Shown here one piece after another: positions 1-64,000 of a stretch of DNA of 64,000 bases. Source of the stretch: an uncultured Fodinibius sp. (GTDB taxonomy: Bacteria > Bacteroidota > Rhodothermia > Balneolales > Balneolaceae); the NCBI GenBank assembly GCA_913057775.1, contig CAJXOG010000001.1, positions 604,031-668,030 of the forward strand. Direction: 5' to 3'. The stretch's first letter is position 1. Each line of letters opens with the position of its first letter. The notes below the pieces were generated by a model. The model was not told the DNA's origin and searched no databases. It saw only the letters and a list, made by a program, of their open reading frames with translations. The position numbers and the translations under genes are program-made.

Positions 1-774
1 GGATTGGGTGGCTTAATTGCTATGGGGGCACTGTTTCTGACGCTGCTCGATTTTGTAATTATGCCGGCCTATACCAATTATAATGAAGGTGTTACCGTAC
101 CCGATATTACTCAGATTGCGCTAGATGAAGCTCAGGAACGTCTTTCTTCTTACGGTTTGCGATACGAAGTTGCCGAACGTCGATCAAATTCAGCTTATCC
201 GGCTGATTATGTGATCGACCAAATGCCGGCAGCGGCAGAAATTGTAAAGCCAAATCGCAAGGTTTATCTCACTGTTAATACAGAGGCAAATCCCACCGTT
301 CAAGTTCCAAAGGTCGTAGACCTGTCACTCCGTAACGCTCGGATTCAGCTGGAAAATTACGGGTTGCGAGTGGGTACCATCAGCTATGAATCATCCCGAT
401 TTAAAAACGTTGTGTTGCGCCAGTCGGTACCGGCCGAAAATGTTGTACCCAAAGGTACCATGGTTGATTTAGCGGTAAGTGACGGCCTTGGTGAAAAAAT
501 GGTGGACATCCCTAATATCAAGGGATTACGTCTTTCTGAAGCACAACAAAAATTACAGAAAGTAGGTTTGCGTATTGGTGAGATCCGGTTTCAACCAAGT
601 AAAGAATTTGACCCCAATGTCATCATCAATTACGAACCACAAAAAGATCAAATTACAGAAGGAGAAACACTGAAACTTATTGTCTCTGAACGATTTGAAG
701 TAAAAGAAGAAGATGAATCCGGAGCCGTCATTGACACCTCAAACGTATCCTCACCAGAAGATAATAACAACTAA
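1..774 (+). CDS. PASTA-domain protein with N-terminal TM segment (5' end may lie outside window)
   Basis: ORF with hydrophobic N-terminus followed by three PASTA-like repeats (VPDITQIALDEAQERLSSYGLRY; VPKVVDLSLRNARIQLENYGLRVG; IPNIKGLRLSEAQQKLQKVGLRIG); only a TTG start inside the window. Confidence 0.85.
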   Translation, partial: GLGGLIAMGALFLTLLDFVIMPAYTNYNEGVTVPDITQIALDEAQERLSSYGLRYEVAERRSNSAYPADYVIDQMPAAAEIVKPNRKVYLTVNTEANPTVQVPKVVDLSLRNARIQLENYGLRVGTISYESSRFKNVVLRQSVPAENVVPKGTMVDLAVSDGLGEKMVDIPNIKGLRLSEAQQKLQKVGLRIGEIRFQPSKEFDPNVIINYEPQKDQITEGETLKLIVSERFEVKEEDESGAVIDTSNVSSPEDNNN

Positions 775-779
775 TTGAT

Positions 780-1466
780 ATGGATTTTACGCTGCCCATT
801 TTAGCCCCTTCAATTTTAGCATCCGACTATACACGCCTCGGCGAAGAAATCGACAAATGTAATCAAGCCGATATACAGTGGTTGCACTGTGATATTATGG
901 ATGGCCATTTTGTTCCTAATATCAGCTACGGCCCCAAATTTGTAGAAGCGACCGGAAGCTGTTCAGACGCCTTTCTAGATGTTCATTTGATGATTGAAAA
1001 TCCAGATCAATATATCGAACGTTTTGTTGATGCCGGCGCCGATCAGATTACTGTACACCAAGAGGCCTGTCCCCATTTACATCGCACCATTCAAAAAATT
1101 CACAATTACGGAATTACTGCAGGAGTTGCTATAAATCCGGCTACCTCTCTACAAACGGTTGAACCGGTTATTAACGATGTGGATTTAGTTCTTCTGATGA
1201 GTGTGAATCCCGGTTTTGGCGGACAATCCTTTATCGAAAATACCTATCAGCGCTTGCAAAAAATGAACGTTATGCGTGATGAATACGGTGCCGGTTTTCT
1301 TATCGAGGTGGATGGTGGCGTAAACCTCGATAATATCCAGAAAGTTACCCAGTGCGGTGCTGATGTTCTAGTAGCCGGGAGCGCTGTATTTAAGGCCAAA
1401 AACATCCCGAAACGAATTGAAAATCTGACACAGAAAGCAAAAATGGGGAAAGGAACAATTGCTTAA
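780..1466 (+). CDS. rpe: Ribulose-phosphate 3-epimerase
   Basis: LAPSILASDYTRLGEEI, HCDIMDGHFVPNISYGP, DLVLLMSVNPGFGGQSFI, EVDGGVN motifs. Confidence 0.96.
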   Translation: MDFTLPILAPSILASDYTRLGEEIDKCNQADIQWLHCDIMDGHFVPNISYGPKFVEATGSCSDAFLDVHLMIENPDQYIERFVDAGADQITVHQEACPHLHRTIQKIHNYGITAGVAINPATSLQTVEPVINDVDLVLLMSVNPGFGGQSFIENTYQRLQKMNVMRDEYGAGFLIEVDGGVNLDNIQKVTQCGADVLVAGSAVFKAKNIPKRIENLTQKAKMGKGTIA

Positions 1467-1549
1467 ATCACTTTTATCCGATTTACAAAAAATTCATACT
1501 ATTTCCTTATTTTAGGAGTTCAGATTTCTAATTAAAATAGAGGCCATTT

Positions 1550-2554
1550 ATCGCAGAACAATCGACCATTAGCGAAGAAACCTATCAAATAGATGATGTT
1601 GAGCCCGTCCTAATTTTGGGTTTTCAGGACGAATATCTGAAAAAGATTGACGAGGCTTATCCCGATTCCAAAATTACGGCACGGGGTAATACGATAAAAA
1701 TATCGGGACCGAAAGAAGACTGTAGGGAGCTCTTGGAAGTTTTTAGTGAGCTCGAACGCATGGCTTCGCGCAATGAGGATCTTACTGAGAGCGATCTCGA
1801 AACCGTCCTCGCTCTAAAGCATAGTGACCGCGAAAGTGAAAAACCCAATCCACTTCGCGATACCCGTATTTCGGGCGATTTCATTCTCAATACGCACACC
1901 GGGGATGCCGTTACAGCTAAAACCCCGGGACAAAAAGATATCGTCGAAGCTGCGAATACAAATGATATTGTATTCACGATTGGTCCGGCGGGAACCGGTA
2001 AAACCTATACCTCGGTAGCGTTGGCCGTGCGAGCCCTGAAAGAACGCAAGGTTAAAAAAATTGTGCTGGCACGTCCGGCCGTTGAAGCCGGGGAAACACT
2101 TGGATTTTTACCCGGTGATCTGCGCGAAAAGATTGATCCCTACCTGCGACCGCTCTATGATGCGCTGGAAGATATGATTGAATATGATCGGCTGGAGCTT
2201 CATCTGGCTAAAAACAGCATCGAAATCGCTCCCTTGGCTTACATGCGTGGACGAACACTCAACAACGCATTTGTGATTTTGGATGAGGCTCAAAACGCCA
2301 CGAATATGCAGATGAAGATGTTTTTAACACGTATTGGTTTTAACAGCAAAGCCATTATTACAGGTGATATTACCCAAACCGACCTTCCCCGAAAACATCA
2401 GTCCGGCCTAATTTCAATCCAAAAAATATTAAAAGATATCGACGGCATTTCTTTTGTCTATCTTGATGAAAATGATGTTGTTCGGCATAAATTGGTACGA
2501 GACATCATCGAGGCTTACGACAAGTACGAAAATAAAAATGATAAGAAATCGTAG
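1550..2554 (+). CDS. PhoH-like ATPase (start uncertain; ORF track begins at TTG 1616 but homologous reading continues upstream)
   Basis: Walker A GPAGTGKTYTSVALAVRAL, LARPAVEAGETLGFLPGDLREKIDPYLRPLYDAL, FVILDEAQNAT. In-frame upstream codons read IAEQSTISEETYQIDDVEPVLI before the annotated TTG. Confidence 0.93.
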   Translation: MAEQSTISEETYQIDDVEPVLILGFQDEYLKKIDEAYPDSKITARGNTIKISGPKEDCRELLEVFSELERMASRNEDLTESDLETVLALKHSDRESEKPNPLRDTRISGDFILNTHTGDAVTAKTPGQKDIVEAANTNDIVFTIGPAGTGKTYTSVALAVRALKERKVKKIVLARPAVEAGETLGFLPGDLREKIDPYLRPLYDALEDMIEYDRLELHLAKNSIEIAPLAYMRGRTLNNAFVILDEAQNATNMQMKMFLTRIGFNSKAIITGDITQTDLPRKHQSGLISIQKILKDIDGISFVYLDENDVVRHKLVRDIIEAYDKYENKNDKKS

Positions 2555-2555
2555 C

Positions 2556-3347
2556 ATGGCAACTAAAGAACTCATTGCCCATCCCCTTTACGAAGGAACG
2601 TTTAGCGTCGGTCTGGATACAAAATTCAACCGAATTGATCGAGATGATCCGCCTGCCAAAGGAGCCCTGAAAATCTCTCTTAACCCTTTCTTAATTCAAT
2701 CGGGCAATAAAAACATTCTTTTTGATGTCGGGATCGGCGATTTTGGAGAGGATACCAGTACTGATCTCATCAAAGAAAATCTCGAGGAGCTAGGACTAAC
2801 AGAATACGATATTACCGATATTTTTGCCAGCCATCTACACTACGATCATATAGGCGGACTGGCAGGGCAATCATCGGGATACTGGGAACTGACTTTCCCC
2901 GAAGCAAATGTGTGGGTTTCCAAAAAGGGATGGGAAAAAGTGAGAGATATGGATGAGTATTATGACGATAAAAAAACGGAATTTATTCACTTCTTAGATG
3001 CTAAAGCTAAACTTCATTTTCTGGAGGAAGAGCATCAACCCTATCCCGAAGTAAAAGTCGAAAAGATTGGGGGACATACCGAATTTTCACAATTGCTACT
3101 TTTTAATGACGGTCACCAAAAATACCTGATGGCCGGTGATGTCTTAGCCACCCGCGGCGAAGTAAATCGAAAATTCGCGGCAAAATATGACTTTAATGCC
3201 GATCAAAGTATGGAAGCGCGAAAAACACTTACTCAAAAAGCCTATGAAGAAGAATACACGGTAATGGGATATCACGATACGCACCATCCCCTATTTAATT
3301 TATCCGACTATGACGAGCAACAGGGATATACAATTGAAGCTATTTAG
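2556..3347 (+). CDS. Metallo-beta-lactamase-fold hydrolase
   Basis: SHLHYDHIGGL motif plus downstream His/Asp ligands; ATG at 2556 (MATKELIAHPLYEG) is more plausible than the upstream ORF start. Confidence 0.9.
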   Translation: MATKELIAHPLYEGTFSVGLDTKFNRIDRDDPPAKGALKISLNPFLIQSGNKNILFDVGIGDFGEDTSTDLIKENLEELGLTEYDITDIFASHLHYDHIGGLAGQSSGYWELTFPEANVWVSKKGWEKVRDMDEYYDDKKTEFIHFLDAKAKLHFLEEEHQPYPEVKVEKIGGHTEFSQLLLFNDGHQKYLMAGDVLATRGEVNRKFAAKYDFNADQSMEARKTLTQKAYEEEYTVMGYHDTHHPLFNLSDYDEQQGYTIEAI

Positions 3348-3349
3348 AA

Positions 3350-4141
3350 ATGTCATTACCTACTTTCACCAACGATATTTTCAGCTTTCTCGATGAACAG
3401 GAACTCTCCCATGATATTGAAGCAGCGGTAATTTTGGGATCAGGTCTGGGTAGCTTTGCCGACCAGATCCAAGAATCATTAACCATTCCCTATGAGGATA
3501 TTCCCGGTATGCCGATCTCATCAGTACAGGGTCATGCCGGAGAGTTGATCTTCGGAGAGATAAACGAACGCTCAATGATAGCCTTTTCCGGACGTTTTCA
3601 TCATTATGAAGGATTTTCTTTCGAGGAAACTGCTACGCCGGTGTACATTGCTAATCATCTGGAAGCTAATAAACTTATTATTTCCAATGCTGCCGGAGCC
3701 ATTAATACCTCCTTTTCGGTTGGGGATTTGATGGTCATCGAGAGCGTGATACGTAACAATTTGGCAATATCTCCGCTGGGTAATTCCAAACACCAATACC
3801 AGCATCATCAATGGGTGCCAAAAGTCAGAAAAATTGCTGCAGACCTCGGGCTTGTTACCCAACTGGGCAATTACATGTACGTTACCGGGCCGAATTACGA
3901 GACCAAAGCAGAGATCAGATCCTTCCGAAAAATGGGTGCCGATGCTGTGGGGATGTCCACAGCTACCGAACTTTTTGAGGCTGCTCGACTCAACCTAAAA
4001 AGCACAGCTATTTCGCTAATTACTAACATGTCAACCGGTGTAACAGGTGAAAAACTTGACCACGATGAAGTTAAAGCTGCTGCCGATGCCCGGAAAGAGG
4101 ATTTTGCAAAGCTCGTCAAAGCACTCATTGAAAAATTATAA
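3350..4141 (+). CDS. Purine-nucleoside phosphorylase
   Basis: AAVILGSGLGSFADQI, GHAGELIFGEI, SFSGRFHHYEG-like, ISNAAGAIN, GADAVGMSTATE motifs. Confidence 0.94.
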   Translation: MSLPTFTNDIFSFLDEQELSHDIEAAVILGSGLGSFADQIQESLTIPYEDIPGMPISSVQGHAGELIFGEINERSMIAFSGRFHHYEGFSFEETATPVYIANHLEANKLIISNAAGAINTSFSVGDLMVIESVIRNNLAISPLGNSKHQYQHHQWVPKVRKIAADLGLVTQLGNYMYVTGPNYETKAEIRSFRKMGADAVGMSTATELFEAARLNLKSTAISLITNMSTGVTGEKLDHDEVKAAADARKEDFAKLVKALIEKL

Positions 4142-4157
4142 GCCACTTATAGGTAGG

Positions 4158-5639
4158 CTAAACATCAAGTGTCTTTTGACTGCCGTAGGTATCCAGATAC
4201 TGTTTTAGCTTCAGTTTTTTGCGCGTAGAATCGCTCGTCATATAACGTACCTTTCCGTAAATTGGGCGCTCTTGCCATGCACGATCAAAGCGACCAAAAA
4301 TCCAGAAAATACCTGAATAGCTATTGGGATCACGTCCATCAATGGCATAGCGATTATTTAGCTCAATCAGATAAGCTAGCGCAATTTCGGGATTGGGCGT
4401 CCATTCCAGCACTTTCTTGCCCCACAACATCCGAAGGTAATTTTGCATTACGCCTTCTTCTCTTAGCTGTGTCTGGGCGGCATTCCAGATCTCATCATGG
4501 GTTTGAGACTGTGCAAATTCTTCCAATTCATAAATATATTCCCGCGGATCGCTTTTATGCTCTTCAAGGGTCTCTAACGCCCAGTCCGGCAGCGTTTCGT
4601 ATTGATCGTAGTCAGGCTCATGATGCGCAAAATGGAACCCGACTTCCCGCCACGTTATTATCTCATCCAAAAATGCATCCACATTGGAGTCACCATTAAA
4701 GAATCCGCCGGTGGACCCTTTGTTAAATGTGATGTTATCCAGACTCCATCCTTCAGGTTGATGCTCCAACACGGTATCTACAATTTCGTACTGCGATATC
4801 TTGCCAAAGTGAAGCCAGGGACTTAATCCACTGGCAGCGTTTTCGTCAGGATCATTGCGATTCTCATCATATTTCGACAAGCCGTATTGAATAAACTGTC
4901 CCAGTTTACCCAGCGCTGCCCGTCGTGTTCCCTGTAATTCAATTTTACCCACATCATGATTTATAGGCAATGAGCTAATAAATTCTTCACGATTCTTAAA
5001 CTTTTCCTCTGCCGGCGGATATTTCGAAAGAAAGTCATCCTCCAACCTAATCTTCGCCTTATTTTCCAAATCTTCCAATGGATTTTTCTCCGGCGGATTC
5101 GTAAAACATTCCAAGAAATTCCGCTGCATAATCTTACGGAAAAAGTACGCGTTATAAGGCGCTTTATCCGTTAAACCCAACGGAATCAGTCCATTGGAAT
5201 CTATCGTTATATAGGGAACCTCTAATTTAGGGCCGACTTTTTCATTATGCTCTCGAATGATATAAACCGGAAATTCATCAGAAATTACGGTACAGGCATT
5301 TTCAGCTAACTCATATAGCAGACCACTACCCGCTCCCGATTTATCTTCCAGATACGAGTAATAATTTATATTATTCCCTTTAGCATACTCCAGGTTTTCC
5401 TCCATCCCCTCCATCAGAAAGTGATGAAACCGATCAGAAGCCCAGGGATAATCGCTTTTTAAGCCCTCATAAATTAAGAGCGGTTTACCAAGTTTATTTG
5501 CCCATCCTACAGCATATTCCAATGCATAATTGTACTGAAAGCGCCGATTAATCTGCATCCAATACAATACATAATTACCATCTGGGTTGGGCTCCTTCTC
5601 GTTTCGCTTAAAAACACGCTTACTGTTGATGTTTTTCAT
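4158..5639 (-). CDS. Deoxyribodipyrimidine photolyase, class II-like
   Basis: VLYWMQINRRFQYNYALEYA N-terminus, SGLSPWLHFGKIS, LRMLWGKKVLEWTPNPEIALAYLIELNNRYAIDGRDPNSYSGIFWIFGRFDRAWQERPIYGKVRYM. Confidence 0.88.
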   Translation of the reverse strand: MKNINSKRVFKRNEKEPNPDGNYVLYWMQINRRFQYNYALEYAVGWANKLGKPLLIYEGLKSDYPWASDRFHHFLMEGMEENLEYAKGNNINYYSYLEDKSGAGSGLLYELAENACTVISDEFPVYIIREHNEKVGPKLEVPYITIDSNGLIPLGLTDKAPYNAYFFRKIMQRNFLECFTNPPEKNPLEDLENKAKIRLEDDFLSKYPPAEEKFKNREEFISSLPINHDVGKIELQGTRRAALGKLGQFIQYGLSKYDENRNDPDENAASGLSPWLHFGKISQYEIVDTVLEHQPEGWSLDNITFNKGSTGGFFNGDSNVDAFLDEIITWREVGFHFAHHEPDYDQYETLPDWALETLEEHKSDPREYIYELEEFAQSQTHDEIWNAAQTQLREEGVMQNYLRMLWGKKVLEWTPNPEIALAYLIELNNRYAIDGRDPNSYSGIFWIFGRFDRAWQERPIYGKVRYMTSDSTRKKLKLKQYLDTYGSQKTLDV

Positions 5640-5662
5640 AATTAATTCTTGACCATTGATCT

Positions 5663-6646
5663 TTATTCAGGTGGAGCCATAAAAGCGGGACTTACCGGTT
5701 CTTCAACCATTTCCTCAACGATTTGCTCAATTTCCCGAACCTGCTGATCATTAAGTTCCCAGCCAAATACATTTTCAAATGTAACTTGTTCCGGCTTACG
5801 TGCACCCCATATAGCCGAGTCTACTCCCTTATCCAAAATCCAGCGAACGGCCAAGTGAATCACTTTTTGATTAAAGTTATCACCAGCATATTCTTTCAAC
5901 TTCTCCACTGCCGCCAGATGTTTAACAAAGGTTTCCCCTTGAAACTTCGGATCTGCATTACGACGCAGATCTCCTTTGTTAAACGTACGGTCTTTATTCA
6001 TTTTCCCAGATAACATCCCGCGACATAGCGCACCGTAGGTCAACAGTGTGATGTTATTTTCTTTACAATATGGGATGACATCCGTTTCAATACCGCGCTC
6101 AAATAAATTATATGGTGGCTGGCAAACATGAATGGGCGCCGTTTTCTGGAATTCATCCATCTGATCAGGGGAAAAGTTAGACACTCCAATAGCCTTTATT
6201 TTTCCACGGTCTAAAAGCTCTTGCAATGTCTCAGCCGTCTCTGCAAAATCAGTATTCAAATCCGGCCAATGCACCTGATAGATATCAATATAATCGGTTT
6301 GCAATCTGCGGAGCGAATCATCCACTTCCTTGAGGATACGATCGCGGGATGTATTCCTCTGGATATTACCTTCATCATCCCATTCCAGCCCAAATTTTGT
6401 AGCAAGCTGAATCTCATCCCGATTCCCAAACTCCTGCACAGCCTCACCGACCAGTTCTTCGCTCTTACCAAAACCATATACCGGAGCGGTATCAATAGTC
6501 GTCACCCCTTTCTGGAGCGCTTCTATTACCGTATCAACCGCCAACTGATCGTCAGATCCGCCCCACATCCAACCACCAATAGCCCATGTGCCAAGCGTAA
6601 CTCTCGAAATGTTGAAATTTAAATTGCTTACTTGCGTAAACTCCAT
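5663..6646 (-). CDS. Aldo/keto reductase
   Basis: TLGTWAIGGWMWGG, TIDTAPVYGFGKSEELVG, YIDIYQVHWPD, IGVSNFSPDQM motifs. Confidence 0.93.
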   Translation of the reverse strand: MEFTQVSNLNFNISRVTLGTWAIGGWMWGGSDDQLAVDTVIEALQKGVTTIDTAPVYGFGKSEELVGEAVQEFGNRDEIQLATKFGLEWDDEGNIQRNTSRDRILKEVDDSLRRLQTDYIDIYQVHWPDLNTDFAETAETLQELLDRGKIKAIGVSNFSPDQMDEFQKTAPIHVCQPPYNLFERGIETDVIPYCKENNITLLTYGALCRGMLSGKMNKDRTFNKGDLRRNADPKFQGETFVKHLAAVEKLKEYAGDNFNQKVIHLAVRWILDKGVDSAIWGARKPEQVTFENVFGWELNDQQVREIEQIVEEMVEEPVSPAFMAPPE

Positions 6647-6664
6647 AATTAATTATAGTTTTGA

Positions 6665-8239
6665 TTAACCTGAATAACGATCTAATTGATTTAAAAACTG
6701 ATTTGTTGATTCTTTAATGGCTTTTTTGTCCTTATCAGATTTCTTGTCATACATATTCACCATAAAACTGTTACGTCCGCTTACCTCAAAAGCTTCACGC
6801 TCTTCATCTACAAAATTCCAATATAAATAATTAAACGGGCAGGCTTTCTCACCTGTTTTCTTGGTTACGCTATATTCACACGACGTGCAATAATTGCTCA
6901 TCTTGTTGATATAGTTCCCGCTACTTACATACGGCTTCGAAGCAAGCACGCCTCCATCCGCAAACGTTGACATTCCCAACACATTGGGTAATACTACCCA
7001 TTCATAGGCGTCCACATAGGCAAACCAAAACCATCTGTTGAGCTCACGCGGATCTGTTCTGGTAAGATTACTAAAATTGCTTAATACCATAAGTCGCTGA
7101 ATGTGATGCGAATAGCCCTGCTCAATAACCGGCTTTAAGCTTTGCTGCAGGCAGTGCATGTTCGTATTACCGGTCCAAAATAATTCCGGGAGCGACTCAT
7201 CAAAATCAAGAAAATTAGTATCACGAACTTCCGGCATCATAGCCTCATAATAGATACGGACGAATTCACGCCATCCCAAAATTTGCCGCACCAATCCTTC
7301 AACCGAATTGATAGGCGCCTTACCATCCTTATAAGCCTGAATGGCCCGTTCACAAATTTCCCATGGCAACAGTAATCCGTTATTCAAATAAAGCGATAGT
7401 GTAGTATGGAAAAGCGTAGGTTCGTCCGTAGCCATGGCATCTTCATAGGGACCAAAATCAGCAAGCCGTTCTTCTAAAAACTCATCAAGCAGTTGGAGTG
7501 TCTGCTCTCGGGTTACCGCATATTGAAATCCATCCAGCTTACCAAAATGGTGCTGATGTCGATCTGACACAAGTTTTATTACTTCTTGAGTAATTGCATC
7601 CGGCTCAAAAGATGTAATATCGGGAACAGAATATCCTTTGGGCAGGGGTTCACGGTTATCCTCATCATAATTCCATTCTCCTCCTTCGGGCTCATCGCCA
7701 TTCATTAAATAACCGGTTTGCCTTCGCATATCCCGATAGAAATATTCCATACGGTAGCCGGGTTCAATATTCTCTTTCCAAGCATCTGAATCCGCAAAGA
7801 AGAAAGCGTTGGGAATTTCTGTAATCCTATCCTCAAACGCATTTTTCACCTCACGAAGTCGCTTGCGACTATCCCACTCCGAAGGCGTCATGTATGTAAG
7901 TGAAAAACTTTTATTTTCATTTAGAATCTCTGATACGCCACCATCAAAATGTTGATCAGTAGTATGGTAGTAAATAGGATAACCCTCTTCATAACACTTC
8001 ACTGCAAAGTGACGCATTGAACTGAGGACATAGGCCAATTTCTTTTTGTGATAAGGCAATGAAGCAGCTTTGGCTTTAGCCTCTATAAATATCAACAAAG
8101 GCTTTTCTTTGCGTATCCAATCGGGCCAGACCGACAAGTTTAACTGGTCGTGTAGAATAAAAATTGCTTGGTCAAAAGTATCCGGATCGGATTTATTTAT
8201 GCGGCTGTCAATTTCTTTTAGATACGGCCTAGATGACAT
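6665..8239 (-). CDS. Cryptochrome/photolyase-related protein (DPRP / FeS-BCP, CryB/PhrB-like)
   Basis: FILHDQLNLS N-terminus, HHIQRLMVLSNFSNL, RELNRWFWFAYVDAYEWVVLPNVLGMSTFADGG, C-terminal YCTSCEYSVTKKTGEKACPFNYLYWNF cysteine cluster. Confidence 0.88.
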   Translation of the reverse strand: MSSRPYLKEIDSRINKSDPDTFDQAIFILHDQLNLSVWPDWIRKEKPLLIFIEAKAKAASLPYHKKKLAYVLSSMRHFAVKCYEEGYPIYYHTTDQHFDGGVSEILNENKSFSLTYMTPSEWDSRKRLREVKNAFEDRITEIPNAFFFADSDAWKENIEPGYRMEYFYRDMRRQTGYLMNGDEPEGGEWNYDEDNREPLPKGYSVPDITSFEPDAITQEVIKLVSDRHQHHFGKLDGFQYAVTREQTLQLLDEFLEERLADFGPYEDAMATDEPTLFHTTLSLYLNNGLLLPWEICERAIQAYKDGKAPINSVEGLVRQILGWREFVRIYYEAMMPEVRDTNFLDFDESLPELFWTGNTNMHCLQQSLKPVIEQGYSHHIQRLMVLSNFSNLTRTDPRELNRWFWFAYVDAYEWVVLPNVLGMSTFADGGVLASKPYVSSGNYINKMSNYCTSCEYSVTKKTGEKACPFNYLYWNFVDEEREAFEVSGRNSFMVNMYDKKSDKDKKAIKESTNQFLNQLDRYSG

Positions 8240-8316
8240 TTTATAACATTTTATTCAATGAATGAGTTATATCAATATATTTAATGACTTCGAAGTTCCA
8301 CTAAAGTGTATTTACT

Positions 8317-8802
8317 ATGACCAAACCAATTATTGGAGTTATGGGTCCCGGTGATGGAGCCTCTCAAAAAGATATAGACAATGCCTATGAACTTGGGAAA
8401 TTGATTGCTGAGCAAAATTGGATTCTTTTAACAGGAGGAAGAAATTTGGGCGTGATGGAGGCTGCCTCTAAAGGAGCAAAGCATTCGGGAGGGTTAACTG
8501 TTGGTATTCTGCCATCCGAAAACAAAGACGGCATGTCCGAATTTGTTGATATCCCTATCTGTACGGGCTTGGGAAGTGCGCGTAATAATATCAACATCCT
8601 TACATCGGATGTGATAATAGCCTGTGGAACGGGTGCAGGAACCACCTCAGAAGTCATGTTAGCTCTTAAATCTGATAAACTGGTACTACTTTTAAATCCA
8701 TCAGAAAATTTGGTAAACCTGCTGGATGAACTGCCCTATCCTAAACCCAATCTTACCTCTTCTCCACAAAATGCTCTTGACCTAATTCGTCAAACTATGT
8801 AG
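8317..8802 (+). CDS. TIGR00725/LOG-like Rossmann protein
   Basis: IGVMGPGDGAS, LTGGRNLGVMEAASKGAKHSGGLTVGILP, ACGTGAGTTSEVMLAL. Confidence 0.85.
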   Translation: MTKPIIGVMGPGDGASQKDIDNAYELGKLIAEQNWILLTGGRNLGVMEAASKGAKHSGGLTVGILPSENKDGMSEFVDIPICTGLGSARNNINILTSDVIIACGTGAGTTSEVMLALKSDKLVLLLNPSENLVNLLDELPYPKPNLTSSPQNALDLIRQTM

Positions 8803-8912
8803 ATAATTTTCTTTTTCAGTTTGACAAAAAGATTAATACTATTATATTAGTATTAACTGATTAGGACTTAGCAATAAACAGAACTTTCCAATAATAATAC
8901 AATAGCAAATAG

Positions 8913-9296
8913 ATGAAAAAATCACTGACTCCACTTGGAGAAACAGAAATGGAAGTGCTCAATCACGTTTGGGATATGGGTGAAGCAACGGTAAAGCAAG
9001 TCCGTAAACGAATTTTAGAAGACCGGGAAGTAGCCTATACCACCATAATGACTGTTATGAAAAATCTGGCCGAAAAAGACTTGCTTAAATATCGTAAAGA
9101 TGGCGTAACGTACGTATACAGTCCTGCCCAAAAACCAGCGTCGGTCCGTTCAAATCTTATCAGTGATTTAATGAAAAAAGCGTTCAAGGGATCTCCCAAA
9201 GAGCTGGTGCAAGCTTTAGTGAACAGTGATGACTTGACGTCAAAGGACTTGAAAGAAATAAAATCTATGATTGATAACATGGAGGATGATCAATAA
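8913..9296 (+). CDS. BlaI/MecI/CopY-family transcriptional repressor
   Basis: LGETEMEVLNHVWDMGEATVKQVRKRI ... VAYTTIMTVMKNLAEKDLLKYRKDGVTYVYSP winged-helix. Confidence 0.93.
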   Translation: MKKSLTPLGETEMEVLNHVWDMGEATVKQVRKRILEDREVAYTTIMTVMKNLAEKDLLKYRKDGVTYVYSPAQKPASVRSNLISDLMKKAFKGSPKELVQALVNSDDLTSKDLKEIKSMIDNMEDDQ

Positions 9297-10921
9297 TGGA
9301 ATTCGTTAACCTACTTCAATCGTTTGGCAATCAGATGATCGGAAATTTTTGGCTTCCGGTGGTAGTTTGGACCCTGGTCGCTACCCCCCTTGCGTTAGTT
9401 TTGCATAAATGGGAATCGCTCCAACCTATCTATCACTATCACAGCCGCACAGCTCTTCTCTTAGTGCTTCCGCTCGGAGTGCTCGGGGCTTACTTGGTGG
9501 ATTTTATCAGCAGTGCCACGCAGGCAACAGGTGAAGGCATGTTTATTGTGATTCAAAATCCAATAACGGTTTCCGGGGCTACTGCAGAACCCTCTGTCCT
9601 AAGTGGATTGAGCAATCCAAATTTTTGGATAGGTACTGGTAGCATAATTGCCGGATTAGTTGCAACAGCACTTGTCCTTAAACTTATTTTCGATTTTGTT
9701 CAACTTAAAAATATAGAGCAGGACTTAGAATTTTCTCTACTTACAAGTGAGAAAGACTTGATGGAAAATCTCCCATCCGCAAGTAAAAAGTACCGAAACA
9801 CATTAATTGCCTACTCTCAAAATACAAACATCCCATATACTTATGGATGGCTTTCCACAAAGATTGTTGTCCCTGCTGATTTAAAGGAGCAACCGTCTGC
9901 CCTTGCAATGGCCGTGCAGCATGAGCTAATCCACATTAAAAATCGTGATTTTCTCCTGAACAGTTTTCTTATAGTTATAAAATCCTTTTTCTGGTTTCAT
10001 CCACTTATCCATAACCTCTATACATCACGGGAAGAATACAGAGAAGTGATATGCGACAGCGAGGTTTTGGCCAACAAGGAATTTTCCCAAAAGAAATATG
10101 CCTCTCTCCTCTTTGAACTTGCGAAACGAGATAATCAACAAAAATTGGCTCTGAGTATGGCCGTTAATCCTTCTTCACTTAAAAAACGTATTCAAATTAT
10201 GTCTAACCAAAATAATCTCTCTATGAACTTTCGATCGAGTTTTCTAATTACCTTCTTCGCTGCGTCACTGTTAACACTCACCATCTCTTGCACTGATATG
10301 TCACAAGATGGCATTACCAACAGCGAAGTTGAAAAAACACAATCGCAGATGACATCAGCTGATGAAGATAAACTGCCACTCTTCATCATTAATGGGGAAG
10401 AATATACAGACAAGGATAAAGTAACTCGATTAAAGTCAAAATATATCAAGCATATCCAAGTGCTAAAAGAGCAAGAAGCAACTAATCTATATGGCAGTAA
10501 GGCAAAAAATGGCGCTCTTAAAATTACCTTGAATAATCCCGAAAAAGCTTTTTCAGACTTAAAAGATGAAGAAATGTTAGTTGTTCAAAAATCTGATAGT
10601 GAAGATTTTTACCATACCGTTGAAAATATGCCTGAACTTAAAGGAGGGCTTGCTTCGCTCCAACAAAAGATTAACTATCCTAAAAAAGCCCGCGAGGCTG
10701 GAGAACAAGGCCGAGTAGTGGTAAAGTTTATTGTAAACAAACAGGGAGTGGTTGAAGATCCGGAAGTTGTAAAAGGAGTAAGTGAATCCCTTGATCAAGA
10801 AGCTATAAGAGTAGTAAAGCAAGCCGAATTTGTACCCGGTAAACAAGATGGCAAGCCAGTAAAAGTACAATATTCCTTGCCCATCACCTATCAACTACCT
10901 GATAGCAAACAAGATTCATAA
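9296..10921 (+). CDS. M56 (BlaR1-type) membrane peptidase with C-terminal TonB domain
   Basis: ALAMAVQHELIHIKNRDFL zinc motif, TM segments, C-terminal YPKKAREAGEQGRVVVKFIVNKQGVVEDPEVVKG TonB fold; overlaps BlaI stop (TAATG). Confidence 0.92.
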   Translation: MEFVNLLQSFGNQMIGNFWLPVVVWTLVATPLALVLHKWESLQPIYHYHSRTALLLVLPLGVLGAYLVDFISSATQATGEGMFIVIQNPITVSGATAEPSVLSGLSNPNFWIGTGSIIAGLVATALVLKLIFDFVQLKNIEQDLEFSLLTSEKDLMENLPSASKKYRNTLIAYSQNTNIPYTYGWLSTKIVVPADLKEQPSALAMAVQHELIHIKNRDFLLNSFLIVIKSFFWFHPLIHNLYTSREEYREVICDSEVLANKEFSQKKYASLLFELAKRDNQQKLALSMAVNPSSLKKRIQIMSNQNNLSMNFRSSFLITFFAASLLTLTISCTDMSQDGITNSEVEKTQSQMTSADEDKLPLFIINGEEYTDKDKVTRLKSKYIKHIQVLKEQEATNLYGSKAKNGALKITLNNPEKAFSDLKDEEMLVVQKSDSEDFYHTVENMPELKGGLASLQQKINYPKKAREAGEQGRVVVKFIVNKQGVVEDPEVVKGVSESLDQEAIRVVKQAEFVPGKQDGKPVKVQYSLPITYQLPDSKQDS

Positions 10922-10968
10922 ATTTTCTGCTGTCTATATGTAAAAACTTACATAATTTCACTTTGCTT

Positions 10969-11001
10969 TAAAGCGGAGCTTCATAGGTTCCGCTTTTTTT
11001 A
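10969..11001 (+). terminator. Rho-independent-type terminator after M56 gene
   Basis: aaAGCGGA-gcttcataggt-TCCGCTttttttt, perfect 8-bp stem (AAAGCGGA/TCCGCTTT) followed by T tract. Confidence 0.85.
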
Positions 11002-11052
11002 TTTTATTAAGGGTGATTAAAAGAAGGATATCATTAACTACATAAACTGCTT

Positions 11053-11736
11053 GTGAAAAAAACAGCAGCGTACGGGGTCCATTTATTCACTGCTTTAGGT
11101 GCAGGACTTGGCTTATGGGCACTGATATTAACATATAACGGGTTTTACAAAGAAACGGTTTGGGTACTTGCCGTAGCTGCCATCATCGATTCTGTTGATG
11201 GAGCGTTGGCACGACTTACGCAAACTAAAGAACATGCACCGGCTATTGACGGTGCACTAATGGACAACATCGTTGATTTCCTCACGTGGACCATTGCTCC
11301 CCTACTCTGGATTTTTGCAACGATGAACATTCCCACTTGGACACTCGTAATTTGTGCCATAGCAAGCGTATTTGGATTTTCTAATACCAAAGCTAAAACA
11401 GATGATCACTTTTTTCTGGGCTTCCCATCCTACTGGAACATTGTCGTATTCTACATTTTTCTTCTTGAACTGCCCATTACTTTTGCTTCCGCAGTCTTAT
11501 TACTGTTTGCAATCGTAACATTTTTACCTGTTAAATTTGTTTATCCATCCCGCACTGAATATTTGCGTCCATTTACATTAATCCTCGGCGGAGTCTTTAC
11601 GCTCCAGCTTATTGCATTGCTATATTATTTTGATCAATCCCCGCCATGGTTAATTTACAGTTCCTTTCTGTTTCCATTCTACTATTTTGGACTTTCCTTT
11701 TTTGTAAATATCAAATCACCCGAAACATCTCGCTAA
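11053..11736 (+). CDS. CDP-alcohol phosphatidyltransferase family protein
   Basis: IIDSVDGALARLTQTKEHAPAIDGALMDNIVDFLTW matches D(x)2DG(x)2AR(x)nG(x)3D(x)3D-type motif; multi-TM; GTG start. Confidence 0.9.
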   Translation: MKKTAAYGVHLFTALGAGLGLWALILTYNGFYKETVWVLAVAAIIDSVDGALARLTQTKEHAPAIDGALMDNIVDFLTWTIAPLLWIFATMNIPTWTLVICAIASVFGFSNTKAKTDDHFFLGFPSYWNIVVFYIFLLELPITFASAVLLLFAIVTFLPVKFVYPSRTEYLRPFTLILGGVFTLQLIALLYYFDQSPPWLIYSSFLFPFYYFGLSFFVNIKSPETSR

Positions 11737-11789
11737 CTCTATCGTATTATCCCAACAAAGATAAACGAAACCATTAACTGATATTGCTT

Positions 11790-11972
11790 ATGGGAGCTCG
11801 ATTAAAAAAATCTCGCACTGATAAAATGATCACCGGTGTCTGCGGTGGCATTGCTGAATACCTGGGATGGGATCCCACGATCGTGAGAATTATTTTTGTG
11901 ATTACCACTTTCCTTGGATGGGGTAGCCCTGTTCTCCTTTATTTCATTCTTGCTTTGGTCATGCCAGAATAA
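11790..11972 (+). CDS. PspC-domain small membrane protein
   Basis: LKKSRTDKMITGVCGGIAEYLGWDPTIVRIIFVITTFLGWGSPVLLYFILALVMPE. Confidence 0.93.
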   Translation: MGARLKKSRTDKMITGVCGGIAEYLGWDPTIVRIIFVITTFLGWGSPVLLYFILALVMPE

Positions 11973-12059
11973 CTCTCCTCAAGCGGTGGAATCAGTTTTG
12001 AAATTATTGCCCTATTTCATAACTATGGATAGTTATTCACTTTAACGAAGAATCCAGTT

Positions 12060-12911
12060 ATGAGAATAGGCATCGTTGGCCCTGCCGACCGAGCAGTTGC
12101 ATGGGAAAAACATTTGCGTCCCCATCGCACTGTCTCAGAAGTAGTTATAGCCGGTAAACTATCTGAGATTGGTGATGTTGATGCGTGCCTATTGATGGAT
12201 GAGCACTCTGAAAACCTGGATCGCTTACTTACAGCAGTAAAGGCTGGATATCATACGTTTTTGGTTGCTCCTATCCCCACTCATACCAAGCAGGTTGAAA
12301 AAATTTACCATGCCGCAGAGGAATCAAATGTTCTTGTACAATTTTCACACTGGCCCACCCTTGCTCCTGCTTCAAAATGGATGGCAAAAAAAATCGGAAA
12401 ACCTTCATTTCTGCAAATTAATCGTGAGCTAAATTATTCAGAATTTGTAGAGTCAAATCATCCTTTCGAGTATTATTGGATTGATGAGCTCGCATTTTGC
12501 CTACGCTGGATAAACGGATCAGTCCATCACATTGATTTAAAAACAGTTGAGCTTTCAGAAAATCATTTGTACGCACTACATATGATGTTACGCTTTGAGA
12601 GTGGGGCAACGGCAAATATATTTGTCAACGTAACAGCAACCCGTTCTCGTCATCATCGGCTGGCTGCAAACAATCATTTTATTTTGGACTGTGATGTAAT
12701 AGAACAATCTGTTCGGTTAGGGGAAGAGAATGGAGATGGGCACTTATTTTTCAACAGCAAATCTTTCGATGCCAGTAAAGCGGCTGAATTAGCGTCATTA
12801 AGCTTTCTGAAATCTATCCAACTTAATCGGGAAACAATTTATAATGCCTACCATCTGTGGGAGTTAAATAAAACGATCGATAAGATTAAAAAGAGACTGA
12901 CCCGTGTTTAA
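12060..12911 (+). CDS. Gfo/Idh/MocA-like oxidoreductase-fold protein
   Basis: MRIGIVGPADRAVAWEKHLRPH Rossmann start; overall Gfo/Idh layout; divergent catalytic region. Confidence 0.6.
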   Translation: MRIGIVGPADRAVAWEKHLRPHRTVSEVVIAGKLSEIGDVDACLLMDEHSENLDRLLTAVKAGYHTFLVAPIPTHTKQVEKIYHAAEESNVLVQFSHWPTLAPASKWMAKKIGKPSFLQINRELNYSEFVESNHPFEYYWIDELAFCLRWINGSVHHIDLKTVELSENHLYALHMMLRFESGATANIFVNVTATRSRHHRLAANNHFILDCDVIEQSVRLGEENGDGHLFFNSKSFDASKAAELASLSFLKSIQLNRETIYNAYHLWELNKTIDKIKKRLTRV

Positions 12912-13768
12912 TCTCCTTTTTTGTGCATCATCTTAAAGAACCCTTTCAGCTCTTCGCGAGAACCCAACTTATCAATAAAGTTAAACTGTCCGGCAGAAAG
13001 ACGTTCGCCGCCGTCAATAACCACGCATTCTCCAGTTATATACGGCGCCATATCCGACATCAATAACGTAGCAAGATTCGCCAGTTCTTCTTTATCTCCA
13101 TACCGTCCGGCAGGAATTTTAGAAAGGAATTTCTTTTCTGCACTTTCATCGGGTACCAATCGCTCCCAAGCGCCTTTGGTAGGAAATGGTCCCGGTGCTA
13201 TGGCATTTAAACGGATGTCATATGTTGCCCATTCATAGGCCAGTGACCGCGTCATAGCCAGTACCCCCGCTTTACCACATGCGGATGGCAGCACAAATGC
13301 CGATCCGGTATCCTCGGAATACGTCGTTACCATATTCAGAATGTTCCCCTTTTTCTTCTCATCAATCAGATAGTTGCCAAATACATGCGTGCAGTTAAAT
13401 GAGCCGTGCAAAACGATATCGACCACGGCTTTAAATCCACCGGGACTCAAATCTTCGGAGGCCGACAAAAAGTTGCCGGCTGCATTGTTCACAAGTCCAG
13501 TCATCCCTCCAAAATCGGATACAATTTCTCCGATCATCTCTTTGATACGATCGTAATCGCGAACATCAGCCACATAATATTTTACCGAACTGTCATTGGC
13601 AGCTTTCTCAATTTCATTGACGGCCTTTTGGAGCTTTTCTTCGGTCCGTCCACAAATAGCAATATTGCTGCCCAATGACGAAAACTTTTTCGCCATGGCC
13701 AATCCCAATCCACTGCCACCGCCTGTAATTAAAATCGTTTGATCCGCTAGCGTATCAGAAGTAAACAT
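12908..13768 (-). CDS. SDR-family oxidoreductase (2,4-dienoyl-CoA reductase-like)
   Basis: QTILITGGGSGLGLAMAKKFSSLGSNIAICGRTEEKL, GLVNNAAGNF, RLNAIAPGPFPTKGAWERL; start at MFTSDTL preferred. Confidence 0.88.
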   Translation of the reverse strand: MFTSDTLADQTILITGGGSGLGLAMAKKFSSLGSNIAICGRTEEKLQKAVNEIEKAANDSSVKYYVADVRDYDRIKEMIGEIVSDFGGMTGLVNNAAGNFLSASEDLSPGGFKAVVDIVLHGSFNCTHVFGNYLIDEKKKGNILNMVTTYSEDTGSAFVLPSACGKAGVLAMTRSLAYEWATYDIRLNAIAPGPFPTKGAWERLVPDESAEKKFLSKIPAGRYGDKEELANLATLLMSDMAPYITGECVVIDGGERLSAGQFNFIDKLGSREELKGFFKMMHKKGD

Positions 13769-13879
13769 ATATTTGTCCTTATAATTGAACGCATATGACA
13801 CCGATAAAACGGATAAATACAGATTATTTACAACCTGCGGACATTCGCTCAATCAGTGTACTCAGCGTTCTATTTCAAT

Positions 13880-15067
13880 TTAATTAAGATTCTCGAAAAT
13901 ACCGGCGGCGCCCATACCTCCGCCTACGCACATAGTTACCATCCCGAACTGTTTATCCAGTCGTTTCAAATCGTGTAAAATCTGTGTCGTCAGCTTCGCA
14001 CCGGTACAGCCGAGCGGATGTCCCATTGCAATAGCCCCACCGTTTATATTGACGATATCTTCGTCCAGCCCAAGCTCGCGAATTACTGCCAGGGATTGAG
14101 CCGCAAAAGCCTCATTTAATTCTATCAAATCGATATTCCCTAAATCAAATCCGGTTTGCTTAAGGACTTTTGGCACCGCCTCGACCGGCCCAATGCCCAT
14201 AATTTCGGGCGGAACTCCTGCTACAGAAAAACCATGATATTTAGCAATAGGCTCAAGACCTAATTCATCAGCTTTTTCGCGACTCATCACAATAACTGCA
14301 GCCGCAGCATCATTCATCTGAGATGAATTTCCGGCCGTCACAGATCCACCCTGCTTAAAGGCAGGGTTCAATTTCGCTAATATTTCCTTAGAAGTATCGC
14401 GCCGTGGGCCTTCATCAATGTCTAAAATAAACTCGGTTTCTTTTACTTCGCCATCAGCCGTCACCTTCTTCTCTTTAACTTCTATAGGCACAATCTGATC
14501 ATCAAAATAGCCTTCATCCCAAGCCTTTAGCGCCCGCTGGTGACTACGATAGGCAAAAGCATCCTGATCTTCGCGGCTTACGTCATATTTGTCGGCTACA
14601 TTTTCGGCCGTTAATCCCATGTTAATATAAATTTCGGGATAATTATCCACTAAGTCGGGATTCAAACGCGAAACATATCCGCCCATCGGCACCAGCGACA
14701 TGGACTCTACGCCCCCGGCAATAATCACATCGGCACCGCCCACCATAATACGTTCGGCAGCCTGGGCGATGGTCTGTAACCCCGATGAGCAGAATCGATT
14801 CATCGTGGCAGCGGGAACAGAAGGTGGTAATCCGCCCAGCGCAGCGCATTGACGCGCGATATTCAATCCCTGTGCCGCTTCGGGAAAAGCACAGCCCATA
14901 ATCACATCATCAACCTGTTCGGGCTGAAGATTCGGAGCCCGCTCCAAGAGGTTTTTAATCACTTCTCCACCCAGTGTATCCGGTGAAGTAAAACGAAGTG
15001 ATCCCTTATTTGCTTTTCCGGTTGGTGTTCGCGCAGCAGCAACAATCACAGCATCTTTAGTAGTCAT
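13880..15067 (-). CDS. Acetyl-CoA C-acyltransferase (thiolase)
   Basis: [69 protein letters not shown]. Confidence 0.96.
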
Positions 15068-15083
15068 ATGTTGAATGTATTAA

Positions 15084-15541
15084 GTAGAAAGTTAAAGAGT
15101 CTATTGCGTCAAACTCTGCCTTAAAGCATAAATCATTTTTTGGATTTCAATAAGTCTCTTTCTGAATTCATTATATTTTTCTTCATCCAAAAACTCTAAG
15201 TTTTTTGAAATTTTAAGCTGTGTTTCCAATTCGTAACAAGAACCAGTTGAAATATTTAGAAAATGCTTGAATTCCTTTTTAGATTCTCGACCCGCACCTT
15301 CAGCAATGTTTGAACTAATAGAAACGGCACTTCGTCTTATCTGGCTTGTTAAACCATATTGCTCTGTTTTAGGAAAATTTTCTGTTTTATCATAAATATT
15401 AGTTGCCAATTCAACAGCTTTATCCCATACATCTAAATCCCGAAAATTATTCATAGTAACAGTCTTTTTTAAAATTATTACCTATAAGTAAGACTGCTCT
15501 ATATGAACTAACTTACAAACTTTATACTTTCGACTTTCTAC
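15084..15541. repeat. Imperfect inverted repeat pair bracketing the four-helix-bundle gene FHB-1 (arms 15084-15100 and 15526-15541)
   Basis: + strand left arm GTAGAAAGTTAAAGAGT; right arm ACTTTCGACTTTCTAC = reverse complement GTAGAAAGTCGAAAGT; 9 identical leading bases. Confidence 0.65.
15101..15454 (-). CDS. Four-helix-bundle protein (S23/IVP/Avd-like), FHB-1
   Basis: FRDLDVWDKAVELATNIYDKTENFPKTEQYGLTSQIRRSAVSISSNIAEGAGRESKKEFKHFLNISTGSCYELETQL is the hallmark of the four-helix-bundle/S23 family. Confidence 0.94.
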   Translation of the reverse strand: MNNFRDLDVWDKAVELATNIYDKTENFPKTEQYGLTSQIRRSAVSISSNIAEGAGRESKKEFKHFLNISTGSCYELETQLKISKNLEFLDEEKYNEFRKRLIEIQKMIYALRQSLTQ

Positions 15542-15547
15542 GAATAA

Positions 15548-17920
15548 CTAGTTTCTAAGCGGTTTGCCCTTCTTGAGCATATGCTCGATTCGGGCTTGAG
15601 TTCGTTCATCTTCAAGTAGCTCCATAAAGGCTTCGCGTTCGAGTTTCAATATGTAATCTTCTGGCACTTCCTGTGGCTCACTCAAATCGCCACCGCTCAT
15701 CACATAGGAAACTTTTTCGGCCACTACTTTGTCATAGTCGGTAATAAAATTAGCCTCGTGCATGATATGAAGCATCATTTTTAGCGAACTCAACGCCTCA
15801 TTTCCAAGCACTTTTATCATTGGTTTTTCGGGCGGATAGTACCCGGCGTCAGCCATCCGGCGGGCTTCGGCTTTGGCATTGGCAATCAGCAGATCCCGGT
15901 TCATAATGATGGAATCCGAATCGCGCAAATAGCCATACTCCCTGGCTTTGGGCACGCCGTCTGAAACTTTAGCCATACCAATCGTTTTAAACTTCTCTTT
16001 AATATTCGGCATTGGATCAGTCTGCTCATCATCTAAAAGCTGTTGCATCGTTCGATAAAGCATCTCTTTTGTCCCACCACCGGCCGGCAGCAATCCAACA
16101 CCCACCTCTACTAATCCGGCATACAATTCATAGTGTGCCACGACTTTATCTGCATGCAGAATAAACTCAACGCCACCACCCAGCGAACGACCAAATGGAG
16201 CTACAATCACGGGAAACGGCTGATATCGCAATCCAACAACCACATCCTGGAAATTTTTAGCTGCCATCCGGACACGCTCTTTGTCCCCTTTCTGCCAAGC
16301 TCCCATCGCTTCCATCAGGTTTGCACCATAAGTAAAATTATCACCGTCGTGACTAATAACCAGAGCGTCAAACTTGTTTTTCACAATTTTGCAGGCCTTA
16401 TCCAGCGACTCGATAAGCTCAAATCCGAGCGTGTATTTTCGGGTTCGGAACTCAAAAAGAGCAATGCCATCACCCATGTCATACAGTCCGGCGCTATCGT
16501 TGACAAACACTTCGTTATGATCAGCTCTAAGATTTGCAACCTGGATTGCTCCTTTTGCCGGTGGACTCAATGGTTCAACTTCTCCTGTTGCCAGATTATG
16601 AACCGTGCCTTTCTTTTTGTCATAAAATCGCTCGCGGCCAGTTTCCAACATATTTAGGACCGATTCCGGTACATTCAGCCCCTCATCTTGCATACGCTTG
16701 ACTGATTCTTTAACACCGATGGCATCCCAGCGCTCAAACGGTCCCAACTCCCAGTTAAAGCCCCATTTCATCGCCCGATCTATAGATTCTACGGATTCGG
16801 TGATCTCAGGAATACGATTGGCGGCATACAGTAGTAAATCACAGTGCACTTGCCACAAAAAATGCCCCACTTCCGTATCTCGGTTGACCAAAAACTTGAG
16901 CCGTTCTTCGGACGTATCAAATTTCTTTTTGGCCTCGGTAGCACTTTCAAACTCGGGATCGATCTGCGACTCGTATTCGCCCGTTTCAGGATTAATAACT
17001 TTGTACTCCTTTCCGGAATCTGTACGTACCTTCTTATAAAAACCTTCTCCGGCTTTATTACCGTGCTTACCCTCTTCCACCATTTGTTCAAAAACATCAG
17101 GCAGATCAAATACTTCTCGTCGTTCGTCAGCCGGAATAGCAGGATACAAATTCGTTGCTACGTGATGAATCACATCCAAACCAGACATATCAGCCGTGCG
17201 AAACGTTGCCGCTTTGGAATAACCAGTGAGCGTCCCAAGCAAATAGTCGATCTCTTCCGCCCGAAAATTTCCATTAAAAAAGTGCGGCATAATACTGGCC
17301 ATCGAGAAAATACCGATACGATTGGCAATAAAGTTAGGCGTATCTTTGCACTGCACCACACCCTTGCCCAGATCCCGTTCACAGAATCGTGACATATACT
17401 CAACCACGTCGTCTGCAGTTGATTCGGTAGGAATAACCTCAAGCAACTTCATATAGCGCGGCGGATTGAAAAAATGCGTGCCCAGAAAGTGTGCTTTTAA
17501 TTCATCTGAACAGTCCTCACTGATTTCCCCAATGGGGAGCCCAGAAGTATTAGAGCTTACAATAGTATCTTCACTTCTTATATCATCAATCTTGGCCATC
17601 ATATCCTTTTTGATATCCATCTTTTCGATGATGGCCTCACATACCCAATCAACTTCTTTTATAATGTCCAGATCATCGGTAAAGTTGCCTGGCTTAATTC
17701 GGTCAGCATATTCCGGTAATCCCAGCGGAGAGGGATTCATCTTTTTGAGCTTATCAATATTATCCAGCACCTGCTGATTAGGATGATCGCTCTCCTCGTC
17801 TTTAAGATCAAGCAGCCAAACCTCCAGACCGGAGTTCACACAGTGCGCAGCAATTTGACTACCCATTGTTCCCGACCCAAGTACCGCTACCTTCTGAATA
17901 TCGTATTTGCTTGTGGACAT
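15548..17920 (-). CDS. 3-hydroxyacyl-CoA dehydrogenase/enoyl-CoA hydratase fusion (FadB/FadN-type)
   Basis: VAVLGSGTMGSQIAAHCVNSGLEVWLLD, FLGTHFFNPPRYMKLLEVIPT, C-terminal crotonase region AFGRSLGGGVEFILHADKVVAH. Confidence 0.95.
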   Translation of the reverse strand: MSTSKYDIQKVAVLGSGTMGSQIAAHCVNSGLEVWLLDLKDEESDHPNQQVLDNIDKLKKMNPSPLGLPEYADRIKPGNFTDDLDIIKEVDWVCEAIIEKMDIKKDMMAKIDDIRSEDTIVSSNTSGLPIGEISEDCSDELKAHFLGTHFFNPPRYMKLLEVIPTESTADDVVEYMSRFCERDLGKGVVQCKDTPNFIANRIGIFSMASIMPHFFNGNFRAEEIDYLLGTLTGYSKAATFRTADMSGLDVIHHVATNLYPAIPADERREVFDLPDVFEQMVEEGKHGNKAGEGFYKKVRTDSGKEYKVINPETGEYESQIDPEFESATEAKKKFDTSEERLKFLVNRDTEVGHFLWQVHCDLLLYAANRIPEITESVESIDRAMKWGFNWELGPFERWDAIGVKESVKRMQDEGLNVPESVLNMLETGRERFYDKKKGTVHNLATGEVEPLSPPAKGAIQVANLRADHNEVFVNDSAGLYDMGDGIALFEFRTRKYTLGFELIESLDKACKIVKNKFDALVISHDGDNFTYGANLMEAMGAWQKGDKERVRMAAKNFQDVVVGLRYQPFPVIVAPFGRSLGGGVEFILHADKVVAHYELYAGLVEVGVGLLPAGGGTKEMLYRTMQQLLDDEQTDPMPNIKEKFKTIGMAKVSDGVPKAREYGYLRDSDSIIMNRDLLIANAKAEARRMADAGYYPPEKPMIKVLGNEALSSLKMMLHIMHEANFITDYDKVVAEKVSYVMSGGDLSEPQEVPEDYILKLEREAFMELLEDERTQARIEHMLKKGKPLRN

Positions 17921-17995
17921 AAATAATTATCGTATAATTTTTCTGTTACTAATCATAAGTTGATTACGTAAAATCGCCGAGATATAAAAAAACAT

Positions 17996-19804
17996 TTATT
18001 TTTCAGCTTCGGCTTTCTGCTCTTCATCTTCATACATCGACTCGATTTCATCTTCATAACGTTCTTTCACTATGGGACGTTTAACCTTCAGCGTTGGGGT
18101 AAGTTCGCCGGATTCAATCGAGAAAGGCGTCTCCAGCATAACAAACTTCTTAACCGTCTCCCAAGGTGAAAGCTGCTTATTCACTTTATCCACTTCGCGC
18201 TGTATAAGTCTTCGAACTTCCGGATCTTCATTTTTGGGATCCGAAATGGATTTACCGCGTCCTTTCAACCACTTTTTGGCATTTCCATAATCGGGAACAA
18301 TCAAGGCTGAACAGAATTTTCGCTGATATCCGATCACCATCGACTGATCAATAAACCCACTTTCAGTTAAAAGATTCTCAATAGTCTGAGGAGCAACATA
18401 TTTTCCAGTAGAAAGTTTGAAAACGGACTTCTTGCGATCTGTTATAAATAGATAGTTATCTTCAAGCTTACCCACATCACCCGTCATAAACCAGCTATCA
18501 TCGGTAAAAACCTCTTCTGTTTTTTCTGGATTGTTGTAATACCCTTTCATCACATTAGGACCTTTCGCAAGAATCTCACCATCATCAGCAATTTTGATAT
18601 CTACATTTGATAGCGGCGTCCCAGAACTACCTACGCGCATATGATTTTCATCATTTACTGAGAGCACGGGCGATGTTTCCGTAAGTCCATATCCCTGCAT
18701 GCATATTAACCCCAGCGCATTCATAAATCGAAATAGATTGGGTGACAGAGCTGCACCACCGCTCACCATACCAAGGAGATTCCCACCGAATAGCTCGCGA
18801 ATTTTCGAATATACCAGCTTATCGGCAATTTTGTGCTTAATGGCATCCAACCCGCTCGGTGGATTTTCAGGATCGTATTCTTCTGCCCTGTTTATCGCCC
18901 AGTAATAGAGTTGCTTCTTGAGTCCGCTCATCTCCTGTCCCTTCACTTTTATTCCCGTATGAATTTTCTCCAGCAACCGGGGCACCGTGGCAAAGTAATA
19001 GGGTTTCACATATTCAAAATCATCGCGAATTTCATCCACATCTTCGATGTAGTAAATAGGATATCCCATGCTCAAGTACATGTAAGTGATCATCCGCTCA
19101 AAGACATGCGACAGCGGCAAATATGACAACATTTGTTCATGCTCGCGGACCGTTTCATCGAAAGGCACGCGCTCGAGCGAGGCCAGCAGATTTGATGCAA
19201 TATTATTGTGCGAAAGCATCACGCCTTTGGGATCACCCGTCGTACCGGAAGTATATATCAATGACGCCAGATCATCCGGCTGCACTTTTGATCGCAATTC
19301 CTCAAAAAGTTCAGGATTTTCCTGATGCTTCTTCGCTCCCATTTCCAAGATATCATCAAACTCTTTGAGCTTGTCATGTTTCGATCCGAAAATCGAAATA
19401 ATCGCTTTTACACTGGTAATATCTTTGATGATAGGTTTAGTATCAGCAAAAAGTTCATCGTTAGAAACGATATGTACTTTAGTCTCGGAGTTCTCGAGTA
19501 TATACTTAATTTGTTCTCCGGGCTGTGTGGTATAAATAGGTACATTTACCGCTCCAACAGAGAGGATAGCCTGATCACAAATCACCCATTCTGCACTGTT
19601 CTCGGAATGTAGGCTCACTTTATCACCGGCACGTACGCCGAGCTCATACAATCCCAGTGCTAAATTCCGCACCTTTTCCTGAAACTCAGCTTTACCTGTC
19701 TCTACCCATTCTCCATTCCTTTTCGTAGAAATGAATACATCTTTATCATGCTTTTGAATGCCCTTTTCAATCTCAGTAATAATTGTGGTCGGATCATAAG
19801 CCAT
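17996..19804 (-). CDS. Long-chain acyl-CoA synthetase (AMP-binding)
   Basis: LIYTSGTTGDPKGVMLSHNNI, MQGYGLTETSPVLSVN, WFMTGDVGKLEDNYLFITDRKKSVFKLSTGKYVAP. Confidence 0.96.
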   Translation of the reverse strand: MAYDPTTIITEIEKGIQKHDKDVFISTKRNGEWVETGKAEFQEKVRNLALGLYELGVRAGDKVSLHSENSAEWVICDQAILSVGAVNVPIYTTQPGEQIKYILENSETKVHIVSNDELFADTKPIIKDITSVKAIISIFGSKHDKLKEFDDILEMGAKKHQENPELFEELRSKVQPDDLASLIYTSGTTGDPKGVMLSHNNIASNLLASLERVPFDETVREHEQMLSYLPLSHVFERMITYMYLSMGYPIYYIEDVDEIRDDFEYVKPYYFATVPRLLEKIHTGIKVKGQEMSGLKKQLYYWAINRAEEYDPENPPSGLDAIKHKIADKLVYSKIRELFGGNLLGMVSGGAALSPNLFRFMNALGLICMQGYGLTETSPVLSVNDENHMRVGSSGTPLSNVDIKIADDGEILAKGPNVMKGYYNNPEKTEEVFTDDSWFMTGDVGKLEDNYLFITDRKKSVFKLSTGKYVAPQTIENLLTESGFIDQSMVIGYQRKFCSALIVPDYGNAKKWLKGRGKSISDPKNEDPEVRRLIQREVDKVNKQLSPWETVKKFVMLETPFSIESGELTPTLKVKRPIVKERYEDEIESMYEDEEQKAEAEK

Positions 19805-19945
19805 AACGGTACGCTATTTAATTGTTGATGACGCTCTTTACCAATAATTTAAACGATTGTGGATGATTTAAAAGTCTATTTAAATTTTTTCTTCCAATTT
19901 TATAATTACCTTTACATCCACTAATCAATTGTAACAGAATCATTT

Positions 19946-20374
19946 ATGTATATCCAACCGAATATTGAAAAACGAGTAAAAAAATTTCTTTCGGTCTCTG
20001 AAAAAAATATGGGCGATGCCCTCGGCATTTCATTCACTTCTTTCAAGTCTGATGAAGTAAAAGCCACTATGCCGGTCAGTGAAAATACCATTCAACCCTT
20101 CGGATTTCTCCATGGAGGAGCCTCTGTTGCTCTGGCCGAAACCCTGGCATCCATCGGAGCTTGGCTGAACATCGAAAAAGAGAACAAAACAGCGGTAGGT
20201 GTTGAAATCAATGCGAATCATGTACGGGCCGCAAAAAAAGGAGAAACAGTGTATGGCGTTTCCACCCCTATCCACAAGGGACGCCAAACCCAAGTATGGG
20301 AGACAAAAATATTTAATGAGGATGAAAAACTGGTGTGCGTATCTCGGTGTACGCTAGCGATTATTGATATTTAG
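19946..20374 (+). CDS. Hotdog-fold thioesterase (PaaI/MenI-like)
   Basis: QPFGFLHGGASVALAETLASIGAWLN ... GVEINANHVRAAKKGETVYGVSTPIHKGRQTQVWETKIFNE. Confidence 0.93.
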   Translation: MYIQPNIEKRVKKFLSVSEKNMGDALGISFTSFKSDEVKATMPVSENTIQPFGFLHGGASVALAETLASIGAWLNIEKENKTAVGVEINANHVRAAKKGETVYGVSTPIHKGRQTQVWETKIFNEDEKLVCVSRCTLAIIDI

Positions 20375-20384
20375 ATGTGAAATA

Positions 20385-21101
20385 CTATTCATACAACTGC
20401 TGCAGTAATTTTCGTTTGGTGACGGGAAAAATCGTCTCCCGAAACGGGAAATCCAGATCGGTATTGAACGCAAAGGTAGCAGGGTTGGGTAATTCTTTAT
20501 TTTCATCAATAAGATCCAGTTTGATGGCATTCGGTGATCGGTAGGCTTCCCCCTGCTCCAATCCTTTTAAAAAAGCTGTTTTAAGCGCTCGATACTTATC
20601 CTGCGAACTTTCAAAAACGGTAAGCTCATATTGGTAAAGCAATAATTTCGATTCTTCGTTATCCGGCACAAAAAAGTATCCCTCATCTGTATAATTAGGG
20701 ATAATCCCTACTTCTTCGAGCTTGATTTCATCGTTTACAAATTCATAAATCGTTTTTCCTTCCTCTATTTTCGCTTTAATCAATGGCAGTCCCCACTCAA
20801 TCAGATCTTCCACTTTTGACAGGTCTGATCCAGACACAAAAACCACTTCGTGTTCGATAACCTCATTCACAAAGTCAATCTTTTTGATACGCTTTGGAAA
20901 TTCATCCCTTAGATCCCGCAGTCGATTTAAGATATCATCAAGGGTGGTATAGAGTTCTACCAAATGACTCAGATGCGGATAAATTTTATTCATCTGAAAA
21001 TCATCGGTAATTGATTTAAGTCCCGCCAATATTTTGTACTGCTGGGATTCAAAATCAGATTGAAGGTGTGTAAAAAGATCAATATCGAGTGAATGAGACA
21101 T
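20385..21101 (-). CDS. Conserved-looking hypothetical protein
   Basis: Uninterrupted ORF, start MSHSLDIDLF preferred; no family recognised. Confidence 0.6.
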   Translation of the reverse strand: MSHSLDIDLFTHLQSDFESQQYKILAGLKSITDDFQMNKIYPHLSHLVELYTTLDDILNRLRDLRDEFPKRIKKIDFVNEVIEHEVVFVSGSDLSKVEDLIEWGLPLIKAKIEEGKTIYEFVNDEIKLEEVGIIPNYTDEGYFFVPDNEESKLLLYQYELTVFESSQDKYRALKTAFLKGLEQGEAYRSPNAIKLDLIDENKELPNPATFAFNTDLDFPFRETIFPVTKRKLLQQLYE

Positions 21102-21191
21102 AGTGACCTCCTGCCTTTGTTCCGTTGTGTAGATGATCCTTTTTCCAACTTTAATTAATAACGAAGAGAGGAGCAAGTTTTATTGTGTAAT

Positions 21192-21247
21192 CGGTTGAAT
21201 GTTTGATGTTGCAGGTTTTCCACAACCTTTAACTTTCAACATTCATC
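21192..21247. repeat. Solo imperfect palindrome (hairpin-forming), same sequence style as FHB-1 flank
   Basis: GGTTGAATGTTTGATGTTGCAGGTT - ttccac - AACCTTTAACTTTCAACATTCATCC; arms match 19/25 by eye. Confidence 0.8.
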
Positions 21248-21249
21248 CT

Positions 21250-22902
21250 CTAACTTTTGAACTGCACATCTTTCCATTGTTCAAAATGGTGTATCACTTT
21301 TCGTCGCTGATACTTGCCCGTTGAGGTGACTGGAATTTGATCCCCAAAAACAACAACCTTCGGTGACTTTGAAAATGGCAGATGCTCTCGGCAATAATCT
21401 AAAATAGCTTCCTCATCTTCCTCTGCCCCTTCTTTAAGCTCTACATAAGCGCCCACTTCCTCACCGTACCAGTCATTTTCAAAACCCACAGCAATACCCG
21501 CCTTCACACCCGGAGCCTTATTAATCACTTCGTCAATTTCGAGGGGTGCCAGGTTTACGCCACCACGGATAATCAACTCTTTTAACCGACCGGTAATAAA
21601 AAAGTAGGGACGTCCTTTCTCGTCATTTACATAAAATCCCTCATCTCCACTGCGAAACCAGCCATTTTTAAAGGTTTCTTCATTAGCCTCTCGGTTATTA
21701 TAGTATTCAATCATAACATTTACACCGCGAATCACAATTTCGCCACGCTCCTCTTCCTCCAGTTCTTTTCCGTCTTCGTCGTGGATAGCCATATCATTGG
21801 CTGGAATAGGCACACCAATACTCGGATATCCATAATCAGAAATCCATTTCTTGTGCTCCTCTTCGTCTAGATCAATGGGAAGAAAGCAGGAATAGCAGGT
21901 GGTCTCGGAAAGTCCGTAGCCGTGAATTATGGGGATATCGAAGCGACTTTCAAATGTTTCAGCCACTTTTATGGTCAACGGTCCCGCACCGCAAATTACG
22001 TGCTTTAAGGTTGAGGTATCGGGCATCTCTTTATCTGAATAATAATTATTGAGATACTGTAACAATGTAGGCACAACACTGACAATTTGAACGCCCTCTT
22101 CTTTGATGATGGAGAAAAACCGGCTTGTCCTAAATTTTTGGTTGAGTACTGCAGATCCCCCGGCAAAAAATGGGGTCATCAATGTGACTATAGTACCATT
22201 TACATGATGGATCGGTAGCACGCACATCATGCGTGTTTCGTCATCGATATTGTGCCAATCAGCAATGCTACGGGCATCCTCAAGCAAATTACGCTGACTC
22301 AGCACCACTCCTTTGGGCGGCCCGGTAGTTCCGGAAGTAAAAACAATCAGGGCTTCGGAATCTGAAAGAGTATCGTCGGGAAGCTCAAGATCTCCCTTCT
22401 CCCTGGTAAAATTTTCGATCTCTCCCTCACAAACAATCCACTCTACGTTTTTTAAATATTTATGTGATTCCAGAATCCCCCGAAATCGCTCCCGGTATTC
22501 GGTTCGCACAAATGCCAGTTCTACCTCTCCATTTTCAAGGATATAGGCAATGCGCTCATCACCTTCTCCCAAATTGATGGGCACAACCACCAATCCCAGC
22601 AGCCAGGCAGCAAAATACTGCACAACGGTGTGCCAGTGATTATGCGAGATCGTAGCAATACGATCGCCGTGGCTAAGTCCGTGATTCTGCATAAAGCGTG
22701 CACATTTAATTACAAGCTGATAAAATTCAGCGTAACTAACCTCGGTCCTGTTATCATTTTCATCAATATAGGTCAGATAGTTGCCCTCATTATCCGAGCG
22801 TAGCTCTAATAATCCCGGAATATCCTTAACCGGCAAAGGAGATAACTCGTTAGAGGTATCACGCGCGTGATCAATTTTTTGCTGAAGTTCTTGAAAATCC
22901 AT
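21250..22902 (-). CDS. Class I adenylate-forming enzyme / acyl-CoA ligase
   Basis: LIVFTSGTTGPPKGVVLSQRNL, HGYGLSETTCYSCFLP, WFRSGDEGFYV, ITGRLKELIIRGGVNLAPLEIDEVI. Confidence 0.94.
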   Translation of the reverse strand: MDFQELQQKIDHARDTSNELSPLPVKDIPGLLELRSDNEGNYLTYIDENDNRTEVSYAEFYQLVIKCARFMQNHGLSHGDRIATISHNHWHTVVQYFAAWLLGLVVVPINLGEGDERIAYILENGEVELAFVRTEYRERFRGILESHKYLKNVEWIVCEGEIENFTREKGDLELPDDTLSDSEALIVFTSGTTGPPKGVVLSQRNLLEDARSIADWHNIDDETRMMCVLPIHHVNGTIVTLMTPFFAGGSAVLNQKFRTSRFFSIIKEEGVQIVSVVPTLLQYLNNYYSDKEMPDTSTLKHVICGAGPLTIKVAETFESRFDIPIIHGYGLSETTCYSCFLPIDLDEEEHKKWISDYGYPSIGVPIPANDMAIHDEDGKELEEEERGEIVIRGVNVMIEYYNNREANEETFKNGWFRSGDEGFYVNDEKGRPYFFITGRLKELIIRGGVNLAPLEIDEVINKAPGVKAGIAVGFENDWYGEEVGAYVELKEGAEEDEEAILDYCREHLPFSKSPKVVVFGDQIPVTSTGKYQRRKVIHHFEQWKDVQFKS

Positions 22903-23025
22903 AAAGCACTAATTTATTCCCCATTGATCTGTGCTCAATTTTAGGTTTTGAAGGGCGGAAAGGCAAATAACTTCCATATTTTGAACGGACTGTAGAGGAT
23001 AGTATGTTTTTTATGATACAAATAA

Positions 23026-23844
23026 ATGAATACTACTTTTATGAAAACACTGAATAGCCTTCTCATTTTATTGATTGCAGCTGCAGGGATATGGTTTACA
23101 TTCGAAGATCCTATCCCTCTGTCGGTCGATAATTTATCATCACCTCCATCGGTGGATACTGTTTATGCTGATACCCTGGAGTGGGAGAGACCTCGCTTTG
23201 ATCAGCGCCAAAATGAACGACATGAGATGGTCGAGCAAGGGATTAAAGCCCGAGGCATTACTGATAAAAAAGTGCTGGATGCCATGCGCAATGTCCCACG
23301 GCACTTCTTTGTGCCCAAAAACTATCAGGAGCATGCCTACGAAAATCGTCCTCTTCCAATTGGTCATAACCAGACGATTTCACAACCCTTAATCGTAGCC
23401 TATATGACAGACCTGCTGGATCTTGAAGCCGGTGAAAAAGTGCTGGAAATCGGTACAGGCAGCGGCTACCAGGCGGCCGTTTTATCTGAACTTACCCCGC
23501 ATATTTATACGATAGAAATTATAAAACCACTGGCTGATCAGGCAATCAAGCGATTTGAAATACTCGGCTATGATACCATCACTACAAAAGTTGGCGATGG
23601 GTACAAAGGATGGCCGGAGCACGCTCCATTCGATAAGATAATCTTAACGGCAGCTCCCGAGCAAATCCCTCAACCCTTAATTAATCAGCTAGCTCCCGAA
23701 GGGATCTTGGTAGCTCCTGTCGGCAGTATTGACGACAACCAGGTGTTAACAAAAATCACAAAAACAAAAGACGGCGAAATTAAAAGAGAACAAAAGATGC
23801 CGGTACGATTTGTTCCTATGACTGGTGAAAGTCAAAAACAGTAA
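23026..23844 (+). CDS. pcm: Protein-L-isoaspartate O-methyltransferase with N-terminal hydrophobic segment
   Basis: VPRHFFVPKNYQEHAYENRPLPIGHNQTISQPLIVAYMTDLLDLEAGEKVLEIGTGSGYQAAVLSEL; N-term MKTLNSLLILLIAAAGIWFTF is signal/anchor-like. Confidence 0.93.
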   Translation: MNTTFMKTLNSLLILLIAAAGIWFTFEDPIPLSVDNLSSPPSVDTVYADTLEWERPRFDQRQNERHEMVEQGIKARGITDKKVLDAMRNVPRHFFVPKNYQEHAYENRPLPIGHNQTISQPLIVAYMTDLLDLEAGEKVLEIGTGSGYQAAVLSELTPHIYTIEIIKPLADQAIKRFEILGYDTITTKVGDGYKGWPEHAPFDKIILTAAPEQIPQPLINQLAPEGILVAPVGSIDDNQVLTKITKTKDGEIKREQKMPVRFVPMTGESQKQ

Positions 23845-23890
23845 ATAAATTATAACCTTTACTGTCTATAATATCCCAGTACTTTTCTTT

Positions 23891-25576
23891 CTACAAAATT
23901 CGCGGAGAAGTAAGCTTGATATCCGCATATTTCCAGGCTTCATCAAATTGAGTTTTTATTTGTTGGGCCTCATTTTCTCTGCCCTGTGCAATAAGACTTT
24001 GATGCAAACCAAAGAGCGCCCATCCATTTTTGGGAAACTCTTTAAGATCATCACGAAAGACTTGCTCAGCTTCTATGGGTTTTTCTGCATCCAACAAAAC
24101 GGTACCAAGATTATGACGCACAGGAAAGAACCAATCTGGCGGCTCGTTATAGAGCAATTCATCCTCAATTGCGATCGCCTCTTCCAATAATGCCACAGCT
24201 TGATCGTATGCATTATTTTTGGCAGCAATTTCTCCCTCTAACACACGCGTAGCTATCTGCATAAGATCATAAGCGTGATTCATAATGATAACCGTTTTCA
24301 ACGAATCATTAGCAGCAATAGTTTTTAGATCATCCAGATGCTGCCTTGCGCTATCAACCTGATCGGTGGCCACAGAAGCCATTCCTTGGGCATAATGCCA
24401 AACACCTCGAGGATACAACAAGTCTTCATCGGGTTTTGGAGTGGACAGAATTTCATCCCATTCCCCAAACCGTACATTTCCATACATTGGGATAGTCCAA
24501 AAATGTTGCAAAAGCCCCATTCCCGGTTGACGCATCATATTAGTGTCAACATGCTCAAAAGTACTTTTGGCAGCCTCTAAACTACGTTTTTTACGTCCTT
24601 CCAAAGTAGCCGTTGCCCACAAAAAGTGATGGTTGTGCGGCATATATCCCAGTGGATACATCCCCTGCTGGTGGCATTGCGATACATATTCATTATCGGA
24701 TTCGATCGCCCGCTCATTAGCCTCCGATCCTTCGTGATACATCCCTACGCGAATATAGGTATGTGCCGGCATATGGACGAGGTGTCCCGCACCAGGCACG
24801 GCATTGCCCAAACGCTTAGCGCTTTCCAGGGCTTTTTCGGGATTGGGAGAAGCTTCGGAAGCATGAATGTACAAGTGGTTAGCCATCGGATGATCCGGAT
24901 TTTTTTCTATTATGCGCTCCAGTAGTGCCATAATTTTGGGTGTCCACGGTTTCGCTTCTCCTTCTTTATTCCAAAAATCCCATGGATGAAGGTCCATTAA
25001 GGACTCGGCATATAATACCTGTGCCTCCAAATCTTCGGGATGCTTTTCGACCACTTTCCCCATCGCTTGGGCATAGGCACTATCAAGCTGAGTACGATCT
25101 TCGGGTGGGTTTTCAGCATATCGCTTAGCTAGAGCATTAATATAATCCTGCTCGCGCTGAGTCCCATTGGACTTTAATTCCTGTGCTTTCTGCATAGCTT
25201 CCCATGCTACTGGGATTGCATCAGGCAGCATAGGCAAATTCAAATTTGGTCCCTGTACCAGCGCAATGCCCCACCACGCCATCGGGTGATCTGGCTGAAG
25301 CTCGGCAACCTGTCGAAAAGAACGCTCAGCTTCTTTATGGTTAAAACCATATGTCAACATAATACCTTGATTAAAATATTTAGCTGCAAGTGTATCATCT
25401 AACGAAACATCGAAACGATGCTCTCCCATCCCCTCAAATAAAGGTGCTGACTGGTTGGTGAATAAATTCCGTTCATCCGGCTTCTCGATGCAACTGACCA
25501 TTAGAAAAAGGCTACTGACTATCATCCCTATAAGAAAAACATCAGGTACAAATGAACACTGGTTTCTTTTATGCAT
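23891..25576 (-). CDS. TPR-repeat (lipo)protein
   Basis: N-terminal hydrophobic segment ending in SCIEKP (lipobox-like), YFNQGIMLTYGFNHKEAERSFRQVAELQPDHPMAWWGIALVQGPNLN, HMPAHTYIRVGMYHEG. Confidence 0.85.
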   Translation of the reverse strand: MHKRNQCSFVPDVFLIGMIVSSLFLMVSCIEKPDERNLFTNQSAPLFEGMGEHRFDVSLDDTLAAKYFNQGIMLTYGFNHKEAERSFRQVAELQPDHPMAWWGIALVQGPNLNLPMLPDAIPVAWEAMQKAQELKSNGTQREQDYINALAKRYAENPPEDRTQLDSAYAQAMGKVVEKHPEDLEAQVLYAESLMDLHPWDFWNKEGEAKPWTPKIMALLERIIEKNPDHPMANHLYIHASEASPNPEKALESAKRLGNAVPGAGHLVHMPAHTYIRVGMYHEGSEANERAIESDNEYVSQCHQQGMYPLGYMPHNHHFLWATATLEGRKKRSLEAAKSTFEHVDTNMMRQPGMGLLQHFWTIPMYGNVRFGEWDEILSTPKPDEDLLYPRGVWHYAQGMASVATDQVDSARQHLDDLKTIAANDSLKTVIIMNHAYDLMQIATRVLEGEIAAKNNAYDQAVALLEEAIAIEDELLYNEPPDWFFPVRHNLGTVLLDAEKPIEAEQVFRDDLKEFPKNGWALFGLHQSLIAQGRENEAQQIKTQFDEAWKYADIKLTSPRIL

Positions 25577-25839
25577 AACTCCCTCAGAATTAAAATATTA
25601 ATTGAATAATTCTTTATACCTCTCAACATAAATTTTGATCCCTCTTTTATTCATTAAGAAAGTGGGTCAGATCTTGCCCCTTATTTGTTTCTGTAAATCA
25701 GTATTTAACTACTCAACTCTAACTCAATAAAAGTAGGGCTCAATAATCAATTAATACTCACATACCAAGGATTTGATACTGAAAGTACTCTCAAATGTAT
25801 ATCACCCTCTTAGAAATGCGATTCTATATTGCTTGATCG

Positions 25840-27429
25840 TTACTTGGCAGGCTCCCAGGAATTGAAATAGGAAGGTGAGTCCTTTTTGTCAAAAGTAAAC
25901 TCTAAGTTTATAACTTCTTCCGGCTCCTGATTTTCAATACGATCTATCTCAGTGTTAAGCTGTTTTGTGAGTTTTCTAATCAACGTACCGTCCAATGAAT
26001 CAGCAACTGCAATCTCGAATGGTTCAGAAATTCCATGAAATTGTGTCCGAACCATTTTATCGGTTCCTTCAACATTAATTGAAATTTCAGTATCACTATT
26101 GGCATGACTGTATTCGTGTCTACAGATAAGAGTCAACAACTCATTAAGCAATAATCCGAAGGTTACAGCCTGGCTAATAGTCAGTTTAAAAGAAGTGCAA
26201 GTCAGTTTAAACCGAGTTCCATCAATTTCTCCAAAATTTGCTTGCACTTGATTTACAATACTCTCAACATAAACATCCATTTTAACATCGGCAGCGTCTT
26301 CGTGTTGATACGTCTGTTCATGTACTTTGCCCATAGAATAAATACGGGAATGACTTTTTCGCAGCTCCTTTTGTACAATCTGGTTTTCTGAATTTTGGAG
26401 CTGAAGCTCAATAAGTCCAGAAACTAACTGCATATTGTTTTTGACCCGGTGATGGATTTCGGCTATGAGTGCTCTCTTTATCCGTACCTGATCTTTTAAT
26501 GTTTTATTCCAACCTTCTACTAACCGAATACCCCCCAATCCAGCGGCAAGTAGAATCACTATGGAAATCCAAGCTGTTAACTCAAAGGTTTGTGAAGCAC
26601 TTAGTATCTCATTGGCAAAACTTGAAGAGGTATTTCTTAGTGCTTCTTCTATTCTCAGGGTTCCTAACTGCTCGGCCGAAAGTATAAAAATCACCAGCAC
26701 AGTCACTACAGATATAATGGCACTATATACCCACCCCAGTGAAATTTCGGGTCGTTCAGGGACATCAAAATATTTATCCTTAACATTTTCTATTTTGTCT
26801 CCGACTAAAAAAAGAATGGGAGCATTAATAAATACGAGCTGTAGAAATGTGCCGGTCCACCAACTTTGCCAGGCAATAAGTGTTTCTTCAATTGTCAAGC
26901 CCTGAACATGGCTCCAAATTAAAGAACCCAATGAAGAAGCCATCGATGCCACTAGTGCTACACCTACAAAAAATGCTAAATGGGTAACACTGTCTAATGT
27001 ATAATGAAAATGAGTGCTATAATATACCACCGCAAAAATTGCCATTCCTAAAACCACCGCTATCCCAAAAAGTATAGACCATTGGGTAGGCATATTAAAA
27101 GCCAGAGCTACCATAAAAGTTGAGAGATATGCAGGAATAAATCCCCATTCGAATCCCAACCAAAACAGTAATAAATTTGATATTAAAAGCGGTGGATAAA
27201 ACAACAAAAACAGCGAAATTGCCTGACTCGTACTAGCTAATGTATCCCAGTCTGAAGGTATCCAGTAAATTACGGAGAGAAAACTGAGAACAAATAACAC
27301 AAGCCATAAACCTAGTAACAAACCTACCTTTTTACTAAACAACCCATATTCTTCCAGTAAATATCCCAATGGAAGTGGACGCCAATACCCTCTATCCTGT
27401 TCGCTTGTACTCCCTCTTTCTCCAATCAT
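25840..27429 (-). CDS. Membrane sensor histidine kinase, HisKA_2/HWE-like (multi-TM N-terminus, possibly MASE1)
   Basis: ALIAEIHHRVKNNMQLVSGLIELQLQNSENQIVQKELRKSHSRIYSMGKVHEQTYQ; many N-terminal TM segments. Confidence 0.85.
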   Translation of the reverse strand: MIGERGSTSEQDRGYWRPLPLGYLLEEYGLFSKKVGLLLGLWLVLFVLSFLSVIYWIPSDWDTLASTSQAISLFLLFYPPLLISNLLLFWLGFEWGFIPAYLSTFMVALAFNMPTQWSILFGIAVVLGMAIFAVVYYSTHFHYTLDSVTHLAFFVGVALVASMASSLGSLIWSHVQGLTIEETLIAWQSWWTGTFLQLVFINAPILFLVGDKIENVKDKYFDVPERPEISLGWVYSAIISVVTVLVIFILSAEQLGTLRIEEALRNTSSSFANEILSASQTFELTAWISIVILLAAGLGGIRLVEGWNKTLKDQVRIKRALIAEIHHRVKNNMQLVSGLIELQLQNSENQIVQKELRKSHSRIYSMGKVHEQTYQHEDAADVKMDVYVESIVNQVQANFGEIDGTRFKLTCTSFKLTISQAVTFGLLLNELLTLICRHEYSHANSDTEISINVEGTDKMVRTQFHGISEPFEIAVADSLDGTLIRKLTKQLNTEIDRIENQEPEEVINLEFTFDKKDSPSYFNSWEPAK

Positions 27430-27683
27430 CTAAATAATTCTTTAATACTTAATTAATTTAAAACAGTTTGGCTATCCATTCAAAAGGTGTTTATCAGGTA
27501 TTGGATTATCAATCTTAATTTGATTCTACCATAAGTTTTGATTAACACAAAAAAATAGATCTTCGATTAAAAAAACTTAATATCCAACAAATAAGTTGAA
27601 ACTTTTGAGCGTTAAAAAATATCGTTAGCTTATTTTGTACAATATTTTTATCAACTTTCCTATTTCCTTTAATTCAAGAAATC

Positions 27684-28499
27684 ATGAAATTTACGCGTTT
27701 ATCGATCTTTATTTTTTGCCTCTTATTTCCTTTTCTGGGCTTTGCTCAAGAATCTTCGAACGTCAAAGATGGCAACGATATTGATCGGATTTGGGAGTTA
27801 GTACCAGTCAAACAAACGTTAACTGAGCTTCCAAAAGATCTAAAGAACCAATTCTCACAGAATCCGTTTGGTATATCCGCTTCAAAAAATGAGCAGCTTA
27901 TAGAACTTTTCAGCGAAGCCTACCACGCTGATTCCCTCTTCAAAATTGCTCGAAAACACTTTAAAGAAAACTTTGACTCCAGTTATACCGATTCGGTTCT
28001 GACCATTCTCAAATCTGATAAGATAAAACCTATTCTAAATTCTGAGGCTAATTTTTATACCGTACAGGGAATCCGCAAACAGATTGTCACAAAATATGAG
28101 CTTGAACAGGATGAACCATCTCAAGAACGAATTTCGATTATAAAAGACCTCATTGAACACAGCTCGGCAAAAGAATCTGCAATAGAATCTCAAACTATTC
28201 TATTCCGCTCATTAGTTAATGGTACCGATGCAATTAGTAGTAAGATTAACTTAAGTGAAGCACAGACTAACAGTATTATCAATAACTTTACCAACCGCCT
28301 GCAGATACAGCTAGAAGATGAGTTGGTCAACAACTATTTGGTTATGTACCATGGAGTGGAAGATGACCGACTCACACAATATGCGGATTTTTATACTATA
28401 GAAGCGGGGACTGAATTTCAGAAATCCATGATTGAATCTATTCATACAGCTTTTCAAGAAGCTTCCGACCGACTTATTTCTAACGTTGAATCGTTATAA
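27684..28499 (+). CDS. Secreted hypothetical protein (DUF2059-like architecture suspected)
   Basis: N-terminal signal peptide MKFTRLSIFIFCLLFPFLGFAQE; rest helical, no certain family. Confidence 0.6.
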   Translation: MKFTRLSIFIFCLLFPFLGFAQESSNVKDGNDIDRIWELVPVKQTLTELPKDLKNQFSQNPFGISASKNEQLIELFSEAYHADSLFKIARKHFKENFDSSYTDSVLTILKSDKIKPILNSEANFYTVQGIRKQIVTKYELEQDEPSQERISIIKDLIEHSSAKESAIESQTILFRSLVNGTDAISSKINLSEAQTNSIINNFTNRLQIQLEDELVNNYLVMYHGVEDDRLTQYADFYTIEAGTEFQKSMIESIHTAFQEASDRLISNVESL

Positions 28500-28544
28500 A
28501 TCAACACCACACTTAGTTATAATCATTTTATAATCACTACCTAT

Positions 28545-30239
28545 ATGAAGAAGCAATTTTTAATAATACTGGTTATTGCTGTATCGTTTTATAGCTGTAC
28601 TACAACTCAGCAAACAGTTTCTGATAATCAAGTAACTGATAAATATGAGCAGGAAGCAGCCCCAAGCTCTGTAAATTTTGAAACTATGCTGGAACCGCCT
28701 GAGGGGTGGCACCATTGGGATGAGGAAATCACTCGATTCCGTGGAATCAGCAGTGACAGGGCTTATCACGAACTATTGACTGATAAATCCCCACACAAAA
28801 AGATTATTGTTGCCGTTATAGATGGCGGCGTAGATACCGATCATGAGGATCTCAATGATGTAATTTGGACGAATAAAGATGAAGTTCCGGGTAATGGCAA
28901 AGACGATGATAACAATGGCTATGTTGATGATGTGCATGGATGGAATTTCATTGGCGGTGCTGACGGAGAGAATGTCAATCACGATACCTTTGAACTTACC
29001 CGCCTTTATCGAAAGCTGAAGGAGAAGTACGGGCAGAAGATGAAATCAGCTTCTTTCACGGATAAAGAACGAGAAGAATACCTCTATTACCGGGAAATTA
29101 AATCAGATTATGAAGATAAAATTCAAGAGCTAAGTCAGCAGTACAAAAATATTCAGAGCATAGAACAGAGCAAGGCACAAGCTGAAAATATTTTAAATGA
29201 ACATTTTGCCGACTCGTCTTATACCTACAAAGACCTCCAAAACCTACAGCCTAGCAGTCAGGATCTTAACTTTGCTAAAAATGTGATGCTGTACGTGATG
29301 GAAAATGACATCGACTCTACCCTTATTGCCGATCAGAAAAAACAGATCTATGAGTTCGCAAAATACGGCTATAATCCTGATTTTAATCCTCGCGATATTG
29401 TGGGCGATGATTACGAGGATAAATCAGAGCGATACTACGGTAATAACGATGTGGCGGGTCCTGACCCTTCCCACGGAACACACGTGGCTGGAATTATCGG
29501 AGCAGAACGCAATAATGGAATCGGAGTAAACGGCGTTGCTTCAAACGTACGAATTATGGCCATTCGCGCCGTCCCCAATGGTGATGAACGAGACAAAGAT
29601 GTGGCCAATGCCATCCGTTATGCCGTTGATAACGGGGCAAATATCATCAATATGAGCTTTGGAAAAAGCTACTCTCCCTATAAAGAAATCGTTGACAAGG
29701 CCGTAGCACACGCCAACAAAAACAATGTGCTGATGGTACACGGAGCGGGCAATAGTGCTCAAAATACTGATACAACTGCAAATTATCCCACTGATAAATA
29801 TAGTAGCGTCATAAGTGATTCCACTGCTACTCTTTGGCTGAGTGTGGGAGCAACAAGCTGGAAACCCAATCAAGAATTTGTGGCGAACTTCAGCAATTAT
29901 GGCGACCAAACGGTAGACCTTTTTGCACCCGGCGTAGATATTTATTCTACAATGCCCGAAAACAAATACAAGTTTCAGGAGGGAACCAGTATGGCATCAC
30001 CGGTTGTGGCAGGTACTGCAGCATTAATTATGGCTTATTATCCAGAATTAACTGCCAATCAGGTTCGGCGAATTATTCTCGAAAACACTACCCAATACCC
30101 TAATCAGCAAGTAATTGTACCAAGCGAAGGAAATCCCCAAGAGGCCACCCAGGTTCCCTTTCCAGAGCTATCTGTTTCGGATGGAGTAGTCAATGTTTAT
30201 AAAACGCTGCAGGCGGCGGAGCAAATGAGTAAGAAATAA
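28545..30239 (+). CDS. S8 subtilisin-family serine peptidase (lipoprotein)
   Basis: VIDGGVDTDHEDL (Asp), DPSHGTHVAGIIGA (His), FQEGTSMASPVVAGTAALIMAYYPEL (Ser); lipobox-like SFYSC. Confidence 0.95.
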   Translation: MKKQFLIILVIAVSFYSCTTTQQTVSDNQVTDKYEQEAAPSSVNFETMLEPPEGWHHWDEEITRFRGISSDRAYHELLTDKSPHKKIIVAVIDGGVDTDHEDLNDVIWTNKDEVPGNGKDDDNNGYVDDVHGWNFIGGADGENVNHDTFELTRLYRKLKEKYGQKMKSASFTDKEREEYLYYREIKSDYEDKIQELSQQYKNIQSIEQSKAQAENILNEHFADSSYTYKDLQNLQPSSQDLNFAKNVMLYVMENDIDSTLIADQKKQIYEFAKYGYNPDFNPRDIVGDDYEDKSERYYGNNDVAGPDPSHGTHVAGIIGAERNNGIGVNGVASNVRIMAIRAVPNGDERDKDVANAIRYAVDNGANIINMSFGKSYSPYKEIVDKAVAHANKNNVLMVHGAGNSAQNTDTTANYPTDKYSSVISDSTATLWLSVGATSWKPNQEFVANFSNYGDQTVDLFAPGVDIYSTMPENKYKFQEGTSMASPVVAGTAALIMAYYPELTANQVRRIILENTTQYPNQQVIVPSEGNPQEATQVPFPELSVSDGVVNVYKTLQAAEQMSKK

Positions 30240-30252
30240 TTAATAAGAGAAA

Positions 30253-32493
30253 TTATAACTCAATTACTCTTCCTTTTTCTCTTACATATTCCACAAAATT
30301 GGTGTAGGATTCATGAGATGTAATGGTAGTACTGTCGCCTACCACAATAAGCTTTCGTTTTGCTCGGGTCAGCGACACATTCAGTCTTCTGACATCCTCT
30401 AGAAAACCGATGCGTCTATTTTTGTTGCTTCGTGTCAGTGATATGATTACCACCTCTTTTTCTCGTCCCTGGAAACCATCAACTGACTTAATCTCCAGAT
30501 TTTCCGTATCAATTTTACGATCTAACAAATCAACCTGATCTTTATACGGACTGATAACAGCAATATCTTCCGGCTGCATGCCCGATCGCAGTAAATTATC
30601 TGCCATATGTGCAATCAGCAGAGCTTCCTCGGGATTTTCTTTGGATGTTGATCCCTGTCGCATTCGTTCAGAGGCATCACGTCCAGCTGTATCCACAAAT
30701 ACAACCGGTTCATGGGGATCCAGAATCTCCGTCATATTGTTATCAAACAAATTGATATCCAGCTGGAAATCTTCGAGCGTATGCTTCTTCACACTTTCAT
30801 CGGCGGTAAGTATCCCGTCGTAAAATTGTTTATTCGAAAATTCCATAATTTTCTCATGCATGCGATACTGTACCTCCAGCATATTTTTGATGCCTGTATG
30901 CTTTTCAGCAAGTCGTTCAAAAAGCGTATCTGCTAATCCTTGGTCAGCAGCTTTACGATTTTTCACCGTCGGTGGCAGCTGCAGATGGTCTCCGGCCATT
31001 ACTACCTTCTTGCCGTGGGTAATCGGTATCAAACAACTTGGTTCCGTTGACTGCGTAGCCTCATCAATTACCACAAGATCAAATTCACGGTCTTCTACCA
31101 GTTTACTTCCGGCTGTGCTGTTGGTTGTGCAAATAACCTGCTTGGAATCCAGAATTTCATTAATGGCTTCCTGGCGAAGCTGATCCGCTTCCTCAAAAAG
31201 ATCTTCGATCTCATCTTGAAGCTCAATCCAACGGGCCATATCCTGAATTTTATCTTCGGATACGCCCCGCGAACTACGCTCTTCTTCGGCAAGATCTTTG
31301 ATTTTGGTATTACTCATGCCACGTCGATATTTGCCGGATGGATGCGTAAATTCTTCCTGCTCCTCTTTTTTCTCAAATGCCTGAGCCCGCAACTCCTCCG
31401 ACTTTTGATACTGTTCATTTTGCTCGATCAGACTGTCCAGTGTATGTTCTTTTAGTTGGGGCGTTACCCGTGCCGGATGCCCCACTCGGACTGCTTTTAC
31501 TCCACGATCCAGCAGGAAATCCAGCATATTATCAACGGCAATATTTGATGCTGCCGTAGCAAGTACTTTCTGTCCATTTGCTACCGCCTGTTCAATCACT
31601 TCAATAGCTGTAGTTGTTTTACCGGTGCCCGGCGGACCGTGAATGAGATGAAAATCTTTAGCCCCGATACTTTTCTGCACTGCTTCTTTTTGGGAATCAT
31701 TCAACTCTTTATTGAACCACTCTCCCACCTCTGCCTTCGCTGCTTCTTCTGGCGAATCCAAGCCCACTATAATATTGCGAAGTTTTGCTAATCGTCCGGT
31801 TGCTTCTTCTGCCCGAGTCAACGCATCCTTCATCCGCTGGTAGGTAATATCATTGACATAGAGATCCATGCGCAATCCCTTGCCAAAGATGAAGCTCTTG
31901 GGCTGATCAAAAGCAACAGTAACAGAATAGTTCGTTTTCTGTACCACCGTACCCGTGGGATTATCGCTGAGCAATGGATCCCTGCGCGAAATCATCACGA
32001 GATCACCAACAGCTATTTCTGTATCCGGGAGTGGTTCACCTTTATGCTCTCGCATAAATTTCACCAGCTTACCTTCAAGCGCATTACCTTCGTCACGGCC
32101 TCGCAAATGAAGAATCGCTTTTCCGTCGGCCTCGCGCTGTTCGCCAGAAAGGGTACGAATACTTTCCTCATGCTCCCGCATTTCCTGTTCGCGTTCCAGC
32201 TCAACAAGCCGCTGGAACTCATCAACATAATCATAGATGGTTTCAATATCCTCAAGATCTTTCTCTTCTATGTTCCGAACCGATACCCGGGAATTGCCCA
32301 CTTTTTTGCCATTCAGTTGCACTGCAAGCTCTTCTGCCTTTCCATTATTTACTTCTACAAAAGCTTTCGAGCCATTAATACTAATATTTCCAATAATTCC
32401 GGGATCGATGTCCGTTTCGCCACCAATAGCACCAAGAATATCGCCCGGACCTTGATTTTCTAATTCAGTGATTAAAATGTTGCCTTCTGCCAT
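30253..32493 (-). CDS. SF1B helicase, IGHMBP2/UPF1-like
   Basis: HGPPGTGKTTTAIEVIEQAV, LVVIDEATQSTEPSCLIP, GDHLQLPPTV, LEVQYRMHEKIMEFSNKQFYDG, SVDGFQGREKEVVIISLTRSN, RLNVSLTRAKRKLIVVGD. Confidence 0.96.
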   Translation of the reverse strand: MAEGNILITELENQGPGDILGAIGGETDIDPGIIGNISINGSKAFVEVNNGKAEELAVQLNGKKVGNSRVSVRNIEEKDLEDIETIYDYVDEFQRLVELEREQEMREHEESIRTLSGEQREADGKAILHLRGRDEGNALEGKLVKFMREHKGEPLPDTEIAVGDLVMISRRDPLLSDNPTGTVVQKTNYSVTVAFDQPKSFIFGKGLRMDLYVNDITYQRMKDALTRAEEATGRLAKLRNIIVGLDSPEEAAKAEVGEWFNKELNDSQKEAVQKSIGAKDFHLIHGPPGTGKTTTAIEVIEQAVANGQKVLATAASNIAVDNMLDFLLDRGVKAVRVGHPARVTPQLKEHTLDSLIEQNEQYQKSEELRAQAFEKKEEQEEFTHPSGKYRRGMSNTKIKDLAEEERSSRGVSEDKIQDMARWIELQDEIEDLFEEADQLRQEAINEILDSKQVICTTNSTAGSKLVEDREFDLVVIDEATQSTEPSCLIPITHGKKVVMAGDHLQLPPTVKNRKAADQGLADTLFERLAEKHTGIKNMLEVQYRMHEKIMEFSNKQFYDGILTADESVKKHTLEDFQLDINLFDNNMTEILDPHEPVVFVDTAGRDASERMRQGSTSKENPEEALLIAHMADNLLRSGMQPEDIAVISPYKDQVDLLDRKIDTENLEIKSVDGFQGREKEVVIISLTRSNKNRRIGFLEDVRRLNVSLTRAKRKLIVVGDSTTITSHESYTNFVEYVREKGRVIEL

Positions 32494-32676
32494 ATTTTAA
32501 TCCCAATTTTCAGTTTTTTAGATTGCTCATTAGCAACATTTAAACACAAAAAAAAGTAGAAGAAATTCCAAGGATCATATGAAATTTAAAATCTCGACAG
32601 GCATCAAAAAATGTACATGCTAATCCCCCAAAATAATTAATATAAACTTGATGATACTTTTTTGTCTAGATATGCT

Positions 32677-33498
32677 TCATTCGAATTTCCTACCTGAAAC
32701 GACAACAAATTCACCCGGAATATCATATCCAGACCCATTGCCAAAAGGCTGAATCGAATCTATATATTCTTCGTGTGCTTTCTCCTTGGTTTTCTCTTGA
32801 AATTTACGATATGCCAGAGCTACCGCACCTCCCAAAAAAGCACCTATTATCGCCTCTTCATCTGATTCATATTGCAATGTTACATCAAACCGATCAGATT
32901 GCAAATCCTCGAAGCCGACTTTTTGAAAGGTCTGATATAAATTATTACCCGTTCCCAACTGGAAAAACAGCGGGCATACATCCGACTCTACACGGCGGTC
33001 CACGATAGGAAAAAGCTCTGCCCATCCGCAAGCACTGCGACGTCCCCAAACCAGCGCCGTTGCTCGTCCACCCGGCTTAACGACGCGATACATTTCCTCG
33101 ATCGCTTTGTCTGGATTGGGATAATACATCAGACCCAGTGAGTTGATAGCAATATCAAATGTACTATCGGGAAATTCCAGTTCTTCAGCATCCATATGTT
33201 CAAATATAATATTCGACATCCCTTTCTTTTTGGCTTCCTCCGTCGCTTTTTCGATCATACCCTCAGAAAGATCAATAGCTACAATCTCCCCTTCGGATCC
33301 GACAGTCTTTGCAATTGGAAAAGTCACCAGCCCCGTTCCGCATGAAATATCTAGTACCTTTTCTCCCTTTTTAAGATTGGCTTTTTCAAGTAGTCGTTCC
33401 TGCGCTGGCCAAAGCTGTTGTTCCCAGCCTGTATCATAATGAGGAGAAGAATAATCCCAGCCGTATCTCTGTACTCTTCGCTGTAATTCCGGTCTCAT
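32677..33498 (-). CDS. Class I SAM-dependent methyltransferase
   Basis: GEKVLDISCGTGLVTFPIAKTVGSEGEIVAIDLSEGMIEKA, FDIAINSLGLMYYPNPDKAIEEMYRVVKPGGR. Confidence 0.9.
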   Translation of the reverse strand: MRPELQRRVQRYGWDYSSPHYDTGWEQQLWPAQERLLEKANLKKGEKVLDISCGTGLVTFPIAKTVGSEGEIVAIDLSEGMIEKATEEAKKKGMSNIIFEHMDAEELEFPDSTFDIAINSLGLMYYPNPDKAIEEMYRVVKPGGRATALVWGRRSACGWAELFPIVDRRVESDVCPLFFQLGTGNNLYQTFQKVGFEDLQSDRFDVTLQYESDEEAIIGAFLGGAVALAYRKFQEKTKEKAHEEYIDSIQPFGNGSGYDIPGEFVVVSGRKFE

Positions 33499-34022
33499 GA
33501 TATCCCCTTTTCTGTTGATTTAATTGTTACTTCGCGCTCTACCGGAATAGCTCGGCTAAAATCATCCAATACCGGGCTATGGCTGTCGGCTTCCTCAATG
33601 AGTTGCATAATGTTATCTTCTGGTGCTGGACTTTCGATATATACCTTGTATCGCATCGCCTTAAATCCGGGAGGATTATCACTGAGGTGCAACATAGGCC
33701 GGGCATCAAAGTCCGACTCCACATCCACTTCTATTTTGTCGATGGGAATACCCAACACAGCGGCCCGCTGCGAGTAGGCAATTGCCAGGCAACTGCCCAA
33801 CGCACCTCGTTCCAAAATTCCAGGCCCGGGTCCAGCGTCGTTACCGCCCTCCGAAGTACCGATATCTACCTTAAATTTCCAGTGCTTATGCTCAACTTCG
33901 CAGGTAGTTCCGTCAAATAAACGCACCTTCGTTGTAGCGGTACTTTTCGCTTTCGACGGACGAAGTTTCAGCATTTTTTGATTTCGCTTAAACGCTTCTT
34001 TTATCGTTTGTGGATCGGCCAT
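33495..34022 (-). CDS. OsmC-family protein
   Basis: GPGILERGALGSCLAIAYSQRAAVLGIPIDKIEVDVESDFDARPMLHLSDNPPGFKAMRYKVYIESPA; 4-bp overlap with downstream methyltransferase. Confidence 0.88.
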   Translation of the reverse strand: MADPQTIKEAFKRNQKMLKLRPSKAKSTATTKVRLFDGTTCEVEHKHWKFKVDIGTSEGGNDAGPGPGILERGALGSCLAIAYSQRAAVLGIPIDKIEVDVESDFDARPMLHLSDNPPGFKAMRYKVYIESPAPEDNIMQLIEEADSHSPVLDDFSRAIPVEREVTIKSTEKGIS

Positions 34023-34125
34023 AATCAATCCCCTTTATTTAAATAACTAAAATTATATCTCTACCACTTACTCCTTAAACTAAGTTACTATTAATACTAA
34101 ACTTACGTGAAATTTATTTCTGGAA

Positions 34126-35736
34126 TTATTTTTCACCGGCAAAACTTCTGGCTTCCTTAATATCTTCGCGGCTGGAATTGCCGGCTGTGGTTAGCAATCG
34201 CTGATAATATTCTTCAGCGGCCAACTTGTCTCCCGCTTGATCAGCGGCACGGGCCGCCCCCAGCAACGTATTATATCGTCCCGGCCAGATTTCATCGGAT
34301 GCTTTATAAGCTTCAAGTGCCTCACCAGGTCGATCGAGATCCATAAGCAGCTCTCCCAGAGCTTCGTTCGGTGGCAACAGGGCGCCTGGTGTTACAGGAT
34401 GTTTCTCAATTTTACCCTCCAGTTCGGCAGCCGACTGCATGAGTGCAATAGCCTTATCATTGTCAGTATTGGCATGCGCTATCCAACCCGCCAAAATACG
34501 GCGATCAATTTCAATGTAATTGGCCATATCATCGGCTCCGCTGTCTTTTGCATTATCCCTGAGAGTGCGAAGTTGTTCTTCGGCCTCGTTCGCCATTTCT
34601 AAATTACCGGTATGGACCGAACCAAGTCCCCGGGCAAACCAAGTTAATCCCTCTGCCCATGGGGAGGAATCCCACGGTAAATAATCAGGTGTACGCGGTT
34701 TAAGGTCTGCCGCCTTTTCCCAATCGTGTCGCTCTACCGCCAGTCGCGCGGGTATTGCCGCCATGTGGAATGCTGCAATAAATGATGCCTGATGTGGATC
34801 TTTGGACCAAACTTGCTCCGCAACTGCATTAGCATTGTCATCCTCACCCCGCTGCAAATAGGCATAAACGAGGTAATCTATTGCATGAGCATAATGATGA
34901 GATACAGCATTACCTGCCGGATGATTAAGAGCGGCCTCCGCCGACTTTTTATTCCAGTTGATCACTTCCGGCCAATTCCCCAAGCGAACATAGATATGCG
35001 TGGGCATGTGCAAGGCGTGTGGGACATCAGGAGCAATTTTTCCATAGGCTTCTACAATATCGAGCGCATTTTCCGCACGTCCATCCACATCTGTTGCATG
35101 AATAGTGTAGTGGATAGCTCCCGGATGGCGGGGATTTTCTTCATAAACTTCCCGGAGCAGGGCCTCGGCCTTATCATGCAGCGGGTTACGATCATGAGCG
35201 CGCTGGGCCAACGTGAGAAGCGACAATCCGTATAATGCTGTAATATTCGGATCATCGGGATACGCCTCATATGCAACCTCTACTCCATCTGCCCAACGTT
35301 CAATTCGCTGCCAAAAATCGGTTGTTCTCGGATTTCGAAAAAAAGCAGCCGTAGACTCAGCCAGCAATCTTTCCCGCTCACTCTCGGCAAGTTCAACCGC
35401 TTTACTGCTGAGTTCCCAACCTTTTTGCAGGTCTTCTTCAGAGGGACGCGTGCCCCAAAGCGGCTGGAACAGCGTAGTTGCCATTCCCCAGTAGGCCATC
35501 GCGCAATTAGGATCAGTCTCGGCAATTTCTTGAAAATCGCCCTTTGCAGTTTCATACATCATATTATGCAGCATAGCCACGGCACGATCAAAATCAGCCT
35601 GAACTTGCTTATTACACGAAACATTAAAATCAACTTCTCCATATTGTTGAGGTTGAGCACTCAGCTCCTGCACAGAATATGTAAGTAGAAAGACTATAGA
35701 TCCAATCCCAATGCTTAAAGTTAGTTTCTTTTTCAT
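34126..35736 (-). CDS. TPR-repeat secreted protein, paralogous to 23891-25576
   Basis: CAMAYWGMATTLFQPLWG, PHALHMPTHIYVRLGNWPEVI, signal peptide after MKKKLTLSIGIGSIVFLLTYSVQELSAQ. Confidence 0.85.
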   Translation of the reverse strand: MKKKLTLSIGIGSIVFLLTYSVQELSAQPQQYGEVDFNVSCNKQVQADFDRAVAMLHNMMYETAKGDFQEIAETDPNCAMAYWGMATTLFQPLWGTRPSEEDLQKGWELSSKAVELAESERERLLAESTAAFFRNPRTTDFWQRIERWADGVEVAYEAYPDDPNITALYGLSLLTLAQRAHDRNPLHDKAEALLREVYEENPRHPGAIHYTIHATDVDGRAENALDIVEAYGKIAPDVPHALHMPTHIYVRLGNWPEVINWNKKSAEAALNHPAGNAVSHHYAHAIDYLVYAYLQRGEDDNANAVAEQVWSKDPHQASFIAAFHMAAIPARLAVERHDWEKAADLKPRTPDYLPWDSSPWAEGLTWFARGLGSVHTGNLEMANEAEEQLRTLRDNAKDSGADDMANYIEIDRRILAGWIAHANTDNDKAIALMQSAAELEGKIEKHPVTPGALLPPNEALGELLMDLDRPGEALEAYKASDEIWPGRYNTLLGAARAADQAGDKLAAEEYYQRLLTTAGNSSREDIKEARSFAGEK

Positions 35737-35810
35737 AAGTACATCCTCATCATTTTTTATTTTCTGACAGTTCATCAACTCCTTTCTTTAATAACCAATT
35801 ACAGGATCTT

Positions 35811-36548
35811 TCAATCACCCTTGGGAAACGGAATTAGCATATTCACCCGCTCACGGTATTTTTTATATTTTTCGCCGTGATACCGGATCAGATCTTTTTC
35901 TTCAAACCATATTCCAACAAATATATAGCCAGTTGTGGCGATACTAAATATCAAGTGTCCCAAAGTCATATGCGGAGTGGCCCAAAATGCGATGATAAAT
36001 CCGAGCATCAGCGGGTGACGCACATATTTATATAACCCAGACTTCTGAAACTCTAAGGGCGTAACTTCTTTCTTTTTTAGATGCAGATACACCTGTCGCA
36101 AACCGAAGAGATCAAAGTGATTAATCATAAATGTCGAAAGAAACACAATGCCCCATCCTATCCAGAACAGTGTCTCTAGTAGAAAATATCCGGCTCCGGC
36201 CTCGACCACCCAGATAGTTTCAGGAAGCGGACGCCATTGCCAGTAGAGAAGAATTAGAATCACGCTGCTGAGCAATACATAGGTACTTCGCTCAATATGC
36301 CTTGGAACAATATTGGTCCACCACTTTTTGAAACCGTCGCGCGCCATAACTGAGTGTTGGACCGCAAATAACAATAACAGCACGGCATTAAATACCAAAG
36401 CATTAAACAGACTTCCAGCTTCCGGACCGCCACTGTTGATCGTTTTGGGCACTCCGAAATCACCTACAAATGCGATTGCATAGAGAAAAGATCCCAGAAA
36501 AATGAGATACGAAACAATTCCATAAATAAATGGAAGAACTCGTGCCAT
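35811..36548 (-). CDS. mddA: MddA-like methanethiol S-methyltransferase (isoprenylcysteine carboxyl methyltransferase superfamily)
   Basis: Multi-TM; RHIERSTYVLLSSVILILLYWQWRPLP, FDLFGLRQVYLHL, SGLYKYVRHPLMLGFIIAFWATPHMTLGHLIFSI. Confidence 0.75.
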   Translation of the reverse strand: MARVLPFIYGIVSYLIFLGSFLYAIAFVGDFGVPKTINSGGPEAGSLFNALVFNAVLLLLFAVQHSVMARDGFKKWWTNIVPRHIERSTYVLLSSVILILLYWQWRPLPETIWVVEAGAGYFLLETLFWIGWGIVFLSTFMINHFDLFGLRQVYLHLKKKEVTPLEFQKSGLYKYVRHPLMLGFIIAFWATPHMTLGHLIFSIATTGYIFVGIWFEEKDLIRYHGEKYKKYRERVNMLIPFPKGD

Positions 36549-36784
36549 TTTGTTTTACCTCCTTAATTATTTTGATTTGAACTTCTGATATTTATGGTTT
36601 GTTCCCTTCCATGAATAGCACAGATTTGTATTAGTAATCACTGTCTTAAATCCAGCACCCCTTTTCATATTTATCTTACTGAAAGACAGGTCCTGTTGCT
36701 ATTCTCAAAGATTAAATAGTCTTCATCATGTTAATATTTAGATTTAGCAAATCTGGTTTAAGCTTTTAATTTATAAAAACCACC

Positions 36785-37225
36785 TTATTTAGCAGCAAAG
36801 GCATCGATAGGCTCTTCAAAAGCAATAAAAAGTACACAAGGATCACTCGAAATACATGCTGCCTTGTGGCGACGTTCGGCCGGTCCGTACGCATAGGAAT
36901 TGACATCGATCACTTGGGGAGCCTGTCCCTCATATTCAACTTTCATTTTCCCTGATACCAACACCATGCGTTCTGCTGAATGATGCCAGTGATTCGGCAC
37001 TTTCGTGTTTCCTTCCAATTTGAAGAAAATATCTGCATTGGACTGAGCCGGATCCCCCTGAAGAACAGCAATACGACAGTTTTCTGGCATAAATTCAGGA
37101 CAGCCTCCCCATTCAAGTTCATTGGCCTCAATACTACGGACAAAAGCATCTCCTTGATCCTGCGCAACAACCAAAACTGGAAATAAAAACGTTAAAACAG
37201 TGATCACATATAATTGATTAGACAT
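36785..37225 (-). CDS. Secreted cupin-domain protein
   Basis: Signal peptide; VPNHWHHSAERMVLVSGKMKVEYEGQAPQVIDVNSYAYGPAERRHKAAC. Confidence 0.85.
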   Translation of the reverse strand: MSNQLYVITVLTFLFPVLVVAQDQGDAFVRSIEANELEWGGCPEFMPENCRIAVLQGDPAQSNADIFFKLEGNTKVPNHWHHSAERMVLVSGKMKVEYEGQAPQVIDVNSYAYGPAERRHKAACISSDPCVLFIAFEEPIDAFAAK

Positions 37226-37365
37226 AGCAATTGGATTTAGTTTCTGGAGTAAATATATCTGGCTATATCTAACCTACCTCAAACGATTTGGAAGGACAAT
37301 TTTAGAAGGGTCAACAATAGGTAAACAATGCTCTTAAAAAGTCCTCTGTGACTTTAAAAAAGATA

Positions 37366-39318
37366 TTAGCTCTGCTTTTCGATTTCTCTCTTTTCAATCT
37401 CCATCATAAATTCAGTGAGATTTTCCTCGGTCTCTATATCCAACTTTTTGCGGAGCCGATAGCGAGCGGTCTTTACGCTGTCAGGCGTGATGCCCATAAT
37501 AGTAGCAGTCTCTTTAATAGACAGGTTTAACTTTGCCAGTGCTGAAAGTCGCAGTTCATTGGGGGTAAGATCAGGATACTGCTCTTTTAAAGCATCGAAA
37601 AAGTCGGTATGTACTTCCTCAAAGTAAAGACGAAACTGCTCCCAGTCTTCGTCAAGACTGAAGCTGTAATCCACCATATTTCGCAACTTCTGCAACGATC
37701 GGTTAACATCTCCATTATCCTTTTGACAGATCGCATTGATCTTATTTTTAAGCTCTTTCATTGTCTCATTTTTCTGCACCAGGTGTAAAGTATATGTGGT
37801 CAACTGTTTATTTTTGAATTCCAGATCTTGCTCCAGTTGCCTTTCTTTAAGGCGCTTATTTTCTAACTCTGCACGATTCTTATTTATCTTCATTCGCTGA
37901 CGATTATAAACTAAAACTCCTATAATCACGATTAGAACCAGACCAGCAAAAAACGCATTTCTGAGAAAAGCCTGTTGCTCTTTTTCTTTCTGTAATAGTG
38001 TAATTTCCTGCTCTTTCTTTTTGGTTTCATACCTAGTCTGCATTTCAGTAATTTGTCGTGCCTTAGCTTGATTTAAAATGCTGTCCTGTACCACCATCAT
38101 TTGTTCCTGGGCTGATAATGCTTTTTTGAACTCACCTTTTCTCCGGTACGCTTCAATCAAAGTTTCTAGAACTTGGCGACTGAGTTCAAATGACTGCATT
38201 TTCTCAGCAGTCTCCAATGCCTTCGACGCCAATGTAAGAGATTGTGTAAGTTCTCCCTGCTCAAGGTAATTTCGAGCAATCTGGATCTGGATTTTAACTA
38301 CCTCTTCTAACCTTCCACTTTTTCTAAATAAGTCCAGCGTCTGAATTAAATATGTATTGGCATTAGATAAATCCCCCTGCTCGGCATGGATAACAGCAAT
38401 ATTTTTCATTGCTAAGGCTTGCAAACTTTTGTCCGATATCCCCTTGGCCAAACTCAGCGCCTCTTGGTTTGCTGTCAACGCCTGTTGATATGATTTCATA
38501 TTTTTATGTAGATCACTAATATCAAGCAAAATCGTTGCCGATGCATGCTCTCCGGGCAGCCGCTGTGAGGCTTCCAATGCTGTATTCATAAATTTCAAGG
38601 CTTGGTCTGTTTCACCTGTCGAAGCGTAGATATTACCTAACTGCACGGCATTTATTGCTGTTTCGCTGGCATCATCGTTCTCCATACTTATTGATAATGC
38701 CCGTTTATAAAAACTGATAGCCTTTTTCTTTTGTCCCAGCCGCTCATTGATAACTCCAATATTTTTTAGGGTATTTATCAAATCCACCTGCTCGGCCAGT
38801 CGCTCTCGAAGTTCAAGAGCATTGTAATAATACTCGAGCGCGTTTGGATAATCACTTTGCCTTCGATACAATGCCCCGATATTTTCAAGTGTTACCGCCA
38901 CTCTTTCAGATTCTTCTAATTGCTTATAGATACGTTCGGCTGCCAGAAGATGCTGCAATCCTTCGGGATTTTCTCCTTTTATAGACAACAATCGTCCTAG
39001 TTTACGATGGCTTTCTGCTTGCAGATATTCTCTTGTATGAAGCTTAGCATTTTGTAATGCTTCTCTTACATAAATAATCGCGGAATCTATATTTGATCGT
39101 CGAGTTTGATCACTTAGTTTCCACAATACCTCAATACGCTGATCTCCCTGCGCTTCTTGTAATAATGCCTTCAAACTATCGGTTTTGGGAATCAGCTGGG
39201 CACTGAGAGGAGTAACAGTAAAGCCTAGAAATAGCGTGCTGATTAAAAATACCTTCACAAGCACAAATACCAAGGGACTTTTCCATCCTAATCCATATTC
39301 TTGGTCATAAAGGTACAT
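37366..39318 (-). CDS. TPR-repeat membrane protein with C-terminal HTH (LuxR-like) regulator
   Basis: Multiple TPRs, TM NAFFAGLVLIVIIGVLVYNRQR, C-terminal LTPNELRLSALAKLNLSIKETATIMGITPDSVKTARYRLRKKL. Confidence 0.85.
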   Translation of the reverse strand: MYLYDQEYGLGWKSPLVFVLVKVFLISTLFLGFTVTPLSAQLIPKTDSLKALLQEAQGDQRIEVLWKLSDQTRRSNIDSAIIYVREALQNAKLHTREYLQAESHRKLGRLLSIKGENPEGLQHLLAAERIYKQLEESERVAVTLENIGALYRRQSDYPNALEYYYNALELRERLAEQVDLINTLKNIGVINERLGQKKKAISFYKRALSISMENDDASETAINAVQLGNIYASTGETDQALKFMNTALEASQRLPGEHASATILLDISDLHKNMKSYQQALTANQEALSLAKGISDKSLQALAMKNIAVIHAEQGDLSNANTYLIQTLDLFRKSGRLEEVVKIQIQIARNYLEQGELTQSLTLASKALETAEKMQSFELSRQVLETLIEAYRRKGEFKKALSAQEQMMVVQDSILNQAKARQITEMQTRYETKKKEQEITLLQKEKEQQAFLRNAFFAGLVLIVIIGVLVYNRQRMKINKNRAELENKRLKERQLEQDLEFKNKQLTTYTLHLVQKNETMKELKNKINAICQKDNGDVNRSLQKLRNMVDYSFSLDEDWEQFRLYFEEVHTDFFDALKEQYPDLTPNELRLSALAKLNLSIKETATIMGITPDSVKTARYRLRKKLDIETEENLTEFMMEIEKREIEKQS

Positions 39319-39388
39319 AGGCTCCCCGATTTTGAAAAAAGCCAGAATGGTAACTTCATTCCAGGCTCAAACTGTATCTCATCTTGAC

Positions 39389-40582
39389 CTACTCCTCTGC
39401 TTCTATCTTTGATTTCTCTACATCCTCATTCCAGGAATAGGGATAACTCTCATCATCCAATTTCTTGGCTTTGGTCGTCAAATACAACGGATGGAATGTA
39501 TCAATCATCACCGCATATTCGTCGGTGGCTTCCTTGCCAATGCTTCCCTCGTATTTACCGGGATGCGGTCCATGTGGAATACCGCCGGGATGCTGCGTAA
39601 TACTGGCTTCCTCAACGCCTTTTCGACTCATAAAATCACCTTTTACATAGTATAGCACTTCATCGGAATCTACGTTGGAATGAGCATAAGGCGCCGGAAT
39701 TGATTTCGGATGATAGTCGTACTTGCGCGGACAAAATGAACAGACCACGTAATTGTTGCCCTCAAATGTCTGATGTACGGGCGGCGGCTGATGGACACGT
39801 CCTGTAATGGGCTCAAAATCCTTGATATTAAAAATCCAGGGATAGAGATAGCCATCCCAGCCAACCACATCAAAGGGATGATGCTCATACCAATACGAGG
39901 TGTATCGTCCCTGTTTTTTTATACGGACCTCAAATTTACCCTGCTTATTAACAAAAATTGGTCCTTCTGGACGACGGATATCACGTTCGCAATACGGACT
40001 GTTTTCTAAGAATTGTCCCTTATCAGAAAGGTATCTGTTCGGAATATCCACCGGTCCCGTCGAATCAACGGTGAGCATACGATTTTTCTCAGTTTCAAAC
40101 ACTACTTGGTAGATCGTGCCACGTGGGATATAGATATAATCTCCCCAACCGAATTTTAACTTTCCAAACATAGTCTGAATATATCCTTCCCCTTCATGGA
40201 TGAACAGCAGCTCATCGTGCTCACCATTTTTGTAGAAGTAATCCATTGGTTCGGTGGGACGTACGGCTCCAATCTGTACATCATTATTAAAAAGTAACAC
40301 TTTTCGTCCCATCACAGGATCGCCTCCTTCCTCGATGTTGGCAGTCCGAAGGTGATGATGGCGAAGCATGCCTTCATCCCACTTTTCAATTTTTACCTCC
40401 TCACCTTTTTCCACCTTGAATGTTTTGGTAGGTGGATTATGGTGATACATCAGCGATGATACACCGTGAAACCCCTCGGCACCGAACAAGTGTTCTTGAT
40501 ATAACTCCCCATCTGGCCGACGAAATTGCGTATGCCGTTTGTTCGGAATCTTTCCTAATTGATGATAAATCATGGCTGTCAC
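39389..40582 (-). CDS. hmgA: Homogentisate 1,2-dioxygenase
   Basis: GFHGVSSLMYHHNPPT, FGWGDYIYIPRGTIYQV, NNYVVCSFCPRKYDYHPKSIPAPYAHSNVDSDEVLYYVKGDFMSR, GGIPHGPHPGKYEGSIG. Confidence 0.93.
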   Translation of the reverse strand: MTAMIYHQLGKIPNKRHTQFRRPDGELYQEHLFGAEGFHGVSSLMYHHNPPTKTFKVEKGEEVKIEKWDEGMLRHHHLRTANIEEGGDPVMGRKVLLFNNDVQIGAVRPTEPMDYFYKNGEHDELLFIHEGEGYIQTMFGKLKFGWGDYIYIPRGTIYQVVFETEKNRMLTVDSTGPVDIPNRYLSDKGQFLENSPYCERDIRRPEGPIFVNKQGKFEVRIKKQGRYTSYWYEHHPFDVVGWDGYLYPWIFNIKDFEPITGRVHQPPPVHQTFEGNNYVVCSFCPRKYDYHPKSIPAPYAHSNVDSDEVLYYVKGDFMSRKGVEEASITQHPGGIPHGPHPGKYEGSIGKEATDEYAVMIDTFHPLYLTTKAKKLDDESYPYSWNEDVEKSKIEAEE

Positions 40583-40592
40583 CTCATTTCAT

Positions 40593-40642
40593 TTGAGTAG
40601 TGAGATATGAGTTATGAGACCGTCTCAATACTCACGACTAAT
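40593..40642. repeat. Intergenic palindrome, family ACTCA (hmgA-hpd gap)
   Basis: TTGAGTAGTGAGATATGAGTTATGAGAC c GTCTCAATACTCACGACTAAT; inner TGAGTtaTGAGAC/GTCTCaaTACTCA pairs 11/13. Confidence 0.75.
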
Positions 40643-41790
40643 TATAAATTTCCTCTTTTATCTTGTTCACGTTCAATAGCCTGAAATAGCGCCTTAAAAT
40701 TTCCTTTTCCAAATCCACGGGCTCCTTTTCGCTGAATGATCTCAAAAAAGAACGTCGGTCGATCAACCACAGGCTTGCTAAAAATCTGCAGCAAATATCC
40801 CTCATCATCTCGATCCACGAGAATGCCTAAATCTTCTAGTTGATCAACAGGTTCATCAATTTTTCCAACGCGATTTTCCAATTCCTCATAGTAGGTCGTT
40901 GGCACATGCAAAAATTCTAACCCACGACCCTTGAGCTCCTTCACGGTTTTAATAATATCTCCCGTTAACAATGCAATATGCTGTACGCCGGGACCTTCGT
41001 AAAAATCAAGAAACTCCTCGATTTGGGATTTCTTTTTCCCTTCCGCAGGTTCGTTTATCGGAAACTTAATCATCCCACGTCCACCGGCCATTACTTTCGA
41101 CATCAGTGCCGAGTATTCTGTAGAAATATCCTTGTCATCAAAATGAATGTATTGTGTAAAGCCCATTACATCACGATAGAAATCTACCCAGTCGTTCATC
41201 TTACCTTTCTCGACGTTACCCACACAATGATCTACATATTGGACACCGACTGGTTCGATATTTTCGACAGGTGATTCTGCAGGTTCAAACCCTGGCATAA
41301 AGATTCCATCATAGTTCGATCGATTAATCAAGGTATGAATAGTATCACCATAAGTAGCGATAGCCGCTTTGCGGATGGTACCATGTTCGTCTTCCAGATC
41401 ACGGGGCTTTTCAACGCCTTTAGCACCACGCTTAACCGTTTCTTTATAGGCACGATCTACATTTTCAACATGCATGGCAATATCGCGAATGCCATCCCCA
41501 TGCTTGGCAATATGGTCGGCAATGGGAGAATTGCTATTAAGCGACGATGTAACTAAAAAGCGGATGTTTCCCTGCTGCAACAGATAAGAAACCCGATCTC
41601 GATTTCCGGTTTCCAATCCACTGTACGCTTTGAGCTCAAATCCAAAAACCGTTTGATAAAAATGACTGGCCTGTTTGGCATTCCCTACATAATGCTCTAC
41701 AAAATCAACATCCTGAAGTCCAAGATGGTCATCAAATTCTTCTTCAACAGGTCGATCTAAAGCAGCGGTCTGATCAGTTTGTGCTCCCAT
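40642..41790 (-). CDS. hpd: 4-hydroxyphenylpyruvate dioxygenase
   Basis: FVEHYVGNAKQASHFYQTVFGFE, VDHCVGNVEKGKMNDWVDFYRDVMGF, GVQHIALLTGDI, LLQIFSKPVVDRPTFFFEIIQRKGARGFGKGNFKALFQAIEREQ. Confidence 0.95.
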   Translation of the reverse strand: MGAQTDQTAALDRPVEEEFDDHLGLQDVDFVEHYVGNAKQASHFYQTVFGFELKAYSGLETGNRDRVSYLLQQGNIRFLVTSSLNSNSPIADHIAKHGDGIRDIAMHVENVDRAYKETVKRGAKGVEKPRDLEDEHGTIRKAAIATYGDTIHTLINRSNYDGIFMPGFEPAESPVENIEPVGVQYVDHCVGNVEKGKMNDWVDFYRDVMGFTQYIHFDDKDISTEYSALMSKVMAGGRGMIKFPINEPAEGKKKSQIEEFLDFYEGPGVQHIALLTGDIIKTVKELKGRGLEFLHVPTTYYEELENRVGKIDEPVDQLEDLGILVDRDDEGYLLQIFSKPVVDRPTFFFEIIQRKGARGFGKGNFKALFQAIEREQDKRGNL

Positions 41791-41992
41791 CTTATATTTT
41801 CTCCTCTTCGATTTTTTTAAGTATTACATAAGTTAATATAGTATCCAACGGTTTACGTCTCAAATTATTTAATAACACTAATATTTTACTTATAAGATTA
41901 ATGAGTTCAATGCGTTTTATTGAATGTATTTGTTTAATTTAATGTTCATGTATATGTTCTTTATGCAAAAAAATTCACCAAATTAATCTGCT

Positions 41993-42937
41993 ATGAGTGA
42001 CCAAGGCGAACAGAAATCGTTTCAAGAACGTATTGATAATGGCGAAACGATTGAACCCAAAGATGATATGCCCGATCGCTATCGTAAGCAACTTATCCGG
42101 ATGATGTCGCAACATGCTCATTCTGAAGTTGTGGGTATGCTGCCTGAAGGCAACTGGATTACCCGCGCTCCATCGCTTCGGCGTAAAATGATTCTGCTTT
42201 CCAAAGTGCAAGATGAAGCTGGACACGGTCTTTATCTATACAGCGCTACTGAAACACTTGGAGCAAGTCGGCAAGAAGTTATTGACCAACTGCTTGAGGG
42301 CAAAGCCAAATATTCAAGTATTTTCAATTATCCTACGCTTTCATGGGCGGATGTAGCCGTAATCGGCTGGCTTGTGGATGGAGCAGCCATCATTAATCAA
42401 ACCATGTTGGCACGTAGTTCTTACGGGCCCTATTCACGTGCGATGGTGCGTATCTGTAAAGAGGAAAGTTTTCATAAGAAACAGGGCTATGAAATGGTTG
42501 CCAAAATGGCGGATGGCACCCCTGAGCAACAGGAAATGATACAAGATGCAGTTGATCGCTGGTGGTGGCCCACGCTGATGATGTTTGGTCCCCATGACGA
42601 AGATTCACCCAACAGCGCTGAGCTCATTAAGTGGGGAGTGAAGTCAAAAACCAACGACGAACTCCGCCAAAGTTTTGTTGATCGTCACATAGCTGAAGCG
42701 CACGAGGTGGGTCTTGAAATTCCTGATGATGAACTCGAATACAATGAAGAAACCGGTCACTGGGAGTTTGGCGAAATTGACTGGGATGAGTTCTGGAATG
42801 TTGTAAAGGGCAATGGACCTATGAATAAAGAACGCATAAAAGCACGTCGCGAAGCGCACGAAAATGGCAAGTGGGTACGTGAAGCGGCTGAAGAATATGC
42901 CCGTAAACAGAAATTAAGTAAAGAAAAAGCAAGTTAA
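41993..42937 (+). CDS. paaA: 1,2-phenylacetyl-CoA epoxidase subunit PaaA
   Basis: [61 protein letters not shown]. Confidence 0.97.
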
Positions 42938-43022
42938 ATAGAACGTGAATAACACTGATTAAACGGATTGTCACCGCTGTCACCAGCGATAATCAGTACT
43001 ATCCGCTTCATCTGTGTTCTAT
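42938..43022. repeat. Intergenic palindrome, family ATAGAAC...CGGAT (paaA-paaB gap)
   Basis: ATAGAACgtgaataACActGATtAAaCGGATtGT... and ...ACtATCCGcttcATCTGTGTTCTAT with central CGCTG-tcac-CAGCG. Confidence 0.7.
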
Positions 43023-43037
43023 CTTATTAATTGAATT

Positions 43038-43352
43038 ATGAGCAAGGAAAACGGAAACAAATCAGAAGATACTCAATGGCCGCTTTGGGAAGTCTTCACA
43101 CAACCCAGAGATGGCAAACCTCATGAACATGCCGGCAGTTTACATGCTCCTGATGCGGAAAAGGCCTTGGAAAATGCCCGGGATGTTTACACGCGACGTA
43201 AGGAAGCAGTCAATATTTGGGTAGTACCGAGCGACCAGATAGTAGCCTCCAAAGGCGAAGATGAAGGGCCATTTTTCGATCCTGCTGATGACAAGCCTTA
43301 CCGTCATCCCCAATTTTACAGTGTACCCCGAGTTTCAAAACGACGATCATGA
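43038..43352 (+). CDS. paaB: Phenylacetyl-CoA epoxidase subunit PaaB
   Basis: WPLWEVFTQPRDGKPHEHAGSLHAPDAEKALENARDVYTRRKEAVNIWVVPSDQI. Confidence 0.96.
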   Translation: MSKENGNKSEDTQWPLWEVFTQPRDGKPHEHAGSLHAPDAEKALENARDVYTRRKEAVNIWVVPSDQIVASKGEDEGPFFDPADDKPYRHPQFYSVPRVSKRRS

Positions 43353-44140
43353 GTACAGCCACAAAATCCAAAGAATTAACAAAACAGGAAGCCCTTTTTG
43401 AATATCTTGTCCGCCTGGCTGATGACCGCCTTATTTTAGGACACCGTCTTTCGGAATGGTGTGGACATGGTCCTATCCTCGAAGAAGATATTGCGCTGGC
43501 AAATATCGCATTGGATTATATCGGACACGCTGCAAATCTTTATGAATATGCCGTTGAAGTCGAAGGGGAAGGACGTCACCGTGACGATTTAGTCTACTTT
43601 CGTAATGATGTTGAGTATAAGAATCTAAAAATTACGGAATTGCCAAGAGGCGATTTCGGATTCACTATTGCTCGACAGTTTTTGTTTTCTTCGTACAGCT
43701 ATTATTTATATCAGTTATTGTCGGATGTTAAGGATGAGCAGTTCCGCGGAATGGTTGAAAAACACTTTAAGGAAGTAAAGTACCATTTGCGACATAGCCG
43801 CGAATGGGTATTGCGACTCGGCGACGGTACAGAAGAAAGTCACAAGCGTATTCAGGATGCTTTTAATGACATCTGGACCTATATTGGTGAATTGTTCCAT
43901 CAGGATGAAGTCGATGAATTTTTACAGGATAAAAACCTGGCTGCCAATACAGCAAGTTTTAAATCCGACTGGAAAGACCTGGTTTCAGATACGCTGGAAG
44001 AGGCTACGTTAGACGTTCCCGATTTTGATCAATTTATGGTTGAAGGCAGTCGTCAAGGGTTACATACCGAGCACTTGGGGCACTTGTTGGCAGAAATGCA
44101 GCACCTGCGCCGTTCGTATCCTGATGGAAACTGGCAGTAA
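43349..44140 (+). CDS. paaC: Phenylacetyl-CoA epoxidase subunit PaaC
   Basis: LADDRLILGHRLSEWCGHGPILEEDIALANIALDYIGHA; HLRHSREWVLRLGDGTEESH; 4-bp overlap with paaB. Confidence 0.96.
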   Translation: MSTATKSKELTKQEALFEYLVRLADDRLILGHRLSEWCGHGPILEEDIALANIALDYIGHAANLYEYAVEVEGEGRHRDDLVYFRNDVEYKNLKITELPRGDFGFTIARQFLFSSYSYYLYQLLSDVKDEQFRGMVEKHFKEVKYHLRHSREWVLRLGDGTEESHKRIQDAFNDIWTYIGELFHQDEVDEFLQDKNLAANTASFKSDWKDLVSDTLEEATLDVPDFDQFMVEGSRQGLHTEHLGHLLAEMQHLRRSYPDGNWQ

Positions 44141-44144
44141 TTTC

Positions 44145-44194
44145 TTGTTACTGGTTGTTAGTATTTGTTTTAAATTGCTAATGAACCAAACAAT
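44145..44194. repeat. Intergenic palindrome, family TTGTTACTGGTT (paaC-paaD gap)
   Basis: TTGTTACTGGTTGTTAGTATTTG - tttt - AAATTGCTAATGAACCAAACAAT. Confidence 0.6.
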
Positions 44195-44214
44195 GTATTG
44201 TTAATAAAAGTGAT

Positions 44215-44724
44215 ATGGCTACAACAGCAACATACAACAAAGAGGAAATTTGGGACCTGCTTTCAGAGGTAAAGGATCCTGAGATTCCTGTACTTTCTAT
44301 CATAGATCTGGGAATTGCACGGGAGGTTACCGTCAGTAATGGAAAAGTTGTAGTTCGTATTACCCCCACCTATTCCGGGTGTCCCGCGATGAAAGCTATC
44401 GAACAAGAAATTGAGAAAACACTTAAAGTCAACGGAATTCAAAACTTTGAAGTAAATAAGGATTTTTCAGAAACCTGGACCACCGACTGGATGTCGGACG
44501 AAGCCAAAAAAAGATTGAAAGAGTACGGCATCGCTCCTCCAGGTAAAACTGAGAAAGACGACGACTTTTTGAAAAACCTTAAAGGATCGAGCCGAGTAAT
44601 TCCCTGTCCCTATTGCGATTCAACCAACACCGAACTTCAAAGTGAGTTTGGCTCCACAGCTTGTAAATCACAATATTATTGTCACGACTGCGACGAGCCC
44701 TTTGAACATTTTAAGTGTATATAG
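44215..44724 (+). CDS. paaD: PaaD (MIP18-like Fe-S assembly for epoxidase)
   Basis: LLSEVKDPEIPVLSIIDLGIAREVTV, TPTYSGCPAMKAIEQEI, C-terminal CPYCDSTNTELQSEFGSTACKSQYYCHDCDEPFEHFKCI. Confidence 0.95.
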   Translation: MATTATYNKEEIWDLLSEVKDPEIPVLSIIDLGIAREVTVSNGKVVVRITPTYSGCPAMKAIEQEIEKTLKVNGIQNFEVNKDFSETWTTDWMSDEAKKRLKEYGIAPPGKTEKDDDFLKNLKGSSRVIPCPYCDSTNTELQSEFGSTACKSQYYCHDCDEPFEHFKCI

Positions 44725-44728
44725 AAAC

Positions 44729-44780
44729 GGCAGATCTATACAGATAAAACAGACTTGTTCAACCCGTTCAAATCAGAGCC
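44729..44780. repeat. Degenerate intergenic palindrome (paaD-ECH gap)
   Basis: GGCAGATCTATACAGATAAAACA ... GTTCAACCCGTTCAAATCAGAGCC; arms only weakly complementary. Confidence 0.35.
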
Positions 44781-44797
44781 TAAAATTATTGCATCAT

Positions 44798-45580
44798 ATG
44801 AGTGAATACATTTATACCTCCCTTAAAAATAAGATTCTGACTATTACTTTAGATCGCGCTGATAAGCTTAATAGCTTTATCGAACCAATGGCAAAAGAGC
44901 TGCAGCAAGAACTCACCGATGCAACGAGAAATGAAGACGTACGCTGTGTGTTATTAACCGGGAAAGGTAAAGCGTTCAGCGCGGGACAAGATCTGCCAGA
45001 AGTCGTTGATAAAGGAGATGATTATGAGCTCGGAGAAACCGTACGTAAAAGCTATAATCCTATAATCAATGCCATTCGAGAGCTTGACAAACCCGTGGTC
45101 TGCGCCGTAAACGGAACAGCCGCGGGTGCCGGAGCTAATATTGCACTGGCCTGCGATCTGGTGCTGGCTTCGAACGAAGCTGTTTTTGTACAATCATTCA
45201 GTAAAATCGGGCTGATTCCAGATAGTGGCGGCACCTTTTTTCTGCCGCGTCTGGTTGGTCTTCAACGAGCAAACGCCATGTACTTGTTGGATGAAAAAAT
45301 ATCCCCCAAAAAAGCTGAAGAAATCGGACTTATATATAAGGCCGTAGAAGCAGATCATCTGATGGATGAGACCCAATCCATTTGTCAAAAATTAGCCCAA
45401 ATGCCCACTAAAGGTTTTGCACTTTATAAGCAAGCTATCAATCAGTCATTGTCTAATAATTTGGATGAGCACCTTGAACTGGAAGCTGATCTCCAAACCG
45501 AGGCTGGCAAAACCGACGACTATGATGAAGGTGTGCAGGCATTTCTAGAAAAGCGGAAGCCGGATTTTAAGGGAAAATAA
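44798..45580 (+). CDS. paaG: Enoyl-CoA hydratase/isomerase (PaaG-like)
   Basis: VLLTGKGKAFSAGQDLPEV, VCAVNGTAAGAGANIALACDLVLAS, KIGLIPDSGGTFFLPRLVG; ATG at 44798. Confidence 0.88.
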   Translation: MSEYIYTSLKNKILTITLDRADKLNSFIEPMAKELQQELTDATRNEDVRCVLLTGKGKAFSAGQDLPEVVDKGDDYELGETVRKSYNPIINAIRELDKPVVCAVNGTAAGAGANIALACDLVLASNEAVFVQSFSKIGLIPDSGGTFFLPRLVGLQRANAMYLLDEKISPKKAEEIGLIYKAVEADHLMDETQSICQKLAQMPTKGFALYKQAINQSLSNNLDEHLELEADLQTEAGKTDDYDEGVQAFLEKRKPDFKGK

Positions 45581-45595
45581 TGCTGTTCTCTTACG

Positions 45596-45660
45596 AACCA
45601 ACTTGAGTTGGTTTTAGGATTGAAATCATTATTTTCAGAGTGCAAGAATTTGAAAATAAT
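45596..45660. repeat. Two adjacent hairpins in ECH-HAD gap
   Basis: AACCAACTtgAGTTGGTT (45596-45613) and ATTATTTTCA...TGAAAATAAT perfect 10-bp stem (45628-45660). Confidence 0.75.
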
Positions 45661-45671
45661 TATCGCAGAAC

Positions 45672-46835
45672 ATGAAAGATGAGATTATTGGCGTAGTTGG
45701 TGCGGGCACGATGGGTCAGGGTATTGCCCAAATTGCATCCACAAATAATCACAAGGTTTATCTGTACGATGCCTATTCCGATCAGTTGGGCAAAGCAAAA
45801 CACGCACTCCGAAAAATTCTACAACGGCAAGTCGAAAAAGAACGCATGAGCCAAGAAGAAGTGGACGGCATTATGGATCGGATCCACTTTGAGGAAGATT
45901 TAACTGATTTTGGAGAATGCAGCCTGGTTATTGAAGCCGTTGTAGAGGATTTAGAAATCAAAAAAGATGTCTTTCAACGTTTAGAGGGTATTGTTTCATA
46001 TGATTGTATTTTGGCGACCAATACCTCTTCCCTGTCCATTGCTTCGATCTCGTCGGCACTAAAAAAACCTAAACGTTTTCTGGGAATTCACTTTTTCAAT
46101 CCCGCTCCCATTATGCCATTGGTAGAGATTGTGCCAGGCATTGCTACTTCTGAGGAAATCACTCAAACAGCCCGACAAAAAATTGACGGCTGGGGTAAAA
46201 CAACGGTTTTAGCCAAAGATACACCCGGCTTTATCGTAAATCGTGTTGCCCGACCATTTTACAGCGAGGCAATCCGTCAGTATGAAGAAGGCGTCGCTGA
46301 TGTACCTACTATCGACTGGGCCATGAAAGAAATCGGCGGATTCAAAATGGGGCCCTTTGAACTCATGGATTTCATTGGCCACGATGTCAATTACAAAGTA
46401 ACCGAAACCGTTTTTGAAGAATTTTTCTATGATCCGCGTTTCAAACCATCTTTTACGCAGAAGCGGATGGTCGAGGCCGGTTGGCTGGGCAAAAAATCGG
46501 GAAAAGGATTTTATGAATACGGAGAAAACGCTGATAATCCCAAACCTACCAAAGACAAAGAGCTCGGTCAAAGAATAGTAGATCGCATTGTGGCCATGCT
46601 TATCAACGAAGCAGCTGATGCAGTTTTCATGAATGTGGCTACGGTTGAAGATGTAGATCTGGCCATGACCAAGGGTGTTAACTATCCCAAAGGATTGCTT
46701 AAGTGGGCGGATGACATTGGCCTGCAGGAAGTGCTCGATCGAATCAGCAAATTACAGACTGAATATCGCGAAGATCGCTATAGACCAAATCCATTGTTAA
46801 AGCGCAAAGTACGTAACGGAGAAAAGTTTTATTAG
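45672..46835 (+). CDS. paaH: 3-hydroxyacyl-CoA dehydrogenase (PaaH-like)
   Basis: IGVVGAGTMGQGIAQIASTNNHKVYLYD, FLGIHFFNPAPIMPLVEIVPG, DTPGFIVNRVARPFYSEA. Confidence 0.92.
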   Translation: MKDEIIGVVGAGTMGQGIAQIASTNNHKVYLYDAYSDQLGKAKHALRKILQRQVEKERMSQEEVDGIMDRIHFEEDLTDFGECSLVIEAVVEDLEIKKDVFQRLEGIVSYDCILATNTSSLSIASISSALKKPKRFLGIHFFNPAPIMPLVEIVPGIATSEEITQTARQKIDGWGKTTVLAKDTPGFIVNRVARPFYSEAIRQYEEGVADVPTIDWAMKEIGGFKMGPFELMDFIGHDVNYKVTETVFEEFFYDPRFKPSFTQKRMVEAGWLGKKSGKGFYEYGENADNPKPTKDKELGQRIVDRIVAMLINEAADAVFMNVATVEDVDLAMTKGVNYPKGLLKWADDIGLQEVLDRISKLQTEYREDRYRPNPLLKRKVRNGEKFY

Positions 46836-46898
46836 CCACAGATTCTCACGGAGAATAATTGATTTAATCCGTGTCAATTTGTGTAAATCCGCGGCCTA
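46833..46898. repeat. Intergenic palindrome, family CCACAGATT/ATCCGTGT...CCGCGG (paaH-paaI gap)
   Basis: TAGCCACAGATTCTCACGGAG ... AATCCGTGTCAATTTGTGTAAATCCGCGGCCTA; spans from the paaH stop codon to the paaI ATG. Confidence 0.7.
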
Positions 46899-47329
46899 TG
46901 AAAAAACAAAAACTTGCTGAAAAAGTTGTTAACAAAATGATGACGGATGATGCCTTTAGCCAATGGCTGGATATTAAAGTCATCGATATGAAACCGGGTT
47001 ATGCAAAGCTGGAAATGCTGGTCAGAGATGAAATGGTTAACGGATTCAACGTTTCACATGGCGGAATTGCTTTTTCGCTGGCTGACAGTGCCCTGGCTTT
47101 CGCATCCAACAGCTATGGCAGAATAGCCGTAGCAATGGAGAACAATATTTCATTCATGAAAAAAGTAGTGGCCGGAGATACGATTACGGCTGAAACAGAT
47201 GAGTTAAGCATCGGGCGACGTATTGGCGTCTATAATATCAGCATTACAAATCAGGATGATGAACAAATCGCCCTATTTCGCGGAACCGTTTTCAGAACCA
47301 AGGAATATCATTTTAAAAAAGATAATTAG
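46898..47329 (+). CDS. paaI: Hydroxyphenylacetyl-CoA thioesterase PaaI
   Basis: VNGFNVSHGGIAFSLADSALAFASNSYG hotdog motif; ATG at 46898 (MKKQKLAEKVV). Confidence 0.9.
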   Translation: MKKQKLAEKVVNKMMTDDAFSQWLDIKVIDMKPGYAKLEMLVRDEMVNGFNVSHGGIAFSLADSALAFASNSYGRIAVAMENNISFMKKVVAGDTITAETDELSIGRRIGVYNISITNQDDEQIALFRGTVFRTKEYHFKKDN

Positions 47330-47333
47330 AACG

Positions 47334-47408
47334 GAGTATTGATCAATGAGCACTATGGTTAACTCAAAATCCATCTCACTACTCAATACTCACAACTCAT
47401 TACTCAAA
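47334..47408. repeat. Intergenic palindrome, family ACTCA (paaI-paaJ gap)
   Basis: GAGTATTGATCAATGAG (47334-47350) pairs 14/17 with CTCACTACTCAATACTC (47375-47391), followed by ACAACTCATTACTCAAA. Confidence 0.75.
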
Positions 47409-47409
47409 C

Positions 47410-48615
47410 ATGTCTGAAGCTTATATTATTGATGCCATTCGAACACCCATCGGCAAATATCGTGGATCCCTCTCTCCTATCCGGGCCGATGATTTGGCAG
47501 CATTGACCATTGAAGACTTAATGAACCGAAATTCGAACATCGATCCTGAGCGTATAGAAGATGTGATCTTTGGATGCGCCAATCAGGCGGGCGAAGACAA
47601 TCGCAATGTAGCTCGCATGGCGGCACTGCTGGCAGGACTTCCGGTATCAGTACCCGGAGAAACGGTTAACCGACTCTGCGCTTCGGGAATGAGCAGTGCA
47701 GTACAAGCTTATAAATCAATCAAGGTGGGCGAAGGCGATTTATTTATCACGGGAGGAATGGAACATATGACGCGCGGGCCGATGGTCTTAGGCAAAGGGG
47801 AAGCACCTTATTCCGGAAATACGGAAATGCATGACACCACTTTTGGCTGGCGTTTTGTTAATCCGAAAATGGATGAGCAGTACGGCAGTGATGCGATGGG
47901 CCAAACAGCCGAAAATATCGTAGAGAAATACAATGTAAGTCGCGAAGATCAGGACAAATTTGCGGCATGGTCGCAACAGAAAGCAGCTAAAGCAACCGAA
48001 AGTGGACGCATGGCCAAAGAGATCATGCCGGTGGAGATCCCACAAAAAAAGAGCGAACCTAAAATTTTTGAGGAAGATGAGTTTATTCGTCCTGGAACGA
48101 CGGTAGAAATACTTAGTAAGTTGCCGGCTGTTTTTCGGGATGGCGGAACCGTAACTCCGGGAAACGCCAGCGGAATCAATGACGGATCATGTGCCATGCT
48201 GGTAGCCGGCGATTCTGCAATTAAAGATTTTGATCTTGAGCCGATGACACGCATTGTTGCCTCGGCAGTAGTTGGAGTAGAACCCCGTATTATGGGGATG
48301 GGTCCGGTTGGTGCGACTCGAAAAGTACTTAGCCGTACCGACTTGACCTTAAATGATATGGATGTTATCGAACTCAATGAAGCCTTTGCTGCCCAAAGTC
48401 TGGCAGTATTGCGAGAGTTGAACATCGACGATGATGATCCCCGGGTAAATCCACATGGTGGTGCTATCGCACTGGGACATCCGCTGGGCATGTCGGGCGC
48501 ACGGTTACTGCAAACGGCATCTATTGAGCTTCACGAACAGGATAAACAATATGCGCTGTGCACACTCTGTGTAGGTGTAGGACAAGGCATGGCAGTTATA
48601 TTAGAAAAAGTGTAA
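47410..48615 (+). CDS. paaJ: 3-oxoadipyl-CoA thiolase-like (PaaJ)
   Basis: DAIRTPIGKYRGSLSPIRADDLAAL, NRLCASGMSSAVQAY, NPHGGAIALGHPLGMSGARL, LCTLCVGVGQGMAVILE. Confidence 0.93.
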   Translation: MSEAYIIDAIRTPIGKYRGSLSPIRADDLAALTIEDLMNRNSNIDPERIEDVIFGCANQAGEDNRNVARMAALLAGLPVSVPGETVNRLCASGMSSAVQAYKSIKVGEGDLFITGGMEHMTRGPMVLGKGEAPYSGNTEMHDTTFGWRFVNPKMDEQYGSDAMGQTAENIVEKYNVSREDQDKFAAWSQQKAAKATESGRMAKEIMPVEIPQKKSEPKIFEEDEFIRPGTTVEILSKLPAVFRDGGTVTPGNASGINDGSCAMLVAGDSAIKDFDLEPMTRIVASAVVGVEPRIMGMGPVGATRKVLSRTDLTLNDMDVIELNEAFAAQSLAVLRELNIDDDDPRVNPHGGAIALGHPLGMSGARLLQTASIELHEQDKQYALCTLCVGVGQGMAVILEKV

Positions 48616-48624
48616 TTCTACATA

Positions 48625-48689
48625 ACCACTAAGTCACTTAGTACACTAAGTATGAATATTTTTCTTTGTGATCTTAGTGCCTTAATGGT
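48625..48689. repeat. Intergenic palindrome, family CCACTAAG (paaJ-paaY gap)
   Basis: ACCACTAAGTCACTTAGTACACTAAG vs reverse complement of right arm ACCATTAAGGCACTAAGATCACAAAG, 20/26. Confidence 0.85.
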
Positions 48690-48706
48690 AAATCGGAGGT
48701 TTAGTT

Positions 48707-49312
48707 ATGGCAATTTATGAGTTCCAAGGCTACAAGCCAGTAGTCGATAAAAGTGCTTATGTACACACACAAGCTGCCGTAACCGGTAATGTAATTATCG
48801 GCAAAGATGTCTATATCGCACCGGGTGCGGCTATTCGTGGGGACTGGGGTAAAATCGTAATTAAGGATGGATGCAACGTGCAGGAAAATTGCACCATCCA
48901 CATGTTTCCCGGTGTGACCGTAGTACTTGAAGAAAGTGCTCACATTGGTCACGGTGCTATTATTCACGGAGGACATATTGGCCAAAACTGTCTTGTAGGG
49001 ATGAATTCCGTGGTTATGGACAACGTAGTGTTAGGAGATGAATGTATTGTCGGAGCCATGTCATTTTTAAAGGAAGGAATGGAAATTCCGGAACGGAAGT
49101 TGGTGGTTGGCAATCCAGCCAAAATTGTCAAAGATGTTTCTGACGGGATGATTCAGTGGAAAACGAAAGGCACAGAATTGTATCAACAATTGCCCGGACA
49201 GCTTCATAACTCCTTAAGAGAATGCAAGCCGCTTCGGGAGGAACCGGAAGATCGACCGAGTCAATCAAAGAAATACGAAACGTGGGGAAAGGCTAAGAAT
49301 TCAGAATCCTGA
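48707..49312 (+). CDS. paaY: Gamma-carbonic-anhydrase-like hexapeptide protein (PaaY)
   Basis: Left-handed beta-helix: VIIGKDVYIAPGAAIRGDWGKIVIKDGCNVQENCTIHMFPGVTVVLEESAHIGHGAIIHGGHIGQNCLVGMNSVVMDN. Confidence 0.92.
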   Translation: MAIYEFQGYKPVVDKSAYVHTQAAVTGNVIIGKDVYIAPGAAIRGDWGKIVIKDGCNVQENCTIHMFPGVTVVLEESAHIGHGAIIHGGHIGQNCLVGMNSVVMDNVVLGDECIVGAMSFLKEGMEIPERKLVVGNPAKIVKDVSDGMIQWKTKGTELYQQLPGQLHNSLRECKPLREEPEDRPSQSKKYETWGKAKNSES

Positions 49313-49332
49313 AAACTCATATTTAATTTTTC

Positions 49333-49406
49333 GTCATTTCGAGAGTGAGCGAGAAATACTTGTTTTTATAAATAACATAAAGATCTCTACCGCTGATCGA
49401 AATGAC
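49333..49406. repeat. Intergenic palindrome, family GTCATTTCGA (paaY-paaZ gap)
   Basis: GTCATTTCGAGAGTGAGCGAGAAAT ... AGATCTCTACCGCTGATCGAAATGAC; outer 10 bp perfectly complementary. Confidence 0.85.
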
Positions 49407-49431
49407 AATTTTAACAAAAGGTGAGAAAAAA

Positions 49432-51489
49432 ATGAAAGTTCAAAGCTATTCAAAAGGTCAATGGATCGAAGATGGTAACGAAACGGATCTGATCAGCGCG
49501 GTAACCGGAGATCCTGTTGCTCAATTGGTCGAAGCAGATCTCGACTATAAGGGAATGTGCGAATTTGCGCGACAAGAAGCCGGACCTAAACTCCGGGCGA
49601 TGTCTATCCACAAACGAGCCTTCAAAATTAAGTTTCTGGCGCAATATCTGCTGGAGCGAAAGGAAGATTATTACGAGCTCTCAACGCACACCGGCGCTAC
49701 CCGACAGGATTCCTGGATTGATATCGAAGGAGGTATCGGCAGTATGTTTACGCTGTCCAGTAAGTCACGTATTGAGTTGTCCGACCTCCCATATCACGTA
49801 GAGGGAAATCACGAGCGACTCTCGCGCGAAGGTACATTTGTGGGACAGCATATCTGCGTTCCGCGTCACGGTTTGGCCGTACATATTAATGCCTTTAACT
49901 TTCCGGTCTGGGGCATGCTTGAAAAGCTCGCTCCCTGCATTATCTCCGGAATGCCGGCCATCATAAAACCTTCACCTACCGGGTCGTATCTGGCCTACAA
50001 GGTTTTTAAAGATATGATCGAGTCGCAGCTACTGCCCGAAGGGGCCATCCAGTTTATTGCCGCTGATGTGCCGGGCGACCTGCTGGATCATTTGAACAGC
50101 CAAGACGCTGTTTCTTTTACCGGCTCAGCCGAAACGGGACAAAAGCTAAAATCCCATCCCAATATTATAGCCAACAACGTTCGTTTTAACCTTGAGGCCG
50201 ATTCACTGAACTGCTCGATTTTGGGCGCTGACGTTACACCCGACATGGAAGAGTTCGATCTTTTTGTGGATGAGGTCGCCGATGAAATGACGGTAAAAAC
50301 GGGACAAAAATGTACCGCCATCCGCCGCACAATAGTTCCGAAAGAACAGATCCAAAATGTAGTCGAAGCACTCAAAGAACGACTGGATAAGACCTCCATC
50401 GGAGATCCCGCCCAAAAAGAAACGAAAATGGGCCCTTTAGCCAGCGCTACGCAAGCTGATCGTTTTGAAAAACAGGTTTCTTCATTACTAGAAACAACAG
50501 AGTCAGTTTACAGCAATGGCAATAAAACGCATGAAGGAGCTTTTACCGGTCCTAAAGTTCTCCTTTGTCACAAACCAATGGAAGTAGATGAGGTTCACAA
50601 AGTCGAGGCATTCGGTCCTATGACCACCTTAATGCCGTATGAATCCAATGAAGAAGCCATTAAGTTGGCTAATAAAGCCGACGGATCGCTGGTGGGCTCA
50701 CTTTTTACGGCGGACGACAATATTGCCCGGGAAATCACACTTGGTTGTGCTCCTTACCATGGACGATTTATGGTGGTTAACCGTGATTGTGCTAAAGAAT
50801 CTACCGGACACGGTTCCCCGATGCCGCATATGGTTCATGGCGGTCCGGGCCATGCCGGAGGTGGCGAAGAGTTGGGGGGTGCACGAGCGGTCATTCATAA
50901 TATGCAGCGTGTAGCTCTACAGGGATCACCCACTACCCTTACGAGTATCACAAATCAATATATTAAAGGTGCAGAAACCCAAGAAGCCGATATACATCCC
51001 TTCCAGCAGTATTTTGAGGATTTGGAAGTAGGAGAAGCACGGACGACCGATACACACACTGTCACTGAGGAAGATATCGAGCGATTTGCTGATTTATCGG
51101 GTGATGAATTCTATGCCCACACCGACCCAGATGCGGCTGAGCGTTCCCTATTCGGCGAAATTGTAGCACATGGTTATTTCATACTTTCACGAGCAGCAGG
51201 GCTGTTTGTCCATCCCGATGAGGGTCCGGTAATTCTAAATTATGGATTGGAAAACCTTCGATTTGTAGCCCCTGTTGCCCCTGGCGATACTATCCAGGCA
51301 AAGCTGATTGTAAAAAGTAAAAAAGTTCGTCAGAAAAAAGCTAAGGATAAATTCCCGTTTGGCATTATTTTCTGGGATGTTGAGGTTACAAATCAGGAGA
51401 ATGAATTGGTAGCTGAATATACCATTCTGACCCTTATCAAGCGCCGTGAAGTACTGGATATGGATATTTTTGAAGAAGAGGAAAATTAA
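49432..51489 (+). CDS. paaZ: PaaZ: aldehyde dehydrogenase / MaoC-type oxepin-CoA hydrolase fusion
   Basis: VHINAFNFPVWGMLEKLAPCI, TGSAETGQKL, KTGQKCTAIRR; C-terminal MaoC: EDIERFADLSGDEFYAHTDPDAAERSLFGEIVAHGYFILSRAAGLFV. ATG at 49432 preferred. Confidence 0.94.
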   Translation: MKVQSYSKGQWIEDGNETDLISAVTGDPVAQLVEADLDYKGMCEFARQEAGPKLRAMSIHKRAFKIKFLAQYLLERKEDYYELSTHTGATRQDSWIDIEGGIGSMFTLSSKSRIELSDLPYHVEGNHERLSREGTFVGQHICVPRHGLAVHINAFNFPVWGMLEKLAPCIISGMPAIIKPSPTGSYLAYKVFKDMIESQLLPEGAIQFIAADVPGDLLDHLNSQDAVSFTGSAETGQKLKSHPNIIANNVRFNLEADSLNCSILGADVTPDMEEFDLFVDEVADEMTVKTGQKCTAIRRTIVPKEQIQNVVEALKERLDKTSIGDPAQKETKMGPLASATQADRFEKQVSSLLETTESVYSNGNKTHEGAFTGPKVLLCHKPMEVDEVHKVEAFGPMTTLMPYESNEEAIKLANKADGSLVGSLFTADDNIAREITLGCAPYHGRFMVVNRDCAKESTGHGSPMPHMVHGGPGHAGGGEELGGARAVIHNMQRVALQGSPTTLTSITNQYIKGAETQEADIHPFQQYFEDLEVGEARTTDTHTVTEEDIERFADLSGDEFYAHTDPDAAERSLFGEIVAHGYFILSRAAGLFVHPDEGPVILNYGLENLRFVAPVAPGDTIQAKLIVKSKKVRQKKAKDKFPFGIIFWDVEVTNQENELVAEYTILTLIKRREVLDMDIFEEEEN

Positions 51490-51563
51490 GGCCTATATGC
51501 ATAATTTTAAGACTACTTATGTAAGGATTTCCTTTTAAGCAGGTCATACTACTCAGGAATACT

Positions 51564-51979
51564 GAATTCCGAAGTCTGAATTCAGAATAAAATCTACTTG
51601 TTATGAGAAAACCGGCTAAGACCTTCAAAGACTTGATAGTATGGCAAAAAGCACATGAATTTGTTTTAGACGTATATGACTATACAGAAGACTTTCCAAA
51701 ATCAGAGTTGTATGGACTAACTTCTCAGTTTAGACGAGCTGCTATTTCGATTGCAGCAAATATTGCAGAAGGATTTAAGAAACGTGGTAAGAAAGACAAA
51801 GCACGGTTTCTGAATATTTCACAAGGATCACTTGAAGAATGCAGATATTATATCATTCTTTCTCAAGATTTAGGATATGAAAATCAATCAGAATTAGACA
51901 AAAAACTACAGGATGTCAGCAAGCTTATTGATGCTTATTCCAAAGCCATTCTGAATTCTGACTCCTGAATTCGGAATTC
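51564..51979. repeat. Imperfect inverted repeat pair enclosing four-helix-bundle gene FHB-2 (arms 51564-51588 and 51948-51979)
   Basis: Left GAATTCCGAAGTCTGAATTCAGAAT; reverse complement of right GAATTCCGAATTCAGGAGTCAGAATTCAGAAT: 10 identical, 7-nt gap (TTCAGGA), then 14/15. Confidence 0.88.
51603..51968 (+). CDS. Four-helix-bundle protein (S23/IVP/Avd-like), FHB-2
   Basis: TFKDLIVWQKAHEFVLDVYDYTEDFPKSELYGLTSQFRRAAISIAANIAEGFKKRGKKDKARFLNISQGSLEECRYYIILSQDL. Confidence 0.95.
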   Translation: MRKPAKTFKDLIVWQKAHEFVLDVYDYTEDFPKSELYGLTSQFRRAAISIAANIAEGFKKRGKKDKARFLNISQGSLEECRYYIILSQDLGYENQSELDKKLQDVSKLIDAYSKAILNSDS

Positions 51980-52020
51980 TTTATCTGACTCAGAATTTAA
52001 AAACTAATTACATAATACAA

Positions 52021-52782
52021 ATGCCTGAAACCGGAGAAATTACGACCAAGATTGAAAACAACATCGGAACTATTGAATTTTACCATCCCAAGGGGAATTC
52101 CCTGCCGGGGCAAATGCTAAGAGATTTAGCTAATACAATAACTGAAATAGGCGAAGATCCCGAAGCGCATGTGTTAGTATTGAAAAGTCGCGGTGATGGT
52201 GCCTTCTGTGCCGGAGCTTCTTTTGATGAGCTTATTGCCATAGACGATTACGAGGAAGGCAAACATTTCTTTATGGGTTTTGCCCTGGTACTCAACGCCA
52301 TGCGTCAATGCCCTAAACTTATTATCGTCCGCATACAAGGTAAAACGGTAGGCGGTGGTGTAGGCATTGCATCGGCAGGAGATTACGCCATAGCGCATGA
52401 ATCTGCAGCTATTAAGCTAAGTGAGCTCGCTTTGGGCATTGGTCCTTTTGTAGTCGGACCCGCGGTTGAACGTAAAGTAGGCACTTCGGCATTTAGTACA
52501 CTCTCGGTTGATGCTTCGAGTTGGAATTCGGCCGAGTGGGCTCTTAATAACGGATTATTTTCCAAAGTCTGTGAAAATCACTTTGACCTTGATGAAAAAG
52601 TAAAATCTTTAGCCAAGCAGCTAGCCGGGTATAGTCCCGATGCCATGAAAGAACTCAAAAAAGTACTCTGGAAAGGTACGGAGAACTGGGATGATCTGCT
52701 GGAAGAACGGGCAGAAATAAGTGGACGACTGGTGCTTTCCGACTTTACTGAAAACTTCATCGAGGAATTCAAAAACAAGTAA
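52021..52782 (+). CDS. Enoyl-CoA hydratase/isomerase family protein
   Basis: VLKSRGDGAFCAGASFDELIAI, IIVRIQGKTVGGGVGIASAGDYAIAHESAAIKLSELALGIGPFVVGPAV. Confidence 0.9.
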   Translation: MPETGEITTKIENNIGTIEFYHPKGNSLPGQMLRDLANTITEIGEDPEAHVLVLKSRGDGAFCAGASFDELIAIDDYEEGKHFFMGFALVLNAMRQCPKLIIVRIQGKTVGGGVGIASAGDYAIAHESAAIKLSELALGIGPFVVGPAVERKVGTSAFSTLSVDASSWNSAEWALNNGLFSKVCENHFDLDEKVKSLAKQLAGYSPDAMKELKKVLWKGTENWDDLLEERAEISGRLVLSDFTENFIEEFKNK

Positions 52783-52866
52783 TTTTTTACTACGCTCAAA
52801 ACCCAACTATTTTTTAGATTTTTCTTTTATTTTAAAGCTTACTCTATCATACTTAAAAATCCCAGC

Positions 52867-53250
52867 ATGATGTGGTCCCACAAAGCACCTCTTTTCATAT
52901 TTGTCTTTCTCCTATTCGGTTGTTCCGCTAGAGTAGATTTTCAAGACGTTGACATCAAAAATAACCACACTGAAACAATTATGGTGGATATTTGGGATCT
53001 CGAAAGTAGCAACATGGTTGACCCTAATCCGGCTGTTTCCGTTGATGAGGTCTCTTTCTTACAAATCAATTCGATGAATTCTCTCACTGTATCAAAAAGC
53101 GATATAAAAGGAGATAGTGGGTCTGATCAATTTAGATTATTCCTTTATGAAGTAAGGGAAGACTCCGCCTTTTATAAGAAATCTTTCTCTGTATCTTCTT
53201 CACAAGAAATAAATATTCATCACGGGGCTGATGGCTATTTTATAGATTAA
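52867..53250 (+). CDS. Putative lipoprotein, hypothetical
   Basis: N-terminal MMWSHKAPLFIFVFLLFGCSARV with lipobox; no family recognised. Confidence 0.65.
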   Translation: MMWSHKAPLFIFVFLLFGCSARVDFQDVDIKNNHTETIMVDIWDLESSNMVDPNPAVSVDEVSFLQINSMNSLTVSKSDIKGDSGSDQFRLFLYEVREDSAFYKKSFSVSSSQEINIHHGADGYFID

Positions 53251-53383
53251 ACCGCCAAAACGCGTTTAATTTATAACATTTTTCTTTCTCTCTTTTCAAT
53301 AAGTGTGTCCTCATCATAACCTACTGGTCCAACTAATCAGCAAATATTAAAGGACTATGAAATAGAAAACGAGAGAACATTAA

Positions 53384-55222
53384 CTATGTAGTATTCGATA
53401 CTCCTTCAGGGGTAAATCGAAATTCGATATGGGCCCCATCCCTATTGTAAAGTTTCAGCTCTCCATTCAGTTGCTCGACTAATGTATCAACGAGTTCTAA
53501 TCCCAAAGACGGATTCTCACCTAACTCATCATTTTTAGCAAATCCATGGCCATTATCACTTACCTTTACCAAAACCTGTTGCCCATCTTTTTGGACTTCA
53601 ATATTAATCGTACCCTCATCAATATTTTCAAAGGCATATTTAAATGCATTAATAACCAATTCGTTAATTAATAATGCACATGGAATAGCTTGATTTACAT
53701 TGAGAGTAAGCGCATTAAGATTCGAGTTAATATCAATATCAGATTCATCGCCTATATAGATATCTGCTATTGTTTGTAGTAAATCTAGCAGATAACGATC
53801 GAACTGGATATAAGAGAGCGATTCTGATTGATAGAGTTTCTCATGCACCAAGGCTATGCTTTGCACGCGTAAATGACTCTGTTGAAGAGCAGATTTGGCA
53901 TTTTCGTTCTCCGACTCCCACATCTGCATTTGAAGCAGCCCGGAAATGACAGCTAAATTATTTTTTACGCGATGATGGATTTCTGCAAGCAAAACCTCTT
54001 TCTCTCGAAGGGATTCTGAAATTTTTTGCTGGGCTTTCTTTTCTGAACTGATATCACTGGCGACAAAAACATATCCCTCATCCTTTCTATCTTGTCCACT
54101 AATTTTTCCTCTGGAAATATTGACCGGAATAACATTCTCATTTTTCCCAATTAGCTCACCGGTATACGTTTTGTTGTTATCCGTATGTCGTTCTTTGAAA
54201 GTTTCATCAGGGATCTCATTGAACAAGGTATCAATTGTTTTATCTAACAGCTCCTCCTCAGTATATCCAAGAATTTCGGACACCGCTGAATTAACTCGCG
54301 TAATGTTTAGATTTTTATCCGTTACAACCAGCAGATCGGCCATAGCTTCTATAATGCTATCCACGTAGTCACGCGACACTGTCGTCCTGCTGAGATTTTC
54401 CGCCATTTGATCGAAGGTAGAACTCAGTTGTCCCAACTCGTCGTTAGAATTGTAGTCGATGCGATTTTGCAAATTCCCCTGCCCCACACTCTGAGCTGCA
54501 TCTGCAATCTTTGCAATAGGATTTGCTATCGATCTATAAATAAACAGAGACAGAACAACTGCAACAATTAAAGCAATGCCGGTGGCAATAACTAAAATAT
54601 AACCTACCCTGTCGAGCTGACTATTTAACCCAGCAATTTGTTGTTGATGAGTTTGTTGGATGTGATTTCGAAGCTGGTCTATATCAGGCAATAAATTGGA
54701 TCGAAAGTAAGGCTCTATTGTTACCGTAAAAAACTCTTTGCGATCTTGGTAGTTTTTAGTACTGATATTTTGGAATTGGGTGAGCAGTGCCGAATAATTT
54801 TTATACTTTTTTTCCAAGCTCTCTAACAGGCTAAGTACTTTCGATGAATCCGCGGCAGGTTCGAAAATATTTTGCTGATTCGACTTAACCAGGGTTCTCA
54901 ACTCTTCCAAGCTCTTCTCAAACTCTCCAAGAGCTTTATCAATCTCTGCAATTTGAACCTCTTTGGTTCTATTGCTCCTGCTATAATCCATCGAGAGACT
55001 TTCACGATAGCTATCCTCCAATAAATATTGCGTTCTTGTCAAGCTTTTAAAAAGCTGTAATCCCAATTCTCCGGCTAAGGTGACCTCCTGAATCGCCTTT
55101 TCACTTTCGAATGTCACTTGATCTTTAACCGCATTATTGAAATATGATGCAGTCAATCCAATCCCCCCCATAAAAAGGACGACAATTGAAAAACTACCTA
55201 TTAACTTAGTACTGAGTTTCAT
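53384..55222 (-). CDS. Sensor histidine kinase: 2 TM, HAMP, PAS, HisKA_2/HATPase
   Basis: RSIANPIAKIADAAQSVGQGNLQNRIDYNSNDELGQLSSTFDQMAENL (HAMP), PAS ITRVNSAVSEILGYTEEELLDKTIDTLF, AEIHHRVKNNLAVISGLLQMQ, SDNGHGF. Confidence 0.93.
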   Translation of the reverse strand: MKLSTKLIGSFSIVVLFMGGIGLTASYFNNAVKDQVTFESEKAIQEVTLAGELGLQLFKSLTRTQYLLEDSYRESLSMDYSRSNRTKEVQIAEIDKALGEFEKSLEELRTLVKSNQQNIFEPAADSSKVLSLLESLEKKYKNYSALLTQFQNISTKNYQDRKEFFTVTIEPYFRSNLLPDIDQLRNHIQQTHQQQIAGLNSQLDRVGYILVIATGIALIVAVVLSLFIYRSIANPIAKIADAAQSVGQGNLQNRIDYNSNDELGQLSSTFDQMAENLSRTTVSRDYVDSIIEAMADLLVVTDKNLNITRVNSAVSEILGYTEEELLDKTIDTLFNEIPDETFKERHTDNNKTYTGELIGKNENVIPVNISRGKISGQDRKDEGYVFVASDISSEKKAQQKISESLREKEVLLAEIHHRVKNNLAVISGLLQMQMWESENENAKSALQQSHLRVQSIALVHEKLYQSESLSYIQFDRYLLDLLQTIADIYIGDESDIDINSNLNALTLNVNQAIPCALLINELVINAFKYAFENIDEGTINIEVQKDGQQVLVKVSDNGHGFAKNDELGENPSLGLELVDTLVEQLNGELKLYNRDGAHIEFRFTPEGVSNTT

Positions 55223-55415
55223 AAAAAGTTAAAAAATTAACTGTATCCCCATTTTACACAAACAAAGGTAGATAAACCAATGTCACGAAACTTGTTATAT
55301 TTCCAACCCATCAATTTTATTGATATACCGTACCTTGCAGATAATCATTTGCACGAAATCAACGATAATAGCTTTTAAAGGAAGCCAATCTAAACCATTT
55401 TTAAAAGTTATTGAC

Positions 55416-57509
55416 CTAAAAAGCTACTAACGCTTCTATTTTTTCTACAATTTTTTCGGATGTTGGTAACACCGCATCCATCAATTCAACATTATATGGA
55501 ACAGGAATATCAGGCATGGTAAGCCGTTCAATAGGAGCATCCAAATATTTAAATGCCTCTTGAGACAAAACTGCACTTATTTCAGCACCAAAGCCGGCTG
55601 TCTTAGTATCCTCATGAACAATCAAACAGCGATTGGTCTTTCGGACCGATTGTAATACAGCTTCTTTGTCCCAGGGCATGATGGAGCGAAGATCCAAGAT
55701 ATCAGCTGAAGTATCCATTTCATTTACAGCAATTTCTACCTGTTCACACATTGCACCCCATGTTACGATGGTAAGATCTTTACCTTCCTGTAATTTATTA
55801 GCTTCGCCAATTGGAACTACAAATTCATCACCCGGATACGTTTTACGCGCATATTTGGCATCCAACAAATTACGGTGCTCAAAAAAGATAGTTGGATTAT
55901 TACTACGCATCGCAGATCGGAGCAATCCTACCGCATCCTGCGCATTGCTGGGCATCACAATTTCCCATCCTACCGCATGAGCAAAAAAGACCTCGTTGCT
56001 GAGGCTATGCCATGGATCACCACACTTTGCAAAACCACCGGGCATACGCACCACGATAGGTGCTGCAAACTGATTGGCTGTCCGCCAGCGGATCGTTCCA
56101 CAATTATTAAGCTGTTCGGTAGCCGGATCTGCATACTTGCGAAATTGTATTTCGGCTACGGGCATCAATCCCTGATAGGCCAGACCTACGGAACGACCAA
56201 TAATTCCCTCCTCGGAAAGGCTAGTATCAAAAACACGGGATTCACCATGCTTGGTCTGAAGCCCCATAGTCACAGCATGGACGCCTCCTTTTGCTCCCAC
56301 ATCTTCACCAAATACCATCAATTTAGGATTGGTTTCGAGCTCATAATCCAACGTTTTGCGGATAGCTTCTACAATATTAATTCGCTGTTTACCGGGGCTG
56401 GGCTTTTTAGAACTTTCGGGAAAAGTATGGTCTGAGGGTGCCAGTCCACCCACCTTTTGAGTATCCAAATTCCCATCGGCATCCGTTTCTGAAAAAGCGT
56501 AGCGCTCTGTTTCCTGGGGATCGGGTTCGGTACGTGCCAAAGCTGATTCAGCGGCTTCCTCAATATTTTCATCAGCCTGTTTTTCCATATCCTTCCAGTC
56601 ATCATCAGAAAGCCGGTCGGGAATTAAAAACGTCTTTAGATGATCCAGCGGATCATTCTGCTGTTCTTCTTCGATCAATTCTTCTGGTTTATAGGCTTGA
56701 TTATCCTGATATGAGTGACCATTCAAACGGGGCACGGTAAGGTGAATTAAGGCCGGACCTTTTCTGTCCCGCACATAATTTACCGATTGGCTTATAAGAT
56801 CAGCCGCTTCGACCGGATCGGTTCCATCACCGTCAAAAATTCTGATATTTTTAAAGGAATACAGGTTCTTTGCAATATTGCCACCCGGTGTTTGAAATTC
56901 GCCCGGCACGGATATCCCATATCCGTTGTCTTCAATATAAAATAACATCGGTAGATCCTGGGTTGTAGCAATCGTTAAGGCCGACCAAAACCCATTGGTA
57001 GCAACCGACCCCTCACCACCCAAAACGACAGAAATTGCACGCTCATATTCCTCCTTATCCAGCTGGTTTTGGTGAAACTGGATACCCTGAGCCCAGCCAA
57101 CTGCCGGAGTGTATTGCGATCCCACATCACCGGCCATGGGCAGCACTGTAGGGCCATCGATACCGGGTTTATTGCAAACAACTCCAATATCACGGCCATC
57201 ACTATATCCGCCCGACTTCGCCATGGGCGCTGCCATAGCATCCTCCAGGCTTAACCCAAGTGAGAGCATTAACGGACGCGAGCGATAGTAAGCACTGGCT
57301 CCATCGTGCTTGTGCGTAAGCTGTGAACCCAACAAAATCTGCCCGAGTTCATGTCCCCTTGCCGAAAATTGATACAGCACATCTTTATTGGGCACAAGCT
57401 CATTTTCTTCTTTATCATCCATAGCTCGAGAGGTCAACATCAGTTTTGCCAACCAATTCCAATCGATCGATGATATTACTTCTTTTTGTTGCTCTTCTTT
57501 AGTGGGCAT
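55416..57509 (-). CDS. Fused alpha/beta E1 of branched-chain 2-oxoacid dehydrogenase
   Basis: E1-alpha GEGSVATNGFWSALTIATTQDLPMLFYIEDNGYGISVP then E1-beta VFGEDVGAKGGVHAVTMGLQTKHGESRVFDTSLSEEGIIGRSVGLA in one ORF. Confidence 0.92.
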   Translation of the reverse strand: MPTKEEQQKEVISSIDWNWLAKLMLTSRAMDDKEENELVPNKDVLYQFSARGHELGQILLGSQLTHKHDGASAYYRSRPLMLSLGLSLEDAMAAPMAKSGGYSDGRDIGVVCNKPGIDGPTVLPMAGDVGSQYTPAVGWAQGIQFHQNQLDKEEYERAISVVLGGEGSVATNGFWSALTIATTQDLPMLFYIEDNGYGISVPGEFQTPGGNIAKNLYSFKNIRIFDGDGTDPVEAADLISQSVNYVRDRKGPALIHLTVPRLNGHSYQDNQAYKPEELIEEEQQNDPLDHLKTFLIPDRLSDDDWKDMEKQADENIEEAAESALARTEPDPQETERYAFSETDADGNLDTQKVGGLAPSDHTFPESSKKPSPGKQRINIVEAIRKTLDYELETNPKLMVFGEDVGAKGGVHAVTMGLQTKHGESRVFDTSLSEEGIIGRSVGLAYQGLMPVAEIQFRKYADPATEQLNNCGTIRWRTANQFAAPIVVRMPGGFAKCGDPWHSLSNEVFFAHAVGWEIVMPSNAQDAVGLLRSAMRSNNPTIFFEHRNLLDAKYARKTYPGDEFVVPIGEANKLQEGKDLTIVTWGAMCEQVEIAVNEMDTSADILDLRSIMPWDKEAVLQSVRKTNRCLIVHEDTKTAGFGAEISAVLSQEAFKYLDAPIERLTMPDIPVPYNVELMDAVLPTSEKIVEKIEALVAF

Positions 57510-57545
57510 AACTGTTAGTTTATTATCAGGTTATTTCAATAATTT

Positions 57546-58667
57546 CTATGCGTTCATCACTTTTTCAAAACTGTGTTCAAAGTGCTTCATCTCCTTTTTA
57601 CGTCCGATCGTAATACGTACACAGTTTGGTAATCCAAAAGCATTAATTCGCCGTAAAATAACCCCCTCTTCCAACATAGCTTGTGTAAATTTGATCGCCT
57701 GCTGTTCATCGGGTAAAATCATCATTACCGAATTGGAAATAGACGGAACGTAATCAACGTTGTGTTTTTCAAAAAACTGATAAAGCCTATTTTTTCCTTC
57801 TTCTACTACATCTTTCGTCTTCTTTAGAAACTGCTGATCTCCAAGTGCTGCAAGTGCCGCCGCCTGTGCAGGGGTTGTTGGTTCAAAGGTCAACTTTGTT
57901 TTCATCATCTCGCTAATAATCTTCTCAGATGCAATAGCATAACCAATGCGAAATCCCGCCAGGCCGTAGGCTTTAGAAAAAGTGCGAAGGGTAATCACAT
58001 TATTGTAATCATAATCAAGCGAATGAGGATAATCTGCCACCTCTTTTGCATACTCATAATAAGCCTCATCCATAACCACTAAAACATCATTCGGTACCTT
58101 GCGCATAAAACGCTCAAATTCTGAATCGGTAATATATGTACCGGTGGGATTGTTGGGATTGGCAATGTAAATCATTTTTGTCCTATCGGTAATTCCCTCT
58201 GCCATGGCATCAAGATCAAAACGATAATCGTCGGTCACTGGTACCTTATTGATAGTGACTCCTCGAATATTTGCCTGAACAAAAAAACCGACGAATGTTG
58301 CGTTGGCAGTAATGGCTTCTTCATGATTTAGAAAAAAAGTGCGGCAGAGATTAGCAATGACACTTTCAGATCCCGCTGCAATCATAACATTTTCCGGCTG
58401 TACATTATTCTGTTCAGCCAGAACTTCGCGAAGCTGCCTGGAAATCGGATCCGGATAATCTTGAATTTCCTGCATAGCTTTCACTACTTCGTGCTTCACA
58501 TTAGGGCTGCATCCCAGTCTATTTTCGTTAGATGCCAGCTTTGATATTTGCGGTGGCTGATATTCCTCCTCAACTTCTGTAATGGTTTTGCCTGCTACAT
58601 AAGGAGATAAATCTCGTATGTTAACCGGCACTAAGGGACGCTCACTTGAATCAGCCATAATTACCAA
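57546..58667 (-). CDS. hisC: Histidinol-phosphate aminotransferase
   Basis: KLASNENRLGCSPN, NPNNPTGTYI, VVMDEAYYEYA, TLRTFSKAYGLAGFRIGYAIA, VRITIGRKKEM. Confidence 0.92.
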   Translation of the reverse strand: MVIMADSSERPLVPVNIRDLSPYVAGKTITEVEEEYQPPQISKLASNENRLGCSPNVKHEVVKAMQEIQDYPDPISRQLREVLAEQNNVQPENVMIAAGSESVIANLCRTFFLNHEEAITANATFVGFFVQANIRGVTINKVPVTDDYRFDLDAMAEGITDRTKMIYIANPNNPTGTYITDSEFERFMRKVPNDVLVVMDEAYYEYAKEVADYPHSLDYDYNNVITLRTFSKAYGLAGFRIGYAIASEKIISEMMKTKLTFEPTTPAQAAALAALGDQQFLKKTKDVVEEGKNRLYQFFEKHNVDYVPSISNSVMMILPDEQQAIKFTQAMLEEGVILRRINAFGLPNCVRITIGRKKEMKHFEHSFEKVMNA

Positions 58668-58843
58668 ATTAGTGACTAAAATTTAAACTTCAATTTTGGA
58701 TGATATACGCATATTTTCGGCTATAAATATGAATAAATTAGGCCACTTTAACAACGCAATGAAGTCAAAACTTTTTAAATTTTGATCTACGTTGTAAGGT
58801 CTAGTTTGGATTTGTACATTCATTAAAAAATCAAACTATCGTT

Positions 58844-59536
58844 ATGTCAAAAGTCGCTGTCGTTACTGGGGCAAGTCGTGGAATAGGTCGGAAAATTTCT
58901 AAAGAACTCGCTGATAAGGGGCACCATGTTGTTGCCGTTGCTCGATCGGAGCAGCCACTAACCGAGTTAGCGAATTATCATGCAAATATTTCTGCTATAC
59001 CCACTGATCTTACGGATCAACGGGATGTTGATAAACTGATAAATCAACTTGAGGAAGATTTTAATAATATTGATATCCTCCTTAATAACGCAGGATCACT
59101 CATTAATAAAACTTTTTCAGAGCTTACTTTAGAAGACTGGCGTTCTCAGCTTGAAAGTAATTTAATTAGCGCTGTACATATAACAAAAAAGATGCTTTCC
59201 TTATTTAGCAACAACGCTCATATTGTAAATATAAGCAGTATGGGTGGATTTCAAGGCAGTGCCAAATTTCCCGGTCTTGCAGCATATAGTGTTTCAAAGG
59301 GAGCACTGAGTATCTTAACGGAATGTCTATCGGTTGAATTGTCAGACAAAAACATTAAAGCTAATGCACTGTGTCTAGGAGCAGTACAAACCGAAATGCT
59401 TGAGGAAGCTTTTCCTGGTATGGAAGCGCCAGTAGCAGCAAAAGAAATGGGAACCTATATTGCTAACTTTGCCTTAGAAGGATCTACATTTTTCAACGGA
59501 AAAATTCTACCGGTAGCACTACAAGATCCCGAATAA
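58844..59536 (+). CDS. SDR-family oxidoreductase
   Basis: KVAVVTGASRGIGRKISKELADKGHHVVAVAR, NIDILLNNAGSLIN, AYSVSKGALSILTECLSVEL. Confidence 0.92.
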   Translation: MSKVAVVTGASRGIGRKISKELADKGHHVVAVARSEQPLTELANYHANISAIPTDLTDQRDVDKLINQLEEDFNNIDILLNNAGSLINKTFSELTLEDWRSQLESNLISAVHITKKMLSLFSNNAHIVNISSMGGFQGSAKFPGLAAYSVSKGALSILTECLSVELSDKNIKANALCLGAVQTEMLEEAFPGMEAPVAAKEMGTYIANFALEGSTFFNGKILPVALQDPE

Positions 59537-59607
59537 TAGTAAATGGATTCTTATCCTATATTTTCTACATTAACTTTGTAATTTTAATTAAATAGCAATC
59601 AAGGGTC

Positions 59608-60288
59608 GTGAAAAAACATTTTGTACTATTAATCATCATTATTTTCGGTATTACTCTATCCCAAAACATAGTAAAAGCACAGTCTATTAAACTATTAGGC
59701 AGTAGTACTTTAAACGGGGCAATGAACGGCGTACTCGTAGGTGGAGCTACAATGGCGCTTCAAAATTCCAATGATTATAGACCTGTTGAAGTCGGGCTTG
59801 GCGCGGGAACACTTTATGGTATTGGAATGGGCGCTTATGATATGTCCCAGATTGACAAGGGACAACAGTTTTATATTTCCGGCACGTTTAATGACGGTAC
59901 AAACCGATCAATACTCGTATTACTCGATACCATTTACGGAGCGGTTGGTGGTATGCTTGTTGGATCCTCAATCACCTTAATCATGCAAGAAAGAATTGAA
60001 AAGGGATTGCAATACGGAGCTGGTGCCGGTGCCTGGCTGGGTATGGGATTTGGATTAATCGATACTTTCATGCTTGCTGAAAAGCCTACTAATCTACAGG
60101 CTTCTAATAATATCACTTCACAGCAACAAAGTGTTAATGGACTTATAACCTATAGCAATGCCAACCAATCGATACAAGTAGGAATGGTTAATCCTGAATT
60201 TATCGAACAGAAACAGCTTTCCAGCAAGCGTTATAGCACCAGTTACAAACCTTCCTTAAATGTTTTTGAACTGAAGATAGACCTTTAA
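59608..60288 (+). CDS. Hypothetical exported/membrane protein, Gly-rich
   Basis: GTG start, signal-like N-terminus, MNGVLVGGATMAL / GGMLVGSSITLIM internal repeat; overlaps 3' end of 60285-61238 by 4 bp. Confidence 0.6.
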   Translation: MKKHFVLLIIIIFGITLSQNIVKAQSIKLLGSSTLNGAMNGVLVGGATMALQNSNDYRPVEVGLGAGTLYGIGMGAYDMSQIDKGQQFYISGTFNDGTNRSILVLLDTIYGAVGGMLVGSSITLIMQERIEKGLQYGAGAGAWLGMGFGLIDTFMLAEKPTNLQASNNITSQQQSVNGLITYSNANQSIQVGMVNPEFIEQKQLSSKRYSTSYKPSLNVFELKIDL

Positions 60289-61238
60289 TCTTCTTCAACT
60301 TCCGCATCATAATCATCTGGAGTATCAAACTGAGCACCTTCTTCAGGTTCTTTGGCCAATGCCAAATATCGGATAAGCTCTTTTACCGTATTAGAGTGCC
60401 CTGAAAGTGAGGGATGTAATCCATCGCTCAAATAATTCCATGCTGCGGGGCCTGGCTCTTCCTCTTCCTGATCTTCTACACTGTCATCCTTATCCTTCAT
60501 TCGTTCTCCAAGAGGATCAACAATATATCCTTTTTTGCCAGTTAATATCTCACGATACTGACTCAAATCTTCCTCAAACAGGTCAAAATGAAAAAGTCGC
60601 ATCTGCTGCTGCATTTCGGTAATAACCGGAGGAGGAGTAAGCCAGATCAGTGGATTATCCGTCACCTCATTGACTACTGTTTCGATCGTATTTAGATTTT
60701 CCCAGAAGTCAGCCAGTGAAACCAATGTACGATCCGGCGATACATGCAAACGCTGCGCATCAAACGTGCCTAACGCCACAATTACCCAGTCCGGATCATG
60801 ATCTAACACATCCCGGTTTAGCCGTTTAAGTGCATCGGTAGAAGTGTTGTAAGATACTCCACTGTTCACAAAGGTCAAGTCTGCATCTTCGAGACCAATC
60901 TCCAAAACATGTTGGAAGATGTTAAACCAGCTTTGTAGATCATCAGTAAGGGAATCTCCAATAGCAACAATGGTATCGCCTTGTTCAAAAGGAAGATCTT
61001 CAATCCACTCTGCTACTTCGCCATCTTCCAATAACTCAATTGCAGCTTCTTTGGCATTTGAAGAAAAACGATCGCGAAGCTCTTTTAGCTCCTCTTTCTC
61101 CAATCCCATCAATCCGGCCATCGCTTCTTCATTTTCAATGCCGGGAAGTAAAGGATACCGTTTTTCCAGGTTTAGAAATTGTAATAAATAGTTCTCTAAA
61201 ACTTCTTTTTCTTCTTTACTTGCTTTATGCTCACTCAT
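60285..61238 (-). CDS. SGNH/GDSL hydrolase
   Basis: DTIVAIGDSLTDDLQSWFNIFQHVL, VNSGVSYNTSTDALKRL, DWVIVALGTFDAQ, LSDGLHPSLSGH. Confidence 0.85.
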   Translation of the reverse strand: MSEHKASKEEKEVLENYLLQFLNLEKRYPLLPGIENEEAMAGLMGLEKEELKELRDRFSSNAKEAAIELLEDGEVAEWIEDLPFEQGDTIVAIGDSLTDDLQSWFNIFQHVLEIGLEDADLTFVNSGVSYNTSTDALKRLNRDVLDHDPDWVIVALGTFDAQRLHVSPDRTLVSLADFWENLNTIETVVNEVTDNPLIWLTPPPVITEMQQQMRLFHFDLFEEDLSQYREILTGKKGYIVDPLGERMKDKDDSVEDQEEEEPGPAAWNYLSDGLHPSLSGHSNTVKELIRYLALAKEPEEGAQFDTPDDYDAEVEED

Positions 61239-61267
61239 AAAAATACATTATCTCAAAAATTACTTTT

Positions 61268-61954
61268 CTAATTCTCTAAAAAATCCTGAACTAACTTTGG
61301 TGCTCCTTCTTCAGCACGCTCTTGAATGTGTTCCCATCCTTTAAACGTTCGAAGCTCGGGAGTAGCCGGATCAATAATATATTTTGGAATATCATGATCT
61401 GCTAAATCCACTAAACCCGCGGCAGGATATACGACAAGCGAAGTGCCAATCACAATTAATATATCGGCCTCTGGTACTATATTTGCAGCTTTTTGCATAT
61501 TTGGTACAGGCTCTCCAAACCAGACAACATGAGGCCTTAGCTGTGCCCCATCCTCGGCTGTGTCTCCTACTCCAATGGCATCGCCACCAATATTATATAT
61601 CAGAGATGGGTCTTCTTCGCTGCGAACCTTCGAGAGCTCACCGTGTAAATGAACTACATCCGATGAGCCAGCACGTTCATGCAAATCATCTACATTTTGT
61701 GTGATGATCGTAACCTCGTACTGCTCTTCTAACTCAGCCAAAGCTTTGTGTCCGGCATTGGGATCTACGGCATGCAGCTGCTTTCTACGCTGATTATAAA
61801 ACTCTAAAACAAGTTCTTTGTCTCGTTCCCAGGCTTGTGGTGTAGCCACTTCTTGAATGTCATGACCTTCCCAAAGACCATCAGAATCTCGGAAGGTCTT
61901 TAATCCGCTATCGGCACTCATACCAGCACCGGTTAAAACTACCACCTTCTCCAT
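61268..61954 (-). CDS. NAD-dependent deacylase (sirtuin, CobB-like)
   Basis: VVLTGAGMSADSGLKTFRDSDGLW, IITQNVDDLHERAGSSDVVHLHGEL, LRPHVVWFGEPVP, VIGTSLVVYPAAGL. Confidence 0.94.
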   Translation of the reverse strand: MEKVVVLTGAGMSADSGLKTFRDSDGLWEGHDIQEVATPQAWERDKELVLEFYNQRRKQLHAVDPNAGHKALAELEEQYEVTIITQNVDDLHERAGSSDVVHLHGELSKVRSEEDPSLIYNIGGDAIGVGDTAEDGAQLRPHVVWFGEPVPNMQKAANIVPEADILIVIGTSLVVYPAAGLVDLADHDIPKYIIDPATPELRTFKGWEHIQERAEEGAPKLVQDFLEN

Positions 61955-61981
61955 AGCGTTTATGTTAGATTGGCAGAACGC

Positions 61982-63508
61982 TTATTGACTATGTGCGTGT
62001 TGGGGCAAAATAGATTCCAACCAGGAACTTGATTCTTCATAATCCTCAACAACACTCGGAGCTTTCTCGTTAGCAAAAGACGCCACCATTCTTTCTACAT
62101 CTGTTTTTAGAACGGTTATAGCATTATTGATCAGATCTTTATTAAAGCCTTTGTCTCCAAGACGTAACGTAAACTCAAGAGAAATTACACGACTTAATAT
62201 TTTTCCCAGTTCAACTAACCGGTCTTGGCCTAACGTATGATCAATCTTAAAATCCAGCAGATCAGAAAAATAATCAGAGGCACGTTCAGTAAGTCTGTAT
62301 TTACTCAAAAATTCATAGAGATTTTTGAGCTTCAGTTTACGCATATTTTTCAATACCGATTCTGAAATTTGTTGATAAAGAATATCATTTGATCCTTCAA
62401 AAATCTGGAAAGGACGACTATCAATAAGTGCTCTCCCGGCAATATGATCTAATCGATATCCCTTAGCTCCTGTCAGCTGCAACAGAGACTGCGCTGCTTG
62501 CTGCATTAGATCCGTAGTATATGTCTTAATGGCATTAGCCGTAAGACTCATGTTCGAAACATCTTTGGTAAGTGGAACATTTTCACTGGTAAACGCACAC
62601 ATTGCAGAACAAACTGTAAATGAAGATTGTATCCTGTTTAATCGTTTCTTCACCTGATCATAATTGAATAAACTTTGTCCCCCAACATAACGCTCTTTAC
62701 AGTGCGTAATGGCTTCATCCATTAATCGCTTTAAAAAGCCAATGCCCATTCCGGGAAACTGTAATCGACTCCTGTGTAATACATCCAGCATCATCTTAAT
62801 GCCTATAGACTTAGGCTGTAATTTATACTCCTCTGGTACCGTAATATCAATCTTATTTCGGCCATACGGCAGCATGTATAATCCTAAGTTTTTGTAGTAT
62901 TCTTCTACTTCAATGCCACCACGTTTACTATCATGAATAAAGAAACCAATATCGCGACCTAAATCACCATTACTACCTTCTTTACGAGCTGTTATCAACC
63001 AAAAATCTGCAGCTCCCGTTAAACCAGCCCAATGCTTGGTACCACTAACTTGAAATGCATCTCCCTCATCAGATTTAATCTTCTTAAAAGAGGTTTCCAT
63101 GTGTAAAGCATCTGAACCAAAATCTGGTTCCGTAATCATTAATCCCCCCATATTATTCTCATACAAAAACCTATCAAATATGGGTTGCTTAATTTCTTCA
63201 TGTCCGTAATTAGCCACCGGCTGTAAAAAAAGTGCTCCGTTAATTCCCATCATCAATGAAAGAGGAAGCGACTCATAAGAACTGGCTTCTAACATTGACA
63301 ACGCTTCGTGTGTTTCAGCTCCACGTCCACCATACTCCTCAGGAATAAATACACTCAGTGGTTTGCAATCCATTACTTCATTAAAAATTTCATCAGGCAA
63401 ACCACGACTTAAACTTAGTTCGTCAATATCACTTTGAACATTGAAGAGACTGTGTAACTTATTTTTATATTGATTGATAAAATCAGAAAAGTCCATAACG
63501 ACTAACAA
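61982..63508 (-). CDS. Acyl-CoA dehydrogenase family protein
   Basis: GGLMITEPDFGSDALHMETSF, VSGTKHWAGLTGAADFWLITAR, QLTGAKGYRLDHIAGRALIDSRPFQIFEGSNDILYQQI. Confidence 0.9.
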   Translation of the reverse strand: MLVVMDFSDFINQYKNKLHSLFNVQSDIDELSLSRGLPDEIFNEVMDCKPLSVFIPEEYGGRGAETHEALSMLEASSYESLPLSLMMGINGALFLQPVANYGHEEIKQPIFDRFLYENNMGGLMITEPDFGSDALHMETSFKKIKSDEGDAFQVSGTKHWAGLTGAADFWLITARKEGSNGDLGRDIGFFIHDSKRGGIEVEEYYKNLGLYMLPYGRNKIDITVPEEYKLQPKSIGIKMMLDVLHRSRLQFPGMGIGFLKRLMDEAITHCKERYVGGQSLFNYDQVKKRLNRIQSSFTVCSAMCAFTSENVPLTKDVSNMSLTANAIKTYTTDLMQQAAQSLLQLTGAKGYRLDHIAGRALIDSRPFQIFEGSNDILYQQISESVLKNMRKLKLKNLYEFLSKYRLTERASDYFSDLLDFKIDHTLGQDRLVELGKILSRVISLEFTLRLGDKGFNKDLINNAITVLKTDVERMVASFANEKAPSVVEDYEESSSWLESILPQHAHSQ

Positions 63509-63647
63509 ATTTTGAGAGAGTTTAAAACACTTGTACCCTTTAAAATAAAATATCCTTACAAGTCTTTAATATACCGAATAATATACCTTGGCAAAAACAT
63601 ATCAGGGTACTTATTCATTCATTTTTATACTTCATACCAATTTCCAA

Positions 63648-63680
63648 CAAAAAAAGGTGATCCATGGGGGATCACCTTTA
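63648..63680 (-). terminator. Rho-independent-type terminator of rRNA operon
   Basis: Minus strand AAGGTGATCC-cccat-GGATCACCTT followed by T-tract (A-run 63648-63655 on +). Confidence 0.88.
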
Positions 63681-63698
63681 TGCCAGGAAAATAAAAAA

Positions 63699-63814
63699 GA
63701 GCGGGCGGGGACCTACGCTTCCTCCCGGATGGGAAGTACCATCGGCGCTGCCGGGTGTCACGGCCGTGTTCGGGATGGGAACGGGTGGAGCCCCGGCGCT
63801 TGGCCCGCCTGCTC
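63699..63814 (-). rRNA. rrf: 5S ribosomal RNA
   Basis: Minus strand GAGCGGGCGGGCCAAGCGCCGGGGCTCCACCCGTTCCCATCCCGAACACGGCCGTGACACCCGGCAGCGCCGATGGTACTTCCCATCCGGGAGGAAGCGTAGGTCCCCGCCCGCTC; CCCATCCCGAACACGG core. Confidence 0.96.
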
Positions 63815-63954
63815 AAAATCAAATTCAGTATGTCAACAGATGGTCTTCGACGTAGTGATAGCTGGGGTAAGGGCCAAGATCGGGTCTTGGTTGCTGTATT
63901 GCTCGTTGCTTTGCTTGCCGGCCAGCCCGACCCAAACGGTCGTGCAAGCCATAT

Positions 63955-64000
63955 AAGCGGAAGCCGGTAGCCTTATTAGTACGGCTCGGCTGAAGCTGTT
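63955..64000 (-). rRNA. rrl: 23S ribosomal RNA, 3' end (truncated by window; mature end approximate)
   Basis: Minus strand AACAGCTTCAGCCGAGCCGTACTAATAAGGCTACCGGCTTCC resembles conserved 23S 3' terminus (GCTGA..CGGTACTAAT). Confidence 0.85.

Follow-up and report, generated by a model that had tools for sequence, protein, structure and literature searches.

Inverted arrays of heptamer words bound S23 genes in many phyla and point to a hairpin element linked to natural transformation

Background

Proteins of the S23 family (PF05635) are encoded in the intervening sequences (IVS) of 23S rRNA in Leptospira and Coxiella, where the open-reading frame (ORF) lies inside a hairpin. S23 proteins form a five-membered ring, and their genes are widespread, although we know of no function for them and, to our knowledge, of no catalytic activity. 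The IVS of Coxiella folds into a 28-bp stem that is cut by RNase III and carries heptamers before the ORF (PMC4990558). The S23 loci that we describe here share with these IVS terminal inverted repeats that can pair into a stem enclosing the ORF, but they occur in several intergenic copies per genome, and the locus that we take as reference sits between paaZ and an enoyl-CoA hydratase (ECH) gene, with no rRNA and with a competence-type promoter of its own.

REPINs and the RAYT proteins thought to serve them offer a second point of comparison. As in REPIN/RAYT systems, the S23 gene is flanked by its own palindromic words and gene-less hairpins of the same words lie elsewhere (PMC3116915), the word family is linked to the protein lineage, and the gene is largely vertically inherited. 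Unlike the RAYT tyrosine transposases, however, S23 is an unrelated four-helix bundle, its words form heptad arrays, far fewer solo hairpins were found and a competence promoter is present. REPIN hairpins usually number more than 100 per genome (PMC2817692), whereas sites of the GAATTC-type words number 0-4 per same-genus genome at the stringency used here. The Avd protein of diversity-generating retroelements is a distant relative of S23. Finally, the regulon outlined below resembles the competence regulons of transformable bacteria in its members comEC, comM, ssb, recA, radC and a comEA-like gene, but its motif also stands before S23 genes bounded by hairpins and before genes for small nucleases.

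In the open-licence literature we found no description of free-standing S23 genes with hairpin boundaries, of a link between S23 and competence, or of the shared competence motif reported here, and a paper on the intergenic TAACTGA heptamer makes no mention of S23 (PMC4679880). Our results suggest that a hairpin element, so far apparently undescribed, is widespread across many phyla and linked to natural transformation. Because most sampled S23 genes are bounded by lineage-specific heptad hairpins, and about one third of those in the host's family lie under the promoter of comEC, they offer a testable lead to a function in DNA uptake. Intervening sequences of rRNA, and many short heptad palindromes between genes, could have arisen from the same element, and the motif offers a way to recognise competence promoters in a group for which we found no such signature described.

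Methods

The window is the whole stretch of DNA analysed, 64,000 nt from the genome of an uncultured Fodinibius sp. of the family Balneolaceae (assembly GCA_913057775.1), hereafter the host. The arm score of an S23 gene is that of the best match obtained when its two 250-nt flanks are compared in inverted orientation, and scores of at least 30 were considered strong. Besides the genes of the host's family, a wider set of 74 S23 loci was compiled from named genomes, mostly Bacteroidota but also spanning Verrucomicrobia, Acidobacteria, Proteobacteria, Fibrobacter, Clostridia and candidate phyla. Promoter motifs in the host were located by pattern search of its own genome.

Results and discussion

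The S23 gene of the paaZ junction occupies positions 51603-51968 of the forward strand and encodes a 121-aa protein. The original prediction, made from the letters of the window, had likened it to S23 proteins and placed it between paaZ and an ECH gene, away from any rRNA. Family membership is confirmed by matches above the curated cut-offs of PF05635 (127.4 bits versus 33.8, E 3.3e-37) and TIGR02436 (120.8 bits versus 24), and the site by the profile matches of the neighbouring host genes, paaZ upstream (TIGR02278; 49402-51489, forward strand) and the ECH gene downstream (PF00378; 52021-52782, forward strand), which lie outside the element. The nearest, and sole, solved relative found by sequence is 2GSC. 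Matches to the bAvd and Avd profiles stay below cut-off (NF033474, 30.1 bits versus 80; PF22296, 24.6 versus 40), no reverse transcriptase was recognised among the S23 neighbours examined, and a Pfam profile search of the protein returned no transposase match.

The four-helix-bundle ORF does lie between long inverted arms, as foreseen. The left arm (51557-51588, forward strand), made up of GAATTC/AGNNNTC-type heptad words, and the right arm (51948-51979, forward strand) are 32 nt long, 359 nt apart and 84% complementary, and the right arm overlaps the last codons of the gene and supplies its TGA stop (51966-51968), again as read originally. The local inverted-complementarity score reaches 39, against a maximum of 27 at 501 other places of the same geometry in the window, and the left arm is the only other match in the window to the right-arm word with up to three mismatches (0 expected).

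The host genome contains five PF05635 genes, and at least one S23 gene is found in 47 of 58 genomes of its family, with some 5-16 copies in most of the well-assembled genomes that have any. Inverted repeats had been expected to be enriched around homologues, and they are. Among 80 distinct S23 genes of the family the median arm score is 32.5 and 47 (59%) are strong, compared with 6 of 1500 random places (0.4%), none of 53 other ORFs, 1.2% of flanks matched in direct orientation and 3.4% of mismatched partners drawn from different loci. Since S23 loci are partly kin, and thus not independent, the mismatched-partner control and the wider set guard against an effect of kinship; in the latter, 41 of 74 loci (55%) are strong, against 2 of 368 random places (0.5%) and 2.1% of mismatched partners. 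Strong inverted flanks are therefore a general feature of S23 genes, two of the five host copies having weak arms (scores 21-22).

Each arm is made up of consecutive words of 7 nt, sometimes 8 nt. In arms scoring at least 29, base identity within the arm is 0.57 at lag 7, 0.55 at lag 14 and 0.37 at lag 8, versus about 0.26 at other lags; left arms of this class contain little C (8%), and most measure 21-35 nt. The words vary from locus to locus yet track the S23 lineage (Mantel r 0.66, p 0.0005), the 5-mer Jaccard index of the arms being 0.37 for proteins more than 70% identical and about 0.03 below 50% identity, which is what recognition of cognate words by the protein would predict. At the paaZ junction, orthologues retain AGAATTC/AGNNNTC-type words across genera with synonymous sites mostly saturated. 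Among them self-complementarity of the stem scores 43 against 36 for cross-pairing, with self the best in 2 of 11 rows, so that strict stem covariation is not clearly supported.

Gene-less hairpins of these words also occur at other loci. With one mismatch allowed, a 16-nt piece of the right arm has 14 sites in 12 same-genus genomes, and its reversed control none. One of these sites is the arm of the window's own S23 gene; the other 13, together with one further site in the host genome, lie more than 1.5 kb from any S23 gene, and several of these S23-less sites fold into complete mini-hairpins. Such gene-less hairpins, and the quasi-repetitive and variable nature of the arms, would fit passive intergenic repeats, in which slippage during replication and the correction of hairpins would generate heptad palindromes that simply gather at these genes. 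We disfavour this reading as improbable, given that arms are specific to S23 ends (random places, 0.4-0.5%) and that their words follow the S23 lineage and persist across genera at saturated dS.

The history of the paaZ-ECH junction is one of long residence. A closely related S23 gene directly follows paaZ in 10 of 30 relatives examined, the host included, and is absent from others. The gene is present at the same junction in several genera, the identity of the encoded proteins broadly parallels that of PaaZ, and dN/dS among orthologues (0.02-0.09) indicates strong purifying selection, in contrast with the ORF of the Coxiella IVS, which is thought not to be expressed. Judging from these comparisons, it looks like an old functional gene that was vertically inherited and later lost repeatedly. 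The gene-less alleles are read as losses because several hold remnants: promoter-like and flank remnants in L084, and in L088 and L091 a right-arm remnant beside a DUF559-like gene that is itself bounded by a different inverted repeat. Allele L090 has a short palindrome built of the same words, and the gene-less alleles also include several short junctions. We found no clean new insertion of an S23 element with a pristine empty site. The original prediction of a mobile, palindrome-bounded element had looked to this junction for empty palindromes and had named, as the outcome that would speak against it, a gene conserved in place with no empty alleles. Both expectations were answered in part: the gene is indeed old and inherited in place, but gene-less alleles do exist, and one does contain a palindrome of the same words, while those with remnants are losses rather than pre-insertion sites. 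In six further alleles of this junction (L085, L086, L087, L097, L098 and L105) paaZ and ECH are separated by unrelated gene-less mini-hairpins of CAGCTATCAGC-type and CGCAAAG-type words.

Many S23 ORFs are preceded, at 60-110 nt, by the motif TGTAAG-N19-CWTAC. At spacing 19 and with at most one mismatch it is found before 27 of 84 S23 genes, versus 5 of 420 shuffles, and only about one third of S23 genes thus have a recognisable copy. At the paaZ junction the motif TGTAAGGATTTCCTTTTAAGCAGGTCATAC (51520-51549, forward strand; consensus TGTAAGG-N15-GKTCWTAC) ends 8 nt before the start of the left arm. The pattern occurs 27 times in the host genome, against once for its reversed control, and the genes downstream include ssb, recA, comEC, comM/YifB, radC and a gene for a comEA-like helix-hairpin-helix protein, as well as four S23, two DUF559, two GIY-YIG, one PD-(D/E)XK (PF13366) and two integrase genes. 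In a genome of another genus (G043) copies of the pattern stand before ssb, recA, radC, S23, GIY-YIG and PF13366 genes. Across the family, 28 of 30 members carry it directly before comEC at a near-fixed distance with at most one mismatch, versus 13 of 600 random stretches. A stricter form is found 123 times in 12 same-genus genomes (2 for controls); 37 genomes drawn from the order's other four families yield a single occurrence. Replacing N15 by N17 leaves a single match in 129 genomes; the exact spacing is required. From the genes that it precedes, we conclude that TGTAAGG-N15-GKTCWTAC is the probable promoter of a competence regulon in the host's family.

Control of the motif by the SOS response was considered and is disfavoured: comEC, comM and the comEA-like gene are among the host-genome sites, and neither lexA nor an error-prone polymerase was recognised at them, some sites being without an identified gene.

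A promoter shared with comEC invites the reading of S23 as a domesticated competence protein, that is, a host factor of transformation that would, for instance, bind incoming single-stranded DNA, with the arms as operator sites for its autoregulation and the solo hairpins as decaying leftovers. Strong purifying selection, long residence at one junction, words kept across genera at saturated dS and a competence promoter beside or within the arms all agree with it. We nonetheless consider it unlikely, since repeated loss of the gene in close relatives, some 5-16 copies in most well-assembled genomes having S23, and hairpins built from these words elsewhere all resemble an element more than a single host gene.

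The position of the promoter also bears on the original proposal that the transcript folds into a hairpin with the ORF as its loop, an RNA-level element on whose stem S23 or RNase III would act as in the 23S IVS. The arms do pair across the ORF in the predicted RNA fold of the window locus, the whole fold being only modestly better than shuffles (z -1.8), and the RNase III-cut stem of the Coxiella IVS provides a precedent (PMC4990558). In 13 of 25 scorable S23 genes (arms of at least 29), the window's and 12 others, the left arm follows the promoter and would lie close to where the mRNA is expected to begin. In the other 12, however, it precedes the promoter. Even at the paaZ junction the orthologues are not uniform, the left arm lying before the promoter in G028 and G037 and after it in the host. 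The transcript of the element would thus often be without its left arm. A left arm on either side of the promoter weakens the RNA-hairpin idea, which we regard as quite unlikely: the transcript hairpin is not constant, in contrast with the pair of word arrays bounding the gene.

Because of this arm placement and of the competence promoter, we favour, tentatively and at somewhat less than even confidence, a DNA-level hairpin element resembling REPIN/RAYT systems, in which the S23 protein, produced during DNA uptake, would recognise the words of its own element. The element would comprise a single S23 gene with an array of heptamer words on each side, the two arrays inverted relative to each other. 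The encoded protein would most likely bind these words, probably as a five-membered ring, acting on the hairpin that forms when the element is single-stranded. Under a promoter common to comEC and the recombination genes of DNA uptake, S23 would be made as single-stranded donor DNA enters. It may then promote the copying of the element, and of gene-less hairpins built from its words, into new or matching sites, or their retention there, a role akin to that envisaged for RAYT proteins. Word binding, the single-stranded DNA step and mobility are what we infer from the sequence features above. Speaking against the element reading are the lack of a clean insertion, a gene that at the paaZ junction looks inherited in place and then lost, an S23 family with no known catalytic activity, a motif in only about a third of the genes, stems without clear covariation and the weak arms of two host copies. 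A broader conjecture, which we hold to be doubtful, is that free-standing S23 genes across bacteria form a distinct class of mobile hairpins spread by natural transformation, in which the arms would fold in incoming single-stranded DNA, a competence-promoted S23 ring would recognise its own words, and rRNA IVSs would be copies that landed in rRNA genes.

A second S23 element of the window, with AAAGT-word arms, lies on the reverse strand between fadB-like and thiolase genes (15101-15454), and its promoter motif, TGTAAGTTAGTTCATATAGAGCAGTCTTAC, at 15488-15517 of the same strand. Its arms are weak (score 21), but two observations back the assignment: related sites that are occupied, and remnants of the right arm in relatives lacking the gene. 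The gene is found in 4 of 12 same-genus genomes, and right-arm remnants persist in three that do not have it; it tells the same story as the gene of the paaZ junction. At the fadB-thiolase junction of G006, G035 and G048 there are gene-less hairpins of GAATTC type.

The motif search also brought up several other transcription units. Five copies in the host genome (L131, L132, L133, L135 and L136) precede a short conserved stretch, typically ACAGATAAGCCGTTGA..., with an intrinsic terminator, an apparent small RNA for which Rfam has no match. At L128, a gene for a sigma-like protein (951-2419, numbered on the reverse complement) lies ahead of ruvB and of a TPR protein gene driven by the motif; the match of the sigma-like protein to PF04542 is weak and below cut-off, and we note it as a candidate regulator of the competence promoter, only as a lead. 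Two tyrosine-recombinase genes resembling integron integrases (L113 and L137) have a competence-type promoter, as do small PD-(D/E)XK (PF13366) and GIY-YIG genes in two genera (L120, L123, L130, L149 and L150), with L123 also showing inverted flanks (score 34). At L134 the motif is followed by a 149-aa ORF with no Pfam match.

In keeping with the favoured element reading, inverted repeats also bound DUF559 nuclease genes of the host's family (12 of 27, versus 0 of 115), the promoter motif being present in only 3 of those 27. The arms of the DUF559 genes (L237-L266) are often palindromic themselves, e.g. CCCTCTCC...GGAGAGGG.
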